Shown here piece by piece: positions 1 to 64,000 of a stretch of DNA of 64,000 nt. How positions within the stretch are numbered: the first letter of the stretch is position 1; every line of letters starts with the position of its first letter. Source of the DNA: Levilactobacillus zymae. GTDB lineage: Bacteria > Bacillota > Bacilli > Lactobacillales > Lactobacillaceae. The translations under genes and the position numbers were made by a program. The notes beneath the pieces are model-generated. The model saw only the letters and a list, made by a program, of their open reading frames with translations. It had not been told where the DNA came from and searched no databases. The stretch covers positions 1,550,001 to 1,614,000 of the forward strand of contig NZ_JAVLAS010000001.1 of assembly GCF_032190635.1 (NCBI RefSeq), written 5' to 3'.

Positions 1-37
1 TACAAAGACGAGTTTACACAAGATTCTTGACACACCC
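1..37. mobile_element. Possible terminal end of an IS256-like element
   Basis: The first 37 bases do not match the left end of the intact sister IS30 copy at 16563-17595, although everything from about position 37 on does. Read on the reverse strand they start GGGTGTGTCAAGAATCTTG and continue with TGTGTAAAC, a pattern I associate with IS256-family terminal repeats. The inferred picture is that another element abuts and has replaced the IS30 left end. The rest of that element would lie outside the window, so this is a weak call. Confidence 0.3.
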
Positions 38-554
38 AATCACTTACAATGGTAGTAGCTAATTCCAACCAATATAGGGAGTGATTACTTTGGGTACATC
101 TACTTTATCACGTTTTCAACGTGGCGCACTAGCACAACTGGTCAATGAGGGGAATAAATCTTACCAAGTAATGGCTGACGCCTTAGGCGTCGCCAAAGCT
201 ACGATTAGCTATGAGTTGGACCGGGTTAAACCTTATGATCCAGAATTAGCTCAGCAAGATGCAGATCGCAAAAGGCGGAATTGCGGTCGTCGTTCGATGC
301 TGACGGCAGCATTAGCGACTTTAATTACCAATCACTTACGATTAACCTGGTCACCAGAAACCATTGCGGCCGCTTATAACTTGAGCACTGCGTCAATTTA
401 TAATTGGCTTAATCGTGGCTGGCTCCCCTTCAAATTGACTGATCTACCCAATCGGAATGTCCGCCAGCACCGAGTGAGCGAAAATCGTGGGAAATTTACA
501 AGTGGGACTTCCATCGAACAACGGCCAACAACTGTTAATCAACGGTTAGCTTTT

Positions 555-1597
555 GGTAGATTGTAAAATTAATCCGAACGCTGTTCGGACAAAAAAGATC
601 AGCTTCCTTTAAAATGGTGTTTACCACAAACCCATCTTTTAGGAGCTGATCTTTTGTCTAGTATAACCTATTCCGAACGAATTAAAATCGAAACCTTTTG
701 TGAACTAGGGCTGTCCAATATCCAAATGGGCGTTCGGCTGAACCGATCACCGTCAACAATTTCTTATGAATTATCTCGATGTCAACCTTATCAGGCTGAA
801 TTAGCACAAACAGATGCCGAATACAAGCGATCACGATGTGGTCGGAAAACTAAGCTGAGCGATGAGTTAAAGCAAAAAATTCTCAACCATTTACGTCTAA
901 GCTGGTCACCAGGAATGATTGCTCACGAATTTAAACTAGCTACTAAATCTATTTATAATTGGCTAAATCAGGGGAGAATTGATTTCTCCTTGAATGATCT
1001 ACCTGAACATGGCGTACGCCAACGGCGTAACGTTGACCAACGATCCAAATATAATCAATCTTTGGGGCGATCAATTGAACAGCGTCCCATGATGATTAAT
1101 CAACGTAATCGCATCGGCGATTTTGAACTAGATACAGTCGTTGGTCCTCGTGGGCATAGTAAGGCAGTTTTATTAACTTTAATCGATCGAAAATCACGGT
1201 TCCTTTGGGCATACCGGTTAAAAGATCGAACGACAGCGAGTGTTAATGAAGCACTGACTAAGTTCCTAACAACTTTTAATGGACCGGTGCACAGTTTTAC
1301 TGTGGACCGTGGTACTGAGTTTAGTGGGCTAGTATCATTTGAATCACAATATGGTATTAAGACCTATTACTGTCATGCTTATACGCCAGCTGAACGTGGT
1401 AGTAATGAACGCTTTAATCGGAATTTACGTTATTTTTATCCTAAGGGGACTCGTTTTGAGCACATTAGTGCTCAAGATTTAACGACGACGTTACTCCAAA
1501 TTAACCAGCGACCGCTTAAAATACTCGACTGGCAAACACCGTATCAGGTTATGCTGACCAATTTGTCCAAAAATTCGGATTAAATTTGCAATCTACC
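555..1597 (+). mobile_element. IS30-family element, ISLpl1-like, 1043 bp
   Basis: The ends are GGTAGATTGTAAAATTAATC on the left and the near-identical GGTAGATTGCAAATTTAATC on the reverse complement of the right. The length of 1043 bp, single 309-residue transposase and 4-bp AT-rich target duplication (TTTT) fit what I recall of ISLpl1 from Lactobacillus plantarum. A second copy with the same encoded protein and length lies at 46642-47684 in the opposite orientation, flanked by ATTT. Identity of the two copies suggests recent transposition. Confidence 0.92.
654..1583 (+). CDS. IS30-family transposase (ISLpl1-like)
   Basis: This 309-residue protein catalyses transposition of its own element. 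An N-terminal helix-turn-helix (residues about 5-45, with RSPSTISYEL) should bind the inverted repeats. A DDE core follows: ELDTV near residue 160, VDRGTEF near 220 and PAERGSNERFNR near 255 carry the acidic residues. The start is TTG at 654, nine bases after AGGAG (641-645). No frameshift or stop is visible, so it looks active. Its product is the same as that of the copy at 46656-47585. Confidence 0.95.
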   Translation: MSSITYSERIKIETFCELGLSNIQMGVRLNRSPSTISYELSRCQPYQAELAQTDAEYKRSRCGRKTKLSDELKQKILNHLRLSWSPGMIAHEFKLATKSIYNWLNQGRIDFSLNDLPEHGVRQRRNVDQRSKYNQSLGRSIEQRPMMINQRNRIGDFELDTVVGPRGHSKAVLLTLIDRKSRFLWAYRLKDRTTASVNEALTKFLTTFNGPVHSFTVDRGTEFSGLVSFESQYGIKTYYCHAYTPAERGSNERFNRNLRYFYPKGTRFEHISAQDLTTTLLQINQRPLKILDWQTPYQVMLTNLSKNSD

Positions 1598-2126
1598 TTT
1601 TGGTCATTGGGAAGTAGATACGGTGCTTTCTAGTCGAAGTGAGTCACGATCATGTCTGGTTACATTCGTAGAACGTAAGACCCGACTTCTATGGGCCATC
1701 AAAGCCCCTAATAGAACGGCTAAGGCTCTAAACACCGCCTTTGGCAAGTTTATGGGGGCCTTCGGTCCCCAAGTAAAATCCATTACTGTTGATCATGGTA
1801 AAGAGTTTGCCAATTATCAGGCCTTAGAACAGGATTATCAGATCAAAGTTTATTTTTGCCATCCATATTCACCATGGGAGCGAGGTTCCAATGAATATTT
1901 TAATAGACGGTTACGCTGGTTCTTCCCGAAAAAGACCAATTTTAGCCAAGTAACGACTGATGAGATCCTAGCAGCACTTGAACTAATTAATCAACGACCA
2001 TTAAAAATACATCATCAACAGACTGCCATTGAAAGATTCCGGGCTTGTTCGGATTAAACTTGTAATTTGCCGCAACATAAAATATTGTCTTGAATAATCC
2101 GGATGATCTCTTTGTCAGTAGTTAAT

Positions 2127-2154
2127 CGTCATGTTTCCCAGAGGTAACATGACG
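2127..2154. promoter_or_regulatory. Palindromic operator upstream of the TAC locus
   Basis: CGTCATGTT and AACATGACG form a perfect 9-bp inverted repeat separated by 10 bases, about 45 bp ahead of the toxin gene. Autorepression through the antitoxin HTH is usual for MqsRA-type loci, so this is the likely operator. I could not assign a convincing -35/-10 pair around it. Confidence 0.6.
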
Positions 2155-2199
2155 TGCTAAACTAAATCTAGGAGAAATTCCGATTGTGGGTTATTTGAA

Positions 2200-2544
2200 A
2201 TGGTTCGAGAAACTGAACTTAAGCAGCTAATTGACCAGATTAAACATGACAAAAGCAAGTGGCGAATTAGTCGTCGTGGTAAAAATTTGATGGCGATGGC
2301 TACTTTAGGAATTGATGCAGATGAAATTCTAAATGAAATCTACGCGGGGATTGCCTGGCAAGATTACGTTAGTGGACCGGAAAAGGATAACCATCACCCA
2401 CCAATTCCCGGTGATATTTGGATTTTTGGGATGGTCCTAGACGCGACTGAGTGTTATTTGAAATTTCAACTTAAGGCACACCACATCGTTTTTTGGATTT
2501 CAGCCCATCCGGCAGCCTATCCGCTACACTATCCCTTTAGATGA
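2200..2544 (+). CDS. MqsR-family toxin (mRNA interferase) of a TAC system
   Basis: The 114-residue product resembles MqsR-type RNases of the RelE/BrnT-like fold. The family pattern is visible: a lysine-rich N-terminal helix, W-x-D-Y-VSGPEKDN near residues 65-75, GDIWIFG near 83-89, and a closing block WISAHPAAYPLHYPF. Such toxins cleave mRNA and stall translation until neutralised by the antitoxin. The ribosome site before ATG 2200 is weak (AGGAG is 25 bases away), which could keep toxin output low. The antitoxin and a SecB-like protein follow at once. Function is inferred from family resemblance. Confidence 0.8.
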   Translation: MVRETELKQLIDQIKHDKSKWRISRRGKNLMAMATLGIDADEILNEIYAGIAWQDYVSGPEKDNHHPPIPGDIWIFGMVLDATECYLKFQLKAHHIVFWISAHPAAYPLHYPFR

Positions 2545-2588
2545 TGTCGGTGACAATACCTTAACTTTTAACGGGGAGAAATTTAACG

Positions 2589-3149
2589 ATGAAGAAAACT
2601 TTTTTTAATCCGGAGACCGAAACGACGGGCGATTACACTGAAGTTTGGCAGTATGAAGTTGTCCCGATTAAAGACGTTAAGGATCTCCTGGTGCGCACTC
2701 ATTATTGGCAAGATGCAGATGGCGAACTGTGGTTAGACTTTAACGATCCTAACGAAAATTTCAGAAGTATTTTTACGGCTTATCGAGCGCGAAAAGGGTA
2801 CCTACAACCCCAGCAGATTAAGACTCTCCGCCATCAATTAGGCTTATCCGTGCGCGAATTTGCACGTCGGTTAGGCCTCAGCTATGCCAAACTTTCTCAG
2901 ATTGAAAACAATAAGCGTATCCAGACGCTTTCTCAAGAAATTTCCTTTAGAAAGGCCCAGCAGGATTATCAGCAACAAGGCTTCTTGACCGCCTACCCGG
3001 CGCCCCAAGACCCGGGGACCCTGTTGACCCAGGCGCTATCAGCACGATCGATTGAAAATTTAAAGCCTAGACGCCAAACTTATATGACGCATGAGTTGGG
3101 TCGGACGAATTACTTTGAAATTGGTAAACTTTCGGGAGGGATGGCCTAA
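2589..3149 (+). CDS. HTH antitoxin of MqsA type with C-terminal extension
   Basis: This 186-residue protein has an N-terminal domain (about 1-75) that should contact the toxin and a Cro/C1-type HTH at about 75-125 (LGLSVREFARRLGLSYAKLS, then QIENNKR). The remaining ~55 residues form an extension without HTH features. In toxin-antitoxin-chaperone systems such an extension is the chaperone-addiction segment that makes the antitoxin unstable without its SecB-like partner. A good ribosome site (GGGGAG) precedes ATG 2589. The gene overlaps the chaperone gene by TAATG, indicating coupled translation. It probably represses its own operon through the palindrome at 2127-2154. Confidence 0.8.
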   Translation: MKKTFFNPETETTGDYTEVWQYEVVPIKDVKDLLVRTHYWQDADGELWLDFNDPNENFRSIFTAYRARKGYLQPQQIKTLRHQLGLSVREFARRLGLSYAKLSQIENNKRIQTLSQEISFRKAQQDYQQQGFLTAYPAPQDPGTLLTQALSARSIENLKPRRQTYMTHELGRTNYFEIGKLSGGMA

Positions 3150-3571
3150 TGCCGGCTTTAGAATTTACAGGCTATACGGTGGAAGAACAACGTTATCAGC
3201 GAAACAAAAAGTTTAAGACCACGGGGCGACCGCTTGACCTAAAACCGCGGTTGACCGTGACCACCACCCTTGAAGGTGACACAATCAACGTGCTGCTTGG
3301 GGTCCACGTTGGGACTTTAGCGCACGATCCGTTTGCGGTCGTCGTTCAGCTTCAGGGTGAATTCTTGTACCACGCCAGCCAAGATCGTGCTGGGCTAGGC
3401 GTGGACACACTGATCAGAAATAATGCTGTCGCAATTTTATACCCGTATGTGCGGGCGTTGGTTTCAAATTTGACTAATGCGTCTAACGATTATCCAGCGC
3501 TGATCTTACCGACCATTGATGTGACCCAGGTCTTAAAGGAACAGGCGCAGTCTGCGAAGACGGCCGATTAG
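3149..3571 (+). CDS. SecB-like chaperone of a TAC system
   Basis: The 140-residue protein has the SecB pattern: alternating beta-strand segments, FAVVVQLQGEFLY near residue 70, and the hallmark NAVAILYPYVRALVSNLT near 105-122 followed by PALILPTIDV. Monoderm bacteria normally have no general SecB export pathway, so a solitary SecB gene translationally coupled to an antitoxin points to a TAC chaperone, as in mycobacterial HigBA-SecB. Expected role: bind the antitoxin tail, protect it from proteolysis and allow toxin neutralisation. Phage-triggered activation is known for some relatives and is only a possibility here. Confidence 0.85.
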   Translation: MPALEFTGYTVEEQRYQRNKKFKTTGRPLDLKPRLTVTTTLEGDTINVLLGVHVGTLAHDPFAVVVQLQGEFLYHASQDRAGLGVDTLIRNNAVAILYPYVRALVSNLTNASNDYPALILPTIDVTQVLKEQAQSAKTAD

Positions 3572-3582
3572 GCAAAAAAATT

Positions 3583-3633
3583 AAACCAGGTATCCAGTCG
3601 TCCGTTTCAAAGGGACTGTCGGGTACTTGGTTT
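3583..3633 (+). terminator. Imperfect hairpin after the TAC operon
   Basis: AAACCAGGTA pairs with TACTTGGTTT at the outer stem and AGTC with GACT inside. The run of T after the stem is short. It resembles the perfect terminator at 5162-5210, which carries the same AACCAGG arm. Confidence 0.5.
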
Positions 3634-3849
3634 GTGTTAGGCGTTGATTAGTCAGTTGTGGTCCGCGCCTGGCCCCTAACAGTTGGGCGAAAACCCAGCG
3701 AGAAAAACTGAAACCGGCAAAAAGAGAAACGGTTAGGGTTAGCGTGATGGGGATGACATCATATTATCTTTCTGGATCAGCGATGAAGGCTCGCCGCTAT
3801 ACTCGCCAAAATCATGGTATAATGGGCTTAAATTTAAGGAGGGACATGG

Positions 3850-5100
3850 ATGACATGGGATAGTTCCAAAACTGAATACGAGTTAACTAAGTGGTTTACC
3901 CCTAGTAAACCGGCCACTAATAACTATGTAGATCGTGGTCCTCTCGATCGGACAATTTTTCGAGAATTTGCTCAGCAAGGTCGTCAGGTATTAGTTTATG
4001 GGCCAACGGGTGCTGGCAAAACTAGTATGGTGCTAGATAATCTGGAAAAATTAAAGACGCGTTACCAGACGAAAAGTATTCGCGTCACGATGACTAATAC
4101 CACGACTGTAGAAAGCTTTATCGCTGAGGTTGCCTACAAACTACAATTAACACGGATGGTCCAATCCGTGGAGACAAAAGAAACGAGTGTCAACACAAGT
4201 GCCGCGTTAAAGATTATTAATTGGGTATCTGCTAATTTAGGTGGACAAAAGAAACAAATTCAGCAGGATATCCGGGAGCAATATACAGGACCCGACGACT
4301 TTACAATCTTGGAGGAAGCGTTATTTAAACGAAACACGATTCTCGTGGTTGATGATATGGAGAATTTAACGGGGACGGCCGACGAGTTAAGAATTCGGTT
4401 GGCAGAAATCGCCAAAAATATGTCTGATGATGCCGTAAACTATGAACAGTCCTACGCCAAAATTGTTTTTGTGGGGATTGCGACCACGGCTGAACAGTTA
4501 TGGCACGACGTTGAGTCGTTAAAAAGTCGGCTGGCCACGATTTCAGTACCTTATTTAAACGCCCATGAAAGCCAAAAGATTATTCAAACGGGATGGCAAC
4601 AGGCCCAGTTGAGTGGCTCGATTAAGCAGGTTGAGAAAACGGCATATATTGCGAGTGGTATTGGTAAGGTCGTTCACGAGCTTGGCCAGAAAACGGGGTA
4701 TGCTGCAGTGGATGATGGGAGCCAGGTTATTCGGGACCGGTACACTGAGGATGCTATTCACGAGGTGTTTGAGGTCAATGAACTTGATTATGAAGAACAA
4801 TTAAATAAAGCCAAGAATAAAACGAGCACTAAAACTACGGTTAGAAATTACGTTCTGTATGCCATGGCGAATGATGATCGGACCAAAATGACGATTCAGG
4901 ACATTTTAAGAGCGGTAAATGAACTCCGGGATGCCGATGACAAAAAGGCCAATACGATTAGTCCGGCCTTAACACAATTAAAAAGTGCTAAATTTGACAT
5001 TCTGAGTAATGATCGTAATTCTTGGCAGTTTAAGGACCCCATGTTTAAAGCCTATGTTCGGGAACATAAGGATGAATTATTACTAAAGAAAAATGATTAG
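3850..5100 (+). CDS. P-loop AAA/Orc1-like ATPase, unknown role
   Basis: The 416-residue protein has a Walker A motif GPTGAGKTS at about residues 51-59 and a Walker B-like ILVVDDMEN near 160. A predicted winged-helix region lies near the C terminus (about 330-405), with TISPALTQLKSAKFDILSND. The layout matches the AAA_16/Orc1-like ATPases found in phage defence and plasmid contexts, but I cannot name a family with certainty. AAGGAGGG at 3836-3843 sits six bases before ATG 3850. It is a single-gene unit with its own terminator, next to the TAC locus, so a defence role is a guess from context. Confidence 0.6.
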   Translation: MTWDSSKTEYELTKWFTPSKPATNNYVDRGPLDRTIFREFAQQGRQVLVYGPTGAGKTSMVLDNLEKLKTRYQTKSIRVTMTNTTTVESFIAEVAYKLQLTRMVQSVETKETSVNTSAALKIINWVSANLGGQKKQIQQDIREQYTGPDDFTILEEALFKRNTILVVDDMENLTGTADELRIRLAEIAKNMSDDAVNYEQSYAKIVFVGIATTAEQLWHDVESLKSRLATISVPYLNAHESQKIIQTGWQQAQLSGSIKQVEKTAYIASGIGKVVHELGQKTGYAAVDDGSQVIRDRYTEDAIHEVFEVNELDYEEQLNKAKNKTSTKTTVRNYVLYAMANDDRTKMTIQDILRAVNELRDADDKKANTISPALTQLKSAKFDILSNDRNSWQFKDPMFKAYVREHKDELLLKKND

Positions 5101-5161
5101 GAGAACGGAACCTCACCCGAAGTCTCTAAAAACAGGAAAGAAATTCTCGATTTTAAAATTA

Positions 5162-5210
5162 AACCAGGCACTCAGTTCTCCTCTTTAAGAGAAGAATTGA
5201 GTGCCTGGTT
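5162..5210. terminator. Intrinsic terminator
   Basis: A 13-bp perfect stem, AACCAGGCACTCA with TGAGTGCCTGGTT, encloses a smaller TTCT/AGAA helix. It ends the ATPase transcript and may act both ways, because the converging cytidine deaminase gene ends at 5236. Confidence 0.8.
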
Positions 5211-5235
5211 GTCGTTTCATCAGTTAGTTTGATGC

Positions 5236-5670
5236 TTAATCTGGCGTCCGCGCCTTCGCCGGGCCCCACCACTTCGGCATTAGCTCGTCTAGCGTGATAG
5301 TTTGGCGGGTCGCATAGTCCACCATGATCTGCGTATCCCGGTTAGCCGGGTTGAATTCGAGCAACACCTCGCGGCAAACGCCACAGGGCATCCCGCCGAC
5401 GCCGGCCGGGGCCGTGTCCCGAAACGAGATGATGCGCTGGACCTGCGTTTCGCCGCTATGGGTGAACATGTCCAGTAAGGCCACCCGTTCGGCGCACAAG
5501 TTGAGCGCCCCGCAGGCACTCTCGACGCAAAAGCCGGTGTAAATCTGCCCGGATTGACTTTGTAAGGCACACACCACGTTATGCGCGTAGATGAATTGGT
5601 TGACGTCCTCGGGGTGGTAGAGCGGTTTAGCTGCTTGGTACAGTTGTTCCCAGATATCCATGAGCGGCAC
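5236..5670 (-). CDS. Cytidine deaminase family protein
   Basis: This 144-residue protein belongs to the zinc-dependent cytidine/deoxycytidine deaminase fold. The zinc ligands and proton shuttle are visible as NLCAER (Cys and Glu, near residue 57-62) and PCGVCRE (two Cys, near 93-99). It would hydrolyse cytidine or a related pyrimidine to uridine in salvage. The length fits homotetrameric Cdd or the blasticidin-deaminase branch; the substrate cannot be told from sequence. The gene is monocistronic, convergent with the ATPase. Confidence 0.85.
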   Translation of the reverse strand: MPLMDIWEQLYQAAKPLYHPEDVNQFIYAHNVVCALQSQSGQIYTGFCVESACGALNLCAERVALLDMFTHSGETQVQRIISFRDTAPAGVGGMPCGVCREVLLEFNPANRDTQIMVDYATRQTITLDELMPKWWGPAKARTPD

Positions 5671-5723
5671 TTCCTTTAAGGTTTACGCTTAAATTACCAT
5701 AGCGTCGTTGGTCCTGACAAGGC

Positions 5724-6992
5724 TCACCACGTGAATTCCTCGTAATACACCTTGTTGGCCGCCACGTGTTGCTGGAACAACGCTTGCGTCCAGGCGTGCC
5801 CCAAGGGTCGGGGGCCCGATAGCAGGTAGGTGGTATTCGGCGCGACGACTTGGGCCACCGTGGTCGCCACGGGGAACCGACCGACCTGTAAATGGACCGT
5901 CAGTTGCGGTCGCTGTTGGGCTAATCGGCGCAGTTCATCGGCGTAGATCAGTGCGGCCGCCGTGTGGGCCGTGTAGTACAACGTGATGGGTTTCGTGGGG
6001 AAGGCCGCGATGATGGCCAGCATCGGCACCACGCCGGAACCGCCGGCGACTAGGACCAACCGGTCGTGGGCGTTTTCTTGAATCGTCGGGGCAAACCGAC
6101 CGTACCCGCCTTCCAACCGGGCGGTGGCGCCCACGGCGAGCGTTTAAATCTGGCGGGTGAAGTCCCCGTCGCCGCGAATGGCGAGCACGATTTGCCCGTC
6201 CTCAGAGACGGCATTGACCACCGAAAACGGGTGGCGTTCCTTTAACCCGTCGTGGTGCGGAAAGTTCACGAATAGGTGCACCGTGAGTTGGTGGGGATGG
6301 CGGACCTGTAGCGTAAATTCGTAAAAATTGGGCGCCAATTTTCGTTTAGCCGTCAGCTTGGCGGCCGGTAAGCGCCAGACGTGGGTAATCTTCTGGTAGA
6401 GGTACGCGCCCGCCACGACAATCGTGTAACCGTTAAACAACCAGATGTAGCTGGTGATGCTGGTCACGTACCCAATCAGCTGTACGTGAACGAACACCAA
6501 CGCTAAAGCGACCAGGTTTAGCCGGTGCAGCCAGATAGATAGTTCATGATGAAAGAGCCGCTCGAGTTGCCGTTTTAGCCGGGTCAACAATCGCGACCGA
6601 CTGGTCAACCAACCGGCCAGAAAAATCAACGAATAAGCCATCAGAGCGACGAACAGGTCAAAGGCCCAATCGCCGGTGCGTTTGATCCACCCGAACGAGG
6701 AGGTCTGGGTTTTGTGGAAGTAGGCTAGCACTAAGGCCAACAGGCTAAGCAGGCCGTGAATAAAGTAGAGGCTGGGCAGGCCGATCAAACGGTCCAGCCA
6801 CCGGGGACGCGTCGCCAGATACACGGCGGCCAACCACCAGACGTAGGCGATGGATCCCAACTGAATGGCGAAGGCCTCACCGGCGTAAATCGAAGGTAAC
6901 CCCAACGCGAGTGCCTGAATCAAGGGTAAGGGCAGGAGAAAAAGAATCACGGCCCAGATCAAGCCCCGCAGATAAGATAACTTAGGCGTCAT
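5724..6992 (-). pseudogene. Ferric-reductase-like membrane flavoprotein, in-frame stop
   Basis: The frame starts at ATG 6992 and encodes about six transmembrane helices with paired histidines (FHHELSIWLHR, FVHVQLIGY) typical of haem-binding ferric-reductase/NOX-like proteins. An FAD domain follows, with RHPFSVVNAV. After GDGDFTRQI comes TAA (6146-6144). The same frame continues without shift as TLAVGATARLEGGYGRF and a full NAD(P)-binding domain (VLVAGGSGVVP) to 5724. A single base change in one codon therefore splits the protein. The family moves electrons from NAD(P)H via FAD and haem across the membrane. Without readthrough the nucleotide-binding domain is lost. Confidence 0.85.
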
Positions 6993-7733
6993 GGCTGACG
7001 CCCCCCCTCGATGCGAACCATTTGGGCGTGCGGGCCGGTGGTCACCAAAAGCCCCGATAGCTGGTGCTGGCGGCTAAAGGCTAAAAAGCGCGACCGGCCC
7101 ATCGCACGGCGTCAGGGTGGGGCAGACCACGGTGGCTTGTTGGAGCGAGGCCGGTGCCTGCCGGACGATATGGTCACCGTGCTGGCGGGTGCCCGACGTG
7201 GCCACGGCCGCGTTCTGCAGGCGATAGGCGTAGGTGGGCCTGGTCGGGTCCAGCGGGTTTTCGATGCCGACCCGCCAGTAAAAGGGACTCCCGGGCGCCA
7301 CGCCGGTCTGAACGTCGCCCGCGCCGTTGATGGCCGCGGCCACCAGGTCGCCACGAGTCAGCGCCGGCTGGAGATACTGCTCAAAGACCCGTTGAATGGC
7401 CCAGCCTTTGACCAGACCGGTCGGATCGTAATGGCCCGCAAAAAACGGGTTGAACGCCCCCGCCGTTTGATCTTGCGCTCGCACGGCCCACCCGTAGACG
7501 GTTTGAAAGTCACGCGTCAGTTGGGGTGCCGTCAGCTCTTGGCGAGCGAACCGGCGGACCAACGAATCGGAACGAAAGGGAGAAAACTCGTGATCCAGCC
7601 GGTCGAGTTCCTGCTGAATCAATTGGCGGTAAGTGGCCACGCGTTGGGTGGAAAGGCCCATCGCCGGGGTGGCTTTTAGTTTAACGGTAAACGGCATGGC
7701 CATGGCTTCTAAGGTAAACGTGTGTGTTATCAT
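6989..7733 (-). pseudogene. apbE: FAD:protein FMN transferase (ApbE), 3' frameshift
   Basis: ApbE attaches FMN to a Ser/Thr of secreted flavoproteins using FAD and Mg2+. The protein shows family segments: DHEFSPFRSDS, the GLVKGWAIQRV helix and AAINGAGDVQTG. It then reads GPVALFSL and stops early. Removing one base from the T5 run (7083-7087 on the plus strand) gives PVALLAFSRQHQLSGLLV and continues to a TGA at 6991-6989 that overlaps the ATG of the reductase. That overlap is typical operon coupling and supports the restored frame. About 30 C-terminal residues are lost in the present frame. Confidence 0.75.
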
Positions 7734-7736
7734 GAG

Positions 7737-8213
7737 CTACACCTCCGCTTGGTCTAAGGCGTTTTGCAGGGACCCGGTAAAGCCCTTATAGGTCTCGCTA
7801 GCGCCCGAGACCAGTTGAATCTTGGCGCTTTGTTTCTTCAACGCTTCGGCCTTATAGGTCGGCAAAACCTGACTGTTGATCTGCTTGTCGTGTTGGTTGT
7901 CGTTGGGGTATTCCAAGACGTTAATAGTCGTGATTTTACCGTTCTTGATGACGGCTTGGACCTGGACGTCGCCCCATTGGGTGGACGTAGCCTTGCCCGT
8001 GTAGGTGCCGTTCTTGTAGGTCCCGCTGGTGGCGGTCCTAGTGTTGGCGCTAGACGCTTGCGACGAGCTGGTTGCTGAACTGGACGAGGCACTGGATTGG
8101 ACCTGATTACCCGTGGCGGCGGTGACGTGGTCCTTCACGAAAAGCCAATAACCGTCGAGGGCCACGGCTCCGGCAACGGCAACTGAGAGAATTCCTGGAA
8201 TTATTTTTTTCAT
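7737..8213 (-). CDS. Secreted FMN-binding domain protein
   Basis: This ~158-residue protein has an N-terminal signal or membrane anchor (KKIIPGILSVAVAGAVAL), a Ser/Thr/Ala-rich linker (residues about 35-60) and one FMN-binding domain starting GTYKNGTYTGKAT. The flavinylation site of the family is S-G-A-[ST]; here it reads LVSGASETYKG, with Ser as acceptor. ApbE, encoded four bases downstream, would load FMN, and the reductase-like protein would reduce it. I chose ATG 8213 over TTG 8219; AGGGAG lies 10 bases upstream. It is the only intact gene of its operon. Confidence 0.8.
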   Translation of the reverse strand: MKKIIPGILSVAVAGAVALDGYWLFVKDHVTAATGNQVQSSASSSSATSSSQASSANTRTATSGTYKNGTYTGKATSTQWGDVQVQAVIKNGKITTINVLEYPNDNQHDKQINSQVLPTYKAEALKKQSAKIQLVSGASETYKGFTGSLQNALDQAEV

Positions 8214-8532
8214 CAGCAAAACACTCCCTTGATCTTTTGACTCGTAGTCTAATCAGTGTTTGTGACCAAAGTGTGGTCGAAAGGTTAAGAAAGAGGTGAG
8301 TTCTCATCCTTGGGGGACTTGGGAGTGGCCAAGAGACTTACGGCGCGCTAGCGTTGCGCGCTTTTTCCAGGAGGCGTTTCGTGACCGGGAACTTTAAGGT
8401 TCGGTTAGGCTTAAGCGCGGTTCCCGCCATGAAATTTCCACCGATAGAAGCGAAATCCATGAAACTGCTTTCGCGGTGGTGTATCATGGTCGTATGTATC
8501 AGGACTTAAATATTGAAGAGCGAGGTAATTTC
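8214..8532. other. Divergent intergenic region with palindrome-like motif
   Basis: About 320 bases separate the flavin operon from the aldo/keto reductase. Near 8459-8477 lies TGAAACTGCTTTCGCG, similar to TGAAACCGCTTTCGCG at 60719-60734 before other genes. Both resemble catabolite-response elements but neither is a clean match. I see nothing else assignable. Confidence 0.3.
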
Positions 8533-9339
8533 ATGGAAACGACACAGTTAAGCAACGGCGTCACCATCCCCATGTTAGGATTCGGGACCTACTTAATCGA
8601 CAGTAAGGACGTCCCCGCGGCCATCAAGACCGCCTTGGATGCCGGTTACCGGCATTTAGACTGTGCGCACATTTACGGCAACGAACCCGCCGTGGGTGCG
8701 GCCATCAAGGCGTCCGGCGTGGACCGGTCCGACCTGTTCATCACGTCGAAGGTCTGGAATGCCGACCAAGGTTACGACAAGACCTTAGCCGCCTTTGACA
8801 AGACGCTAAGCGACCTGGAATTAGACTACCTGGACCTGTACCTGATCCACTGGCCAAACGAAAAAGACTTCGACTTGACTTTAGACACTTGGCGCGCCCT
8901 CGAAACCCTTTACCAACAAAAGAAGGTGCGGGCTATCGGGGTCTCTAACTTCTCGCAAGACCAACTGGAAAAGGTCTTCGCCATGGCCAAGGTCAAGCCG
9001 ATGGTCAACCAAATCGAACGGCACCCGTACAAGGTCCAAGCCGCACTGGGCAAGTTCGACACGGACAACGGCATCGTCAACGAAGGGTATTCCCCAATTG
9101 GTCACGGTCACTTGATCCTAGAGGACCCCGTGATTACCAAGTTAGCGGCTAAGTACGGCAAGACGCCGGCCCAAATCGTTTTGCGGTGGCAAGTCGACAC
9201 TGGTTTCGTGGTCTTCCCGAAGTCTTCGAAGCCGGCGCGGGTCAAGGAAAACTTTGAAATCTCTGGGTTTAACCTGACCGCCGATGAAATCAAGGAAATC
9301 AACGGCTTAGACCAAGATAAGCATTTAAACTACGACTAA
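8533..9339 (+). CDS. Aldo/keto reductase (2,5-diketo-gluconate reductase type)
   Basis: A 268-residue soluble NADPH-dependent AKR. The catalytic tetrad is visible: Asp in GYRHLDCAHIYGNE, Tyr in the same segment, Lys in FITSKVWN and His in LYLIHWPNEKD. The cofactor loop VFPKSSKPARVKEN near residue 230 is standard. It should reduce aldehydes or ketones, possibly methylglyoxal or diketo acids. ATG 8533 is preferred over an upstream in-frame ATG because AGCGAGG lies at the right distance. A strong terminator follows. Confidence 0.9.
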   Translation: METTQLSNGVTIPMLGFGTYLIDSKDVPAAIKTALDAGYRHLDCAHIYGNEPAVGAAIKASGVDRSDLFITSKVWNADQGYDKTLAAFDKTLSDLELDYLDLYLIHWPNEKDFDLTLDTWRALETLYQQKKVRAIGVSNFSQDQLEKVFAMAKVKPMVNQIERHPYKVQAALGKFDTDNGIVNEGYSPIGHGHLILEDPVITKLAAKYGKTPAQIVLRWQVDTGFVVFPKSSKPARVKENFEISGFNLTADEIKEINGLDQDKHLNYD

Positions 9340-9358
9340 ACCGTTTAAACGTTAGTCA

Positions 9359-9411
9359 ACGAGCACCGTTCGACCTGATATGGTTATCAGGTTGGGCGGT
9401 GCTCGTTTTTG
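9359..9411 (+). terminator. Intrinsic terminator of the aldo/keto reductase gene
   Basis: ACGAGCACCG pairs with CGGTGCTCGT, with an inner helix CCTGATA/TATCAGG, followed by T5. Confidence 0.9.
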
Positions 9412-9552
9412 GGTGACATGATTTGGGCTCAGTTTGACTACGGTTTAGAATTTTAGTCATCATTTTCTTCTCTGCCAATCCAGCCCTTTACAGCGCCCCC
9501 TAAAACCTGCTATAAAAGAACTAACACTTTACCAAAAGAGAGGACCTTACCC

Positions 9553-9975
9553 ATGCAACGAAAATATCGTGATTACTTTGCCTACCTGAAGACCATCAAC
9601 CCGGACCCCAACGCGTCGTTTATCGCGGTCAGCCCGGCCAACGTGCAAAAGACCGACCCCGAGAAGTTTGCGACGCTGACCGCCCGAGCCGGTCGGCGGT
9701 GGGGCGTCATCCTGTTTCACGCCCTGTACGGTAACAAGACCACCAAGAAGACCCACGTTCCGTACGCGGTGGTCCACGACGACACCTTCGCGCACGACTG
9801 GGACGGCATCGACCGGGGCGAATTTGACGCCGACGTGGCCATTTTAGTTCAGTGCCAAATGCTGCAGGTCAAGGAAGTTCAAGGCTTAACGCGGCTCATT
9901 ATGCGTTATCCCGAACCACTGGCGAGTCTGGCCGACCTGCGAATCAAGGGCATCGACCAGATCAATCCCGGTTAA
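9553..9975 (+). CDS. Conserved-looking protein of unknown function
   Basis: I do not recognise this 140-residue protein. It has no signal peptide or transmembrane helix. It is mixed alpha/beta with a basic central part (RAGRRWGV, GNKTTKKTHV) and a C-terminal acidic/hydrophobic half. Codon use is like the neighbours and the frame is open with a good start (ATG 9553, AGAGAGG upstream), so it is a real gene. It stands alone between a terminator and the leader transcript at 9988. Confidence 0.65.
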   Translation: MQRKYRDYFAYLKTINPDPNASFIAVSPANVQKTDPEKFATLTARAGRRWGVILFHALYGNKTTKKTHVPYAVVHDDTFAHDWDGIDRGEFDADVAILVQCQMLQVKEVQGLTRLIMRYPEPLASLADLRIKGIDQINPG

Positions 9976-9987
9976 CCTTAACCGGCC

Positions 9988-10016
9988 TTGACAGGGGCCA
10001 ACCAGAACATTATAGT
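9988..10016 (+). promoter_or_regulatory. Sigma-A promoter of the leader transcript
   Basis: TTGACA (9988-9993) and TATAGT (10011-10016) are separated by exactly 17 bases. Transcription should start near 10023, just upstream of the leader peptide ribosome site. Confidence 0.85.
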
Positions 10017-10046
10017 TAGATTAAGAATTAATGAGGAGCTCATCAT

Positions 10047-10109
10047 ATGACATTATTGGGAATCACGTTAAACGGTAACTCGCGTTTCGCCTTTTGGTAT
10101 TTTCGCTAG
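10047..10109 (+). CDS. Leader peptide ending in an aromatic run
   Basis: The ORF has a strong ribosome site (GAGGAG, 10033-10038) eight bases before ATG 10047. It encodes 20 residues, MTLLGITLNGNSRFAFWYFR, then TAG. Five of the last seven residues are Phe, Trp or Tyr. Leader peptides rich in the regulated amino acid are the hallmark of ribosome-mediated attenuation (trp, phe, his operons of enterics). The genes behind it encode an aminotransferase and a 2-hydroxyacid dehydrogenase, enzymes suited to aromatic amino acid breakdown, so the match of codons to pathway is meaningful. The regulatory role is an inference. Confidence 0.7.
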   Translation: MTLLGITLNGNSRFAFWYFR

Positions 10110-10243
10110 TGTTTGTGCCCGCTACTGAGGTGCAAACACGATTCTGTGCTTTGCATCGATGCGGCGTGCCAAAAGTTTTTTGTGAGGTCCCAACGCCCAT
10201 GGATGTATTTCAATCCAGGGGTGCCATTATCGGATTTTTAAGC

Positions 10244-10283
10244 AACACACCCTTGGTTTAACCAGCTAAGGGTGTGTTTTTTA
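10244..10283 (+). terminator. Strong terminator between leader and aminotransferase gene
   Basis: AACACACCCTT pairs with AAGGGTGTGTT over 11 bp, with a run of T after it. It lies 50 bases before the structural gene, so the operon needs readthrough or another promoter. This fits an attenuator. Confidence 0.9.
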
Positions 10284-10332
10284 TTGATCATATTGCTGCC
10301 ACCATTGATCCACAATCTGAGGAGGAATGCTT

Positions 10333-11532
10333 ATGTCCATTAGTCCCGAAAGCTTAACCCACCACATGAATCGTGCCATCGCCGGAATTCAACCGTCCGA
10401 CATCTTGGCCTTCAACGCCGAAATTGCCAACATCCCCGGTATCGTCCGCTTGACGCTGGGCGAACCCGATTTCAATACGCCCGAACACGTCAAACAGGCC
10501 GCCATTCGCAGTATCGAAAACAACGAGAGCCACTACGCACCGTCTAACGGGACGCCGGCGTTGCGGCAGGCCGCGGCGAACTTCTTAGCCACCAAATACG
10601 ACCTACACTACGACCCGGCCACCGAAGTCATCGTCACGGCCGGGGCCACTGAGGGAATTTACACGGCGTTAACGTCGATCTTAAATCCTGGCGACGAGGT
10701 CCTGATCCCCACGCCGATTTTCCCACTCTACATCGCCGTGGCGCAGGTCAACGGGGCCGTGCCAGTCTTCATGGACACGTCGGCGGACGGGTTCGTCTTA
10801 ACGCCCGAAAAGCTAAAGGCCACCTTGGCCGCCCATCCCAAGACCAAGGCCGTCGTGCTCAACTTTCCGTCGAATCCGACCGGCGTAACTTACCGGGCCA
10901 CCGACTTGCAGGCGTTAGCCGCTGTCTTGGCCGATCAGCCGGTCTTCGTCTTATCCGACGAAAGCTACAGCGAACTGACCTACGGGGCGACCCACGTGTC
11001 GATCGCACAATACCTACCGGACCAAACTATTCTGCTCAACGGGGTCTCCAAATCCCACGCGATGACCGGTTGGCGGATTGGTCTGATGTGTGCGCCAAAG
11101 GCCATCACAGCCCAACTGGGCAAGATTCACCAATTCACGATCACGTCGACCACCACGAACGCCCAGGCTGCGGCGACCGAAGCGCTGGCTAACGGTCTCG
11201 ATGACGGACAAAAAATGAAACAGGAATACCAGGCGCGCCGCGATTACCTGGTGGCCGCGCTGGACCAGATTGGGTTCAAGTCGGCGAAGCCGGAAGGGGC
11301 GTTCTACCTCTTCAGTAAGATTCCGGCTGGCCTGCCGCAAGACAGTATGGCCTTCTGTCGCGAACTGGCCCACGAGGCCCGCGTGGCGTTGATTCCCGGG
11401 AGTTCGTTTGGCCCCGGTGGGGAAGGCTACGTGCGGATCAGTTACGCCGCTTCCATGGCCGACTTGAAAACGGCCGTCGAGCGGATGACGGCTTACGTGG
11501 CGGCGAAGGGCTTAACCAAGGAGGAATCGTAA
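10333..11532 (+). CDS. PLP aminotransferase class I (aromatic type likely)
   Basis: The 399-residue fold-type I aminotransferase moves the amino group of an amino acid to a 2-oxo acid. The PLP lysine is in SKSHAMTGWRIG (near 238), the substrate arginine in GYVRISYA near the C terminus, and NFPSNPTGV and SDESYSEL are family motifs. It fits the AraT/PatA branch used for aromatic and branched amino acids in lactobacilli. I prefer ATG 10333 because GGAGGA abuts the upstream ATG at 10327. A D-2-hydroxyacid dehydrogenase follows two bases after the stop, which would reduce the 2-oxo product. An attenuator-like leader precedes it. Confidence 0.88.
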   Translation: MSISPESLTHHMNRAIAGIQPSDILAFNAEIANIPGIVRLTLGEPDFNTPEHVKQAAIRSIENNESHYAPSNGTPALRQAAANFLATKYDLHYDPATEVIVTAGATEGIYTALTSILNPGDEVLIPTPIFPLYIAVAQVNGAVPVFMDTSADGFVLTPEKLKATLAAHPKTKAVVLNFPSNPTGVTYRATDLQALAAVLADQPVFVLSDESYSELTYGATHVSIAQYLPDQTILLNGVSKSHAMTGWRIGLMCAPKAITAQLGKIHQFTITSTTTNAQAAATEALANGLDDGQKMKQEYQARRDYLVAALDQIGFKSAKPEGAFYLFSKIPAGLPQDSMAFCRELAHEARVALIPGSSFGPGGEGYVRISYAASMADLKTAVERMTAYVAAKGLTKEES

Positions 11533-11534
11533 CG

Positions 11535-12527
11535 ATGAAAATTTTAATGTACAGCGTACGGCCCGACGAACAGGCCGCCATTCACGACTGGGCGGACCGG
11601 CATCAGGTCCAGGTCGATACCAACGACTTGGAGTTTCACCCGGATACGGCGCATCTGGTCCAAGGGTATGACGGTCTAATCATCCAACAACGTAGCGCCA
11701 TCGGGGATGACCCCAGCGTCTACCAGCAGTTGGCCGACTGGGGCCTTCAGCAACTGACCAGCCGGACCGCCGGGGTGGACACCATCGACGTGGCGGCGGC
11801 CAAGGCGGCCGGGCTAACGGTGACCAACGTGCCGGCCTATTCTCCGAATTCGGTGGCCGAAATGGCGGTCGCCCAGACCATGCGGCTGATTCGCAACCTG
11901 GAACTGTTCGACCGGCGCATCGGCCAGCAGAACTTCCAGTGGGCCGGGCTGCAGGCCCGCGAGATTCGCTCGTTAACCGTCGGCATCATCGGGGCCGGCC
12001 GCATCGGGGGCGTGGCCGCCCGGTTGTTTCACGGGTTAGGCGCCAAGGTGATTGCCTTTGACCCGGTCCACCACACCGAATTAACGGACGTGTTAACCTA
12101 CGTGGATACGAAAGAAGACCTGTTGCGCCAAGCCGACGTGGTGGACCTCCACGTGGACCTGAACCCCACGTCGCAGGGGTTACTGGACGCGGCGGCGTTC
12201 AAGCAGATGAAAAATGACGCCTTCGTGGTCAACGCCTCACGGGGACCGGTCATCGTGACGGCCGATTTGGTCGCCGCCTTAAAGGCCGGGGAACTGGCCG
12301 GGGCGGCGCTCGACACGGTCGAAGGCGAAGCGGCGTTATTTAACCAGGACCACTCCGACGACATATTACAAGACCCGTTGATCGCCCAGTTGATGCAGAT
12401 GCCTAACGTGATGATCACCCCGCACGTGGGTTTTTACACCAACCTGGCCGTCAAGAACATGGTCGACATCAGTCTCGATGACGTGTTGACTATCGTGCAG
12501 GGCGGGACCAGCGACCACACGATTTAA
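11535..12527 (+). CDS. D-2-hydroxyacid dehydrogenase (D-HicDH/phenyllactate type)
   Basis: The 330-residue NAD-dependent enzyme reduces 2-oxo acids to D-2-hydroxy acids. The cofactor motif GIIGAGRIGG lies near residue 150; the catalytic Arg is in NASRGPVI, the Glu in the DTVEGE region and the His in TPHVGFYT near 297. With the upstream aminotransferase it would turn amino acids such as phenylalanine into hydroxy acids such as phenyllactate, recycling NADH. D-lactate or D-hydroxyisocaproate are alternative products. The short gap to the aminotransferase indicates one transcript. Confidence 0.88.
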   Translation: MKILMYSVRPDEQAAIHDWADRHQVQVDTNDLEFHPDTAHLVQGYDGLIIQQRSAIGDDPSVYQQLADWGLQQLTSRTAGVDTIDVAAAKAAGLTVTNVPAYSPNSVAEMAVAQTMRLIRNLELFDRRIGQQNFQWAGLQAREIRSLTVGIIGAGRIGGVAARLFHGLGAKVIAFDPVHHTELTDVLTYVDTKEDLLRQADVVDLHVDLNPTSQGLLDAAAFKQMKNDAFVVNASRGPVIVTADLVAALKAGELAGAALDTVEGEAALFNQDHSDDILQDPLIAQLMQMPNVMITPHVGFYTNLAVKNMVDISLDDVLTIVQGGTSDHTI

Positions 12528-12540
12528 ATCAAACATCATG

Positions 12541-12578
12541 AGCCCCACCCCTAAACGCTGACTTGGGGTGGGGCTTTG
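12541..12578 (+). terminator. Intrinsic terminator of the aminotransferase operon
   Basis: AGCCCCACCC pairs with GGGTGGGGCT, followed by a short T run. Confidence 0.85.
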
Positions 12579-12610
12579 CACGTTAATCGATCTATAAGAA
12601 TTATTTTTAA

Positions 12611-12682
12611 GTTATAACGATATATATGCTTTGTGTCAAGGGAATGCTAAACAGTTGACATTCAATGTTATAACATTAAAAT
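12611..12682 (+). promoter_or_regulatory. Promoter with GTTATAAC operators for AbrB-Doc
   Basis: TTGACA (12655-12660) and TAAAAT (12677-12682) are 16 bases apart. The spacer holds the perfect palindrome ATGTTATAACAT (12665-12676). Its core GTTATAAC occurs again at 12611-12618. Two copies around a promoter suggest cooperative autorepression by the AbrB-type antitoxin. Confidence 0.7.
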
Positions 12683-12740
12683 GTAGATTAAATTGATGCT
12701 TCAGTTAAACAGGCATGCCTGGTGAAAGGAGTTAATAACT

Positions 12741-12992
12741 ATGGATAATGTCAAAGATGATCTCAAGCGAAACGTCATTCAGGTTGGCAATTCTATTGGG
12801 ATGACGATTCCCAAGAAAATTGCTGACGAAATGGCACTTTCCACTGATTCAAAAGTCCAAATCGTGCCCACTGACCAGGGCTTCTTGGTAACCAAACTGG
12901 AGAATGCGGATCCTGATTTTGTGGAAGCCATGAACTACTCATTTGATAAGTATCACGAAACCTTGGAAATGCTTCGTAAGGGCGACGAATAA
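12741..12992 (+). CDS. AbrB/MazE-type antitoxin
   Basis: The 83-residue protein has an N-terminal SpoVT/AbrB swapped-hairpin DNA-binding domain (VIQVGNSIGMTIPKKIADEM, residues about 11-30) and an acidic C-terminal tail (about 55-83) suited to bind and block the toxin. A ribosome site AAAGGAG precedes ATG 12741. It overlaps the toxin start by the sequence TAATG, so the two are co-translated. Doc toxins are classically paired with Phd; here the partner is AbrB-like. Confidence 0.85.
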   Translation: MDNVKDDLKRNVIQVGNSIGMTIPKKIADEMALSTDSKVQIVPTDQGFLVTKLENADPDFVEAMNYSFDKYHETLEMLRKGDE

Positions 12993-13384
12993 TGCGTTAT
13001 TTATCAGCGAATGAACTCGTTCAACTCAACCAAAAGGTCCTTTCGGCGTCAAATCAAGTCTCACAAATTCGAAATGCTAAGGGATTAGGCTCAATCGAGG
13101 CCTTACCGCGTCAATCATTTTTTGGCACCGAAGCCTATCCCAAGCTCTCTCAAAAACTAGGAATCGTTTTCATCAAAATCATCAATCTACATCCCTTTGC
13201 TGATGGGAATAAACGGACCGCAGTCCTGGCTTTATCGGTTATGGCGCGGTTAAATAACTATGATTTAACTTTTTCGATTGTTGACTTAAATGATTTTGCT
13301 TTAATGGTTGCCCAATTGGAGGATGGCCAATTAGATTATGACCAAGTTTTTCAAACGATTGCGACGCACTTAAAACAAAGATGA
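12992..13384 (+). CDS. doc: Doc/Fic-family toxin
   Basis: A 130-residue single-domain Fic fold protein. The active-site motif HPFADGNKRTA (near residues 65-75) is intact. Doc enzymes phosphorylate EF-Tu, other Fic proteins add AMP; the short length and antitoxin pairing favour Doc. An N-terminal segment similar to LIHRQALSEPAYP-type Doc proteins is visible as GSIEALPRQ. It is coupled to the AbrB-type antitoxin. A bidirectional terminator follows. Confidence 0.88.
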   Translation: MRYLSANELVQLNQKVLSASNQVSQIRNAKGLGSIEALPRQSFFGTEAYPKLSQKLGIVFIKIINLHPFADGNKRTAVLALSVMARLNNYDLTFSIVDLNDFALMVAQLEDGQLDYDQVFQTIATHLKQR

Positions 13385-13442
13385 TTTGATTTATAAGATC
13401 TACGCAAAAGCGGGGCCTTAATTTCACTCATCACTGTAAGCT

Positions 13443-13488
13443 AAACACGCTACCCCAACGTTATCGAAACCGTCAGGGTAGCGTGTTT
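13443..13488. terminator. Bidirectional terminator
   Basis: AAACACGCTACCC pairs with GGGTAGCGTGTTT over 13 bp. It lies between the converging toxin gene and the Crp-type regulator. Confidence 0.9.
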
Positions 13489-13492
13489 AAAT

Positions 13493-14083
13493 TTATTCTG
13501 GTGGCGTTTCCCGACCCAACCGGGAGCGAATCCGGCTCAACGACACGGGCGTCATCCCCAGGTAGGTCGCAATCTCGTGGAGCAGCACCCGATCGAGCAC
13601 CTCGGAATTGTCGGCGACCAAGGCCTGATAGCGCCCGGTCGGGGTCCTTTGCAGCTGGGTGTAGACCCGTTGACGGTAGGCCATGAACCGCTCGCACAAC
13701 CACCGATTGAGGCTGGTTTCGAATTCCGGGTAGGCTTGCCGAAGAGTATCGAAGTCCGTCTTAGATAAGACCAATAGCGTCGTGGGTTCCAGGCTGGTGA
13801 TCGCCGATTCGCTGGGGCGCTGCAGGTAGAAGCTTTCAAACGACGCGACGGGTTGGTTCTCGAAGAAAAACTGAAACGTGATGTCCCGGCCGCTGGCGGT
13901 GGTCCGCCACATGCGCAAGCTACCCTGAACGATCAAATAGAGGTTGGTGGCCACGTCGCCGGCCGCTAGTAACGTGGTCTGGGCGGGGATTGAATCCGTT
14001 TTAAATTTAGATTGAACGCTGGTCCAGTGCGCCGCTAACTCGGGAAACTGGGCCCGTAAATAGGCGGGTAATTCAATTGCCAT
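13493..14083 (-). CDS. Crp/Fnr-family transcriptional regulator
   Basis: The ~196-residue protein has a cyclic-nucleotide-binding-like beta barrel (residues about 25-115) and a C-terminal winged helix with LHEIATYLGMTPVSLSRIRS near 165-185. No cluster of cysteines for an Fe-S centre is seen, so oxygen sensing of the FNR type is unlikely. The ATG at 14083, with GGAG eight bases upstream, is preferred over the ATG at 14107. It is divergent from the flavoprotein gene at 14178, its probable target. Confidence 0.85.
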   Translation of the reverse strand: MAIELPAYLRAQFPELAAHWTSVQSKFKTDSIPAQTTLLAAGDVATNLYLIVQGSLRMWRTTASGRDITFQFFFENQPVASFESFYLQRPSESAITSLEPTTLLVLSKTDFDTLRQAYPEFETSLNRWLCERFMAYRQRVYTQLQRTPTGRYQALVADNSEVLDRVLLHEIATYLGMTPVSLSRIRSRLGRETPPE

Positions 14084-14177
14084 GGTTTTCACTCCATCCC
14101 TTAACATTTGTTAATGCGTGACCGGGGGCCCGCGGGTAAACTAAAGCCATCAAATTCGATAAAGAGGGCTTTTAACT

Positions 14178-14771
14178 ATGAAAACAGTGATTATCTTTGA
14201 CCATCCCGACACGGCTGCGGCCAGTGAAAACGTGCCTCACCACCGGGCCTTCCTCGCGGCGTTGGCCCGCCAGGTCACCCAACAACTTGCAGTGCAGCAC
14301 CAAGAAGTCGATCTGATCGACCTGCACGCCGACCGCTTTGACCCGGTGATGTCGGTGGCCGAGCTGGGCCGTTGGCGTCAGGGCAAGCCGGTCAACGACC
14401 AGGTGGCCGATTATCAGCAGCGCCTGTTAGCGGCCGACCAGATCATCTTCATGTTTCCGGTCTGGTGGGAGGTCATGCCGGCGATGACCAAGGGCTTTTT
14501 GGATAAGGTCTACGCCAAGGGGCAACTCTACGCGGCCCCCTCGATGGAAACGAAACTGGTCAAGCACCCCCAGATTCGGATCATCACCACCATGAGCACA
14601 CCCAACTGGGCGTACCGCTGGGTGTTCGGTGCCCCGTTGATCAAGGCACTCCGGTGCGGGACGTTTTATAAGACCCGGCTGTGGCACGTGCGGTGGCAAA
14701 ACTTCGCTCAGGTCGAGAAAAAATCGTTAGCTCAGCGACAACAACTACTAGCTCACTTCACCTTAAAATAA
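14178..14771 (+). CDS. NAD(P)H oxidoreductase, flavodoxin-like fold
   Basis: The 197-residue protein belongs to the NQO1/KefF/MdaB-like flavodoxin-fold family. FPVWWEVMPAMTKGFLDKV near residues 93-111 is the family signature around the FMN/FAD site. It likely reduces quinones or similar electrophiles with NAD(P)H in the cytosol. AGAGGG precedes ATG 14178. A terminator follows. The divergent Crp-type gene probably regulates it. Confidence 0.85.
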   Translation: MKTVIIFDHPDTAAASENVPHHRAFLAALARQVTQQLAVQHQEVDLIDLHADRFDPVMSVAELGRWRQGKPVNDQVADYQQRLLAADQIIFMFPVWWEVMPAMTKGFLDKVYAKGQLYAAPSMETKLVKHPQIRIITTMSTPNWAYRWVFGAPLIKALRCGTFYKTRLWHVRWQNFAQVEKKSLAQRQQLLAHFTLK

Positions 14772-14783
14772 CTGACTTTATCG

Positions 14784-14814
14784 AACGGGCGCCGGATAGC
14801 GGGGCCCGTTTTTG
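14784..14814 (+). terminator. Intrinsic terminator
   Basis: AACGGGCgCC pairs with GGgGCCCGTT, followed by T5. Confidence 0.8.
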
Positions 14815-15190
14815 GGTGAGCGCCGAAAGACCGGTCCGGCTGGTGAATGGGGAGCAGCAGGAATGGCTTTGAGCGCACAGAATGGAACTGGCATTAGCGA
14901 GATCCACGAAGCACCAGCTTAAAGCTAACCTATCGTTATTATGCGCTTAATTTTCAAATGTTGGTGAATTCTGGTTCACGATTAGTCACCAAACTAGGCG
15001 AAAGGGCCACTTTAAGTGGTTAAGGAGCTAGTTAAAAGACGTTCATTAACCTTTTGCGGTCTGTTTTCAAACAATTTAAACTTTTTGAAAAAAGTTAACC
15101 GTAAGCCATTGTATTTCAATTAGAAATAGATTAATATCTCATTAAAGAAAACGAGATATTCTCATTTTCCTTGATTTATGTTGGGAGCTG
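14815..15190. other. Intergenic region with small dyads
   Basis: This 376-base stretch before the permease holds several inverted repeats but no gene: CCACTTTAAGTGG near 15020, AACTTTTTGAAAAAAGTT near 15080 and AATATCTC/GAGATATT at 15133-15160. The last lies just before the permease ribosome site and could be an operator. I recognise no riboswitch or T-box. Confidence 0.35.
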
Positions 15191-16576
15191 ATGCGAATGG
15201 TACCTGATGATTCGAAGAAAATTTCGATGATCGAAGTCTTTGCGCTGTCGATTGCGACGGTGGCTCCGACCGGGGCGATGGCGTTTAATACCACGACGGC
15301 TGCTTCGGTTGCGGGGGTCAATATTCCAATTTCATTTTTAATTGGGGCGTTGGCCCTGTTGTTAGTGGGTCTGTGTTTTGCGCAGCTATCACGGCAGATT
15401 GCCAACGAAGGTTCCGTCTACGCGTATAATCGTGAGGCTTTAGGTGAGCGGGCCGGGTTTATGACCGGCTGGGCGCTAACGTTGACCTATATTTGTTTTT
15501 CGGCCGGGACGGCGGGGCTGACGGCTGATTTTGGCAGTACGTTTTTAAGCCACTTTGGTCTACACGTGGCGCCCAGTTTTTTAGGGATTGTGTTTACGTT
15601 GTTGGTTTGGTTCATTATGTTCTTTGGCCTGAAATTGACCAGTCGCATTGCGTTAGTTGCTGAAATTATTTCCGTTTGCATCGTGATGTTTCTCTCGGTC
15701 GTTATTCTATTGAAGACCCCATTATCGGCTAAGCCGTTTATCGAACACCATAACACGGTGGGGGTGGGCCAAGGGATGGTTTACGCCATTCTGTGCTTCG
15801 CCGGTTTTGAAGGCTCCAGTACCGTCGCTGTGCGGGCCCGTGAACCTAAAAAGGCGGTGCCCCGCGCCATCTTAATCACGATTATTGGGGCGGCGATTTT
15901 TTACGTCTTTGTCAGTTATGCGCAAGTCATCGGATTTGGCGTTGCCCACGTGAAGAATCTCGCGACGGCCTCCGCGCCTTTAAACACGTTAGCGGTCACC
16001 TATCTGGGCAACGGAATGGCCACCGTGATTGATCTGGCGACCCTGATGAGTTGCTTTGCGGCTTATTTAGGGAGCCTAAACGCCTGTGCCTTTATGTTCT
16101 TTGCCCTCAGTAATCAAGGTTATCTGCCGCGAGGACTGGGGAAATTTGACGTCAAGTTGAACAGTCCTAAGAATGCGGTCAATACCGTGGCCGTGATTTG
16201 TTTAATCCTTTATGCCTTGATTGGGATACCGTTTGGTCCGGAACAGCTTTATGCGAGTCTAGCGACCATCGGGGCCCTAAGCTTACTGATCGTTTATATG
16301 TTGGTCTGCGTCGGCACGTTCTTTTACTTTCACCGGAGCACGACTTTACACTTTTCCATCTGGCAGCACGCTATCTTACCGGCCGTGGGACTACTCATCT
16401 TGGTTTTTCCGTTGTGGAGCAATCTCTACCCGGTTCCCAAGTACCCGATGAATCTGTATCCGTACGTGGTCATCGTGTGGTTGCTAGTGGGCGTGTTGAT
16501 GGGGCTTCATCATACCATTAAGGCCAAGCCCACGACCAGGGGACTGGCCAACTGGGGTAAGTGGCAAATTCTATAA
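15191..16576 (+). CDS. APC-superfamily amino acid permease, stop codon altered by IS
   Basis: The 461-residue protein has about 12 predicted transmembrane helices and the family start VFALSIATVAPTGAMAFNTT. APC permeases import amino acids with protons or by exchange; the substrate is unknown. GGGAG lies five bases before ATG 15191. The IS30 element at 16563 entered inside the natural stop: the original end was AAG TGA, and now AAG TGG CAA ATT CTA TAA adds Trp-Gln-Ile-Leu. The protein is otherwise whole. It formerly formed an operon with the proline iminopeptidase at 17635. Confidence 0.9.
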   Translation: MRMVPDDSKKISMIEVFALSIATVAPTGAMAFNTTTAASVAGVNIPISFLIGALALLLVGLCFAQLSRQIANEGSVYAYNREALGERAGFMTGWALTLTYICFSAGTAGLTADFGSTFLSHFGLHVAPSFLGIVFTLLVWFIMFFGLKLTSRIALVAEIISVCIVMFLSVVILLKTPLSAKPFIEHHNTVGVGQGMVYAILCFAGFEGSSTVAVRAREPKKAVPRAILITIIGAAIFYVFVSYAQVIGFGVAHVKNLATASAPLNTLAVTYLGNGMATVIDLATLMSCFAAYLGSLNACAFMFFALSNQGYLPRGLGKFDVKLNSPKNAVNTVAVICLILYALIGIPFGPEQLYASLATIGALSLLIVYMLVCVGTFFYFHRSTTLHFSIWQHAILPAVGLLILVFPLWSNLYPVPKYPMNLYPYVVIVWLLVGVLMGLHHTIKAKPTTRGLANWGKWQIL

Positions 16577-17595
16577 TTAATCCGAACAGAAATTAAAAAG
16601 CCCAAAGCAATCACTTACAATGGTAGTAGCTAATTCCAACCAATATAGGGAGTGATTACTTTGGGTACATCTACTTTATCACGTTTTCAACGTGGCGCAC
16701 TAGCACAACTGGTCAATGAGGGGAATAAATCTTACCAAGTAATGGCTGACGCCTTAGGCGTCGCCAAAGCTACGATTAGCTATGAGTTGGACCGGGTTAA
16801 ACCTTATGATCCAGAATTAGCTCAGCAAGATGCAGATCGCAAAAGGCGGAATTGCGGTCGTCGTTCGATGCTGACGGCAGCATTAGCGACTTTAATTACC
16901 AATCACTTACGATTAACCTGGTCACCAGAAACCATTGCGGCCGCTTATAACTTGAGCACTGCGTCAATTTATAATTGGCTTAATCGTGGCTGGCTCCCCT
17001 TCAAATTGACTGATCTACCCAATCGGAATGTCCGCCAGCACCGAGTGAGCGAAAATCGTGGGAAATTTACAAGTGGGACTTCCATCGAACAACGGCCAAC
17101 AACTGTTAATCAACGGTTAGCTTTTGGTCATTGGGAAGTAGATACGGTGCTTTCTAGTCGAAGTGAGTCACGATCATGTCTGGTTACATTCGTAGAACGT
17201 AAGACCCGACTTCTATGGGCCATCAAAGCCCCTAATAGAACGGCTAAGGCTCTAAACACCGCCTTTGGCAAGTTTATGGGGGCCTTCGGTCCCCAAGTAA
17301 AATCCATTACTGTTGATCATGGTAAAGAGTTTGCCAATTATCAGGCCTTAGAACAGGATTATCAGATCAAAGTTTATTTTTGCCATCCATATTCACCATG
17401 GGAGCGAGGTTCCAATGAATATTTTAATAGACGGTTACGCTGGTTCTTCCCGAAAAAGACCAATTTTAGCCAAGTAACGACTGATGAGATCCTAGCAGCA
17501 CTTGAACTAATTAATCAACGACCATTAAAAATACATCATCAACAGACTGCCATTGAAAGATTCCGGGCTTGTTCGGATTAAACTTGTAATTTGCC
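16563..17595 (+). mobile_element. Complete IS30-family element, 1033 bp
   Basis: The left end GGCAAATTCTATAATTAATC and the right end (reverse complement GGCAAATTACAAGTTTAATC) form imperfect inverted repeats. Both continue CCGAACA. The target duplication is AGT (16560-16562 and 17596-17598). The inner part of the repeat, TTAATCCGAAC, is shared with the ISLpl1-like elements. This is the intact relative of the broken copy at 37-2071. Confidence 0.93.
16661..17581 (+). CDS. IS30-family transposase
   Basis: The protein (about 306 residues from TTG 16661; GTG 16652 is possible but overlaps AGGGAG) has an N-terminal HTH (VMADALGVAKATISYEL), and a DDE core marked by HWEVDT, VDHGKEFAN and PWERGSNEYFNRR. 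It is intact and could act in trans on the broken copy at the window start. It is similar throughout to the ISLpl1-like transposase. Confidence 0.95.
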   Translation: MGTSTLSRFQRGALAQLVNEGNKSYQVMADALGVAKATISYELDRVKPYDPELAQQDADRKRRNCGRRSMLTAALATLITNHLRLTWSPETIAAAYNLSTASIYNWLNRGWLPFKLTDLPNRNVRQHRVSENRGKFTSGTSIEQRPTTVNQRLAFGHWEVDTVLSSRSESRSCLVTFVERKTRLLWAIKAPNRTAKALNTAFGKFMGAFGPQVKSITVDHGKEFANYQALEQDYQIKVYFCHPYSPWERGSNEYFNRRLRWFFPKKTNFSQVTTDEILAALELINQRPLKIHHQQTAIERFRACSD

Positions 17596-17634
17596 AGTGA
17601 GCGTTATTTTTATCAAAAAGGAGAGCTGATTTAA

Positions 17635-18519
17635 ATGTCGAATCAAACTAGAATTGTTCGCTTGAGGGATGGTCACGCCGTATGGACTCGCTGCGAGGGC
17701 GAGGGCCCAATTAAGTTACTGTTGTTACACGGCGGGCCCGGGATGACGCATGAATACCTAGAACCCTTCTCCGACTTTATTCAGGGAAAACCCATTCAGA
17801 TTATTTACGTGGAAGAACTGGGGTCGTATTACTCTGATCAACCAGATGACCCGAGCTTATGGAACATCCCGCGATTCTGTGACGAAGTAGAAGATGTCCG
17901 CGCTGCCTGGCAACTCGATAATTTTATCTTGTACGGGCAATCGTGGGGAGGCATGTTGGCCATGGAATACGCCATCCGGTATCCGCAGCACCTGAGCGGC
18001 CTGATTGATTCCAACATGGTTGACGATCTGCACGACTATGAAACGTATATTAATCAGCTGCGAGACGCGATGGCTCCCGCTGACGTGGCCTACATGAAGG
18101 CAAAAGAGGCGGCTAATCAGACCGATGATGCCCATTACCAGGAACTGGTCTTGAAGCTTTATCATACCTGCATTTGTCGGTGTGATCCTTGGCCGGATGC
18201 GGTTAACCGGTCGTTTGACCGCCTAAATGAACAGGTTTACGTCACCCTTCAGGGGCCAACCGAGTTTACGATTACGGGGTCCCTAAAGACCTGGTCAATT
18301 CGTGATCGGTTACCGCAGATCAAGGTTCCTACGCTGGTTTTAGGCGGAAAGTACGATAGTATGAATCCGGCGGTGATCACGGCCATGGCCAAGCGGTTGC
18401 CCCACGGAACGGCCCACATTTGTCCGCAGGGGAGTCACTTCTCCATCTGGGATGACCAGCAAGATTATTTTGCGGCGATTGAGCACTTTCTTCAAGCGGT
18501 AGCACCACAAAACGATTAG
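17635..18519 (+). CDS. pepI: Proline iminopeptidase-type alpha/beta hydrolase
   Basis: The 294-residue protein releases N-terminal proline from peptides if the family call is right. HGGPGMTHEY forms the oxyanion region, GQSWGGM carries the nucleophile Ser (about residue 102), LGGKYDSMNP the Asp and QGSHFSIWDD the His. The cap domain (about 130-210) is present. AAAGGAG precedes ATG 17635. Before the IS insertion the gap to the permease stop was about 40 bases, so uptake and peptide breakdown were co-transcribed; now the IS may reduce expression. Confidence 0.85.
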   Translation: MSNQTRIVRLRDGHAVWTRCEGEGPIKLLLLHGGPGMTHEYLEPFSDFIQGKPIQIIYVEELGSYYSDQPDDPSLWNIPRFCDEVEDVRAAWQLDNFILYGQSWGGMLAMEYAIRYPQHLSGLIDSNMVDDLHDYETYINQLRDAMAPADVAYMKAKEAANQTDDAHYQELVLKLYHTCICRCDPWPDAVNRSFDRLNEQVYVTLQGPTEFTITGSLKTWSIRDRLPQIKVPTLVLGGKYDSMNPAVITAMAKRLPHGTAHICPQGSHFSIWDDQQDYFAAIEHFLQAVAPQND

Positions 18520-18567
18520 GCGATTAAGCAGCAGTTGTAACGCATGATGCCGATGTTAATGACGAGT

Positions 18568-18610
18568 AAATTAGGCTTTTCGGTCATCCGCGACCGGAAG
18601 GCCTAATTTT
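18568..18610 (+). terminator. Intrinsic terminator
   Basis: AAATTAGGC pairs with GCCTAATTT, with an inner CGGTC/GACCG helix, then T4. Confidence 0.85.
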
Positions 18611-18688
18611 GATGCGGCCAGTGCCAGGACTTCCTGTGGTAAGATAGTCCTATCGTTTGACTAAACTAATCAGTATCGGAGGCACCTT

Positions 18689-20875
18689 ATGGCAACCGCA
18701 ACCACCACGCTGGCGGACCTTTCCCAACCGGTTCACCAGCAATTACACCAGTATCGTGTACAACAGATTCAAGCCGTCTTGACCCTGCTCGATGAGGGCA
18801 ACACGGTCCCGTTTATCGCCCGTTACCGCAAGGAACGCACCGGGACGTTGGACGAGGTCGCCATTCGTGAGATCGAAGACCAGGCCCACCGACTCCAAAA
18901 ATTGAACCAGCGCCGCCAAGACGTCCTGAAGTTGATCGCGGAGCAGGGGAAACTCACCCCGCAACTTAAGCAGCAGTTGACCCAAGCGACCGCCTTACAA
19001 CAAGTCGAGGACTTGTACTTACCCTATAAACAAAAGCGCCGGACTAAGGCCACCGTGGCTCGTGAAGCCGGGTTGACACCCTTAGCCCAATGGCTGCTGA
19101 CCTTTCCGCAAGGGGGCCTCGATCAGCGGGCCCGCACGTTTATAAACACAGACCAGGACCTGCCGGATGTCGCCGCGGTCTGGGCCGGGGTCCACGAGAT
19201 CCTGGCCGAAACGTTTAGCGAGCAGGCCGCCTTTCGGGAATGGATCCGTCGCTACACCTGGCAACACGGCGAACTCACCAGCAAGCTCAAGCGGCACGCC
19301 GAAGATGAGCAACAGGTCTACGCCACCTACTACGACTTCCACCAGCCGTTAAAACAACTGCCACCGTACCGGGTCCTGGCGGTCAACCGCGGGGAACGTG
19401 AAAAGGTCCTCACGGTCGGCATCGCCGTGGATCCCACGTCGATCTTACAATACGGGCATTTTCGGTTGGTCGGGCAACACCGCGGTCCGGCCGTCGCTAA
19501 AATCACGGCCGCGTTTGCCGACGCCTACAAGCGGTTCTTAGGTCCGGCCATCGAACGCGAACTACGCCGCCAACTGACCGATACGGCCGATACCCATGCC
19601 ATTCAGGTCTTCGGCAATAATTTATACCACCTGTTGATGCAAGCGCCGCTGAAGGGTAAGGTCGTGATGGGATTCGACCCGGCGTACCGGACCGGCTGTA
19701 AACTGGCCATCATGGACGCCAACGGCCGGTTCTTGACCAAGCAGGTGATTTACCCGCACAAGCCCGCCAGCGCCAAGCAACGCGCCGCGGCTGGTCCCGA
19801 GTTCAAACGCCTGTTGGCCCAGTACCACGTCGAAATGATCGCCATCGGCAACGGGACCGCCAGCCGGGAATCTGAGGAGTTTGTCAGCGATATTCTTAAG
19901 ACCCTGGATTACCCGGTCTATTACGTGATCGTCAACGAAGCCGGCGCCTCCGTGTATTCGGCCAGTGCCAACGCGCGGGCCGAATTCGCCGACCTGCACG
20001 TCGAAGAACGCTCGGCCGTTAGCATCGGGCGGCGCCTACAGGACCCCTTAGCCGAATTGATCAAAGTCGACCCTAAAGCTATCGGGGTGGGGCAGTACCA
20101 ACACGACGTCCCCGAAAAGGCTCTCGACGAACAGCTGGACCGGGTGGTGGAAACGGCGGTCAACCAGGTCGGCGTCAACGTCAATACGGCCAGCCCGGAA
20201 CTTTTGACCCACATCTCCGGGCTAACGGCGACCACCGCGCAAAACATCGTGACCTACCGTAACGACCACGGGGCCTTCAAAAACCGGCAAGCCCTGAAAA
20301 AGGTGCCTCGCTTAGGACCCAAGGCCTATCAGCAGGCCGTGGGCTTTCTGCGGATCATCGCCGGGAGCGACCCGTTAGACAACACGGACATTCACCCGGA
20401 AAGCTACCCGGTCGCCCGGCAACTCTTGACGGACCTACACGTCACACCCCAAGCCATCGGCACGCCCAAGTTGCAGCAACAGTTGGCGCAGTTGAACCGC
20501 GCGCAGTGGGCCGCCCAACTCGACGTGGGATCCGCGACGTTGGCCGACATCTGTGACGGCCTCAGTAAACCCGGCCGTGACTTGCGGGATAGCATGCCAG
20601 CGCCGTTGTTACGGCAGGACGTCTTGACCATGGCGGACTTGCAACCGGGGATGGAACTCCAGGGGACGGTCCGCAACGTAGTCGACTTTGGGGCGTTCGT
20701 GGACATCGGCGTCAAGCAGGACGGCCTGGTCCACATTTCGCAACTGACCGACCACTACGTCAGTGATCCCAGCACGGTGGTCACGATCGGCGACGTGGTA
20801 ACGGTGTGGGTTCTGAGTGTCGACGAACAGCGGCAGCGAATCCAGTTGACCATGCGGCAGGCGCCCCAGGCCTAA
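18689..20875 (+). CDS. tex: Tex-like RNA-binding protein
   Basis: The 728-residue protein has the full Tex layout: N-terminal helical region with FIARYRKERTGTLDE, a YqgF/RNase H-like domain (VMGFDPAYRTGCKLAIMD, near 325), helix-hairpin-helix repeats (NVNTASPELLTHISGL, near 500) and a C-terminal S1 domain (VVDFGAFVDIGVKQDGLVHI, near 665). It binds nucleic acids and is linked to transcription. The coding sequence is GC-rich and intact. It is a core gene. Confidence 0.95.
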   Translation: MATATTTLADLSQPVHQQLHQYRVQQIQAVLTLLDEGNTVPFIARYRKERTGTLDEVAIREIEDQAHRLQKLNQRRQDVLKLIAEQGKLTPQLKQQLTQATALQQVEDLYLPYKQKRRTKATVAREAGLTPLAQWLLTFPQGGLDQRARTFINTDQDLPDVAAVWAGVHEILAETFSEQAAFREWIRRYTWQHGELTSKLKRHAEDEQQVYATYYDFHQPLKQLPPYRVLAVNRGEREKVLTVGIAVDPTSILQYGHFRLVGQHRGPAVAKITAAFADAYKRFLGPAIERELRRQLTDTADTHAIQVFGNNLYHLLMQAPLKGKVVMGFDPAYRTGCKLAIMDANGRFLTKQVIYPHKPASAKQRAAAGPEFKRLLAQYHVEMIAIGNGTASRESEEFVSDILKTLDYPVYYVIVNEAGASVYSASANARAEFADLHVEERSAVSIGRRLQDPLAELIKVDPKAIGVGQYQHDVPEKALDEQLDRVVETAVNQVGVNVNTASPELLTHISGLTATTAQNIVTYRNDHGAFKNRQALKKVPRLGPKAYQQAVGFLRIIAGSDPLDNTDIHPESYPVARQLLTDLHVTPQAIGTPKLQQQLAQLNRAQWAAQLDVGSATLADICDGLSKPGRDLRDSMPAPLLRQDVLTMADLQPGMELQGTVRNVVDFGAFVDIGVKQDGLVHISQLTDHYVSDPSTVVTIGDVVTVWVLSVDEQRQRIQLTMRQAPQA

Positions 20876-20997
20876 ATTTTTCATTAAATCGCCCGTTGAT
20901 TGCGGTAATCTGTTAAAATAGAAAGCCTTGGCGTTAGGGCGGCGCAAGCGTTAGCCGTCTAAGACCGCCAACCGACCCAGAAAGTGGTGAAGATTGA

Positions 20998-21126
20998 ATG
21001 ACGGAAAAAGAAAAAATGTTGGCGCTCATTGCCAAGAAGAAGCAAAACGGCCATAACACGCAACACACTGCGGCCAAAAACGACCGCAAGAACATGCGCA
21101 AGGGCCCCAAGATTTTCAACAAGTAG
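20998..21126 (+). CDS. Small basic protein of 42 residues
   Basis: ATG 20998 to TAG 21126 encodes 42 residues, start MTEKEKMLALIAKKKQNGHN and end KGPKIFNK. It is very Lys/Asn/His-rich, has no membrane segment and is probably nucleic-acid associated or ribosome-linked. GGTGA precedes the ATG, and a strong terminator follows 20 bases after the stop, both supporting a real gene. I recall similar small proteins after tex-like genes in lactobacilli but cannot name a function. Confidence 0.6.
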   Translation: MTEKEKMLALIAKKKQNGHNTQHTAAKNDRKNMRKGPKIFNK

Positions 21127-21146
21127 GGCTAAAATCAGTTCCAGTA

Positions 21147-21177
21147 GGACCAGTCGGGGCACGGCTGGTCCTTTTTT
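21147..21177 (+). terminator. Intrinsic terminator
   Basis: GGACCAG pairs with CTGGTCC and is followed by T6. Confidence 0.85.
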
Positions 21178-21281
21178 GGCGAGCCCCCGGATCGGCAGTT
21201 ACGGGCGGCATGTTCTTTAGCGCCCAGATAACGTATAATGAATTTAGCAACAGCTAGACCAGCTAAAAAGGAGAAATAATT

Positions 21282-22688
21282 ATGAATGCCAAGCAGAGAA
21301 ACCGCCGACTGCGGGGCGGCGGGGCCCTCATCATAGGCGTCCTCCTGGGGTTAATGTCGTTAATTGGTAGCGCTAACACCTCGGCGAAGGCGGCTAGTGT
21401 GGTCACGCCGCTACCGCCCACCGCGTATTACGCCGTGAAGGACGGGCAACTCGCCGACCTGACCGCGACTGGGATGACGGCTGCTCACCCGTTAGACCAA
21501 ACCACGCCCACCACCTGGACGGCCACGGCCCAAACCGACGTGCCCACCGCGACCGGCCAGACCAATCGGTATCTCTACATAAGCAGCGCCCAAGATGGCG
21601 TACAAGGGTGGACGGCCGCCACTAATCTGCGAGCGGGCCGCACCTACCAGACGACCGCACCGCAAGCCGTTAAGGCCCAAAACTACGTGGTCGTGAAGTC
21701 GTTTAAAACCGCCCCGGTGCCGACTCGCAAGGTTTATCGGCTGGTCGGGCAGCGGCGGCATTGGCAAGCCCGGGCAAGCTTGCAGCGGGACAAGACCTAC
21801 CGGGTCACTCAGCGCCGGACCTATTACCAAGCCGGGAAGGCCTATACCTACCTGCACGTCACCAGCGGGAAGACCACCGGCTGGGTCTGGCAAGCGGATT
21901 TGAAACGCGGGACCGCCTACAACGTGGCGCACCACCAAGCCGCCATTAAGGCCAAGCTCCAGAAGTACCTCAACTCGGTGACTAAGGATGGGACCGCCGC
22001 AGTCGCCTTTTATAACCTTAGTCCTGTCAAGGGCAGCCGCGCGGCCAAGGCGTCACACGCGGCGGTTTACCGGCAGGGAAAACTGGCCGTTAACGCGCGG
22101 GGCAGTCACGTCACCACGTCCGCCAGTACCTACAAGCTTTACATCGCCGCGTATTTGATGCACCTCAAACAACGGCACCGGTTCTCCTGGACCCGCGCGA
22201 ACCGGGCGGGGATGACCCGGATGATCGTCAAGTCGGCCAACGATTACCCGGTCAGCGTCTTGCAACGCCACGGCCGAACGTCCATTAACCACTGGGTAGC
22301 GTCACAGGGCTATTACGGCCACCCATTCAGTGCGGTGCGCGCCTCGCGGACCACGGCGAACAGCCTGGTCAAGGTCTTAAAGGACCTCCAGCTGGGGCAG
22401 CAGGCCTTCAACAACCGACAAGACCGGGCCTTCATCTTAAGTTTGATGAAACGGCAGGTCTATCGCCGCGGCATCCCCACGGGGGTGGCCAGAGCGGACA
22501 AGGGGACGGTCGTGCGGGATAAGGTCGGGTTCTTGAACGACAACAATGGCGACGCCGGCATCGTGACGCTGCCCAACGGCCAACGGTACTTGCTAGCTAT
22601 TTTGACTTGGGGCCGCGGCCAACATGGATTTAGTGGTTACCCCCGGATCGCGCGGATTGCCGAGCACGTGCAGAAAATCGTTTATTGA
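21282..22688 (+). CDS. Secreted class A beta-lactamase-like serine hydrolase
   Basis: The 468-residue protein starts with a signal peptide (GGALIIGVLLGLMSLIGSA, cleaved near the AKAAS site). Two or three SH3-like/GW-type repeats follow (YLYISSAQDGVQGW, YLHVTSGKTTGWVW), which bind cell wall. The C-terminal domain (about 225-468) has the SxxK motif as STYKLY near residue 285, a YDE-like SANDYP, and a final strand region DKVGFLND in place of KTG. It could be a wall-bound D,D-peptidase or an esterase; antibiotic hydrolysis is not implied. AAAGGAG precedes ATG 21282. Confidence 0.75.
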   Translation: MNAKQRNRRLRGGGALIIGVLLGLMSLIGSANTSAKAASVVTPLPPTAYYAVKDGQLADLTATGMTAAHPLDQTTPTTWTATAQTDVPTATGQTNRYLYISSAQDGVQGWTAATNLRAGRTYQTTAPQAVKAQNYVVVKSFKTAPVPTRKVYRLVGQRRHWQARASLQRDKTYRVTQRRTYYQAGKAYTYLHVTSGKTTGWVWQADLKRGTAYNVAHHQAAIKAKLQKYLNSVTKDGTAAVAFYNLSPVKGSRAAKASHAAVYRQGKLAVNARGSHVTTSASTYKLYIAAYLMHLKQRHRFSWTRANRAGMTRMIVKSANDYPVSVLQRHGRTSINHWVASQGYYGHPFSAVRASRTTANSLVKVLKDLQLGQQAFNNRQDRAFILSLMKRQVYRRGIPTGVARADKGTVVRDKVGFLNDNNGDAGIVTLPNGQRYLLAILTWGRGQHGFSGYPRIARIAEHVQKIVY

Positions 22689-22759
22689 AAATGTTATTAC
22701 TAGTAAAAATCTTTCAATTCCTTGCGCCATCATGACAACGTAAAAAATTTGCTCAGCGT

Positions 22760-23317
22760 TTAAGTGAAACTTTGCTGCGATAACGCCCGTTTCAAGAAGT
22801 CCGGGGTCTGTTGGTATTGGAATTCGGCGAGTTGGGACCGACTCATGTCGAGACGCTCAAAGATCCAATCTTTGAACAGCCCCATGACGCCGTATTGATG
22901 GTACCGAATGGCCATCTTCTATTGCGTGGTCAGGGGACGACCGTCCTGTAGCCGTTCCACGGCAGCTTGCGCCATTGAATAACTATGCTGGTTGACGTAC
23001 CCCTCAATGGCATTTTGCGACTTATCGGTGAAGGCCCGTTGATAAAAAGTCTTGCGTTTTTCAAACTGAGCCATCATGCGGTCAATTTGTTGGGGACTAA
23101 AGGATTGCGGCTCGTCCGCCACGACGGCAGCGTAATCCTGAAGATAGATCCAGGCCGCCAAATCGTATTTGTCCCGAAAGTGGTAGTAGAAAGCCTGCGG
23201 GGTCGCCCCCGCCAGCTTGGCCAACTGGGTCACCCGAATCCGTTCCATGGGAATGGTGCGTAAAAGGTCTTCTAGGGCCGTCGCAAAGGCCCGCTGACTG
23301 AGCGTTTTCAGTGCCAC
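22760..23317 (-). pseudogene. TetR-family regulator with in-frame amber stop
   Basis: The N-terminal HTH (RIRVTQLAKLAGATPQAFYY, residues about 25-44) is intact. The frame meets TAG at 22921-22919 after RPLTTQ, then continues in the same frame with KMAIRYHQYGVMGLFKDWIF and SQLAEFQYQQTPDFL to TAA at 22762-22760. That continuation is the usual C-terminal segment of this TetR subgroup, so the TAG is a recent nonsense change (CAG or AAG to TAG). The 132-residue product may lack dimer contacts. It is divergent from the reductase gene at 23449. Confidence 0.85.
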
Positions 23318-23448
23318 ATTAACCCCTCCTTGTTTGTCATTTACTGTATTCTATAAAGTTTCTTGGCGGATAGTCAATTTTATCAGGTGCGACTTGGTCT
23401 TCTCAGCGGCATAATGGCCTCAACTATTAGAAACGAGGTCTTGGTCTT

Positions 23449-24276
23449 ATGAATATTTTTATTACAGGCGCTACCGGACAACTGGGAACTTATGTGATCG
23501 ATTATCTCAAGTGCTTCGCCCCACAAGCGCAACTGTTTGGGCTGGCCCGCAGCACGCAAGCGGCCCAAAAACTGGCGAAAAAGGGGGTCATCGCCCGTCG
23601 CGGAGACTACGCGGAACCGGCCAGTCTGGTCACGGCCCTGACGGGGATGGACCGTCTCTTGTTCATCTCGGTGCCCCAGGCTGAACTTCAGGCGAACGTG
23701 GTCACCGCGGCTCAACAGGCTAATGTTGGGTTCATCGCCTATACCAGCATTAACGGCATTGCCTATCCCAAGGTCGGGTTAGAACAGAACCACCGTCAAA
23801 CGGAGGCCCTGATTACCGCAACGGGCATCCCGCATACTTTTCTCCGAAATAGCTGGTACCTTGAGATGGAAACGAATCCCTTCAAGGCAGCTTTGGCAAC
23901 GGGCGTTTACGACACCCTCAGTCAGGGGAAAGTCTCTTACGCCACCCGTCAGGAATACGCCGAGGCCGCCGCGCGGGTGATTGCCAATCCTCAGTTTGGT
24001 GCGGTCGTGGAACTGGGACGGGATGCCTTTACCCATCGGGAGCTTGCGCACGCGTTAGCCACCGCCACGGGGCAACCACTAAGCGTTCAACAGGTCGATG
24101 CGGCCACTTATCAGGCCTGGTTAGCCCCGTACACCGCCACCAACTTTGAAACTGCCATGCAAGCGTACGTTCAGCACGGGGACAACGGGGAAGCGGCAGT
24201 CACCCAAACGACCTTCGAGACGGTCCTCGGCCATCCGTTGAATTCACTGGTGGACGCTATCCGCACGATTCTCTAA
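23449..24276 (+). CDS. NmrA/QorB-like NAD(P)H-dependent oxidoreductase
   Basis: The 275-residue protein starts with the Rossmann motif ITGATGQLGT and has the atypical SDR layout of quinone oxidoreductase 2 (QorB): HRQTEALITATGIPHTFLRN near residue 120 and WYLE after it. It likely reduces quinones with NADPH in the cytosol. It is divergent from the broken TetR gene, which was probably its repressor, so it may now be derepressed. Confidence 0.88.
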   Translation: MNIFITGATGQLGTYVIDYLKCFAPQAQLFGLARSTQAAQKLAKKGVIARRGDYAEPASLVTALTGMDRLLFISVPQAELQANVVTAAQQANVGFIAYTSINGIAYPKVGLEQNHRQTEALITATGIPHTFLRNSWYLEMETNPFKAALATGVYDTLSQGKVSYATRQEYAEAAARVIANPQFGAVVELGRDAFTHRELAHALATATGQPLSVQQVDAATYQAWLAPYTATNFETAMQAYVQHGDNGEAAVTQTTFETVLGHPLNSLVDAIRTIL

Positions 24277-24316
24277 CCACCGCCACGACTCCTGATGGTT
24301 TAAATCGTTATCGCAC

Positions 24317-24362
24317 AAATAGCCGGTAAGGCGGCTCTCAACGGCCGCTTTACTGGCTATTT
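24317..24362. terminator. Bidirectional terminator
   Basis: AAATAGCCGGTAA pairs with TTTACTGGCTATTT, with inner GCGGC/GCCGC. It separates the reductase gene from the converging toxin gene. Confidence 0.85.
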
Positions 24363-24388
24363 ACAATTTTGAAGTACGTAAATTGTGA

Positions 24389-24655
24389 TCAATAATGATC
24401 GCGAGCCGAATATAAATACAACGTGTCATCTTCGATCCGATAAATCAACCGATGCTCGCCGGTAATCCGCCGCGACCACTTGCCGGTCAGCTCATGTTTG
24501 AGGGGTTCAGGCTTACCTTGTCCCGAAAAAGGGTGACGAGCAATGTCTTTAATCAGCGCATTGATTTTGCGAATTTTTTTCTTGTCACCCTGGTCTTGCC
24601 AGTACCTGTAATCTTGCCAAGCATCGTCTGACCAATAAATTCCCATCTCAGTCAT
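24389..24655 (-). CDS. yoeB: YoeB-family mRNA interferase toxin
   Basis: The 88-residue RelE-fold toxin cleaves mRNA in the ribosomal A site. Family features are visible: WSDDAWQDYRYWQ at the start, IARHPFSGQGKPEPLK in the middle, and the catalytic end SRRITGEHRLIYRI and ARDHY. The gene overlaps the antitoxin by eight bases. ATG 24655 or the internal ATG 24646 could be used. Confidence 0.92.
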   Translation of the reverse strand: MTEMGIYWSDDAWQDYRYWQDQGDKKKIRKINALIKDIARHPFSGQGKPEPLKHELTGKWSRRITGEHRLIYRIEDDTLYLYSARDHY

Positions 24656-24914
24656 CCTCGGGGTCTATGAGGGCATGTTGTTTGCCTTGCCCCTTGGCAA
24701 ATTGGGCATCCCCGCGCCTAATCTTGTCCATTAGGGGTTGGTTCGAAAGAATGCGCACGGTCTCGGTCATCGCATCGTAATCGTCTTTAGACAAAACCAC
24801 AACGTCATCTTCTCCTTTTTTAGTGGTGACGATCAGTGGTTCGGAGTCTTCATTGACCGCCTTCATAAAGGATTTGAGGTTTTGCCGAAAATTTGTGTAG
24901 TTAACAGCGTCCAT
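24648..24914 (-). CDS. yefM: YefM-family antitoxin
   Basis: The 88-residue Phd/YefM-type protein has an N-terminal DNA-binding part (NYTNFRQNLKSFMKAVNED) and PLIVTTKKGEDDVVVLSKDDYD, followed by an acidic C-terminal tail that neutralises YoeB. It lies first in the operon, as usual, and should repress its own promoter in the 24915-24960 region. Confidence 0.92.
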   Translation of the reverse strand: MDAVNYTNFRQNLKSFMKAVNEDSEPLIVTTKKGEDDVVVLSKDDYDAMTETVRILSNQPLMDKIRRGDAQFAKGQGKQHALIDPEDD

Positions 24915-25139
24915 TCGAAATCACTCCATTCTGTACGCTATATTGTACAGTCCATGCGAACCAAAAACAACTTTTTAGCTTGATAATAAGTTAGTCAAAA
25001 CTCTATCCGCAACCTCGAGACTTTCTGATTTGTAGAATGCTTACAATTCTTTAATGACAGCAGGCAACAAATCTCAACTAGCTTCCAAACCGTCCATTCT
25101 ATATAATTGACCTGACAAGTTCATTAGGAGGTCAATCGA

Positions 25140-25724
25140 ATGCAGGTTAATGACTATCAGGATTTACGCGTTCAGCGTACGATTACCAGTATTTACGATG
25201 CGTTTAAACAACTCATTTGTGAAAAAGACTATTCAAAAATTACCGTGACCGAGCTCGCGCGGTTAGCACGGATCAATAAAAAGACGTTTTACCGTTACTA
25301 TCCGACGTTGGACGATCTCCTCCGTGAGCTACAGGCTCAGTACTCGAAGGCCTACCTCGACGAGATTGCTGATTTACGCTACCCACGTGATTTGGCCAAG
25401 AGTGTGGCAGCCTTTTTTACCTATTCTGCCAGCCAAGGCGAGGCTTACGACCGAATTACCACTTGCACGGTGGGGTCTTACGTGGGCATTCGGCAACAAA
25501 TGATCAATGATGTGATGACTAAAACCTGGGGACAATCCCCGGAATTTAACCAATTAGCCGACTGGCAAAAACAAATTTTATTGAATTTTGTGGAACAGAC
25601 TGGGCTAAAGGTTTACACCACTTGGGTGGCCAACGGGCGAGTCGAACCGTTAGCCGATGTGATTCGGGCAGCCACGGCATTGATGCAAGGTGGGGTAACT
25701 CAGTATTTGAATTTAACTAAATAG
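25140..25724 (+). CDS. TetR-family regulator
   Basis: The 194-residue protein has a TetR HTH (KITVTELARLARINKKTFYR, residues about 33-52) and a helical ligand domain with a TetR_C-like ending. ATTAGGAGG precedes ATG 25140. The next genes encode an NTF2-like protein and a DHA2 exporter in the same direction, behind a terminator, so this regulator probably controls them or itself. Confidence 0.88.
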   Translation: MQVNDYQDLRVQRTITSIYDAFKQLICEKDYSKITVTELARLARINKKTFYRYYPTLDDLLRELQAQYSKAYLDEIADLRYPRDLAKSVAAFFTYSASQGEAYDRITTCTVGSYVGIRQQMINDVMTKTWGQSPEFNQLADWQKQILLNFVEQTGLKVYTTWVANGRVEPLADVIRAATALMQGGVTQYLNLTK

Positions 25725-25736
25725 ATGGCCGTTCAG

Positions 25737-25776
25737 ACGGTGATTATCGAATTTTTTCGATAATCACCGTTTTTTG
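25737..25776 (+). terminator. Intrinsic terminator after tetR
   Basis: ACGGTGATTATCGAA pairs with TTCGATAATCACCGT (15 bp), followed by T6. Confidence 0.9.
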
Positions 25777-25903
25777 GTAGTTTTATGCGTCACATTCCTC
25801 AAAAGGGTGGCATATGTCTCGCTTTGAAAAAGAGTGCCCATTTTTTTGCCGTGGGGTTCCTTGCATAATAAAGCCATCAACTAAATCACGGAGGTTATCA
25901 GAA

Positions 25904-26281
25904 ATGTCAATACAACTTAATGAAGAACAAGCGGTCACTCAGGTAGTTCACCAGCAGGTTCAAGGGATGCTCACCAAGAATTTAGCGTTACTGGATCAGG
26001 TCATTGCCCCGAATGCCAAGTTCTTTCACATTACGGGACAAGTTCAAAGTAAGACGGAGTGGTTACGCCAGATTCGGTTAGGCCGAATGCATTATTTTAG
26101 CAGTCGGGAGGTTTTGTTTCAGGCTACTGTGACGGGTGATCAGGCTCAGGTCATTGTGCGTAACGAACTAGATGCCCGCATTTACGGGTTCCGCAACACT
26201 TGGCCGTTACAATCGCAAGTCAAGTTAGCTAAAGGACCACACGGCTGGCAAATTATTGAAGCTCACGCCTCGATGTATTAA
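25904..26281 (+). CDS. NTF2-like (DUF4440-type) small protein
   Basis: The 125-residue protein has a cone-shaped NTF2 fold pattern: helix AVTQVVHQQVQGMLTKNLAL, strand FFHITGQVQSKTEWL and a closing HGWQIIEAHASMY. Members bind small hydrophobic ligands or act as isomerases; the role here is unknown. ACGGAGG lies upstream of ATG 25904, which is preferred to an upstream ATG. It is followed 13 bases later by the exporter gene, so both form one operon. Confidence 0.75.
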   Translation: MSIQLNEEQAVTQVVHQQVQGMLTKNLALLDQVIAPNAKFFHITGQVQSKTEWLRQIRLGRMHYFSSREVLFQATVTGDQAQVIVRNELDARIYGFRNTWPLQSQVKLAKGPHGWQIIEAHASMY

Positions 26282-26294
26282 TTAAGGAGGAAAC

Positions 26295-27749
26295 ATGACA
26301 AAAAGAAGAATGGCTATCGCGACCATCGCGCTACTCATTGCGAACTTTATGGGGGGCTTAGACGCCACCATCGTTAATACGGCTTTACCGGCCATTACCA
26401 GCGACCTTAACGGAATTCGACTCATTGGTTGGATCAGCTCTATTTTTTTACTGGGAACGGCGGTGACCACGGTCTTATGGGGCCGCGTCGGTGAAGCGAT
26501 TGGCAACAAACGAACTTTTCAGATTTCAGTGATTCTTTTTATTGTTAGTTCGTTGGTCGGCGGCTTGTCCACCAGCATGCTGATGTTAATCGTCGCCCGA
26601 GCCTTCATGGGAATTGGTGCCGGGGGAATGGTCTCGATTCCGTTCATCATTTACGCCGATCTGTACGCCAACCCAGCTGAACGGGCCCGTGCTTTAGGAT
26701 GGGTGACCGCATTTTACACCTTATCGACCGTTGTGGGACCACTAATCGGGGGATGGTTGGTCGATACGCTCTCGTGGCACTGGGTCTTTTTCATTAACCT
26801 ACCCATCGGGATTATTTCATTACTCCTTTTACAATTTTCCTACCGTGAAGGGAATCGTGCGGCCACACAAAACCGCTTCGATTATTTAGGTTCCGGCCTG
26901 TTGATTGCGACTCTGGTCGTCTTGTTATTCGCCAGTGACTCAATTGCGACCAATATCGGTCAAACACTAGTGTTGGTCATCATCGGTTTAGTGCTCATGG
27001 GCGTCTTCTATCACATCGAAAAACATCAAACCCACGCCTTAGTGCCCGTTGAACTACTAAAAAACTGGCAGATTCAATCCCAGAACGTCATCATGTTCTT
27101 AATTAACGGCTTTTTCATCGGGTACAGTGTTTACGCGCCAATGTGGGCGCAAGGGCTCTTAGGAACCAACGCGACTTACGGGGGGCTGACTCAAATTGCC
27201 GGGTCCGTGCTACTGCTTATTGGAACGCGCTACACGGCGCACCTGATGGAGAAGCTTCCTTACAAACGCATCGTCATGCTAGGCAGTCTTAGCGTTTTAT
27301 TGTCAGCAGTCGCCATGACACTGGCGACCCAATCCGCTCCTTATTGGTGGTTGTTGGTTAGTGGGGGCTTTAACGGCCTGGGAATGGGGCTGGCCTTTAT
27401 CCCCATGCAGGTGTCGTTACAAGACGGTGTACGGCAAGACTTAATTAGCGTCTCAACCACATTCGGCTTACTTTTTAGAACCTTGGGCCAGACGTTTATG
27501 TCCGCCATTTTTGGGGCAGTTTTGAGTCTAAGCACGGCTAGTCAGGTCGGAGGTCGGCTCACCACGCGGATGATGAACCAATTGACCGACGCTAGCTCAG
27601 CTCGTCATTTACCTCAAACCCTGTTACCCCAATTACGGACCATTTTATTCAACGGTTTGCATCTGATTATGGGGATTGGCTTGGTCCTCGTCATTTTAGC
27701 CATTTTCATCAACCTCACCCGGAAAGAACCCGCCAAACAACCCCGGTAA
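26295..27749 (+). CDS. MFS multidrug exporter, DHA2 (14-helix) family
   Basis: The 484-residue membrane protein shows the DHA2 signatures: LDATIVNTALPAI (motif D1) in helix 1, GRVGEAIGNKR (motif A) after helix 2, and GWVTAFYTLSTVVGPLIGGW (motif C) in helix 5. About 14 helices are predicted. It would export drugs or toxic metabolites with proton antiport. AAGGAGG precedes ATG 26295. It follows the NTF2-like gene and is likely under the TetR protein at 25140. Confidence 0.92.
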   Translation: MTKRRMAIATIALLIANFMGGLDATIVNTALPAITSDLNGIRLIGWISSIFLLGTAVTTVLWGRVGEAIGNKRTFQISVILFIVSSLVGGLSTSMLMLIVARAFMGIGAGGMVSIPFIIYADLYANPAERARALGWVTAFYTLSTVVGPLIGGWLVDTLSWHWVFFINLPIGIISLLLLQFSYREGNRAATQNRFDYLGSGLLIATLVVLLFASDSIATNIGQTLVLVIIGLVLMGVFYHIEKHQTHALVPVELLKNWQIQSQNVIMFLINGFFIGYSVYAPMWAQGLLGTNATYGGLTQIAGSVLLLIGTRYTAHLMEKLPYKRIVMLGSLSVLLSAVAMTLATQSAPYWWLLVSGGFNGLGMGLAFIPMQVSLQDGVRQDLISVSTTFGLLFRTLGQTFMSAIFGAVLSLSTASQVGGRLTTRMMNQLTDASSARHLPQTLLPQLRTILFNGLHLIMGIGLVLVILAIFINLTRKEPAKQPR

Positions 27750-27872
27750 AACAATAAGCGTCGTTTCCATCAAAAGCGGGGCATAAGTCCCGGTATCAAA
27801 ATCATTGACCATTTTTTCAGAACTCAATTCACGAGATAATGACATTGTCATCAAGAAGGGAAGTTACAAATT

Positions 27873-28313
27873 ATGAATACTCAAGAAATCGCAGATCGGT
27901 TAGCTTTGAAGGAACTTGTTGATTTATTTTCTAATTACTCGGACACCAAGGAAAATGACAAGCAGGTTCAGCTGTTCACCCCGAACGGTCGCGTTAATAT
28001 CATCAATGATGGTGAGGTCACGTTTACACTAGACGGACGGGAGGCCATTCTAAACGCCTTTAGTTCTTCCATGGATGACTATTCCGCTGTCTTTCACATG
28101 AGTGGTCAACAAACCGTTAGTTTTAAAGACGCTACCCATGCGGATGGTATTGCCTACAATTACGTAACTCTGGTTAAGACCAACGACCAAGGACAAGCGG
28201 TCACCACTAACGAAGGCGTGCGCTATCAAGACCAGTACGAAAAGATTGATGGTCAGTGGTACATTGCCGAACGTAATTCCAACTTTATCTGGCATACGGA
28301 GGAGGTTCACTAA
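27873..28313 (+). CDS. SnoaL/NTF2-like protein
   Basis: The 146-residue protein has the SnoaL-like pattern ADRLALKELVDLFSNYSDTK, FHMSGQQTVSF and a final GQWYIAERNSNFIW. These proteins act as small cyclases, isomerases or ligand binders. It starts a three-gene operon with a NAD-binding reductase (one base after its stop) and an aldo/keto reductase. Substrate unknown. Confidence 0.8.
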   Translation: MNTQEIADRLALKELVDLFSNYSDTKENDKQVQLFTPNGRVNIINDGEVTFTLDGREAILNAFSSSMDDYSAVFHMSGQQTVSFKDATHADGIAYNYVTLVKTNDQGQAVTTNEGVRYQDQYEKIDGQWYIAERNSNFIWHTEEVH

Positions 28314-28314
28314 C

Positions 28315-28917
28315 ATGCAAAATGGATTAATTATTGGGGCGACCGGTTCAATCGGCCGGGCCGTGCGAAAAATGATGTTGGCACAAACCGACGTCCATTT
28401 AACCCTCTATTCCCGGCGGGCCAATCGACTCAAGCTGGACGCTAAGCGAGAAACAGCAGTCGCCGGCAGTGTTTTAGATGATGACCAGCTAGATCAGACC
28501 ATTTCCGGCCAGGACTTCGTCTTTGTGGCACTGAGTGGTGATATGGCCAACTTTGCCACACATATCGTGGCGTCCATGGAACGGGTCAACGTCCACCGAC
28601 TGATTTTCATCACCACCATGGGCATTTACCAAGAAATTCCGGCGTGGTTGGGCGACTCACCGGAGCCATACCACAATCCCATTTTGAAGTCTTTCCGGCA
28701 AGCGGCTGACCGGATCGAACAGTCGTCCTTAAACTACACCATCATCCGTCCCGGCTGGTACACTAACGGTCCCATCAATTACGAAATTACGCAAAAGGGA
28801 GAACCCTTTGGCGGCCACGATGTTTCGCGTCAGAGCATCGCGGATTACGTGATTCGTTTAATCAACGACTCAACGCTAGACAACCAAGCTAGCGTCGGCA
28901 TCAATACACCAGAATAG
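28315..28917 (+). CDS. NAD(P)-binding atypical SDR (NmrA-like)
   Basis: The 200-residue protein has the Rossmann start LIIGATGSIGRAV, the active-site-like segment TTMGIYQEIPAW and the core LNYTIIRPGWYTNGPINYE. It is a close relative of the proteins at 34731 and 52404. ATG 28315 lies one base after the previous stop with GGAGG within that gene. It probably reduces a small carbonyl or quinone, or senses the NADP ratio. Confidence 0.85.
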   Translation: MQNGLIIGATGSIGRAVRKMMLAQTDVHLTLYSRRANRLKLDAKRETAVAGSVLDDDQLDQTISGQDFVFVALSGDMANFATHIVASMERVNVHRLIFITTMGIYQEIPAWLGDSPEPYHNPILKSFRQAADRIEQSSLNYTIIRPGWYTNGPINYEITQKGEPFGGHDVSRQSIADYVIRLINDSTLDNQASVGINTPE

Positions 28918-28934
28918 AAGAGGAGATACAATCA

Positions 28935-29789
28935 ATGAAAAATGAACTCACGTTAAACAATGGTCTCAAAATGCCCTTACTGGGATTTGGCGTCTTCCAA
29001 ATTCCCGACTTCGAAGACTGCAAACAGGCCGTTTTAACGGCCCTACAACAAGGTTATCGCCTGATTGACACGGCTGCCGCGTACGGTAACGAACGTGCAG
29101 TGGGCGCCGCCATTCGCGAAAGTGGCATCCCGCGTGATAAGATTTTTGTGACAACTAAGTTATGGATTCAAGATGCCGGTGAAGAAGCTACTAAGGCCGC
29201 TATTCAGGCGTCCTTGGATCGCTTGGGGCTGGATTATCTGGACCTCTACTTGATTCATCAACCATTGGGCGACGTTTATGGCTCATGGCGGGCCATGGAA
29301 GCAGCCTACCACGATGGCCGCCTGAAGGCCTTAGGGGTTGCCAACTTTGAAAATGATCGGGTGCAAGACCTGATGATGCACAACGAGATTAAGCCCGCTG
29401 TTGATCAGATTGAACTCCATCCATTTTATCAGCAACCGCAACGGGTTCAATGGCTTCTGGACCACGATATTGTTCCAGAAGCTTGGGGACCGTTTGCCGA
29501 GGGGCAACGGGGCGTCTTCACTAATCCCGAAATTCAAGCTATCGCGACGGCTCACGGTAAAACTAACGGTCAGGTCATTTTAAAATGGCTGAATCAACGT
29601 CAGATTGTCGTAATTCCTAAGTCCGTGCACACTGCGCGGATTCAGGAAAACGCTCAAATCAACGACTTCGAACTGACCGCAACTGAGATGCACCGCATGG
29701 CCGCGTTGGACGAAAAGCAAAGTTTATTCGGTAATGCCCATGATCCAGAAGCAGTTAAACAACTGGGAAGTTTCAAGTTCAATTATTAG
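28935..29789 (+). CDS. Aldo/keto reductase
   Basis: The 284-residue NADPH-dependent AKR has its tetrad in RLIDTAAAYGNE (Asp, Tyr), FVTTKLWI (Lys) and LYLIHQP (His), and the cofactor motif VIPKSVHTARIQEN. It is the last gene of the SnoaL-NAD-binding-AKR operon and is followed by a terminator. It likely removes toxic aldehydes. Confidence 0.92.
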   Translation: MKNELTLNNGLKMPLLGFGVFQIPDFEDCKQAVLTALQQGYRLIDTAAAYGNERAVGAAIRESGIPRDKIFVTTKLWIQDAGEEATKAAIQASLDRLGLDYLDLYLIHQPLGDVYGSWRAMEAAYHDGRLKALGVANFENDRVQDLMMHNEIKPAVDQIELHPFYQQPQRVQWLLDHDIVPEAWGPFAEGQRGVFTNPEIQAIATAHGKTNGQVILKWLNQRQIVVIPKSVHTARIQENAQINDFELTATEMHRMAALDEKQSLFGNAHDPEAVKQLGSFKFNY

Positions 29790-29824
29790 GTAGATTAGTC
29801 GGTTACCCCACTTCTACTCACTAA

Positions 29825-29886
29825 AAAATACCTCTTAACGTTTATTGATTGGTTAGTAACCATTAAATAAATGCAAAGAGGTATTT
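29825..29886. terminator. Long hairpin terminator
   Basis: AAAATACCTCTT pairs with AAGAGGTATTTT around an inner GGTTAGTAACC hairpin. It lies between the converging AKR and rarA genes. Confidence 0.7.
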
Positions 29887-29952
29887 TGTGATTAAATTTT
29901 CGTTTAGTCAACCGTCACTAACCTGGTAACTCACGACCAATTCACCCAACTA

Positions 29953-31242
29953 TCAGGATTTCGGAGAGTTGTTCCGGTTTTGATCTCGATAATCCTTACC
30001 ATAGATAAATTTGTGAAGCTTGAAGTACTGTGCGCCCAGTTTCCGTTCGTTCTGATTATCCTTGGGGTGGTAGTATTGCCGACCTTCGAGACCCTGGGGC
30101 ATGTAGTTTTGCTGGGCAATCTGGTGCGGTTGCTGAAACGGACTGTCGATCAAGCCGCCGCCCGTGATTTCTTCCGAATGTTTATAATGCATGTCGCGCA
30201 GGCCGCGGGGCATCGGGTGCAGGTTCGGGTGCTCGGTATCTTGGTCCAGCTGCGCCCAGGTCTCATCAAACGACCCGGACTTGGGCGAGATACACATCAG
30301 CATCGTGGCAAACATTAGCGGATACTTGGCCTTGGGCATGCCCACCTTTTCGGCTTGGTTGGCAGCGACCACGATTTGCGTGACCTGTTGCGGGTTGGCC
30401 AGGCCAATATAGGTGTAGGGAATCTCCCGTAAACGGCGGACCACTGAGGGCAGGTCATCGTTTTTGAGGAGGACCGCCAAGTAGTACAGGGCGGCGTCGG
30501 TATCCGAGCCGGCCATCGAGTCCGAGTAGGCGGCCAGGTAGTCGTAATGTTTCGTCGCCTTGCGGTCGTAACTGAAATGCTGTTGCCGGGCAAAATGCTG
30601 AACGGCCGCCACGGTGAGCTTGGTGCCGTCGATGGCGTGCAGGGTCTCCAGGATGTTTAAGGCTACCCGGAGATCTCCATCGGCCGCGGTGGCAATCAGG
30701 TCGAGGGCGGACGCTTCGACCTGGTCGTCATCCCACTGGTAAACCGTGGTGACGGCCCGTTGTAAGGTGGTCTTAATGGCCGCCTCGTCGAGTGGTTGAA
30801 ATTCGAAAATTTGGCAGCGGGAGCGAATGGCCGGAACGATGGACATGATGGGGTTCTCGGTCGTGGACCCAATCAGCATCACGTGACCGTTTTCCAGGTG
30901 GGGCAAAAGAAAGTCCTGCAGCGTCTTAGTCATGCGGTGAATTTCGTCGATCAGCAAGACGAACGACTGATGGGGGTATCCGGCGATGGCGTCCGTGAGC
31001 TTGGCCTTATTTTCGGTCGAGGCGTTAAACGCGACGAACGGATACTTGTTGTGAGCGGCAATGAGCCGGGCCAAGCTGGTTTTACCGGTTCCCGGGGGAC
31101 CCCAGAGAATTAGCGGAATGTTCACGTGTTGGTCAATGATTTGGCGCAGGGGCTGCCCGGGGTCTAAGAGAGCGGGTTGTCCCACCATCTGATCCAATGA
31201 TTGGGGTCGCAGCTGATCGGCGAGAGGGGTGTTAAAGGCCAA
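29953..31242 (-). CDS. rarA: Replication-associated recombination protein A
   Basis: The 429-residue AAA+ ATPase of the clamp-loader-like RarA/MgsA/WRNIP1 family acts at stalled forks. Walker A GPPGTGKTS (residues about 46-54), Walker B FVLLIDEIHR (near 97) and the C-terminal tetramer domain with KHSEEITGGG and GKDYRDQNRN are present. The upstream CCTTC(GAAGG) supports ATG 31242. Core gene. Confidence 0.93.
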   Translation of the reverse strand: MAFNTPLADQLRPQSLDQMVGQPALLDPGQPLRQIIDQHVNIPLILWGPPGTGKTSLARLIAAHNKYPFVAFNASTENKAKLTDAIAGYPHQSFVLLIDEIHRMTKTLQDFLLPHLENGHVMLIGSTTENPIMSIVPAIRSRCQIFEFQPLDEAAIKTTLQRAVTTVYQWDDDQVEASALDLIATAADGDLRVALNILETLHAIDGTKLTVAAVQHFARQQHFSYDRKATKHYDYLAAYSDSMAGSDTDAALYYLAVLLKNDDLPSVVRRLREIPYTYIGLANPQQVTQIVVAANQAEKVGMPKAKYPLMFATMLMCISPKSGSFDETWAQLDQDTEHPNLHPMPRGLRDMHYKHSEEITGGGLIDSPFQQPHQIAQQNYMPQGLEGRQYYHPKDNQNERKLGAQYFKLHKFIYGKDYRDQNRNNSPKS

Positions 31243-31400
31243 TTGAAGGCTCCTTTCTGGTTGTCTTAACCGTAAGTTATAGGATTAGCATAGCACGAAC
31301 CGCCAGTCTTGATTTGATTTTGGCTCGCTTGGGCAGGGGAAAATGAAGGGTTAAGCTGGCGCCATGGAAATAACCATTAAAGTGGGGTAGTCAGACGACT

Positions 31401-31572
31401 AACGTTAAATTTGATGATTTTTTGAAACAGAAATTACAGGCCTCTGAGATTAAAGCGGGGTTTGAAAAAACAAAATGGGCAACTCGTTCGAGCCGTTGCG
31501 GCCAGACAAACTAAGCAGCAGAAGGCGGCCGATAAAGCGGTATCTCCACAATTGCCCCGTCGCTCAAACTAA
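31401..31572 (+). pseudogene. Remnant resembling an XRE-type antitoxin
   Basis: The frame reads NVKFDDFLKQKLQASEIKAG then FEKTKW, like the start of HigA/XRE antitoxins (FDDFLKEQLKDPEIKAEFE). A second frame ends in an open tail rich in Gln and Lys. There is no start codon and no HTH, so this is a leftover of a toxin-antitoxin pair. Confidence 0.3.
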
Positions 31573-31596
31573 GTTGGCATGCTGGCACTAAATAGA

Positions 31597-31640
31597 TAAA
31601 AGATCGCCTGAAATCAGCATTCAGGCGATCTTTTTATTTT
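31597..31640. terminator. Intrinsic terminator
   Basis: AAAAGATCGCCTGAA pairs with TTCAGGCGATCTTTT across a 6-base loop. It can serve both directions. Confidence 0.88.
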
Positions 31641-31650
31641 GTACCCGCGG

Positions 31651-31884
31651 TTACCCTAACCCTAAGCACTGGCGAATATCGTTACTAGAAACCGTTTCAC
31701 CGCGACTCGCTTTCAGGTTAGCCATGGCATCGCGGCAATCCGTATCGTCCGCCGTTCGGGCCAAAATGGCCGTCCGCAGATACGTAGGCACCGTAACACC
31801 GTGAAAATCAGCCATGGTTTTAATCTGCCGGTATTGATTATTGGTGAATTCCAGCGAAACATCTTTGGTCTTAGGCATCTTCAT
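31651..31884 (-). CDS. RelB/ribbon-helix-helix antitoxin-like protein
   Basis: The 77-residue protein starts with a ribbon (KDVSLEFTNNQYRQIKTMAD) followed by FHGVTVPTYLRTAIL, the usual pattern of ribbon-helix-helix DNA-binding antitoxins. No toxin gene is next to it: a GNAT gene lies upstream in the same direction. It may be an orphan antitoxin or a small regulator. ATG 31884 is preferred; GTG 31887 is possible. Confidence 0.6.
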   Translation of the reverse strand: MKMPKTKDVSLEFTNNQYRQIKTMADFHGVTVPTYLRTAILARTADDTDCRDAMANLKASRGETVSSNDIRQCLGLG

Positions 31885-31896
31885 CACGTTTCTTCC

Positions 31897-32388
31897 CTAT
31901 GACGGTTCAACCAAATAAGCCAAACTATAGTCGTCAACGTAGTGGCCGTTCAAATAAAACGCGTCTCTGGCCCGTCCCTCAACTTGAAAGCCTTGTTGTG
32001 CGTAGAACTGGCGAGCGGCCAGATTGGTGGCCAAAACGTTTAATTCGATGCGATGAATCCCTTGCCGGCGCGCTTCGGTTTTCAAAGCGGTCATTAACTG
32101 GCTACCGACGCCCTGATGTTGGGCGGTTTGGGCCACGCCAATCCCGATATTCCAGGTACGGTGCATTGACGGGTAGGGCGACTGGGGGTTCCACGAAATC
32201 ATCCCCAGAACCTGAGTGCCCCGCACGGCGACCAATTGACTGCCCGCGGGGTAATGTTGCCGATAAGCCGCCAGACTTTTAAGGCGGATGGGCCCGGGAC
32301 TGTTGGTCGTATTCCAAATGGTTTGGTCGATAGCAAACAGTTGGGGTAAATCTTGTGGTTTGGAATACCGAATTTCAATCGTTGGCAT
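31897..32388 (-). CDS. GNAT-family N-acetyltransferase
   Basis: The 163-residue protein has the acetyl-CoA motif A as GVAQTAQHQGVGSQLMTAL near residues 87-105 and the motif B ending LAARQFYAQQGFQVEGR. It transfers an acetyl group to an unknown amine or protein N terminus. GGAG precedes ATG 32388. It lies between xerS and the small antitoxin-like gene on the same strand. Confidence 0.85.
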   Translation of the reverse strand: MPTIEIRYSKPQDLPQLFAIDQTIWNTTNSPGPIRLKSLAAYRQHYPAGSQLVAVRGTQVLGMISWNPQSPYPSMHRTWNIGIGVAQTAQHQGVGSQLMTALKTEARRQGIHRIELNVLATNLAARQFYAQQGFQVEGRARDAFYLNGHYVDDYSLAYLVEPS

Positions 32389-32409
32389 GTCACTGGGCTC
32401 CTTTGGGGG

Positions 32410-33474
32410 TTACAGTTTCTTCAACCCATCCCGCTGCTCCTCATCGATCATGTGGGTGTACAGCCCGGTCGCACTGGTCGAATTTTGCCCCAGCTGGGTG
32501 GCCACGAGTTGCTCGTTTTTAGTGGCCAGGTAGAGCTTCGAAGCCAGCGTGTGCCGCAGCTTATGCGGCGTGATGCGGACCTTGAAGGCCGCCGAGTACT
32601 TGGCGACCATCTTTTCGATGGTGTTGGCCTGCATGCGTGATGCCTGACCGCGGTAGATGGTCAAAAATAACGCCCGGTCCCCGGGCGCCGCGTGATACAG
32701 GGCGGCGCGTTGGTCCACGTAGGCCTGAATGTAGGGCATGGTCCAGGGGGCGATCGGCACCGTATCGCGTTGGCCGCCCTTACGAATCACGCCAATCGTG
32801 CTGGTCTTCAAGTTTAAATGCCGCAGGTCCGCGTTGGCGGCTTCCGAGACCCGCAGACCACTCCCCAGTAAGAGGGCGTTGATGGCTAAATCGCGGACCT
32901 TGTCGCGCCGAAAGTAGCGTTTTTGCGTTGGGGTCAGTTGCGCTTCGTATTTCTCGTCGATGAAGGCCAGGTAGTCGTGGTCGGTATTACCCAGCATCAG
33001 CTTGGTCTTGAGGTTGGCCGCCCGAGTGGCGTAGGTCTCGTTGGTCCGCACCAGGGCGATCTTATGCATCACGTTGCGGTCGAAGTAGGCCTCGCCGTGC
33101 TCGTCTTCCGTATCTTCGGTCAGGTACTTGAACAGCGACGACAGGGCGTTTAACGACCGGTTGATGGTCGGGTGTGACCGACTCCCCGGGGCGCCGTTGG
33201 CCTTGGTCTGGTTCAACAGGGCGGACTTGTATAACTCCACGGTTTCCTTTTTCAAATGAGCCAGGACGTCGAGTTGGATGTCGGCCGGTTGTTTGGCCGG
33301 CGTCAGGCCTTCTTGAATCAGCCAGGTGAAGAAGCGGCGAAACTCCGTGAGGTACTGGTACAGTGTGGCCGGTGACAGGGGAATCGTGGCCTTGGCCTGG
33401 TAGTACTCTTGCACGAACCAGGGCGCGGTGGCCAGTTCTTCATCGATCAATTTTAAGTAGTGTTGTTTTTCCAT
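32410..33474 (-). CDS. xerS: Tyrosine recombinase XerS
   Basis: The ~354-residue recombinase resolves chromosome dimers alone in streptococci and many lactobacilli. The catalytic residues are visible: Arg in LLGSGLRVSEA, Lys in RKGGQRDTV, HKLRHT (His-x-x-Arg) and Tyr in SATGLYTHM. The N-terminal SAM-like domain spans about 1-140. GGAGG lies nine bases before ATG 33474. I looked for a difSL site in 33475-33678 and saw no convincing one. Confidence 0.92.
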   Translation of the reverse strand: MEKQHYLKLIDEELATAPWFVQEYYQAKATIPLSPATLYQYLTEFRRFFTWLIQEGLTPAKQPADIQLDVLAHLKKETVELYKSALLNQTKANGAPGSRSHPTINRSLNALSSLFKYLTEDTEDEHGEAYFDRNVMHKIALVRTNETYATRAANLKTKLMLGNTDHDYLAFIDEKYEAQLTPTQKRYFRRDKVRDLAINALLLGSGLRVSEAANADLRHLNLKTSTIGVIRKGGQRDTVPIAPWTMPYIQAYVDQRAALYHAAPGDRALFLTIYRGQASRMQANTIEKMVAKYSAAFKVRITPHKLRHTLASKLYLATKNEQLVATQLGQNSTSATGLYTHMIDEEQRDGLKKL

Positions 33475-33678
33475 GAACCGGGCCTCCAAACGTTTGTTCT
33501 AATGGCTTTATGATACCAAGAAACCGGCGGGGATGACAACCAAAGGTTCTGGAAGCTTGTGGGCAACCTTCCATAAGTAAAACTAATGAATGACTAGTTT
33601 ATTTGGAATTGGTGGCTGAGCGTTGAGCGGGTAAACTAGGATCTATCAATTAAGTCTAACAATGAAGGAGATTTTAAA

Positions 33679-34716
33679 ATGAAAGCAGCAACGTTTATGG
33701 CCCCCGGCAAAATGGTCGTCAAGGATTATGCCAAACCCGAAATTCAAAAACCCACGGATGCCGTCATCAAAATTGTAAGAGCCTGTGTTTGCGGTTCCGA
33801 TTTATGGTGGTACCGCGGCATTTCCCAACGTGAAGCCGGTTCAACCACCGGGCACGAGGCCATTGGGGTCGTCGATGCCGTGGGGACGGACGTCAAGGAC
33901 GTACAAGTCGGCGACTTCGTGATTGCCCCCTTCACCCACGGTTGTGGTCATTGTGCCGCTTGCCTAGCGGGTTTTGACGGCGATTGCTTGAACCAAGAAT
34001 CGGGGGGCAACGGGGGCTACCAAGGCGAATACCTGCGTTTCACCAACGCCAACTGGGCACTCGTCAAGATTCCCGGCCAACCCGCCGATTACTCCGACGA
34101 AATGTTAAACAACCTTTTAACTCTCGCAGATGTGATGGCGACCGGTTACCACGCCGCGGCCAGCGCCGAAGTGAAAAAAGATGACACCGTTGTCGTACTA
34201 GGTGATGGGGCCGTGGGCCTATGTGGCGTGATTGCGGCGAAGTTATTGGGCGCCAAGCGCATTATTGCGATGAGCCGCCACGCCGACCGCCAAGCCTTAG
34301 CCAAGGAATTTGGGGCCACGGACATTATCGCCGAACGCGGGGACGAAGCCGTGGCCAAGGTGATGGCCTTGACCGGTGCTGGTGCCGACGCGGTCCTCGA
34401 ATGTGTCGGAACGGAGCAATCCATTGACACCGCTGTTAAGGTTGGCCGTCCCGGAGCCGTTGTCGGGCGCGTGGGGGTCCCCAAAAAGTCAGAAATGAAT
34501 ACCAACAACTTGTTCTGGAAGAACATTGGGCTGCGAGGCGGCATTGCGTCCGTGACGTCCGACGACCGGAAGATTTTATTAGATGCCGTCCTTAAGGGCG
34601 ATATTCATCCCGGCAAGGTCTTCACGCAGCGTTTCACCCTGGACCAAGTTCAAGCGGCCTATGAAGCCATGGACCACCGACAGGCGATCAAGTCGTTGTT
34701 AGTCGTCAGCGACTAA
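33679..34716 (+). CDS. Zinc-dependent alcohol dehydrogenase
   Basis: The 345-residue MDR protein has the catalytic zinc ligands in CVCGSD and GHEAIG, the structural zinc cluster CGHCAACLAGFDGDC and the NAD(P) motif VLGDGAVGLCG. It oxidises alcohols or reduces aldehydes. AAGGAG precedes ATG 33679. A NAD-binding reductase follows 14 bases later. The end HPGKVFTQRFTLDQVQ is very like the partial gene at 63888, so a paralogue exists. Confidence 0.92.
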   Translation: MKAATFMAPGKMVVKDYAKPEIQKPTDAVIKIVRACVCGSDLWWYRGISQREAGSTTGHEAIGVVDAVGTDVKDVQVGDFVIAPFTHGCGHCAACLAGFDGDCLNQESGGNGGYQGEYLRFTNANWALVKIPGQPADYSDEMLNNLLTLADVMATGYHAAASAEVKKDDTVVVLGDGAVGLCGVIAAKLLGAKRIIAMSRHADRQALAKEFGATDIIAERGDEAVAKVMALTGAGADAVLECVGTEQSIDTAVKVGRPGAVVGRVGVPKKSEMNTNNLFWKNIGLRGGIASVTSDDRKILLDAVLKGDIHPGKVFTQRFTLDQVQAAYEAMDHRQAIKSLLVVSD

Positions 34717-34730
34717 AAGGAGCTATCCTG

Positions 34731-35327
34731 ATGAAAAATGTCTTGATTATTGGGGCCACGGGAACCATTGGGAGCGCCGTGCGTCAAACTCTTTTGAACG
34801 AAACGGATGACCAGTTGACCCTGTTTGCCAGAAGCACCGGCCGGCTCCAACCCAGTGACCGGGAAACGGTGATCGCCGGGGATGCGACCAACGATGCCGA
34901 CTTAGACCGGGCGCTGGCCAACCAAGAGGCCGTCTTTGTCGCTCTGAGCGGCCCGTTAGGTCAATTTGCCCGTAAGATTGTGGCGGCGATGGACCGTAAC
35001 CAGGTCTCACGCTTGCTGTTTATCACGTCAATGGGCATCTATAACGAAATTCCCGCTTCCGTTGGCAGTAACGGGAACCTGAATCATAATGGTGTCTTAC
35101 GCCCGTACCGGGAAGCCGCTGACGTGGTGGAAACCTCGGACTTGACCTACACCGTGATTCGGCCGGGCTGGTTCACCAGCGGTCCCGTTAATTATGAAGT
35201 CACGCGCAAGGGCGACCCCTTTGGCGGGCATGACGTGTCGATCAGCTCCATTGCCGACTTTGTTAAACGAGCCATCGCAGATGATGGCTACTACGCCCAC
35301 GACAGTGTGGGATTGAATACGAAATAG
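34731..35327 (+). CDS. NAD(P)-binding atypical SDR (NmrA-like)
   Basis: The 198-residue protein starts LIIGATGTIGSAV and shares TSMGIYNEIPAS, YTVIRPGWFTSGPVNYE and KGDPFGGHDVS with the protein at 28315. It sits in an operon behind the alcohol dehydrogenase and next to the LysR gene at 35586. Substrate unknown. Confidence 0.85.
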   Translation: MKNVLIIGATGTIGSAVRQTLLNETDDQLTLFARSTGRLQPSDRETVIAGDATNDADLDRALANQEAVFVALSGPLGQFARKIVAAMDRNQVSRLLFITSMGIYNEIPASVGSNGNLNHNGVLRPYREAADVVETSDLTYTVIRPGWFTSGPVNYEVTRKGDPFGGHDVSISSIADFVKRAIADDGYYAHDSVGLNTK

Positions 35328-35585
35328 CCCGTAACGACCCACATTAGTTGAGTTTAATGCTGCTCCTAACAATGTAGGCCTAAAACACCAAAAGCTGAGA
35401 AAGGTTCGGGAAACCGTGCCTTTTTCGTTCCTAAGAAGGACTGTAAACCCGCTAATGTCCAAAGAGGTTATGCTGAGGATGGGTTACGGCCGCTAGCTGC
35501 TCACTGGGCGTTCTCTAAGTAGCTAAAAAACGCAACCCGTTAAAAGGTTGCTATAATTAAGAAAAACCAACTTGAGGTGTAGCCC

Positions 35586-36467
35586 ATGTTCCAACAGATG
35601 CAGTACTTTATCGCCATCGTTAAAAATCATAGTTTTACTCAGGCGGCCGTCGACTGTCATATTTCCCAATCCGCCATTTCCCAGCAAATGAAGGAATTGG
35701 AAAACCACCTGGGTGTTCAGCTGTTGACGCGGCAGGGGCGGAGCTTTGCGGTCACGGCGGCGGGGCAGTACTTCTACACGCATAGTCAAGTCATCTTGGC
35801 CGACGTGGACCAACTGGTGAACCAAACCGTTAAAATTGCCCAGCCAGACACCGTTAACTTGCGCATTGGTTATCTGCGGAGTTTTGGCGCCACCGAATTT
35901 CTTCAAACGGTAGCACAGTTTACCCAAGCCTTCCCGCAGGTCAAGGTCACCATCACGAGTGGCACCCACGAGGACCTCTACGAGTTATTAAGAACCGGTC
36001 AAATCGACTTGAATTTTGCCGACCAACGCCGGGCACTGTCTAACGAGTACCAAAATGAATTTTTGACGGACAGCGACTTCATGGTGGCGGTCAATCAGGG
36101 TCTCCCCGTCACGACTGACCAAATCGAAAGCGCCGACCTGGCTGACTTACCCTGCATCCTGCTTGGTGCCAACCCGCAACCAGCACCGTCGGAAGAGGCG
36201 TATTACCGAGAAATCTTGGGTGTCCAGAGCGACTTTGTTTCGGCCCAGACCTACGATGAGGCCCAAATGTTGATTGCGGCCAACCAGGGCTACTTGGTCA
36301 TTAACCGCCGGACGCAAGCCCAGCTGGATCACGCCATCGTTAAGCTGATTCCGTTAGTTAAGGGCGGGCGTCCATTACGGCAGAATTATTACGCCTACTA
36401 GAAGGCCGACAATTCGGGGTACTATATCGAGAGCTTTGCGGAAATGTTGAAACGGAATTTTGTATAA
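35586..36467 (+). pseudogene. LysR-family regulator with in-frame amber stop
   Basis: The N-terminal HTH (FTQAAVDCHISQSAISQQMK, residues about 17-36) and most of the ligand domain are intact. After RQNYYAY the frame meets TAG (36399-36401) and then continues unchanged with KADNSGYYIESFAEMLKR to TAA at 36467. Relatives read YWK.DNSGYYIE here, so a Trp codon TGG probably became TAG. The product loses 21-22 residues; it may still fold. The neighbouring alcohol dehydrogenase and flavodoxin genes are likely targets. Confidence 0.85.
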
Positions 36468-36506
36468 GTTGACTTTTAATTAATTCTCAATGGAAAGATG
36501 ATATGT

Positions 36507-36974
36507 ATGACTAATAAAACACTAATTATGTACTACTCCTGGTCTGGCACGACTAAACGCACGGCCCAGGCTATTGCGAACGCCGTGGCTGCGGACGTCG
36601 TTGAACTAACAGTCCCCAGTCAGACCTTCCCAAGCGATATGTTTGCGACTTCGGATATTGCCAAGGACCAGCTCCGCACGGGAGCGTTGCCGCCGTTAAC
36701 CAACACATTACCCGATTTTAAGCCATACGCCACGATTCTGATTGGCGGTCCCGTTTGGAGTGCGATGGTCGCCACGCCGGTGCGACACCTACTGACGGAT
36801 TTAGCCACGTACACGGGCACCGTCGCGCCGTTCTACACCGACGCGGGGACCGCTGGCCAATATGAACAGGACTTTGCCAGTCTGGTGAACCAGGCGACCG
36901 TGAAACCCGGACTCGAGTTCCACGGGCAGTCCGCAGATCAGCTAGCCGCTTGGGTCCGCACCGTTACGGGGTAG
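36507..36974 (+). CDS. Flavodoxin-like protein
   Basis: The ~155-residue protein has the phosphate loop YYSWSGTTKRTAQAIA and GGPVWSAMVATPVR in the FMN-binding site. It carries electrons or reduces quinones. ATG 36507 is preferred to ATG 36498, which abuts the GGAAAG ribosome site. It lies right after the LysR gene and ends with a terminator at 37041. Confidence 0.85.
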   Translation: MTNKTLIMYYSWSGTTKRTAQAIANAVAADVVELTVPSQTFPSDMFATSDIAKDQLRTGALPPLTNTLPDFKPYATILIGGPVWSAMVATPVRHLLTDLATYTGTVAPFYTDAGTAGQYEQDFASLVNQATVKPGLEFHGQSADQLAAWVRTVTG

Positions 36975-37040
36975 GCGGCTGGGCTAACGCGGTTCATGGA
37001 ATGCCGAAAATCCGTTGTCAATTGAGGTTGTTTAAGCTTG

Positions 37041-37079
37041 AAAAACGCTCGTCCATTCGGCGGAATGGCGGGCGTTTTT
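37041..37079 (+). terminator. Intrinsic terminator
   Basis: AAAAACGCtCGtCCATTC pairs with GGAATGGCGGGCGTTTTT across a 3-base loop. Confidence 0.88.
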
Positions 37080-37174
37080 CTTGTTAAATCGATTCAAAAA
37101 AGAGGCTGCCATCTTCAGCAGTACTCTGGTCAATATCAAGTTTAGAATGGTATTTGTGATGCCACATCATGCAG

Positions 37175-37464
37175 TCAGGGGTATTCAACCAAGCGATTAT
37201 AGGACACCCGTTGTTTTAGCTGATTGTACACGAGCGCCAACCGCTTTGTATTATCGTAGATCATTATCTCATCACATTGAGCCGCAATTATCGGTAAGTT
37301 AAGCAGTGATTGGCGGAACCGTTTCGTAATCAGTTCTGGCACAACTCCATGGCCGCCTTGTTGATTCGTCGAGTTCCTTTAACGGTCCTGGGTTGTAAAC
37401 TGTACAGACTAGATTTCCCCGCGCCACTCACACCTGCAATCAAGATATATTTGAACTGAGTCAT
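37175..37464 (-). pseudogene. Zeta-toxin-like kinase, internal deletion
   Basis: From ATG 37464 the frame gives YILIAGVSGAGKSSLY, a Walker A typical of zeta-type P-loop kinases, then KGTRRIN and a stop. In a shifted frame the sequence continues ELITKRFRQSLLNLPII and CDEIMIYDNTKRL, the C-terminal part of the same family, to TGA 37177-37175. About 100 central residues are gone, including the catalytic region. The ATG overlaps the stop of the upstream small gene (TAATG), so the pair was an operon. Confidence 0.75.
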
Positions 37465-37673
37465 TAGCGTTCAAAACGCTTTTGGGCAATCAATTTATCT
37501 TGTCTTTTTGCCAGAGCATAATCATAGAGGACGGCGTAAACAGCTTGTTTTTGGGGATCGGCTGCTTTAACAACTGCTAGTCGTAGATCTTCTAGGTCCT
37601 GTTTAAGCGCCCAGGCAAAAGTTTCTTGGTCAAAACGTCTATCGAGCATTTTAATGACCTTCTCAGCATCCAT
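37464..37673 (-). CDS. Small partner protein of the broken zeta-like gene
   Basis: The 69-residue acidic-basic helical protein (DRRFDQETFAWALKQDLED, ending QKRFER) precedes the kinase remnant with a TAATG overlap. It probably was the antitoxin or a co-expressed regulator. Its toxin partner is destroyed, so it should no longer be needed. The ribosome site is weak, and I do not recognise a family with certainty. Confidence 0.5.
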   Translation of the reverse strand: MDAEKVIKMLDRRFDQETFAWALKQDLEDLRLAVVKAADPQKQAVYAVLYDYALAKRQDKLIAQKRFER

Positions 37674-37866
37674 TCTGTATGGTAATTATAACATGCTTCG
37701 TTTGCGGACCCATTCTCATTATATTTATAGTAGAAAACGGGGCGGGGGCCTGCCCGGCGCCCAGCTGTTCGGTTCAAACGCATCGCTATGGCCACCCGAG
37801 GCTTGTCAGGTGTAACCGGTTACGCGACAATGAGAACAGCACACTGACCCGAAAGGATGTTACCTC

Positions 37867-38562
37867 ATGGAAATCACGTTTAACGAAAGTTTTGCAAGTA
37901 ATCTCGCCCAAGCCCTGCACCAACCCGTCATTGGTTTGCCCTTAGACCTTCAACTGGGAGATTTGTATCGGTTTGAAAACGCCCAGGCGCCCTTTTGGAC
38001 CTTAAAGGCTCAGTACGACCAGGATGCGACGAGCCCGGACTATTTTAGCACCAGCGTCCAGAAAATTAAGGAAGTTCAGGCGGCCATTGCGGCGGGAGAA
38101 CCGCTGCGCGTCTGGTGGAGTGAAACGCCCGATGATTTGAGCGGTTTTTATTGGTTATGTGACCAACTCAAGGGCCACCTCAATCAATTATCTCAGGTGA
38201 AGGTACCCATGACGGCGCCAAAAATTGGCGAAACCTTGGGCTTTCGGGAATGGGCGAACCTCGGTGAAATCGGTGTTGACGAGATTCCCCAATATTTGCC
38301 CACGACCAAGGACGTGTCGTTAGCCGACCGCCAAGTCTACGAGTACGTGTGGGCGAATCTATTGGCGGAGAATGCACCGGTTAGAGCCACGGTCAACGGC
38401 CACCTCATCGGGGTCGATGAAGCCTTCTATGACGGTCTGCTGGTGCGACCGGCTGGTCAAGATTGGTCACCAATTCGCATCGTGGGCGAAACGTTGGGGC
38501 AGTACCCAATTGGCGTTCCCGACTGGTGGTACTTGTATCGTTTGGATCAATTGTCGCGGTAA
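37867..38562 (+). CDS. DUF1835/DUF3658-like protein
   Basis: The 231-residue protein has an N-terminal part VIGLPLDLQLGDLYRF like DUF1835 and a C-terminal part VYEYVWANLLAENAPVRATVNGH like DUF3658. Tryptophan-rich segments (LRVWWSETPDD) are conserved in this group. Its function is unknown; no membrane segment or signal is seen. A terminator follows. Confidence 0.65.
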   Translation: MEITFNESFASNLAQALHQPVIGLPLDLQLGDLYRFENAQAPFWTLKAQYDQDATSPDYFSTSVQKIKEVQAAIAAGEPLRVWWSETPDDLSGFYWLCDQLKGHLNQLSQVKVPMTAPKIGETLGFREWANLGEIGVDEIPQYLPTTKDVSLADRQVYEYVWANLLAENAPVRATVNGHLIGVDEAFYDGLLVRPAGQDWSPIRIVGETLGQYPIGVPDWWYLYRLDQLSR

Positions 38563-38602
38563 GGTGATGGTTATCAAACCGGCACTGAGTTAAAACAATA
38601 AT

Positions 38603-38655
38603 AAAATGGACGACAACTTATGGACCGTTAAAGCCAATAGTTGTCGTCCATTTTG
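38603..38655 (+). terminator. Intrinsic terminator
   Basis: AAATGGACGACAACT pairs with AGTTGTCGTCCATTT (15 bp), loop about 20, then TT. Confidence 0.85.
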
Positions 38656-38763
38656 ATTTAAAAGAAAATGAGGCGGGATGCTGCTAAAATTGCCTAGCGC
38701 TCACTCTGAATACCATTTTAAGGTCTAACCAAGGCCTGCTAGTGGTCTGTCTGCACGATTTAG

Positions 38764-39306
38764 TTAGACGCCGCCCTTGATCAGATTCCAAATGGCCTCA
38801 AACCGGTCGGTATATTCGGCGTCGTTCCAAGAGCTTTTAAAGTTGGGCAACGTAAAAATAGCAAACGTGGCGAGAATCATCTCGGCGTGGTCGTAATCGT
38901 CTGCTGGTAAGCCTAGAATCTCGTTCATTTGGGCGTAGGCGCCCTGCAGAACTTGGCTAAGGGCGGCCGGATTTTGGTCGATATACTTGGTATTCAGGGT
39001 AAACATCTTGGAATCGGAATTATAGGCGTCCTTTTTGGCGTTGACGAAGGCCCATAGCCAGGCGTGTAACCGCTCCTGACGGGAGCCTCGTTGTGGAATA
39101 CTAAGACGGTTGAGAATTTCGTCCTGAAACCAGGCCGCCGCAACGGCCGTCCAGAGCGCCTGTTTATTGGGAAAATGCTTGTACAACGCGCCGTGGGTGA
39201 TCCCCAATTCGGCACTGAGCTGGGCCAGTGAGATTTCGGCATTGTCCTGTGCGAGGATGAGGGCCTCGGCCGCGGCTATGATTTGTTGTTTAGAGGTTTT
39301 GGCCAT
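38764..39306 (-). CDS. TetR-family regulator
   Basis: The 180-residue protein has a TetR HTH (ISLAQLSAELGITHGALYKH, residues about 25-44) and a helical ligand domain. ATG 39306 is preferred over an upstream in-frame ATG that would sit inside the operator region. It is divergent from the quinone oxidoreductase gene at 39422, with the inverted repeat at 39331-39364 between them. Confidence 0.88.
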   Translation of the reverse strand: MAKTSKQQIIAAAEALILAQDNAEISLAQLSAELGITHGALYKHFPNKQALWTAVAAAWFQDEILNRLSIPQRGSRQERLHAWLWAFVNAKKDAYNSDSKMFTLNTKYIDQNPAALSQVLQGAYAQMNEILGLPADDYDHAEMILATFAIFTLPNFKSSWNDAEYTDRFEAIWNLIKGGV

Positions 39307-39330
39307 CGTTAAGCACCTGCTTCTTTCTAA

Positions 39331-39364
39331 AAAAAGTAACTTTATTTGATTTTTGTTACTTTTT
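39331..39364. promoter_or_regulatory. TetR operator (inverted repeat)
   Basis: AAAAAGTAAC (39331-39340) and GTTACTTTTT (39355-39364) form a perfect 10-bp repeat with a 14-base spacer, between the divergent TetR and oxidoreductase genes. It probably represses both. Confidence 0.75.
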
Positions 39365-39421
39365 AGTTTAGAGTAAGGCCAACGTAAAAGCAACTAAATT
39401 GATCATAAGCGAGGTGCCGAG

Positions 39422-40423
39422 ATGCAAGCAGCGCAGTTAGACAAGTACGATAAAAATTTCCAACTTAAAGTACGGAATATTCCGAAGCCCGTGCCCCAAC
39501 CAAACGAAGTCCTGGTCCGGGTCAAATACGCGGCCGTTAATCCGTTAGAGGCCCTCATCGGTACCGGCAGTGTGCGGGTACTCCAGGGATATCGCTTCCC
39601 GTTAACCATGGGCAACGAATTTTCGGGAATCGTTGAGGCCGTTGGCGCCAACGTGACCGCGTTTAAACCCAACGATGCGGTTTACGCCCGGATGCCCTTG
39701 GCGAAGATTGGGGCGTTTGCCGAGTATCTGACCATCGATCAAGCCGAACTCGCGGGGATGCCCAGTCAGTTGGATTTTGCCCACGCGGCGGCCGTTCCAC
39801 TGGCCGGTCTAACCGCCTACCAGGCCTTTCACGACATCCTAAAGCCCCGGCCGGGACAACGGCTGATGATTCTCGGCGGCTCCGGGTCGCTAGGGCAATT
39901 AACCATCCCCATGGCTAAACAGCTTGGGCTTACCGTGGCGGTCAGTGGTAACCAGCGGGGCCAAGCGGGGGCCTTGCGGTTAGGTGCAGATCAATACTTT
40001 GATTACCGCACCGAAAACTACTGGGACCGATTAGCCCCGGTCGATTACGTCCTGGACACGTTAGGGCCAAAAGAGTTACCGCACGAACTGGCCGTCTTGA
40101 AGCCAGGGGGCACGTTGCTGTCCCTCAAGACGGGACCCAATCGGGAGTTTGCGCAACGGAACGGTTTTGCGTGGTGGCAGACGCTCGCGTTTTCTCTGGT
40201 CGGGCGGAAGGTGGACCAGCAGGCCCGGCAACACCACGTAGCTTACCGTTTCCTGTTCGTGAAAAGTAGTGGCGCCCAATTGGCCGAGGTCACCAAGCTG
40301 GTGACTCAGGCCCACCTCGAACCGGCTATTGACCCCCATGTCTTCACGCTGGATGAGGCGAACCAGGCACTAGACCTGGTGACGACCGGGCATCCTAAGG
40401 GAAAGGTCCTGATTGAATTTTAA
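39422..40423 (+). CDS. Zinc-free MDR NADPH:quinone oxidoreductase
   Basis: The 333-residue protein has the MDR fold (YAAVNPLEALIGTG, GNEFSGIVEAVG) and the NADPH motif ILGGSGSLGQLTI near 155. It lacks the zinc-binding cysteines of alcohol dehydrogenases, so it is of the quinone oxidoreductase type. Likely substrate: quinones or enones. It is controlled by the divergent TetR protein. Confidence 0.9.
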   Translation: MQAAQLDKYDKNFQLKVRNIPKPVPQPNEVLVRVKYAAVNPLEALIGTGSVRVLQGYRFPLTMGNEFSGIVEAVGANVTAFKPNDAVYARMPLAKIGAFAEYLTIDQAELAGMPSQLDFAHAAAVPLAGLTAYQAFHDILKPRPGQRLMILGGSGSLGQLTIPMAKQLGLTVAVSGNQRGQAGALRLGADQYFDYRTENYWDRLAPVDYVLDTLGPKELPHELAVLKPGGTLLSLKTGPNREFAQRNGFAWWQTLAFSLVGRKVDQQARQHHVAYRFLFVKSSGAQLAEVTKLVTQAHLEPAIDPHVFTLDEANQALDLVTTGHPKGKVLIEF

Positions 40424-40488
40424 CGGACCACAGAAAAGATTCTAAGCATCGCTATTACCAGATGGTCCATCAGTCCTAAAGCAAAAAC

Positions 40489-40553
40489 GGGCCCCAACAT
40501 CCTGGCACCACGCTAACGGCGGGTGAGGTCGTGTTGGAGTCCATTTTTTTGCT
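40489..40553. terminator. Intrinsic terminator
   Basis: GGGCcCCAACA pairs with TGTTGGaGtCC, with an inner GCTAACGGC helix, followed by T7. It sits between converging genes. Confidence 0.7.
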
Positions 40554-41132
40554 TTAATGTGGTGTCTGTCGAGCCACTTTACGGGCTTCCTGGGTCGTTA
40601 AGACGTGCCAAGACAGCGGTACCGTGACGGTTGTTCGTTCACTAATTAGTTGATGATTATTGTGGTCGAAGGCGAGAAGCCGGGCATAGAAGGCCGACTT
40701 AAACACCCATTCTCGCCGGGTAGTGGTCACGCTGGGGCGGCTAACTGCTTGACGGCGAAAAGTCGCGCGCTTTTTCGTTGCTGTTACTAGCTGCTTTTGG
40801 TCAGGAACAAAGTGTGGTTGTGGTTGGGATTGAGTCGCCGTTGTACGGTAAATAAGCACGTAATTCTGAGCCCGAGTCCCCAGGCGGCGAACGATGAGAA
40901 GGTTGTTCGGTATGGTCGCTGGACCCGCCGAATAAATTCGATGGGTCGTCTGGACCGTGGTTCGGGGGCGCATCCCCCAATGATCAGCTAAATTGGCGGA
41001 TAGGCCCCCGATACAGCAAGCTAACAAGAACAGTGTGAGAGTTCCGGCTAGCTGGCTTAATTTTGGCGAACGAATCAGGAACCAGGCCATAAACGTTAAA
41101 CCAGTTAATCCAATGATCAAGGCAATCAGCAT
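40554..41132 (-). CDS. DUF4811 membrane protein
   Basis: The 192-residue protein has two N-terminal transmembrane helices (LIALIIGLTGLTFMAWFLI and LAGTLTLFLLACCIGGLSAN) and an extracytoplasmic domain. It is the usual partner of DHA2 exporters of the LmrB type in lactobacilli, one base behind the exporter gene here. Its role is unknown; it may assist the transporter. Confidence 0.75.
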   Translation of the reverse strand: MLIALIIGLTGLTFMAWFLIRSPKLSQLAGTLTLFLLACCIGGLSANLADHWGMRPRTTVQTTHRIYSAGPATIPNNLLIVRRLGTRAQNYVLIYRTTATQSQPQPHFVPDQKQLVTATKKRATFRRQAVSRPSVTTTRREWVFKSAFYARLLAFDHNNHQLISERTTVTVPLSWHVLTTQEARKVARQTPH

Positions 41133-41133
41133 A

Positions 41134-42615
41134 TTAATTCTCCCCCTTAGGCTTTAGCCACCACGCCACCCCTAGACCAACTACCGCAAAGGCCAACCCA
41201 ATGCAAAAGGATATCCTAAACCCAGCCATCGACGCCGCGAGGGTTTGACCAGCATAGGTCAACGGATTCGTTACCTTCAACTGACCGGTGGGCATGTGCT
41301 GACTGACGATGTTCTGTGTCACGGAAGACAACAGTGCAACGGCAACGGAGGCCCCTAACTGACGCGCCATATTGTTAGCGGTGCTGGCGTGGGCAGCCAT
41401 TGATTGGGGAAAAGCATTCATCGCACTGATGGTTAGCGGCATCATGACCAAAGCAATCCCAATGAGGCGGAGTGCGTAAATGATGGCAATGAGTCTCGCG
41501 GAAGTCGTGGGCGTGATAAACGCAAAGGGCAGGGTCCCCAGCGTTAGCAGACTAAACCCGAAAAGGGCTAACCGGTGAACGCCCACCCGATTAAACAAAA
41601 ATCCGGAAACGGGGGAAAGCCCGCCCATAAATAAAGCACCACCTAGTAACGTCACACCAGACTGGAAGGGCGTTAAGCCTAAGATGTTTTGAAGATACGT
41701 TGGTAACATCATTTCAACGCCATACATGGCCATCATGACCAGCACCACCAAAACGGTCGGAAGCGTAAACGCCTTATTCAAGAAAACCCGAACGTTTAGA
41801 AAGGGGATGTCCAGCCGAAGCTGGCGACGAATAAAGACGAAAATCAGGAGCAGGCCGACGATTCCAGGGACGAGAACCTTGGGGATGTTCCACCACCCGA
41901 CCGTGGCCACATTAGTTAGACCCAGCAGGAGACTCGAAAAGCCGACTAGGGATAAGCTTAGTGAGGTGAAATCACGCGGGACGGCTCGATTAGGCAGCAC
42001 ATCCTTCATCTGGAAAATGGCGAGAATCAGCATGCAGACTACCAAGATAAGCGGAGCCAAGAAAATATTACGCCAGGAATGACGGATGAGTAGCCCGAAA
42101 AGTCGGTGGTTACGACTCAAAATCCACCCCGAAAGAATGGGACCTAAGGCGGGAGCTAAGCCCACCACGAGCCCTGAAAGTCCCATGGCGACCGCCATCT
42201 GTTTGGGCGGGAAAATGGTCGCAATAATCGTTTGCATCAGAGGTAGCAGAATGCCAAAAGCGGCTGCGGCCATGATTCTCTCGGTAATGAAGAGCCACCA
42301 GTCATTGGTAGCGGACGGTGCAGCGTAAGAAATCAGCATCCCTGCCAATAAGAGCACATCCAACCCCAGCAAGAGCCACTTGGTCGGAAATTTAATCGCT
42401 AAATACGCTGAAAGCGGAACAACCGCACCATTAACCAATAAAAACCAGGTTGTAGCCTGTTGCGCGGTGCTGAAACTAATCTGGAAGGCCTTCATGAGGG
42501 CTGGCATGGCGGTTGCCATCGTCGTCTGCATGAGTGATCCGGCAAAAGTGGTCGTCAACGTGATAATAAGAATGACTGTTGCGTGATACGTTTTTCCATG
42601 AATATCCTGTGACAC
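41134..42615 (-). CDS. MFS multidrug exporter, DHA2 (14-helix), LmrB-like
   Basis: The 493-residue protein has about 14 helices and DHA2 motifs (MQTTMATAMPALMKAF, GLSGLVVGLAPALGPILSGW). It exports drugs by proton antiport. GGAGG lies before ATG 42615. It forms an operon with the DUF4811 gene and is divergent from the TetR gene at 42758, with a composite operator between. Confidence 0.92.
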   Translation of the reverse strand: MSQDIHGKTYHATVILIITLTTTFAGSLMQTTMATAMPALMKAFQISFSTAQQATTWFLLVNGAVVPLSAYLAIKFPTKWLLLGLDVLLLAGMLISYAAPSATNDWWLFITERIMAAAAFGILLPLMQTIIATIFPPKQMAVAMGLSGLVVGLAPALGPILSGWILSRNHRLFGLLIRHSWRNIFLAPLILVVCMLILAIFQMKDVLPNRAVPRDFTSLSLSLVGFSSLLLGLTNVATVGWWNIPKVLVPGIVGLLLIFVFIRRQLRLDIPFLNVRVFLNKAFTLPTVLVVLVMMAMYGVEMMLPTYLQNILGLTPFQSGVTLLGGALFMGGLSPVSGFLFNRVGVHRLALFGFSLLTLGTLPFAFITPTTSARLIAIIYALRLIGIALVMMPLTISAMNAFPQSMAAHASTANNMARQLGASVAVALLSSVTQNIVSQHMPTGQLKVTNPLTYAGQTLAASMAGFRISFCIGLAFAVVGLGVAWWLKPKGEN

Positions 42616-42678
42616 GGGTCATGACCTCCTCAATGGATTGATTACCCTTGAGGCTACCCGTCTCGTAACGGCATTGCT

Positions 42679-42732
42679 ACAACAAAATCCGTCATTACGT
42701 TGTAAATACAACAAGATGACGGATTTTGTTGT
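42679..42732. promoter_or_regulatory. Composite nested palindromic operator
   Basis: The 17-bp arms ACAACAAAATCCGTCAT (42679-42695) and ATGACGGATTTTGTTGT (42716-42732) are perfect inverted repeats. Inside the spacer lies a second palindrome, GTTGTAAATACAAC (42700-42713). TTGTT/AACAA elements recur, so two TetR dimers could bind between the divergent genes. Confidence 0.8.
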
Positions 42733-42757
42733 AAAATTAGGGAAATAGGGGGCTATC

Positions 42758-43336
42758 ATGTACTCGAAAAAACAAGCGGCAACTAAAAATCAATTTGAGA
42801 CGGCACTATTGCAATTGTTGACGGTTAAAAAGTTTGAAACCATTACTGTTCGCGACGTGACCGAGGCTATGCATTACGACCGCAGCAGTTTCTACCGCTA
42901 CTATGATGACAAGTATGCTTTGTTGGAGACTATTGAAGATCGGTTAATTACCGACATTAAAGCTCACTATCACGAAGTAGCTGATTTGAACGGACGAGTT
43001 GACGTAACCGTTGACCAACTGACAGCCCTGCTAGGGGTATTTGATGAACCAACGATGGCTAAACAGATGGCGGTCCTTCTGGGTCCCAACGGTGATCGCT
43101 TATTTGAGGTCAAACTGACCAAGATGTTTTCCGCGATTTTTTACGGTTCAACTAAGTCAACCGTCAAGAAAACGGCAGGAACGGAATTAATCGAGCAATA
43201 CCTCGCCAATTTATTCATTCAGACGATCCGTTACCAAACGTCACCGAACCGTTCACTATCCACGGAGAAACTGGCGCAGCAGTTGAACGACATTTATTTT
43301 AGAGGCTTTGTCACCTCGTTACATCGTGGATCTTAG
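42758..43336 (+). CDS. TetR-family regulator
   Basis: The 192-residue protein has a TetR HTH (ITVRDVTEAMHYDRSSFYRY, residues about 29-48) and a TetR_C-type helical end. It is the probable repressor of the divergent exporter operon through the operator at 42679-42732. GGGG before ATG 42758 is a modest ribosome site. Confidence 0.88.
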   Translation: MYSKKQAATKNQFETALLQLLTVKKFETITVRDVTEAMHYDRSSFYRYYDDKYALLETIEDRLITDIKAHYHEVADLNGRVDVTVDQLTALLGVFDEPTMAKQMAVLLGPNGDRLFEVKLTKMFSAIFYGSTKSTVKKTAGTELIEQYLANLFIQTIRYQTSPNRSLSTEKLAQQLNDIYFRGFVTSLHRGS

Positions 43337-43800
43337 GAATGAATCGTGCGTTCAGACTTCAATGTAAGCATACGTATTCTTAGGAATTAATTTCCGGTAT
43401 CGATGAACAGTAAATCATTTGGATAAAGTCTCGTTATAGGCTTTGAAAGGATGACTTCTTTAGTCCCACTGAAGGAACTGTGATGAAGGAGACCGAGGTT
43501 GATACTCACCTGGCTAAGACCAACTTGAAGAAAGTTATCGTTAAAACGGTGGCTAGTTCCAAGACAACCACTATCATCTACTACTTAGCAACTAAGGGAA
43601 ACGGTTAAGACTTCCGTCAATAACGGTGACTATTGCCAATGCCCAGTAGGCTAACTTTAATTAAAGATATGAATGTTTTATCAACCCATGTTAGTGAAGT
43701 AATCCGAGAGCTCAATTAATGTACGAATTGGATTCTTTTTCCGTTTTTGAACCTGATTTGAATTTGAAAGAGGCGAGAAGACTTGTTTTGCTAAAGAAGA
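43337..43800. other. Eroded intergenic region
   Basis: This 464-base AT-rich stretch holds a 41-codon open frame (ATG 43483 to TAA 43608, MKETEVDTHLAKTNLKKVIV) with AAGGA-like upstream sequence but no recognisable domain. It may be a remnant. No terminator or promoter can be named with confidence. Confidence 0.3.
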
Positions 43801-44040
43801 ATGGCTGAAGGGAAATTTGAGCACTCAAAAGAGGATAATCTGTGTAAGCTGACAATTGGGGAGAACCAGGAAAAAGTTCCCATTGATTTAATTTTTAGCA
43901 ATGAGCAAGGGAAAGAAAATAGAGGAAAGATTATCAACACAAAACATTTAACCAATGTAATCCGTATCAGTCATTCAGGAGATGCTACAGTTTCATTAAC
44001 TTTACTTTTGTTAAGCAAAATAATCCTCAATTGTCAAATC
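43801..44040 (+). pseudogene. Remnant gene, matched by a second remnant at 57100
   Basis: The frame reads EHSKEDNLCKLTIGENQEK and IDLIFSNEQGKENRGK, then runs into the IS30 end at 44041 and stops inside it. A similar broken pair, YSEDNNLCEMTNRKGK and YSILSSEQGKSKKEIK, lies at 57101-57310. Two degraded copies of one unknown gene are likely. Confidence 0.35.
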
Positions 44041-45211
44041 AAGTGCAACACTAAGAATCTATTCTTAGAAGTGGTCTAGTTGCTAAGCTAGTTCAGGCAT
44101 TAGATCGGCTGGGCAACGATAGTTTAATGAACGCCGCAGCCGGTTGTTTAAGGTATCCTGAGCCAGCTGAATATCAATGAGTGAGGCCAAAACCAAGGAT
44201 CTACCCTTCGGGAAGAACTCGCGCAAAAGGCCGTTAGTGTTCTCATTGGTTCCGCGTTCCCATGGTGAATAAGGATGGGCAAAGTAGATGTCCGTTCCCG
44301 CCACTTGGCTCAAGCTTGAGAACTCGGCACCGTTATCAAAAGTAATGGTTTTAAAGTACTCAGTTCCATAGTCATATAAGGTGTTCTGGAGGGCTTTCAA
44401 GCAAGTGTCGGCATGATAATTGGGAAGTTTAACGATGATTTCTAAACGACTAACACGTTCAGTCAAAGTCATTAATGCTGGCTCAGATTCAACTCGTTTA
44501 CCTTTGACCAAGTCACCTTCCCAGTGTCCAAGCTCTTGACGTGCTTGAACCACAGTGGGACGCTCTTCGATTGAATGGCCCAGATTCTTCTTATTGATTC
44601 GGTGATGCTTTGTTCCGGGACGTTTGACTCGGCGACGGAGTTTAGCTGGTAGGTCTGAATTACGGATAGTTAAACGCTGGTCATCAATGTATCGATACAC
44701 CGTCGGTGTTGAGGGACAGACAACTCCTGGGTAATTAGTCTTGAATTGGTGAACAAAAGTATCCACACTATGCATTCTGGGGCGAGCTTTTAAAGCTGTA
44801 ACCAAAGCATTACAGAAGGTTTGACAGTGATCAAAGAGTCCACGATAACAGCTGTTTAGCCGGTGCTTACGATAAACTGCTTCGCCAGTTTCCGCCAGAT
44901 ATGACTGTTCGAAGATACGAGTATTAGCGTTAATCTGTGTTGTTGTCCCCCGTCTTAATTCACGCGAAATCGTACTGGGATTACGATGAAGAGCCTTGGC
45001 AATCCGGCGGATGGACCAATCTAAGCCCCTTAGGGCTTCAATTCGACCACGTTCAGCTAAATTGAGTTGGTGATACTGATTAGATATGATATTCTTAATT
45101 CGGGTCATGAAGATACCTCTTTCTTGTTTGTGGTGAATTAAGAATAGGTCTTCATGGCCTTTTTGACTAGTCTGAATAAAGAACTGGTCTAGTAGAGCAG
45201 GTGTTGCACTT
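44041..45211 (-). mobile_element. IS30-family element, 1171 bp, third type
   Basis: The outer bases AAGTGCAACACTAAGAATC on the left and AAGTGCAACACCTGCTCTAC (reverse complement of the right) form the inverted repeats. The transposase differs from the other two IS30 types here. No clean target duplication is visible next to the ends. AAGCAAAATAATC occurs on both sides (44013-44025 and 45229-45241). Confidence 0.8.
44083..45108 (-). CDS. IS30-family transposase
   Basis: The 341-residue protein has the IS30 HTH pair (LNLAERGRIEALRGLDWSIR and HRNPSTISREL) and a DDE core marked by HWEGDLV, FDNGAEFSS and PWERGTNENTNGLLREF. It is full length for the family and shows no stop or shift. Its gene ends 42 bases from the left end of the element. 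Confidence 0.95.
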   Translation of the reverse strand: MTRIKNIISNQYHQLNLAERGRIEALRGLDWSIRRIAKALHRNPSTISRELRRGTTTQINANTRIFEQSYLAETGEAVYRKHRLNSCYRGLFDHCQTFCNALVTALKARPRMHSVDTFVHQFKTNYPGVVCPSTPTVYRYIDDQRLTIRNSDLPAKLRRRVKRPGTKHHRINKKNLGHSIEERPTVVQARQELGHWEGDLVKGKRVESEPALMTLTERVSRLEIIVKLPNYHADTCLKALQNTLYDYGTEYFKTITFDNGAEFSSLSQVAGTDIYFAHPYSPWERGTNENTNGLLREFFPKGRSLVLASLIDIQLAQDTLNNRLRRSLNYRCPADLMPELA

Positions 45212-45643
45212 CAATTTTAAATCGAGGTAAGCAAAATAATCATGTTCAGGGAAAGTAAAGTTATGCCAACTGGTAGAAACGAAAGTAAAGTTATGACAGT
45301 CAAAAGGATATTTATTATTTCGTTTCACAAACACTTCCACAAAGCATATTTTTAAAAAGCGAACTTTCAGCTAAGCGCAGTCGATAATCAATCAGCTTTA
45401 TTCTCATTATAATTTTTGTGTTGCTTATAATCGAAGGGCTTAGTCTGTTCAATACTCCCACCTGGTGACTTAACTGTTGCAAATCATTGGATCTTTTAAT
45501 ACTCCGGTGAACTATAAGATGAGTGAAGCTACCGTTCTGAATCCGATATTTAAAAATATTTTTTCAAGATAAATGCTGATTCATCAGCGTTTTATACAAT
45601 CAAAAAGATCGAGCCAACAAAAAAGTTGCAGTTTTGGGTTGAC
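45212..45643. other. AT-rich intergenic region with repeats
   Basis: Near 45255 and 45286 lies the repeated GAAAGTAAAGTTATG, and an inverted relative (CATTAACTTTACTTTTG) lies at 43994-44010 beyond the IS30 element. Such repeats resemble the multiple terminal repeats of IS21-family elements, so this may be a remnant end. I see no gene here. Confidence 0.35.
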
Positions 45644-45668
45644 TATAATCGAATGACCGTTTATTATA
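45644..45668. promoter_or_regulatory. Autoregulatory TetR operator
   Basis: The site TATAATCGAATGACCGTT plus TATTATA lies just before the TetR start. In reverse it nearly equals the site at 46261-46288 upstream of the target gene (TATAATGAACGTTCATTCG). Shared core: CATTCGATTATA. Confidence 0.7.
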
Positions 45669-45673
45669 CAGAC

Positions 45674-46243
45674 ATGCGATATAAAGATAACAGTAAAAAA
45701 GAGGCTATCTATCAGGCAACTATTCTTCTCTTAAATAAAGACGGCTTTTCAGCAACACCGATGTCAAAAATTGCGAAGCACGCGGGTGTTTCTCCTTCAA
45801 CGATCTATGTGTATTTTGAAAATAAAGATGATATGTTGAAGAAGCTATACCTCGATACCAAACAAAAAATGGGTGCTAAAATGTTTGCAGACACCGATGG
45901 AATGGACATTAAAGCCAGTCTTGCCAAAGTGATTCGTAATTATATTGATTATATTCGGGAAAATAAGGAAGCCTTCTTATTTCTGCAACAGTTCACTAAT
46001 TCACCTTATATGAGTGAATTAGATGATCGGGAAGCCAATAATTATTTTACACCGATGTATCAACTTGTAAAAAGAGGACGGCAGGAAGGAGTTTTTAAAA
46101 ACGTAGACGATGATGTTTTGTTTGCCTACATTGAACCGCCGATTACTGAAGCAGCAAAACGTTATTTTAGAGGAGAATTTGAGTTTACTGACGTACGGAT
46201 TAAGTCTTTGATTGAACTAGCTTGGAGTGCTATTAAAAAGTAG
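45674..46243 (+). CDS. TetR-family regulator
   Basis: The ~189-residue protein has a TetR HTH (ATPMSKIAKHAGVSPSTIYV, residues about 27-46). ATG 45674 is chosen because the operator at 45644-45668 would otherwise fall inside the coding sequence. The ribosome site is poor. It lies upstream of the interrupted hydrolase gene and shares its operator with it, so it likely controls itself and that gene. Confidence 0.85.
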   Translation: MRYKDNSKKEAIYQATILLLNKDGFSATPMSKIAKHAGVSPSTIYVYFENKDDMLKKLYLDTKQKMGAKMFADTDGMDIKASLAKVIRNYIDYIRENKEAFLFLQQFTNSPYMSELDDREANNYFTPMYQLVKRGRQEGVFKNVDDDVLFAYIEPPITEAAKRYFRGEFEFTDVRIKSLIELAWSAIKK

Positions 46244-46260
46244 CACTTTCCTTTTACCAC

Positions 46261-46288
46261 TATAATGAACGTTCATTCGATTATTATA
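46261..46288. promoter_or_regulatory. TetR operator before the hydrolase gene
   Basis: TATAATGAACGTTCATTCG and ATTATTATA contain the palindrome TGAACGTTCA and match the site at 45644-45668 in inverted orientation. Confidence 0.7.
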
Positions 46289-46641
46289 GAAACTGTCTGC
46301 GACAATCTTTTTCTCGCAAATAATATAGCTAACCAACAGAATGGAGAAATTATGATGCAAAAGAAAGTAACTTTTAAGAACAATGAACATGAAATGGCCG
46401 GAATCCTATTCTTTCCTGATGATTTTGATGAGGCCCAACAATACGCAGCTTTCCCAGTTGCTTCACCTGCTGGTGCCGTTAAGGAACAGATTGCAACCAA
46501 CTATGGTTCACGACTCGCCAAATACGGATTCATCGCACTAGCTTTTGATACGTCACATCAAGGTGAAAGTGGCGGTACACCACGTCAGTTGGAAGCTCCT
46601 TACGAACGGGTGGAAGATATCAAATGCGCCATCGACTATTT

Positions 46642-47684
46642 GGTAGATTGCAAATTTAATCCGAATTTTTGGACAAATTGGTCAGCATAACCTGATACGG
46701 TGTTTGCCAGTCGAGTATTTTAAGCGGTCGCTGGTTAATTTGGAGTAACGTCGTCGTTAAATCTTGAGCACTAATGTGCTCAAAACGAGTCCCCTTAGGA
46801 TAAAAATAACGTAAATTCCGATTAAAGCGTTCATTACTACCACGTTCAGCTGGCGTATAAGCATGACAGTAATAGGTCTTAATACCATATTGTGATTCAA
46901 ATGATACTAGCCCACTAAACTCAGTACCACGGTCCACAGTAAAACTGTGCACCGGTCCATTAAAAGTTGTTAGGAACTTAGTCAGTGCTTCATTAACACT
47001 CGCTGTCGTTCGATCTTTTAACCGGTATGCCCAAAGGAACCGTGATTTTCGATCGATTAAAGTTAATAAAACTGCCTTACTATGCCCACGAGGACCAACG
47101 ACTGTATCTAGTTCAAAATCGCCGATGCGATTACGTTGATTAATCATCATGGGACGCTGTTCAATTGATCGCCCCAAAGATTGATTATATTTGGATCGTT
47201 GGTCAACGTTACGCCGTTGGCGTACGCCATGTTCAGGTAGATCATTCAAGGAGAAATCAATTCTCCCCTGATTTAGCCAATTATAAATAGATTTAGTAGC
47301 TAGTTTAAATTCGTGAGCAATCATTCCTGGTGACCAGCTTAGACGTAAATGGTTGAGAATTTTTTGCTTTAACTCATCGCTCAGCTTAGTTTTCCGACCA
47401 CATCGTGATCGCTTGTATTCGGCATCTGTTTGTGCTAATTCAGCCTGATAAGGTTGACATCGAGATAATTCATAAGAAATTGTTGACGGTGATCGGTTCA
47501 GCCGAACGCCCATTTGGATATTGGACAGCCCTAGTTCACAAAAGGTTTCGATTTTAATTCGTTCGGAATAGGTTATACTAGACAAAAGATCAGCTCCTAA
47601 AAGATGGGTTTGTGGTAAACACCATTTTAAAGGAAGCTGATCTTTTTTGTCCGAACAGCGTTCGGATTAATTTTACAATCTACC
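46642..47684 (-). mobile_element. IS30-family element, ISLpl1-like, 1043 bp, second copy
   Basis: The ends are GGTAGATTGCAAATTTAATC and the reverse complement of the right end GGTAGATTGTAAAATTAATC. The target duplication is ATTT (46638-46641 and 47685-47688). Orientation is opposite to the copy at 555-1597; the encoded protein is the same. Confidence 0.95.
46656..47585 (-). CDS. IS30-family transposase (ISLpl1-like)
   Basis: This 309-residue protein has the same sequence as the one encoded at 654-1583: HTH with RSPSTISYEL, then the DDE segments ELDTVVG, VDRGTEFSG and PAERGSNERFNR. Start TTG 47585 behind AGGAG. Intact, so probably active and the source or recipient of recent transposition in this genome. 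Confidence 0.95.
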   Translation of the reverse strand: MSSITYSERIKIETFCELGLSNIQMGVRLNRSPSTISYELSRCQPYQAELAQTDAEYKRSRCGRKTKLSDELKQKILNHLRLSWSPGMIAHEFKLATKSIYNWLNQGRIDFSLNDLPEHGVRQRRNVDQRSKYNQSLGRSIEQRPMMINQRNRIGDFELDTVVGPRGHSKAVLLTLIDRKSRFLWAYRLKDRTTASVNEALTKFLTTFNGPVHSFTVDRGTEFSGLVSFESQYGIKTYYCHAYTPAERGSNERFNRNLRYFYPKGTRFEHISAQDLTTTLLQINQRPLKILDWQTPYQVMLTNLSKNSD

Positions 47685-48345
47685 ATTTAACCACATTGCC
47701 TTACGTCGATAACGAACGAATTGGTCAATTTGGTGTCTGCGCTGGTGCTGGTTATTCCATGCACACGGCTATGACGGATCGGCGAATCAAAGCAGTTGCG
47801 GTCGCTAGTATGAGTGATCCTGCATCATGGATTCGTGACGGCTTTGACGGTAAAACACCAGTTGAAACCCAATTGGCTTTGTTGGAAGAGGCATCAAATC
47901 AACGGACGCGTGAAGCTAATGGCGCCGACCCAATCTATGGGACGTTTGTTCCAGAAGAAGTAACGGCTGGTATGCCAAATACCTTGGAAGAAGCTCATGA
48001 GTACTATCGGACGCCTCGTGGTCAACACCCACGTTCAACGAACCAAGTATCAATGATGTCGATTGACAAGATGACAGACTTTTCAACGTTCATGTTTGCT
48101 GACAAATACTTGACCCAACCTATTCTGATGATTGCCGGTACAAACGCTGACACGCTACGCTTCTCAGAAGATTTACTCGAAAAGGCAGCTTCTAAGAATA
48201 AGGAATTGTTTACGATTGAAGGTGCGACCCACGTCGATCTTTATGACAAGCCGGAATATGTCGACCAAGCAGTCGCAAAAGCAGCCGCTTTCTTTAAGGC
48301 CAACCTGTAAATTTAAAGAAAAAAACGGAAAGGGATTGATTAGCC

Positions 48346-49074
48346 ATGACAGAGCCAACTAGAAAAATTGCACTGATTACGGGAGCTGACCGCGGTATTG
48401 GATTCGAAACTGCTAAGGAATTAGGCCAGCAAGGATATGTCGTATTAATTGGGAGTCGAAATGTAAAACGGGGCCAAGTTGCCGTAGAACAACTGAAAGC
48501 ATTAGACATTGTTGCCGATACTTTAGAGATTGATGTCACTGACCAGCAAACAGTTCAACGGGCAGCAGATCAAATTTCCAATACGTATCAAAAATTAGAT
48601 GTCTTGATAAATAATGCTGGCATCGCACTGCCGGATGATGAACTTCCAAGTACCGTGAGTGTCGATGTTTTACGTCAGACCTTTGATACGAACTTCTTTG
48701 GGAGCTTTGCTGTTACGCAAATTATGTTGCCCTTGATTCGTAAGGCAAAGGCAGGCCGTATCGTCAGCTTATCTTCTTCAGTCGGATCTCTAAACTGGCA
48801 AAGTCACCCCATCGAGGGTGCACCCATCAATCCAGCGTATGCGGCTTCTAAGAATGGCGTTAACGCGTTAACGGTCATGTTTGCTAGAGAATTGAAGGGC
48901 ACAGCAATTAAGGTCAATGCAGCCGATCCAGGGTGGACTGCCACGGATTTAAATGGATTTAATGCGCCACGTAGTGTAGCCGAAGGTGCCCAAATTGTGG
49001 TCAAACTAGCGACCTTACCAGCCGATGGCCCTTCCGGACAATTAATCAGTGAATCTGGGAAAATCGCCTGGTAG
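48346..49074 (+). CDS. Short-chain dehydrogenase/reductase
   Basis: The 242-residue classical SDR has ITGADRGIGFETA (NADP-binding), NNAGIALPDDE, the catalytic Ser in VSLSSSVGSL and the YxxxK in YAASKNGVNAL. It reduces a carbonyl such as a ketone or carbonyl aldehyde. It lies 35 bases after the broken hydrolase gene, so the pair formed an operon under TetR. Confidence 0.92.
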   Translation: MTEPTRKIALITGADRGIGFETAKELGQQGYVVLIGSRNVKRGQVAVEQLKALDIVADTLEIDVTDQQTVQRAADQISNTYQKLDVLINNAGIALPDDELPSTVSVDVLRQTFDTNFFGSFAVTQIMLPLIRKAKAGRIVSLSSSVGSLNWQSHPIEGAPINPAYAASKNGVNALTVMFARELKGTAIKVNAADPGWTATDLNGFNAPRSVAEGAQIVVKLATLPADGPSGQLISESGKIAW

Positions 49075-49099
49075 CTATTAAACAGTGAGGTGGGTATGA

Positions 49100-49549
49100 A
49101 TGAACACTCAAGTGGTTTATTTTTCAAATAGCGGTCATAACAAACGTTTGGCTGAGAATATTGCTAGGCACTATGGGACCTCAGCAGTTCCAATCATACC
49201 AGTTGAGGATTATCCCATGAACTACAACGAATTAACGGCGCAAGCTAAACATGAGCGCTTTCACCATGTTGAGGTTCCTATCCAGCCGCTTTCTCTAGAT
49301 CCAAAGGCCGATGTATTAATCTTGGTATCGCCCATCTGGTATGCGGATTTACCACGATCAGTCGTGTCTTTTTTGAAACAACTAAAGCACACCTATGCAC
49401 GTGTTACTTTCACAAGTGATAAGTTCATGGTCGGGTTTGGTACTTGTGGTCAAACCCTTCGGCGATATTTAAGTTCACCCACAGTGATTAATAAGGTAGC
49501 TGCTAATAGTACGAACTTTTCGCGAATAACAGCCATTCTAGACAACTAA
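49100..49549 (+). CDS. Flavodoxin-like protein
   Basis: The 149-residue protein has the phosphate loop YFSNSGHNKRLAENIA and the FMN-binding segment VSPIWYADLPRSVVSFLKQL. It carries electrons or acts as a quinone reductase. It follows the SDR in the same operon and ends in a terminator. Confidence 0.8.
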   Translation: MNTQVVYFSNSGHNKRLAENIARHYGTSAVPIIPVEDYPMNYNELTAQAKHERFHHVEVPIQPLSLDPKADVLILVSPIWYADLPRSVVSFLKQLKHTYARVTFTSDKFMVGFGTCGQTLRRYLSSPTVINKVAANSTNFSRITAILDN

Positions 49550-49552
49550 TTC

Positions 49553-49582
49553 AAGGGCCCGGTAAATAACCGAGCCCTTTTT
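49553..49582 (+). terminator. Intrinsic terminator
   Basis: AAGGGCcCGGT pairs with ACCGaGCCCTT, then T4. Confidence 0.88.
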
Positions 49583-49617
49583 GTATCACTATTCTTTAAA
49601 AAGATTTGATTTAGTAC

Positions 49618-49648
49618 TTGCGTTGAAGTGAACTCCAAGGTTTATAGT
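49618..49648 (+). promoter_or_regulatory. MerR-type promoter with 19-bp spacer
   Basis: TTGCGT (49618-49623) and TATAGT (49643-49648) are 19 bases apart. The spacer holds the dyad TTGAAGTGAACTCCAA. Overlong spacers with a central dyad are the mark of MerR-activated promoters. It drives the flavodoxin gene that starts at 49684 and is now cut by an IS. Confidence 0.8.
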
Positions 49649-49810
49649 TTCATTATTGATTAAAGCAAAAGGAGTCGATCAGATTGAATATGAAATTACC
49701 TAAAGTGTATATGGCGGTCGTAAAATGTAGGAAAATGGCAATTAGAAATTGTCGGTTTTCCTACATTTTTTGATATCATAAATCACATTGGAACCAAGGA
49801 GGTTATCGAT

Positions 49811-51028
49811 GTGAGATACGATATTCGAGAAGGAGTGCAGACTTACGTGAAAAATAATTTAAAGCCTAACTACGCTGCCCTAGCCCGACAATACGGGGTT
49901 GATTACCGCACCGCCAAACGAGCATTTCAAGAGGCCCAAGCCCCAATAGCGTTGAAGAAAACGACTAAGCGTCCCAGTAAGCTTGACGCTTACCGAGACA
50001 TTATTGAAGATAAGATTGAGCTTAACTGTTCAGCGATGGCTATCTTCAAATTCATTCAGAAGAAGGGATTTACTGGCCAATACACGATTGTCCGTAACTA
50101 CTGCGCCGGTCTCAAAAAAGAAAAAGTTCATAAAGCTACAATACGTGTTGAACACACGCCTGGACTATCAGCTCAAGTGGATTGGAAGGAAGAAATGACG
50201 CTATATTCACGCGATGGGAAGCCACATCACTTCAATGTCTTCCTGTATGTTTTACCATTTTCAAAGTTGAAATTCATTACGTTAGTCTTCGATCGGAGTC
50301 AGGATACCCTGTTCAGTTGCTTAGATGATGCCTTCGAAGCAACTGGTGGCGTTCCTCATGAAATCTGGTTCGATAACATGAAGCAAGTCGTTGATCACTC
50401 AAAGTCTAATTTTGGAAGGGCCGTGTTCAACGAACGATTTAAACAATTCTGTCAAGATGCCGGTTATAAACCAATTGCTTGTCGGCCGTTAAGGCCACAA
50501 ACAAAAGGAGTCGTGGAAGCCTTGGCACGAACCATCGAACGTCTCCGGCCATATAATTATGAGTTCGATGATGGCGTAGATTTGATTCATATCGTCGATG
50601 AACTCTGCGATGATTTAAATCACGAAGTGTCACAATCAACGAACCAAGTTCCTTTAGATAAATTTGAGTACGAAGAAAAAGAGTACCTCCACGAACTACC
50701 GGCTAACCTGCTAGATTCCTTCTTCGAAGAAGACATTACCCGTGTCGTATCGAAGGAATCGATGGTTAACTTCCGTAAGTGCAAGTACTCTGTAGATCCG
50801 CGTTACATAGGTCGGACAGTCAACATTGAACTATCTGATAATGCACGCCAACTTCAAATCTATTATAACGGAGAACCAATCCGTTCGCACGACATTACGA
50901 CTCAAGCCTTAAATTATCATGAGGATGACCGCGTTCAAATCCTAAAATCCGACCTCCTTAAAGGTCGGAATGATCAAGAAATTAAGGCATTTATCGCAGA
51001 ACATCTATCTCAATATGACGAAGTGTGA
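49811..51028 (+). CDS. istA: IS21 transposase IstA
   Basis: The 405-residue protein has an N-terminal HTH (ALARQYGVDYRTAKRAFQEA) and an RNase H-like DDE core with QVDWKEEM, IWFDNMKQVVD and QTKGVVEALARTIE. It catalyses transposition with IstB. The start is GTG 49811 or ATG nearby; GGAGG lies just upstream. istB follows after 11 bases. Confidence 0.95.
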   Translation: MRYDIREGVQTYVKNNLKPNYAALARQYGVDYRTAKRAFQEAQAPIALKKTTKRPSKLDAYRDIIEDKIELNCSAMAIFKFIQKKGFTGQYTIVRNYCAGLKKEKVHKATIRVEHTPGLSAQVDWKEEMTLYSRDGKPHHFNVFLYVLPFSKLKFITLVFDRSQDTLFSCLDDAFEATGGVPHEIWFDNMKQVVDHSKSNFGRAVFNERFKQFCQDAGYKPIACRPLRPQTKGVVEALARTIERLRPYNYEFDDGVDLIHIVDELCDDLNHEVSQSTNQVPLDKFEYEEKEYLHELPANLLDSFFEEDITRVVSKESMVNFRKCKYSVDPRYIGRTVNIELSDNARQLQIYYNGEPIRSHDITTQALNYHEDDRVQILKSDLLKGRNDQEIKAFIAEHLSQYDEV

Positions 51029-51039
51029 GGAGTAAATAA

Positions 51040-51777
51040 ATGAATAGTAAATTCCAGGAATTAATGACCAACTTAGATACTTTGGGTTTAGCCAAGATGC
51101 ATGCGTACTTACCAAACTTTCTTGATCAAATCAACGAGCAAGAACTCTCATTTACAGAGGCTATGCTTAAGCTCACTGACGTGGAGCTTGAATGGCAAGA
51201 ACAACGTCAAGTTCAACGAATAGTTGAACGAGCAAGGTTCCCCCAGAATAAATCTTTGAGAACTTTTGACTTCTCATTTCAGCCCAGTATTAATCAGCAG
51301 AAAATAAAGAGTTTTAGCGACTTAGCGTTCTTGGAGAAACAAGAAAACTTAGTCTTTATCGGTAGTCCGGGCGTCGGTAAGACGCATCTAGCCATTGGAA
51401 TAGGCATGGCGGCCTGTCAGCAAGGAAAACGAACCCTATTTATCAACTGTCATGACCTCTTACTAAGGCTGCATACGGCTTACGAGAAGGGCGCCCTAGA
51501 CCGTTGTATTAACCGTTATGCACGATATGACTTATTGATTATCGACGAGATCGGCTATTTACCAGTAGAACATGACGAAGCCAACCTTCTTTTTCAGTTA
51601 ATTAATGCGCGATATGAACGACACTCAACGATAATTACTAGCAATAGCGAGCTTTCAACATGGGTCGAGATTTTCAAGAATCCAACAGTCACCGCTGCCA
51701 TTCTAGACCGCTTAGTTCATCATTCCCATATCATCAAGATAACTGGAAAATCATACCGCCTAAAAGCAACAAACTAA
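51040..51777 (+). CDS. istB: IS21 helper ATPase IstB
   Basis: The 245-residue AAA+ protein has Walker A GSPGVGKTH (about residue 108-116) and Walker B LLIIDEIGYLP. It organises target DNA for IstA. GAGGAG precedes ATG 51040. Intact. Confidence 0.95.
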   Translation: MNSKFQELMTNLDTLGLAKMHAYLPNFLDQINEQELSFTEAMLKLTDVELEWQEQRQVQRIVERARFPQNKSLRTFDFSFQPSINQQKIKSFSDLAFLEKQENLVFIGSPGVGKTHLAIGIGMAACQQGKRTLFINCHDLLLRLHTAYEKGALDRCINRYARYDLLIIDEIGYLPVEHDEANLLFQLINARYERHSTIITSNSELSTWVEIFKNPTVTAAILDRLVHHSHIIKITGKSYRLKATN

Positions 51778-52403
51778 CCGCCAAAAACCTACATTTTTAA
51801 ACCGCCATTTTCCAACATTTCTACGCCGCTATTGACACCTAAAGGGCGTGGCGCAGTTTCCGATGGCCAAGATACTAATTTAACGGTATCTCCAACCCGT
51901 TTCATTACAAAAGATGCTAAAACATTGGTCATCTATTTTTCTCATAGTGGAAATACTGAATACCAAGCCCGAATTGCACAGGCTGTCCTTCACGCAGATA
52001 GTTATGAATTAGTGGTCAAAACACCTTATCCTACAGACTATGAGGCTACGGTCAGTCGAGCAAATCAAGAACAAGCGGGGGCTTTACCTCACTTACGCGT
52101 TGAGGATTTACCGGACTTCACACAATATGATCTCGTACTATTCGGGAGTCCGATTTGGTGTATGACGCTGGCTAACCCCATGCAAACATTTCTGAAACAA
52201 TTTGGCCAACAAATGGGCGGCAAAAAGGTCGCGGAATTTACAACGCATGCGGGATATGGTGCCGGCACGGCGCAACAAGTCTTACAGAAGCTGACGCCAG
52301 TTTCTACAACTATTTTATCTGACTATACGGTAAAAGATACTGAGATTGAAAAAACAACGACTCAGTTTAAGACATGGCTTCACCAGACGGAGGAGAAATA
52401 ACA

Positions 52404-53057
52404 ATGAAAAATGTATTGATTTTAGCTGCGAATGGTCAAATCGCTCGGATTGTTGAACAACGAATTCTTAATGAACCAAAATTTGATCAAATCAACTTAA
52501 CTCTATTCTTACGTGATGCGTCCCGGTTAGCTCAATACACGGATAATCCACGTGTAACATTAATTGAAGGCGATATTACCGATCCACAGTCGATAAGCAC
52601 GGCCATGGAAAATCAGGACCTGGTTTTTGTAGGAGTCGTCGATCATGATCCTCAAAACCGGATTACTAATAACGTTATTCAGGGTATGCAGGCAAAGCAT
52701 GTCCAGCGCGTTATTTCTACAAATGTATTGGGGATTTATCAAGAAGTTGGTGGAGAGTTTGGTCGCTGGAATGCCGAAATGATTAGTCATGGAATGGAGC
52801 CTGCCGTTATCTCAGATCGCTTACTAGAAGGTTCAGGACTAGATTACACAACTCTTCGTTTACCATGGCTAAACGATCGAAATGAAATCAATTATCAAGT
52901 GACGGGTAAGAATGAGGCGTATATCGGTGTCTCTGGTTCGCGACAAAGTGTTGCAGACGTTATTTTACAGATTATCGCTGAGCCAACGAAATATAGCCGT
53001 ACAAGCATTGGTATGGCTGATCCTAGCACTGAAGGAGAAACTCGCCCGGTTTATTAA
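52404..53057 (+). CDS. NAD(P)-binding atypical SDR (NmrA-like)
   Basis: The 217-residue protein starts LILAANGQIARIV, in place of the usual GATG motif, and contains TNVLGIYQEVGG and LDYTTLRLPWLNDRNEINY. It is related to the proteins at 28315 and 34731. It lies two bases after the flavodoxin stop, so it belongs to that MerR-type operon; the IS may reduce its expression. Substrate unknown. Confidence 0.82.
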   Translation: MKNVLILAANGQIARIVEQRILNEPKFDQINLTLFLRDASRLAQYTDNPRVTLIEGDITDPQSISTAMENQDLVFVGVVDHDPQNRITNNVIQGMQAKHVQRVISTNVLGIYQEVGGEFGRWNAEMISHGMEPAVISDRLLEGSGLDYTTLRLPWLNDRNEINYQVTGKNEAYIGVSGSRQSVADVILQIIAEPTKYSRTSIGMADPSTEGETRPVY

Positions 53058-53154
53058 AAGACTAAACGACGAATTATATTGGAGATTATTAATAGCGCTA
53101 AAAACTCATTTGGAAAGCGTTATTTATGAATACGCCTGAAAGGGGTGGACCTTT

Positions 53155-54141
<987 letters not shown>

Positions 54142-54169
54142 AAAAATCAAAATAAGTTGTGAATTTCGC

Positions 54170-54200
54170 TTGCGTTGAAGTTAGCTCCAAGGTTTATTCT
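54170..54200 (+). promoter_or_regulatory. MerR-type promoter with 19-bp spacer (first of two)
   Basis: TTGCGT (54170-54175) and TATTCT (54195-54200) are 19 bases apart with TTGAAGTTAGCTCCAA between. The dyad is slightly less perfect than at 49618 and 54271. Confidence 0.7.
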
Positions 54201-54270
54201 GTATTCATGTTGTTGAGCAGCTCCCAAAGTATTGAGCTTTAAACTTATTAAAATAATTTCGATAAGGTGC

Positions 54271-54301
54271 TTGCGTTGGAGTTCACTTCAAGGATTATGA
54301 T
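54271..54301 (+). promoter_or_regulatory. MerR-type promoter with 19-bp spacer (second of two)
   Basis: TTGCGT (54271-54276) and TATGAT (54296-54301) are 19 bases apart with the dyad TTGGAGTTCACTTCAA between. It is the nearest promoter to the hydrolase gene at 54357. Confidence 0.8.
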
Positions 54302-54356
54302 TTATCACAGATAAGAGATATCACTAAAATATTTAACGAAATGGAGATTTAAAATT

Positions 54357-55382
54357 ATGACGATGAAATTACAAGAAGTTGCTGTTGAAGATTTACCTAA
54401 AATTAACGATAACCCCTGGGGATTAGTTTACCAGGATGCCATTACCAAAAATGAACCTGGTAAAGTGAATATTCACCCAATCAGTTACAACTTAAATGGC
54501 TTGAAGATTGCTGCTAACGTCTATACACCAGCCGATTATGATCCAAAGAAAAAATACCCAGCTTTAACGGTCGCTCATCCAAACGGCGGGGTTAAGGAAC
54601 AAGTTGCCGGTCTATTTGCACAGCGGCTAGCTGAACATGGGTATATTGCAATTGCCGCTGATGCTTCTTTCCAAGGTGCCTCTGAAGGATCACCCCGGAT
54701 GGTCGATAATCCAGCATACCGGGTTGAAGATATTCACGGTATGGCGGATGCGTTATCACTGTTCCCTGGAGTTGATTATGATCGCATGGCTGCCTTTGGA
54801 ATCTGCGGTGGTGGTGGCTACACATTACGTGCCGGACAAACCGATAAGCGGTTTAAAGTTGTTGCGACGTTATCCGCGTTTAATTCAGGTTTAGTTCGTC
54901 GGAATGGATTCATGGACTCCGAGGCCAACACAATCCAGGAACGACTGCAGAAGGCCTCTGAAGCCCGTGAAAAGGAAGTACGTGGTGAAGGTGTTGACTA
55001 CACGGCCGACTTAAAGAAATTGACACCTGAAGAAGCCGCTAAACTGCCATACGATTTATATCGTGAAGGTTATGATTATTACGCCCAAACCCATGCTCAC
55101 CCAAAGTCAACGTTTGTCTACACGCAAAGCAGCTTCATGAATTTAATGACTTTTGATGCTTCTGTCAACATGGATCTGATTAACGTGCCATTATTGATGA
55201 TGGCGGGATCACAAGCTGATACATTCTACTTGACCGAAAAAGCCTATGCTAACGCAACTGGTACGACGGATAAGGAATTATTCTTAATTCCCGGCGCACA
55301 CCACATTGAGACTTATTGGAAGCCAGAATATGTCGAACAAGAGCTCAACAAGCTGCTGGATTTCTTGAGTACCCGGCTCTAA
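54357..55382 (+). CDS. Dienelactone-hydrolase-like alpha/beta hydrolase
   Basis: The 341-residue protein has the nucleophile elbow FGICGGGGYT with Cys (about residue 148) instead of Ser, Asp in MAGSQADTF and His in IPGAHHIETYW. Cysteine at the elbow is a mark of dienelactone-hydrolase-like enzymes. GGAG precedes ATG 54357. It is driven by two MerR-type promoters and is a relative of the gene broken at 46642. Substrate unknown. Confidence 0.88.
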   Translation: MTMKLQEVAVEDLPKINDNPWGLVYQDAITKNEPGKVNIHPISYNLNGLKIAANVYTPADYDPKKKYPALTVAHPNGGVKEQVAGLFAQRLAEHGYIAIAADASFQGASEGSPRMVDNPAYRVEDIHGMADALSLFPGVDYDRMAAFGICGGGGYTLRAGQTDKRFKVVATLSAFNSGLVRRNGFMDSEANTIQERLQKASEAREKEVRGEGVDYTADLKKLTPEEAAKLPYDLYREGYDYYAQTHAHPKSTFVYTQSSFMNLMTFDASVNMDLINVPLLMMAGSQADTFYLTEKAYANATGTTDKELFLIPGAHHIETYWKPEYVEQELNKLLDFLSTRL

Positions 55383-55403
55383 TTTCAAAAATAGCATCGT
55401 TTT

Positions 55404-55443
55404 CAAAGGGTCACGAGGACTAACTCCTTGGGGCCCTTTGTTT
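55404..55443 (+). terminator. Intrinsic terminator
   Basis: CAAAGGG pairs with CCCTTTG, with further partial pairing inside, then TTT. Confidence 0.65.
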
Positions 55444-55520
55444 AAATAAACGCTGTGGAACTGGTTTTAAGACCCAAATAAATAAAATTGTCGGTACCTT
55501 AAATAGGAGTATGATAAACT

Positions 55521-56144
55521 ATGAAAAAATTGTCCATCACCATAACAGCCTTGATTCTCATAGGGGTTGTTATCTTAATTGGTGGGGGTTATTCTAAAGC
55601 CAAAAGCTCGAGTGGCGGGAAAACAAGTATGAATCGCACTCATGCGGTTATAAACAAGAAACCAACGGGAAAATCCCGTCAATTAATTATGTACTTTACG
55701 CTTTCTGGAAATACTAAAAAGGCTGCGATGGCCCTGCAACGAGATACTGGAGCAGATATCATCCGAATTCGTCCCCGGAAAGCCTATCCTTCAACCTACG
55801 ATGCAGCAGTCAAGGTTGCTAAAAAAGAGCTGGCAACCAACACCCATCCGGCAATGGCAAATAAGCTCCCGAATCTAGCTCAATACAAAACGATTTATAT
55901 TGGATTTCCAACTTGGTGGCGACAACCACCAATGATTATTCATACGTTGTTTGACACGGCAAATTTCAAGCAAAAAGCGATTGTTCCTTTCACTACCAGT
56001 ATGGCGTCACCAATTAGTAGCTCAATGCCATATTTACGGCAAATGACTAACAGAGATGGCGCCAAGCTGGCTAAGGGAATTCGGTATACGAATAACGATC
56101 ATTTAAGGAAATTCTTGGTCAAGAATAAGCTAGTCAGAAAATAG
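55521..56144 (+). CDS. Membrane-anchored flavodoxin-like protein
   Basis: The 207-residue protein starts with a transmembrane anchor or signal (ITITALILIGVVILIGGGY) and a Ser/Lys linker (to about residue 50). The flavodoxin domain has YFTLSGNTKKAAMALQ and GFPTWWRQPPMIIHTLF. The flavodoxin would face outside, an unusual place, and might act in extracellular electron transfer or redox repair. The MerR gene follows after 16 bases. Confidence 0.8.
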   Translation: MKKLSITITALILIGVVILIGGGYSKAKSSSGGKTSMNRTHAVINKKPTGKSRQLIMYFTLSGNTKKAAMALQRDTGADIIRIRPRKAYPSTYDAAVKVAKKELATNTHPAMANKLPNLAQYKTIYIGFPTWWRQPPMIIHTLFDTANFKQKAIVPFTTSMASPISSSMPYLRQMTNRDGAKLAKGIRYTNNDHLRKFLVKNKLVRK

Positions 56145-56160
56145 AAATGAGAGGGTCAGT

Positions 56161-56550
56161 ATGAACATTAATGGTGTCAGTAAAGAATTTAACGTTTCTA
56201 AAGATACTTTACGTTACTGGGAACGAATAGGGCTACTACCCGAAATTAAGCGTAATGCTAGTGGCTATCGGGACTACTCCGAACGAGATCTTAATTGGGT
56301 TTATTACATTCAGGTTTTACGAAACGGCGGTATGTCAATTGAGTCATTGATTGAATTCGTGAAATTATACCGTGAGGGCAATGCCTCTAACGACGTCCGA
56401 AAAAGTCTTTTAGTCGACCAACGTGACGCTATGCTGGAACAAATTGCCCAACTTCAAAAGACCGTAAATTATCTCCAATTTAAAATCGATCACTTCGAGG
56501 ATCACACGTTAAACTATGAAAAAGAGAAATTAGCATTAGACGATAAGTGA
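56161..56550 (+). CDS. MerR-family regulator
   Basis: The 129-residue protein has the MerR winged helix (NGVSKEFNVSKDTLRYWERI, residues about 3-22) and RNASGYRDYSERDL, then a coiled coil (about 80-120) and no cysteine pair for metals. It fits the NmlR/AdhR branch that senses aldehydes and electrophiles. The promoters at 49618, 54170 and 54271 carry the expected 19-bp spacer and dyad, so it probably activates the flavodoxin, reductase and hydrolase genes. Confidence 0.88.
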   Translation: MNINGVSKEFNVSKDTLRYWERIGLLPEIKRNASGYRDYSERDLNWVYYIQVLRNGGMSIESLIEFVKLYREGNASNDVRKSLLVDQRDAMLEQIAQLQKTVNYLQFKIDHFEDHTLNYEKEKLALDDK

Positions 56551-56604
56551 CGTCTAAGTACATTCTTGCGTTTTATTTTTCTTAAAAGTCACTAACGACT
56601 AAAT

Positions 56605-56656
56605 AAAGATGTCCTTTCAATATTGGCATACAAGCCAATATTGAAAGGACATCTTT
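56605..56656 (+). terminator. Long perfect hairpin terminator
   Basis: AAAGATGTCCTTTCAATATT and its complement form a stem of over 20 bp with a short loop, followed by ATTATTT. Confidence 0.85.
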
Positions 56657-56660
56657 ATTA

Positions 56661-56955
56661 TTTCTAGGGCCTGTCTTAAAAGACTAATTTTGAGTATTCA
56701 GCGCCTCCGGGCCAGTCAGAAACGGGCTGGAACGGGGTGGGCACGGCTTCAAGCCCATAGCCCAGGTCTTGAAGACCGACCTTTGTCTAGGCCGGCAAAG
56801 GACACCGGCCAACACAAATTTCACCCCTGAGCCCACTTCTGACTGGCCCTCCAGCTTATACGAGTTATAACAATAAATAAACTGGATTCTTTTCAGTAAA
56901 GGGTAATGGATGATCACTTAAATCGGTGATCGAGTTTTAAGACAGACCCTAGAAA
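56661..56955. mobile_element. MITE-like inverted-repeat element, 295 bp
   Basis: The arms TTTCTAGGGCCTGTCTTAA (56661-) and, in reverse complement, TTTCTAGGGTCTGTCTTAA (ending 56955) match at 20 of 21 bases. The GC-rich inside holds further dyads: GGGCCAGTCAGAA with TTCTGACTGGCCC, GGTCTTGAAGACC and GGCCGG/CCGGCC. It codes for nothing. Such non-coding inverted-repeat elements are moved in trans. CTAG at the border may be the target site. Confidence 0.65.
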
Positions 56956-58448
56956 CAGCAAGTAAATTTGTTAAATAAAGCGTTAGAAAGCTTAACCCAT
57001 ATAGAAGGTTCGCCAATTCCCAAGGTAGTCACAATACGAACTGAAAGTGAGCTATGGATTTTTCAACAATATCCTGTAAGAAGGATTACGGAGAGGGGAC
57101 TTTAGTACTCAGAAGATAATAATTTATGTGAAATGACAAATAGAAAGGGTAAGTAGGCAGGTGGCAGGTACTAAAGAGGAAATATTTTAATTAATTATCT
57201 CAAAATCCGAATGTTAAAATATCATCACATTTATTCAATTCTTAGCAGTGAGCAGGGTAAATCAAAAAAGGAAATAAAGGTTATTTATAAAATAGGTATT
57301 CAATAAAAATGTCCCCGTGCTAGTAGAAAGGGTGATTCTAGAAATTTCATTACAAATTATCATAACTTTACTTTCCTTGAACAATAGTTATTCGATTAAA
57401 CTTAGGTCAACTAGTCTTATTTAATAGTGTCTTTAAAATCCACATTTTAATGAAAGTAGTCGTCGAAAACTTTTCCCGGTCCCTTGAAGAAGTCAGCTCC
57501 TAGCTGGTAATCACTAGTGCCTAATAAATGGCTCATGACCACCAAGTTTAAACGAATATTTGGGACAGTCTTGTTGGTCACCAAATTCACTACAATCGTT
57601 GATTTAACAGCGTTTATAGCCAGTTTCAGTGGCAAAATCTGGTAACTTTCTACCATAATATATCATTTAACCAGAATAGCTACAGCTGACCATCAAACCA
57701 ATTGAAATCACGTAGCTTAAGTGCTTCAACATGGTTCAACTCTGGCTGCAACACTGGTTTTATTCACGACAACCGACTTACTAATTTTAGCCTGATTGGC
57801 GGTTGCGTGAACCGCTAATGCTGCGACAACCATCAATGTTCTTAACGCCGGCAGCAGCTAATGAATTCATATTTACCGTGACTGCTGAGGCAACAGCTCG
57901 TAAATCCCGTCAGCACGGTGTTTAGCTCAGTTGACATCACAGACGTTGATTCTGACGACACGTTCACATCTTAGATGGGTAGTTCTGCGTCTAAATGCGC
58001 TCAGCAACGCCTGTAATTTTGTGGTTTATCTGAATTTAACGACCACGTGGCTTCGGTCGGTGAGTTGATCTTGCGACCAGGTTTGTCCCACACATCTTGC
58101 GCCATAGAACCCGAAACTTGTCCGGACATGGCTCACAGTTGCAACCAAAAATAATTACGGCTGAGATGACCAGAAAAAGCAACTGAATGGATGCCAAGCA
58201 AAAAAGACATACATGGTACCAAGAGGGCTGGCCCTAAATCCGACCGAAAATAACTTTCTTTTACTACTTTACATAATATATATTATCAAAAGTAGTAAAT
58301 TTACACCGCTGGCACTCCCAAAGCTTGTCTGATTTCAATTAGCCACCATTTTCATCGCCGTCATCATGCCGAGTTCAACTTACAGCTCATTTCAAACAAA
58401 AAATCCGTGGCCAGTTTTCTCACTGACTCACGGATTTTAACTGAACGT
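56956..58448. other. Eroded 1.5-kb region without a clear gene
   Basis: No convincing gene is present. A remnant resembling the one at 43801 lies at 57101-57310 (YSEDNNLCEMTNRKGK). A 69-codon frame at 57447-57656 on the reverse strand has no ribosome site. The part 57700-58200 looks like decayed coding sequence with stops in every frame. This is typical of an eroded accessory site. Confidence 0.5.
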
Positions 58449-58892
58449 TTAAAGTTGGTTCCAATCCAATTCCTCTAAAATGCGCCTGGTAATTGGCGTT
58501 AACTTGGCTGGTAACTGCTGCCACTCAAAATAACGCACGTCACTGGTCTCATTACTGGTTTTGGTGGCTCCGGTCACTTGCAACCGATATACCGTGGTCA
58601 CCGAATCAATCTGATCACCGTTGGGATATTGATACTGCATCTGCGACCCACTAATCACACCTAACAGCCGCGGTTGTTGACCACGGAGACCAGTTTCTTC
58701 GTGAAGTTCTCGTATGGCGGTCGTGACCAAGCTTTCGTTGAGCTCTTTAGAACCCGCTGGCAGGCCCCAAAGCCCGTTATCTCGGCGTTTTACCAGCAAT
58801 AGGTGTTCCGCTTGCGTGACCATGGCTGCCGCGCCAACGACGATCAGCGGCCGTGGTCCAACCATTTGTCGCAAGTCTAAAACGTAACCCAT
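58449..58892 (-). CDS. Nudix hydrolase
   Basis: The ~147-residue protein has the Nudix box GSKELNESLVTTAIRELHEE followed by TG (residues about 47-68). It cleaves nucleoside diphosphate derivatives, perhaps oxidised nucleotides. Of three start codons, ATG 58892 (GYVLDLRQMVG) matches relatives best. It lies 36 bases downstream of msrA on the same strand. Confidence 0.88.
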   Translation of the reverse strand: MGYVLDLRQMVGPRPLIVVGAAAMVTQAEHLLLVKRRDNGLWGLPAGSKELNESLVTTAIRELHEETGLRGQQPRLLGVISGSQMQYQYPNGDQIDSVTTVYRLQVTGATKTSNETSDVRYFEWQQLPAKLTPITRRILEELDWNQL

Positions 58893-58928
58893 CCACATCA
58901 CCATCCTTAAAGTCCAGTGTAGCAGACT

Positions 58929-59456
58929 TTAGGACCAATTTTGCCGAATAAAGGCTTCGCGGCCGCCCATTTCCTCGATCTGGTAGCGTAAGGGGTTGCG
59001 GCGATAAAAATCCTGGTGCTCATCTTCGGCCGGATAAAACGGCTGGGCCGCTTCAATCTGGGTCACGATGGGCGCGTCAAATTGGCCACTGGCGGCCAAT
59101 TGGGCTTTAGAGGCTTCCGCCACTTGCCGTTGAGCCGGGCCATTAACGTAGATCACGGGCCGGTAACTGTCCCCCCGATCCTGGAATTGCCCGCTGGCAT
59201 CGGTAGGATCGGTCTGACGCCAATAGATATCGACGAGCTGAGCATAGCTGATGATTTGGGGGTCAAAAGTAATCTTAACGGCCTCCGTATGGCCCGTGGT
59301 ATGGGAAGCGACTTGGGCGTACGTGGGATTAACCGTGTGACCACCCGTATAACCAGCCACGACCGCCTTGATACCGGGTTGAGTGTCGAACGGCTTCACC
59401 ATACACCAGAAACAGCCGCCGGCAAAAATTGCCGTTTCCACCGTTGCTTTAGTCAT
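58929..59456 (-). CDS. msrA: Peptide methionine (S)-S-oxide reductase
   Basis: The ~175-residue protein has the active-site [12 protein letters not shown] and [12 protein letters not shown], then YWRQTDPTD and [12 protein letters not shown], all typical of MsrA. It repairs oxidised methionine. ATG 59456 overlaps the end of msrB by eight bases, so both are co-translated. Confidence 0.95.
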
Positions 59457-59922
59457 GCTGAGCACCCCCTTGGGATGTAAACAGCTGGTTAAAATCGCCG
59501 TATCCCGCGGCCGTTAATTGACTGGCCGGAATAAACTTAAGGGCTGCTGAATTAATGCAGTACCGCAATCCGCCACGTTCTGCAGGACCGTCGTTGAAGA
59601 CGTGCCCCAAGTGGGAGTTGGCGTCCCGACTGGTGACCTCTTGACGAACCATGCCAAACGAGTGATCCGTGTGCTCCACTACGCTTTGCGGGTCGATGGG
59701 TTGACTAAAGGCCGGCCACCCACACCCGGAATCGTATTTATCCGTGGAACTAAAGAGCGGTTGGCCACTCACCACGTCCACGTAGATACCAGGTTCAAAA
59801 AATTGGTCGTACTTCCCGGTAAACGCCGGTTCAGTCGCCGCGTGTTGGGTAACCGCATATTCTTCGGTGGTTAACCGCTGCTTTAAGGCTTCCGTCGGTG
59901 TTGGTTGATCTGATTGCGTCAT
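59449..59922 (-). CDS. msrB: Peptide methionine (R)-S-oxide reductase
   Basis: The 157-residue protein has the MsrB pattern: [30 protein letters not shown] and the catalytic Cys in [13 protein letters not shown]. No second pair of zinc cysteines is evident. It reduces the R epimer of methionine sulfoxide. GGAGG precedes ATG 59922. It leads the msrB-msrA operon. Confidence 0.95.
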
Positions 59923-60028
59923 AAAAATCCCTCCTAATCAATTGCGCACAACTAATTAGTGCTACTCTTAGTGTACAAGCTTTTGGTCAAATAGCAACTA
60001 TTTGACCCGCTAAATTTTCCCAGAAAAA

Positions 60029-60054
60029 AACGCTCGACCCTAGAGTCAAGCGTT
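60029..60054. terminator. Bidirectional hairpin terminator
   Basis: AACGCTcGAC pairs with GTCaAGCGTT around a 6-base loop, with A7 on one side giving a T run on the reverse strand. Confidence 0.8.
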
Positions 60055-60065
60055 CCCATTATGAG

Positions 60066-60638
60066 TTAATCCGATTCCCCAGCTGGGGTGTGATACCGTT
60101 CTTCAACCCCTAAGATATCGACCTTCTGAATTCCCACGGACCGGTCACGGTAGTACATGACACTGTCCTTTGACGGATTGTGATTCAACCCCATCGCGTG
60201 GCCTAATTCGTGTTCGGCTACGTGCTCTTGGTCCGCGCGAGAATAGTCAAAAGCGTTCATCAATTCTGGATTCAACGTGCTAATCACGGCAATCAGGTCA
60301 TTGTGTTCGGCCCAGTACTGGGTAACCCCAACGTTGTCCCCCATCTCGGCAGCCTGACGCCGTGAATCCGTGTCCAAATCAATCTGGGCGTTGCGCTTGG
60401 TGCCCGGTTCGAATTTAAACGCCCCGGTCTTGTTCCACGCTCGAATCGCGTCTTGCCAGATGTCGCGGTAATAGGTGGACTTGGTGGTGATCACGTAAGT
60501 GGCATGATCGTGAGCAAACCGTTGCGCGCCAAACGGCGTAACGGACGCGGCAGCGACGTTGGTCACGCCAGTACCACCAAATAAACCTAACGACACAATA
60601 AAGATAATCAAGGTCCGTACCCAAGTTATCTTGCGCAT
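60066..60638 (-). CDS. Secreted matrixin-type zinc metalloprotease
   Basis: The 190-residue protein has a signal peptide (TLIIFIVSLGLFGGTGVTNV, cut near AAAS) and the zinc motif HELGHAMGLNH (H-E-x-x-H-x-x-G-x-x-H) near residue 145, with a Met-turn DSVMYY after it. It is a small matrixin/M10-like protease that should act outside the cell. GAGGGAG precedes ATG 60638. Substrates are unknown. Confidence 0.88.
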   Translation of the reverse strand: MRKITWVRTLIIFIVSLGLFGGTGVTNVAAASVTPFGAQRFAHDHATYVITTKSTYYRDIWQDAIRAWNKTGAFKFEPGTKRNAQIDLDTDSRRQAAEMGDNVGVTQYWAEHNDLIAVISTLNPELMNAFDYSRADQEHVAEHELGHAMGLNHNPSKDSVMYYRDRSVGIQKVDILGVEERYHTPAGESD

Positions 60639-60718
60639 GATAACTCCCTCTTTCACTCAAGGGGTTCTCCTGCGGCTACCATCACCCCACATTGTAGCAG
60701 GATTTAACTCGCCGTTAA

Positions 60719-60746
60719 GTTGAAACCGCTTTCGCGAAAGCAAACG
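60719..60746. promoter_or_regulatory. Palindromic site, cre-like
   Basis: GCTTTCGCGAAAGC is a perfect 14-bp palindrome. With its flank, TGAAACCGCTTTCG resembles a catabolite-response element. It lies between the divergent protease and DUF2087 genes. A similar TGAAACTGCTTTCGCG lies at about 8462. Confidence 0.45.
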
Positions 60747-60856
60747 GAAATGTCATGCACACAACTAAAACTGTTGATTATTTTAGTCAACGAAAATAAA
60801 AATGTTGACAGATTTAATCAACACTTGTAAACTCAGGAGCATTGGGAGTGATCAGT

Positions 60857-61585
60857 ATGGATTTAACGAAATTAACCCTAGCGGACTTACAACGTGGGTG
60901 GACGCTGGTAGAACAACGGCCCTCGTGCTTGTATTGCGAGTTGACCTGGCCAGCCGGTACCGCGGCGACCACGATTCAGCAGCATTTGGCAACGGCACAC
61001 GGCGGGGCCTTAACGGCGCTCATCGACACCGATAGCCGCTATAACACCCTGACGGCCAAGCAACGTGACCTACTAAAGGCCTTTGCCACGGGAATTAAAG
61101 ACCGTGAACTCGCGGAGCAGACCGGGGTGAGTGCGGCGACCATTCGGCACCAAAAATTCACCTTTCGAGAAAAGGCGAAGCAAGCCAAGCTCTATCTGGC
61201 GACCTATCAGGCCGTTTTTGCCCAAACCGATCCCCACGAACGACTCTTGGACGTGCCCCAACACCCGCAGGATCCCGATGACCGCTGGCTCATCACCGAA
61301 GATGAGTCCGCTAAAATACTACAACGCTACTTTGATTTTACCCACGACCCGTTACAGCTCAAACGTTGGCCCAAGAAACAAAAGGCCGTCATCGTCATCT
61401 TGACCCGCATTATCGATGAAATTCCGGCCCATCAACAATTTACCGAACCCCAGATCAACGCCTACCTACGGCCAATTTACTTTGACTACCCCATGGTGCG
61501 GCGTTTCCTGATTGAATACCACTTTTTACAGCGAACCCCGGATGGGACCGCTTATTGGCGGACCATCCCCACTCGAAAGGATTGA
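60857..61585 (+). CDS. LuxR-type HTH regulator with DUF2087 domain
   Basis: The 242-residue protein has an N-terminal zinc-finger-like C-x2-C...H-x4-H (CLYCELTW and QHLATAH, residues about 24-48), a LuxR-type HTH (LTAKQRDLLKAFATGIKDRE, then VSAATIRHQ, near 60-95) and a C-terminal DUF2087 domain (FTEPQINAYLRPIYFDYPMV). ATG 60857 is preferred over GTG 60842. The DUF2087 part is repeated in the next gene. It likely controls its own operon. Confidence 0.82.
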   Translation: MDLTKLTLADLQRGWTLVEQRPSCLYCELTWPAGTAATTIQQHLATAHGGALTALIDTDSRYNTLTAKQRDLLKAFATGIKDRELAEQTGVSAATIRHQKFTFREKAKQAKLYLATYQAVFAQTDPHERLLDVPQHPQDPDDRWLITEDESAKILQRYFDFTHDPLQLKRWPKKQKAVIVILTRIIDEIPAHQQFTEPQINAYLRPIYFDYPMVRRFLIEYHFLQRTPDGTAYWRTIPTRKD

Positions 61586-61590
61586 CCACA

Positions 61591-61833
61591 ATGCCCGAAT
61601 TACAGTTAACGCGCTTGCCGCGAAAACAAAAACGCCTACTGACCACCTTAGCGCGCGTCACCAGCACCATCCCCGACGGCCAACGCTTCACCGAATCCCA
61701 AATCAACGACCATCTACGCCCAATTTATGCCGATTACGCATTGCTACGGCGCCTACTCATTGACTATCATTTCTTAGCACGCACACCAGACGGTACGGCT
61801 TATTGGCGCTTGGCTCCAGAAAGGACCGCTTAA
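61591..61833 (+). CDS. Stand-alone DUF2087 domain protein
   Basis: The 80-residue protein equals one DUF2087 domain (FTESQINDHLRPIYADYALL, RTPDGTAYWRL) and is closely related to the last 80 residues of the gene before it. It lies six bases downstream, so it arose by tandem partial duplication. DUF2087 is a small winged-helix-like DNA-binding domain. Confidence 0.8.
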   Translation: MPELQLTRLPRKQKRLLTTLARVTSTIPDGQRFTESQINDHLRPIYADYALLRRLLIDYHFLARTPDGTAYWRLAPERTA

Positions 61834-61835
61834 CT

Positions 61836-62216
61836 ATGAACGATCAACAAAAACAACGACTACGCGCGGCGTATAAGTTTGCGCCCACCTATTACGGCGT
61901 GATCCAGATTGAAAATACCCGTAACCACAAGATCTTTATCGATACCGTGGCGAACCTGCATAACCGGTGGGGGTATTACCAATTGAATTTGAATCAAAAT
62001 TTCTACCACGGCACACCGTTACAAACCGATTGGTTAAAAGACGGTGCGGCAGCCTTTACCTATACGGTTCTATGGAAGGCCGATGCCGCCGACGTGGTCA
62101 ATATGCGCCAGACGCTCAAAACCTTGCAGGATAAATGGTTACGGAAATTGACCCCCTTCGACGACCGGGGCTATAACCACCGCCCCTTACGCTGGGCGTA
62201 CGACAACCAAGATTAG
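61836..62216 (+). CDS. GIY-YIG-like protein
   Basis: The 126-residue protein has YYGVIQIENTRNHKIFIDTV with N-HNRWGYYQLN after it, like GIY-YIG-fold proteins of Firmicutes that accompany DUF2087 genes. The GIY start is replaced by YYG, so nuclease activity is uncertain. It is two bases behind the DUF2087 gene in the same operon. Confidence 0.65.
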   Translation: MNDQQKQRLRAAYKFAPTYYGVIQIENTRNHKIFIDTVANLHNRWGYYQLNLNQNFYHGTPLQTDWLKDGAAAFTYTVLWKADAADVVNMRQTLKTLQDKWLRKLTPFDDRGYNHRPLRWAYDNQD

Positions 62217-62225
62217 GAGACCCCC

Positions 62226-62894
62226 ATGACAACCTTAAATACCAACTTTACCCCGATCGACATGGCCACCTGGCCGCGCCGGGAATACTTCTACTATTTT
62301 ACTAAGATGGCGCCCATGGGCTTTACCGTGACGGTGACCTTAGACATTACCGCCACGCTGGCTTGGAGTCGGACCCACCACGTGAAGTTCAACGCCGTTT
62401 ACCTCTATCTAATTAGTCGCTTATTAACGCGGCATCCCGAGTTTCGGGTGGTCCGTGAGTCTCAAACTCAGCAGCTGGTGATCTACGACGTGTTACATCC
62501 CTCGTATACCGTGATCCACCCCGACCACACGATCTCTAACCTGTGGACGGCCTACGATCCGCTCTTTACCACCTTTTATCAAAACTATCTGACCGACCTG
62601 GACCAGTACGGCGACGTTGCCGGTCCCATGCCCAAGGCCCCCCAGTCGGCTAATCTGTTTACCATTGGTAGCCTGCCTTGGTTGGACTTTACCAGTTACA
62701 CCCCATTGCCCTTTACCCCTTTGACCACCTACACGCCGGTCTTCCAGGCCGGGAAGTTTACCACTTCAAACGACCAGACGACCTTGCCGCTATCCTTGAC
62801 CGTCCACCACGCGGTTAGCGATGGCTATCAGGCCAGTGCCCTGTTAAATGAGCTGCAGGCCATGTGTCAGCAGCCCGCAACCTATCTAGGCTAG
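62226..62894 (+). CDS. Chloramphenicol acetyltransferase-like (CatA family)
   Basis: The 222-residue protein has the CAT fold pattern: WPRREYFYYF, LISRLLTRHPEFR and the catalytic HHAVSDGYQASALLNEL with His. Chromosomal members of this family may acetylate other substrates, so resistance cannot be claimed. GGAGA precedes ATG 62226. It is the last gene of the operon. Confidence 0.8.
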   Translation: MTTLNTNFTPIDMATWPRREYFYYFTKMAPMGFTVTVTLDITATLAWSRTHHVKFNAVYLYLISRLLTRHPEFRVVRESQTQQLVIYDVLHPSYTVIHPDHTISNLWTAYDPLFTTFYQNYLTDLDQYGDVAGPMPKAPQSANLFTIGSLPWLDFTSYTPLPFTPLTTYTPVFQAGKFTTSNDQTTLPLSLTVHHAVSDGYQASALLNELQAMCQQPATYLG

Positions 62895-62899
62895 CTCAG

Positions 62900-62929
62900 G
62901 CGCCGTTTCCTATGAGAAACGGCGCTTTT
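62900..62929 (+). terminator. Intrinsic terminator
   Basis: GCGCCGTTTC pairs with GAAACGGCGC, then T4. Confidence 0.9.
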
Positions 62930-63050
62930 GGGTCTATCGGAGAGTCAGTCATCATCTGACCATTGCTTTTGACCGCATTTTGGCGGTAAGGTGAAGGTAT
63001 CGGTGTTTGAGACGGAACACCCACTACGCTTAAAAAAGAAGGAATCTGTG

Positions 63051-63818
63051 ATGAAAGAACAAGCCATTGCCATTACCCGCGATCAATTAACCCTTCGGGG
63101 GACGTTAACCCGCCCAGACGCCCCGACCGATCGCCTCGCCATCTTGATGCACGGGTTCACGTCGAACCGGGGGATGACACCGGATCAGCTACTTTACCAA
63201 CTCAGTAACCAGCTCGTTGCCCACCAGATTGCCACGTTACGGTTCGACTTTAACGGTCACGGACAAAGCGACGGGCGCTTTCAGGACATGACCGTGGTTA
63301 ACGAGATTGCCGACGCGGAGGCGATCCTCCGGTATGCTCGCCACTTACCGACCAGCCATCACCTTTATTTAATGGGCCATTCACAGGGGGGCGTCGTCGC
63401 CAGCATGTTGGCCGGGCTTTATCCCGAAGACGTCCAACACGTGGTATTAATGGCCCCGGCGGCCACCTTAAAGACCGATGCGCAACGGGGCGTCCTGCAG
63501 GGCGTCACCTACGACCCCCACCACGTGCCGGACACGGTGCCAATTACGCTAGGGGAACACCTGGCCGTGGGGGGCGCCTATATTCGTTCGGCCCAGGTTC
63601 TCCCCATCTACGAAGTGGCGCAACGTTACACCGGTCCCGTGACCCTGCTGCACGGTGACCAGGACCAGGTAGTGGCCTTACAAGCTTCTGAGCACTACCG
63701 CGACGTTTACCCCAACGCCACCTTACACGTTTTACCGGGGGCCGATCACGGCTTCCACGGTGCCGCTCGCCAAATGGTGATCGACCTAGCCGTCCAAGCC
63801 GTGATGGCTGAAAAATAG
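63051..63818 (+). CDS. Alpha/beta hydrolase, cinnamoyl-esterase-like
   Basis: The 255-residue serine hydrolase has HGFTSNRGM (oxyanion), MGHSQGGVVASML (Ser near 105), Asp in HGDQDQVV and His in GADHGFHG. The layout is like lactobacillus feruloyl/cinnamoyl esterases. It may release hydroxycinnamic acids from plant esters. ATG 63051 (GAAGGAATC upstream) is preferred over ATG 62991. Confidence 0.8.
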   Translation: MKEQAIAITRDQLTLRGTLTRPDAPTDRLAILMHGFTSNRGMTPDQLLYQLSNQLVAHQIATLRFDFNGHGQSDGRFQDMTVVNEIADAEAILRYARHLPTSHHLYLMGHSQGGVVASMLAGLYPEDVQHVVLMAPAATLKTDAQRGVLQGVTYDPHHVPDTVPITLGEHLAVGGAYIRSAQVLPIYEVAQRYTGPVTLLHGDQDQVVALQASEHYRDVYPNATLHVLPGADHGFHGAARQMVIDLAVQAVMAEK

Positions 63819-63829
63819 GTGGAACGCTA

Positions 63830-63867
63830 AACCGCCGCTTCCCGAGAACAGGAAGCGGCGGTTTTTC
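63830..63867. terminator. Bidirectional terminator
   Basis: AACCGCCGCTTCC pairs with GGAAGCGGCGGTT around an 8-base loop, then TTT. Confidence 0.9.
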
Positions 63868-63887
63868 AATAGCATGAACGATGCAAT

Positions 63888-64000
63888 TTAGTCACTAACC
63901 ACGACAAACGACTTGATGGCCTCACGCTGAGCCATGGCTTGGTAGGCGGCGTCGATCTGATCCAACGAGAAGCTCTTGGTGAAGACCTTCCCGGGATTGA
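63888..64000 (-). CDS. Zinc alcohol dehydrogenase, 3' end only
   Basis: The reverse-strand frame ends NPGKVFTKSFSLDQIDAAYQ then AMAQREAIKSFVVVSD and TAA (63890-63888). This is the same C terminus as the alcohol dehydrogenase at 33679 (HPGKVFTQRFTLDQVQAAYE). The gene continues beyond the window. Confidence 0.85.
   Translation of the reverse strand, partial: NPGKVFTKSFSLDQIDAAYQAMAQREAIKSFVVVSD

Follow-up and report, generated by a model that had tools for sequence, protein, structure and literature searches.

A probable aromatic leader-peptide attenuator upstream of an aminotransferase/D-hydroxyacid dehydrogenase operon in Levilactobacillus zymae and other Lactobacillaceae

The aryl-lactates of lactic acid bacteria (phenyllactate, indolelactate) serve as antifungal preservatives in food and as signals to the host; to our knowledge, the control of the genes for their formation is little described. 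In a stretch of 64,000 nucleotides from Levilactobacillus zymae (the window; all positions refer to its forward strand), an aminotransferase/hydroxyacid dehydrogenase gene pair is preceded by a short reading frame rich in aromatic codons. The initial annotation took this leader for a ribosome-sensing attenuator that governs the catabolism of aromatic amino acids to aryl-lactates. Does such a device exist here, and would it switch the operon on when aromatic amino acids are scarce or when they are plentiful?

Leader Region and Downstream Operon

The promoter read at the start of the leader was borne out at positions 9988-10016, where TTGACA (9988-9993) and TATAGT (10011-10016) are separated by a spacer of 17 bases and match the consensus at 11 of 12 positions. 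A GAGGAG ribosome-binding site (10033-10038), which is kept in the alignment of the window's own group (A2, below), precedes a leader ORF of 20 codons, MTLLGITLNGNSRFAFWYFR (10047-10109, with ATG at 10047 and stop codon TAG at 10107-10109). Translation confirmed the aromatic C terminus RFAFWYFR. Judged from the translation and from the block columns in relatives, the sensing codons are Phe14-Ala15-Phe16-Trp17-Tyr18-Phe19 (10086-10103). A short ORF with its ribosome-binding site thus lies between the promoter and the first gene, the arrangement expected of a ribosome-mediated attenuator. By eye, an inverted repeat, ATGAG-gag-CTCAT (10031-10043), was seen to flank the leader ribosome-binding site.

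Hairpins and a strong terminator had also been proposed ahead of the aminotransferase gene, and both are present. The intrinsic terminator consists of a 15-pair stem (10244-10278) followed by TTTT and lies 55 bases before ATG 10333. A simple terminator scan of 9500-14000 returned 7 sites with 5.7 expected, so the weight lies on conservation of the terminator and not on its presence alone. Folding of the leader RNA was better than that of 100 out of 100 dinucleotide shuffles (z -3.96).

The regulated aminotransferase gene (10333-11532) had its best NCBIfam match with PRK07309 at 560.8 bits, slightly below the cut-off of 576. An alternative in-frame ATG is found at 10327, but the start is likely ATG 10333 because AGGAGG (10320-10325) is better spaced for it and the relatives compared also start there. 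The second gene of the operon, 2 bases 3' of the first, encodes a D-2-hydroxyacid dehydrogenase of the D-lactate type (11535-12527; PRK08605, 301.1 bits, cut-off 356). From the enzyme family, the operon presumably handles Phe, Tyr, and Trp. Immediately 3' of the operon, at 12741-13384, a small antidote-like gene (TIGR02609, under cut-off) stands beside a gene for a Doc-family toxin (TIGR01550, over cut-off).

Conservation of the Leader among Relatives

Close aminotransferase orthologs were defined by tblastn scores of at least 440 bits, to which two loci (L024 and L029) were added. Among the resulting 155 loci, species shared by two collections occur more than once and the window occurs twice; the distinct upstream sequences number 139. 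An aromatic leader was present at 124 of the 155 loci, in 110 distinct sequences; the same filter found it at none of 84 loci with more distant aminotransferase homologs. A dehydrogenase homolog followed downstream at 109 of the 124 leader-bearing loci versus 10 of the 31 leaderless ones. Among the 31 close orthologs for which no leader was detected, two (L140 and L142) show a leader tail at the edge of the sequence, one (L183) has the leader pattern about 660 bases upstream, beyond the stretch taken for the count, and L024 carries a weaker leader; at several others another gene seems, by eye, to lie directly upstream. At L140, L142, and L183, where the leader is at least 400 bases upstream, repeated hairpin-like elements were seen by eye between it and the aminotransferase gene.

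An automatic search found a terminator in 99 of the 110 distinct leaders. The 11 leaders in which it found none were excluded from the analysis of terminator-arm pairing, and the 99 were thinned by k-mer similarity to 51 non-redundant leaders. These contain a mean of 6.1 aromatic codons per 20.6 residues, with Phe and Tyr codons in all 51 and Trp codons in 43. A promoter with at least 10 of 12 matches lies upstream in 33 of the 51, as compared with 4.3% of shuffles. All but one could be anchored on the leader block, which mostly reads [FY]-Y-F-W-[FY]-F and is followed by 1, 2, or 4 more residues in 49 of the 50 anchored leaders. The alignment in related genomes that the initial annotation had proposed as a check thus found the ORF, its aromatic codons, and the terminator conserved.

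Named genomes were scanned with the aminotransferase, and the best 80 of 586 relatives were retained. Nineteen of these 80 passed the filter (aromatic ORF plus ribosome-binding site), and 17 of them resemble the same leader; those of L034 and L057 look like chance matches and were set aside. Named hosts among the best 80 of 586 include Lactiplantibacillus, Agrilactobacillus, Loigolactobacillus, Liquorilactobacillus, Lentilactobacillus, Pediococcus, Weissella, Bombilactobacillus, Sporolactobacillus, and Bifidobacterium. The aminotransferase was found at E <=1e-100 in 335 of 397 family genomes, from which 100 places among the matches listed and 28 further loci from the same search were taken. 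In a class-wide sample of 348 genomes, an ortholog at E <=1e-138 occurred only in the window's genome and in one other (L263), the leader of which, read by eye, is of the same kind and ends in FYYYFGFFR.

A six-residue leader pattern, which misses the window's own leader, matched in at least 201 of the 397 family genomes. Inspection of 20 such places yielded two leaders of this kind (L247 and L248); the other 18 were rejected by their appearance as chance matches or parts of other frames. In L247 and L248, both of genus g24, the similar leader, MMTTTTVKTTYAFYFWFFGNSSN, is followed by a hairpin resembling a terminator and then by a gene whose product begins MQTQQ(R/Q)DL and looks like another aminotransferase. 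In two Bifidobacterium loci (L013 and L014; about 2795-3005) the operon has an aromatic leader, MQGTRFTYWWHGFDL. No terminator was found at these two loci, a 10-pair hairpin covers the ribosome-binding site, and masked folding (described below) gives no switch.

In the window's genus, an ortholog of >90% identity was present in 3 of 35 genomes. The next nearest named orthologs among the best 80 of 586 were those of Lactiplantibacillus (82-85%), together with one of 86% in an uncultured 'Lactobacillus'. The scarcity of >90% orthologs within the genus and the position of the nearest ones in Lactiplantibacillus suggest, as far as sequence comparison goes, that the operon moved by transfer along with its leader.

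Competing Segments and Their Covariation

From the sensing codons to the aminotransferase gene, the window RNA contains a series of complementary segments. Segment 0 (10091-10100, CTTTTGGTAT), identified by complementarity and folding, is the codon strand of a mirror helix, 0:0'; its mirror strand, segment 0' (10166-10175, GTGCCAAAAG), covaries in relatives, with one two-sided change in the window's group. Segment 1 (10109-10119, GTGTTTGTGCC) begins at the final base of the stop codon. Segment 1' (10129-10139, GGTGCAAACAC) can pair with segment 1 or with segment 2 (10150-10166, TTTGCATCGATGCGGCG), which in turn is a partner of 1' through 10150-10157 or of segment 3a (10193-10206, ACGCCCATGGATGT). 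Segment 3a pairs with 2 or with segment 3b (10213-10225, containing CCAGGGGTG at 10215-10223), and 3b pairs with 3a in the OFF state or with segment 4 in the antiterminator. Segment 4 (10244-10258) is the 5' arm of the terminator and, through 10248-10256, the antiterminator partner. Segment 5 (10264-10282) is made up of the 3' arm (10264-10278) and TTTT; the stem that this arm forms with segment 4 covaries in the window group. The duplex energies in the window are -16.8 kcal/mol for 0:0', -16.7 for 1:1', -14.2 for 1':2, -21.3 for 2:3a, -15.8 for 3a:3b, -16.7 for 3b:4, and -23.1 for 4:5.

Pairing was examined in 70 chosen leaders arranged in three alignments, A1 (31), A2 (23, the window group), and A3 (16); two further leader groups (11 and 14 leaders) stand outside them. 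Compensatory changes were observed in several helices. In A1, 95.4% of the cells of the OFF helices 0:0', 2:3, and 4:5 are paired, as against at most 52.5% in slid controls. These helices contain 11 two-sided pairs, a number reached by 6 of 500 shuffles, and 80 changed cells, reached by none of the 500. The A1 ON helices 1:2 and 3:4 are paired in 91.2% of cells (slid controls, at most 42.7%), with covariation in these two helices not above that of column shuffles (119 of 500 reached the value for changed cells). In A2, 93.0% of the cells of 0:0' and the terminator are paired, and of 8 two-sided pairs, 7 are within the terminator; none of 500 shuffles was as high. The 1:1' helix and the antiterminator of A2 are paired in 96.0% of cells, the antiterminator having no two-sided changes in this group and 1:1' being invariant. 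The antiterminator of A3 is paired in 96.4% of cells and has two-sided changes in 3 of 7 pairs (reached by 10 of 500 shuffles). Antiterminator pairing is thus far above slid controls in all three alignments, and its two-sided changes are clearly above shuffles only in A3.

The search for helices 1:1' and 1':2 was widened because segment 1 starts before the stop codon in some leaders; a narrower search starting at the stop codon found 1':2 in 15 of 30 leaders. Among 25 chosen leaders with the longer architecture of the window, 1:1' was better than 95% of shuffles in 23 and the competing 1':2 in 17, counts that are not independent because the leaders are related. In A1, an ATTC 5' of the ribosome-binding site is complementary to GAAT within the QLN codons of the leader, and both are nearly invariant. 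The conservation of QLN may be due to this RNA hairpin.

Proposed Mechanism

The claim of a ribosome-sensing attenuator is well supported by the conserved aromatic codons, by the terminator kept in 99 of 110 distinct leaders, and by the conserved alternative helices. We consider it very probable that the leader is a ribosome-mediated transcription attenuator whose signal is the charging of Phe-, Tyr-, and Trp-tRNA. Transcription would start from the promoter at 9988-10016, and a ribosome would translate the 20-codon leader. With uncharged aromatic tRNAs, the ribosome would presumably stall on the leader codons F14, F16, W17, or Y18. It would then cover segment 0 and leave segment 1 free, so that 1:1' and 2:3a could form; 3b would pair with the 5' arm of the terminator (3b:4), and the operon would be transcribed. 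With charged aromatic tRNAs, the ribosome would reach the end of the leader and cover segment 1. In that state 1':2 and 3a:3b would form, segment 4 would be free, and the terminator 4:5 would halt transcription. Once the ribosome has left, the codons would form the mirror helix (0:0').

Ribosome Position and Predicted Sign

The helix formed at each ribosome position was computed by masked folding, in which the ribosome-covered RNA is removed and the occupancy of the terminator 5' arm by the antiterminator is taken before synthesis of the 3' arm. The edge of the ribosome was assumed to lie 12 bases past the start of the A-site codon. For stalls at F14, F16, W17, and Y18 of the window (edges 10098-10110), the predicted antiterminator occupancy was 0.86-0.99, and it stayed in this range throughout edges 10092-10110. 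For F19, R20, and the stop codon (edges 10113-10119), it was 0.00-0.07; a stall at F19 (edge 10113) is thus predicted to be OFF. Earlier edges (10062-10074) gave 0.01-0.04. At edges 10122-10125 the antiterminator is back to 0.70-0.81, so the OFF state at the stop codon depends on the footprint assumed. Without translation, the window RNA is not clearly OFF, with values of 0.42-0.45 in one computation and 0.74 in another.

Equilibrium folding of the 70 aligned leaders gave more antiterminator in the stalled than in the stop-bound state, by >0.2, in 35 leaders (A1, 19/31; A2, 8/23; A3, 8/16), and in none was the order reversed by as much. With the same margin of 0.2, the stalled state exceeded untranslated RNA in 33 of the 70 and fell below it in 2. 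Several leaders of the window group (L117, L125, and L127 among them) are almost without antiterminator at nearly every edge. A cruder measure, which counts any upstream pairing of the terminator arm, is noisy, and the helix-specific measure was preferred. Applied to the 51 non-redundant leaders, the cruder measure was higher by >0.1 for stalled than for free RNA in 26, with the reverse in 5, and higher for stalled than for stop-bound RNA in 27, with the reverse in 4; the Wilcoxon p values (5e-5 and 5e-6, respectively) treat related leaders as independent. The mean contrasts were 0.141 (stalled minus free) and 0.164 (stalled minus stop-bound), as compared with 0.015 and 0.046 for shuffled spacers. 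For the window itself, this measure gave 0.18 free, 0.63 stalled, and 0.59 stop-bound, with no drop at the stop. All of the evidence for switching comes from equilibrium folding of leaders that are related to one another.

These calculations also bear on the possibility that the same device works with the opposite sign. Fast translation when aromatic amino acids abound would then lead to readthrough, and the substrates would induce a catabolic operon. The two enzymes are those that form aryl-lactates, a process usually regarded as catabolic, and the behavior of the untranslated window RNA, the recovery of the antiterminator just beyond the assumed stop footprint, and the 4 of 51 leaders with the reversed order in the cruder measure would all suit such induction. 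The 35 to 0 outcome of helix-specific folding and the 27 of 51 leaders in the cruder measure argue against it, and we regard the opposite sign as unlikely. The best reading of the folding results is that the operon is ON under aromatic starvation, as biosynthesis operons are.

The Codon-Mirror Helix and the Nature of the Signal

The sensing codons themselves take part in a conserved helix. In 42 of the 50 anchored leaders, an 8-base stretch over the Phe-Trp codons finds a perfect 8/8 complement (G-T allowed) within 90 bases past the stop codon, as compared with 17.6% of shuffles. Nine of the 50 have R, K, Y, G, or L at the Trp position, and 8 of these 9 keep a perfect mirror: the mirror tracks the codon in TGG/CCA, AAG/CTT, CGT/ACG, and TAT/ATA versions. 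In A3, whose 16 sequences are of the FYFWYFG type, all 144 mirror-helix cells are paired (slid controls, at most 54.9%), with two-sided changes in 3 of 9 pairs; in four sequences, codon TGG to AAG is matched by mirror CCA to CTT. In L082, the closest relative of the window, a T to C change that converts Phe16 to Leu is offset by an A to G change in the mirror, a compensation that costs one aromatic residue.

A TnaC-like sensor, in which a free aromatic amino acid would cause the aromatic nascent peptide in the exit tunnel to arrest the ribosome near the stop codon, would account for the conserved block [FY][FY]F-W-[FY]-F and for the upstream QLN that is conserved in many genera. However, the replacements of Trp with retention of the RNA mirror speak against invariant arrest residues; the Leu of QLN is changed to S, P, V, or M in A1, the stretch that follows the Trp position varies in length (3, 4, or 6 residues in 49 of the 51 entries counted) and with it the distance to the stop, and conservation of the block is also explained by codon supply plus pairing. 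Such a sensor appears quite improbable. A tRNA-binding T-box or metabolite riboswitch beside an accidental ORF is scarcely credible: T-boxes are common in the window's genome (31 candidates, 4 above the gathering score), but the leader ORF is conserved across genera, and Rfam, whose leader families we take to include Trp_leader and Phe_leader, gave no support, with no match at gathering score in the window (T-box RF00230 included), a best E of 1.5 in the leader (PyrR, 20.3 bits versus 54), and no match in the eight relatives' loci searched. Sensing of charged aromatic tRNAs by the translating ribosome is therefore the reading we retain.

Discussion

The proposal that the leader serves catabolism to aryl-lactates stands only in part. 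The enzyme pair fits it, and the leader accompanies the pair; the predicted sign is that of a supply operon and fits it poorly. Given that sign, the aminotransferase may run mainly in the direction from aryl-pyruvate to amino acid, and under stalling it would presumably work in this amino-acid-making direction. Of 397 family genomes, 40 had a prephenate dehydratase (PF00800); none was found in the genome of the window, which contains chorismate synthase and prephenate dehydrogenase. With this set of enzymes, an aromatic aminotransferase made under starvation could serve Tyr synthesis in the window's genome; in Phe auxotrophs it would perhaps rescue phenylpyruvate or phenyllactate.

In agreement with the initial annotation, which knew of no described example, our literature search found no such leader in lactic acid bacteria among the papers listed, although subscription journals were mostly outside its coverage and an older description could be missed. 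The proposed aromatic attenuator is widespread in lactic acid bacteria and apparently unreported so far. We tentatively suggest, as a possibility for which the odds are somewhat short of even, a widespread and unreported attenuator class of the Lactobacillaceae. In it, the sensing codons would double as one side of a conserved mirror helix, and the position of the ribosome would be relayed over about 150 bases to the terminator by as many as seven competing helices. The aminotransferase/D-hydroxyacid dehydrogenase pair, known for aryl-lactates, would be tied to aromatic starvation and would salvage or supply amino acids from aryl-lactate or aryl-pyruvate, with aryl-lactate output as a by-product. 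If true, control by ribosome stalling with the sign of a supply pathway would change which media can be expected to increase or decrease the enzymes, and a classic enterobacterial device would prove to be conserved in a family for which T-boxes were considered the rule.

The trp, phe, and his attenuators of enterobacteria combine a leader peptide rich in the regulated amino acid with mutually exclusive helices and an intrinsic terminator. The leader described here resembles them in its amino-acid-rich peptide, its exclusive helices, the terminator before the first gene, and its predicted ON state under starvation. It differs in that the lactobacillar leader combines all three aromatic amino acids, in that the enterobacterial series 1:2, 2:3, 3:4 is replaced in the window by a longer relay (0:0', 1:1', 1':2, 2:3a, 3a:3b, 3b:4, 4:5), in that the sensing codons themselves supply one side of the conserved mirror helix, and in that an aminotransferase/hydroxyacid dehydrogenase operon of Lactobacillaceae is controlled.

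Outside the proteobacteria, the uORFC-13-1 motif before aroF, the gene for DAHP synthase, is represented by 24 unique sequences from Acholeplasma and environmental samples (PMC8632094). Here, too, a leader ORF, which contains one or more Phe codons, and a terminator precede an aromatic amino acid gene; the motif differs from the leader described here in its amino acid (Phe), its target gene, and its host. The leucine-rich attenuator peptide of Staphylococcus aureus is also an amino-acid-rich leader that controls an amino acid operon, again in a Gram-positive bacterium of low GC content, but it concerns leucine and branched-chain synthesis in another genus (PMC5794164). Histidine attenuators of Firmicutes share the leader peptide and the alternative hairpins; as listed in their description, they precede His operons of the Bacillus cereus group, Eubacteriales, and Erysipelotrichales and not of lactobacilli, and for Lactobacillales, His T-boxes are named there as the means by which His genes are most often controlled (PMC9413887). 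The aromatic lactate (aldh) operon of Bifidobacterium is similar in that a transaminase adjoins a dehydrogenase that makes aryl-lactates, whereas its dehydrogenase is a Type 4 LDH and the account given of its control describes no leader peptide (PMC8556157).
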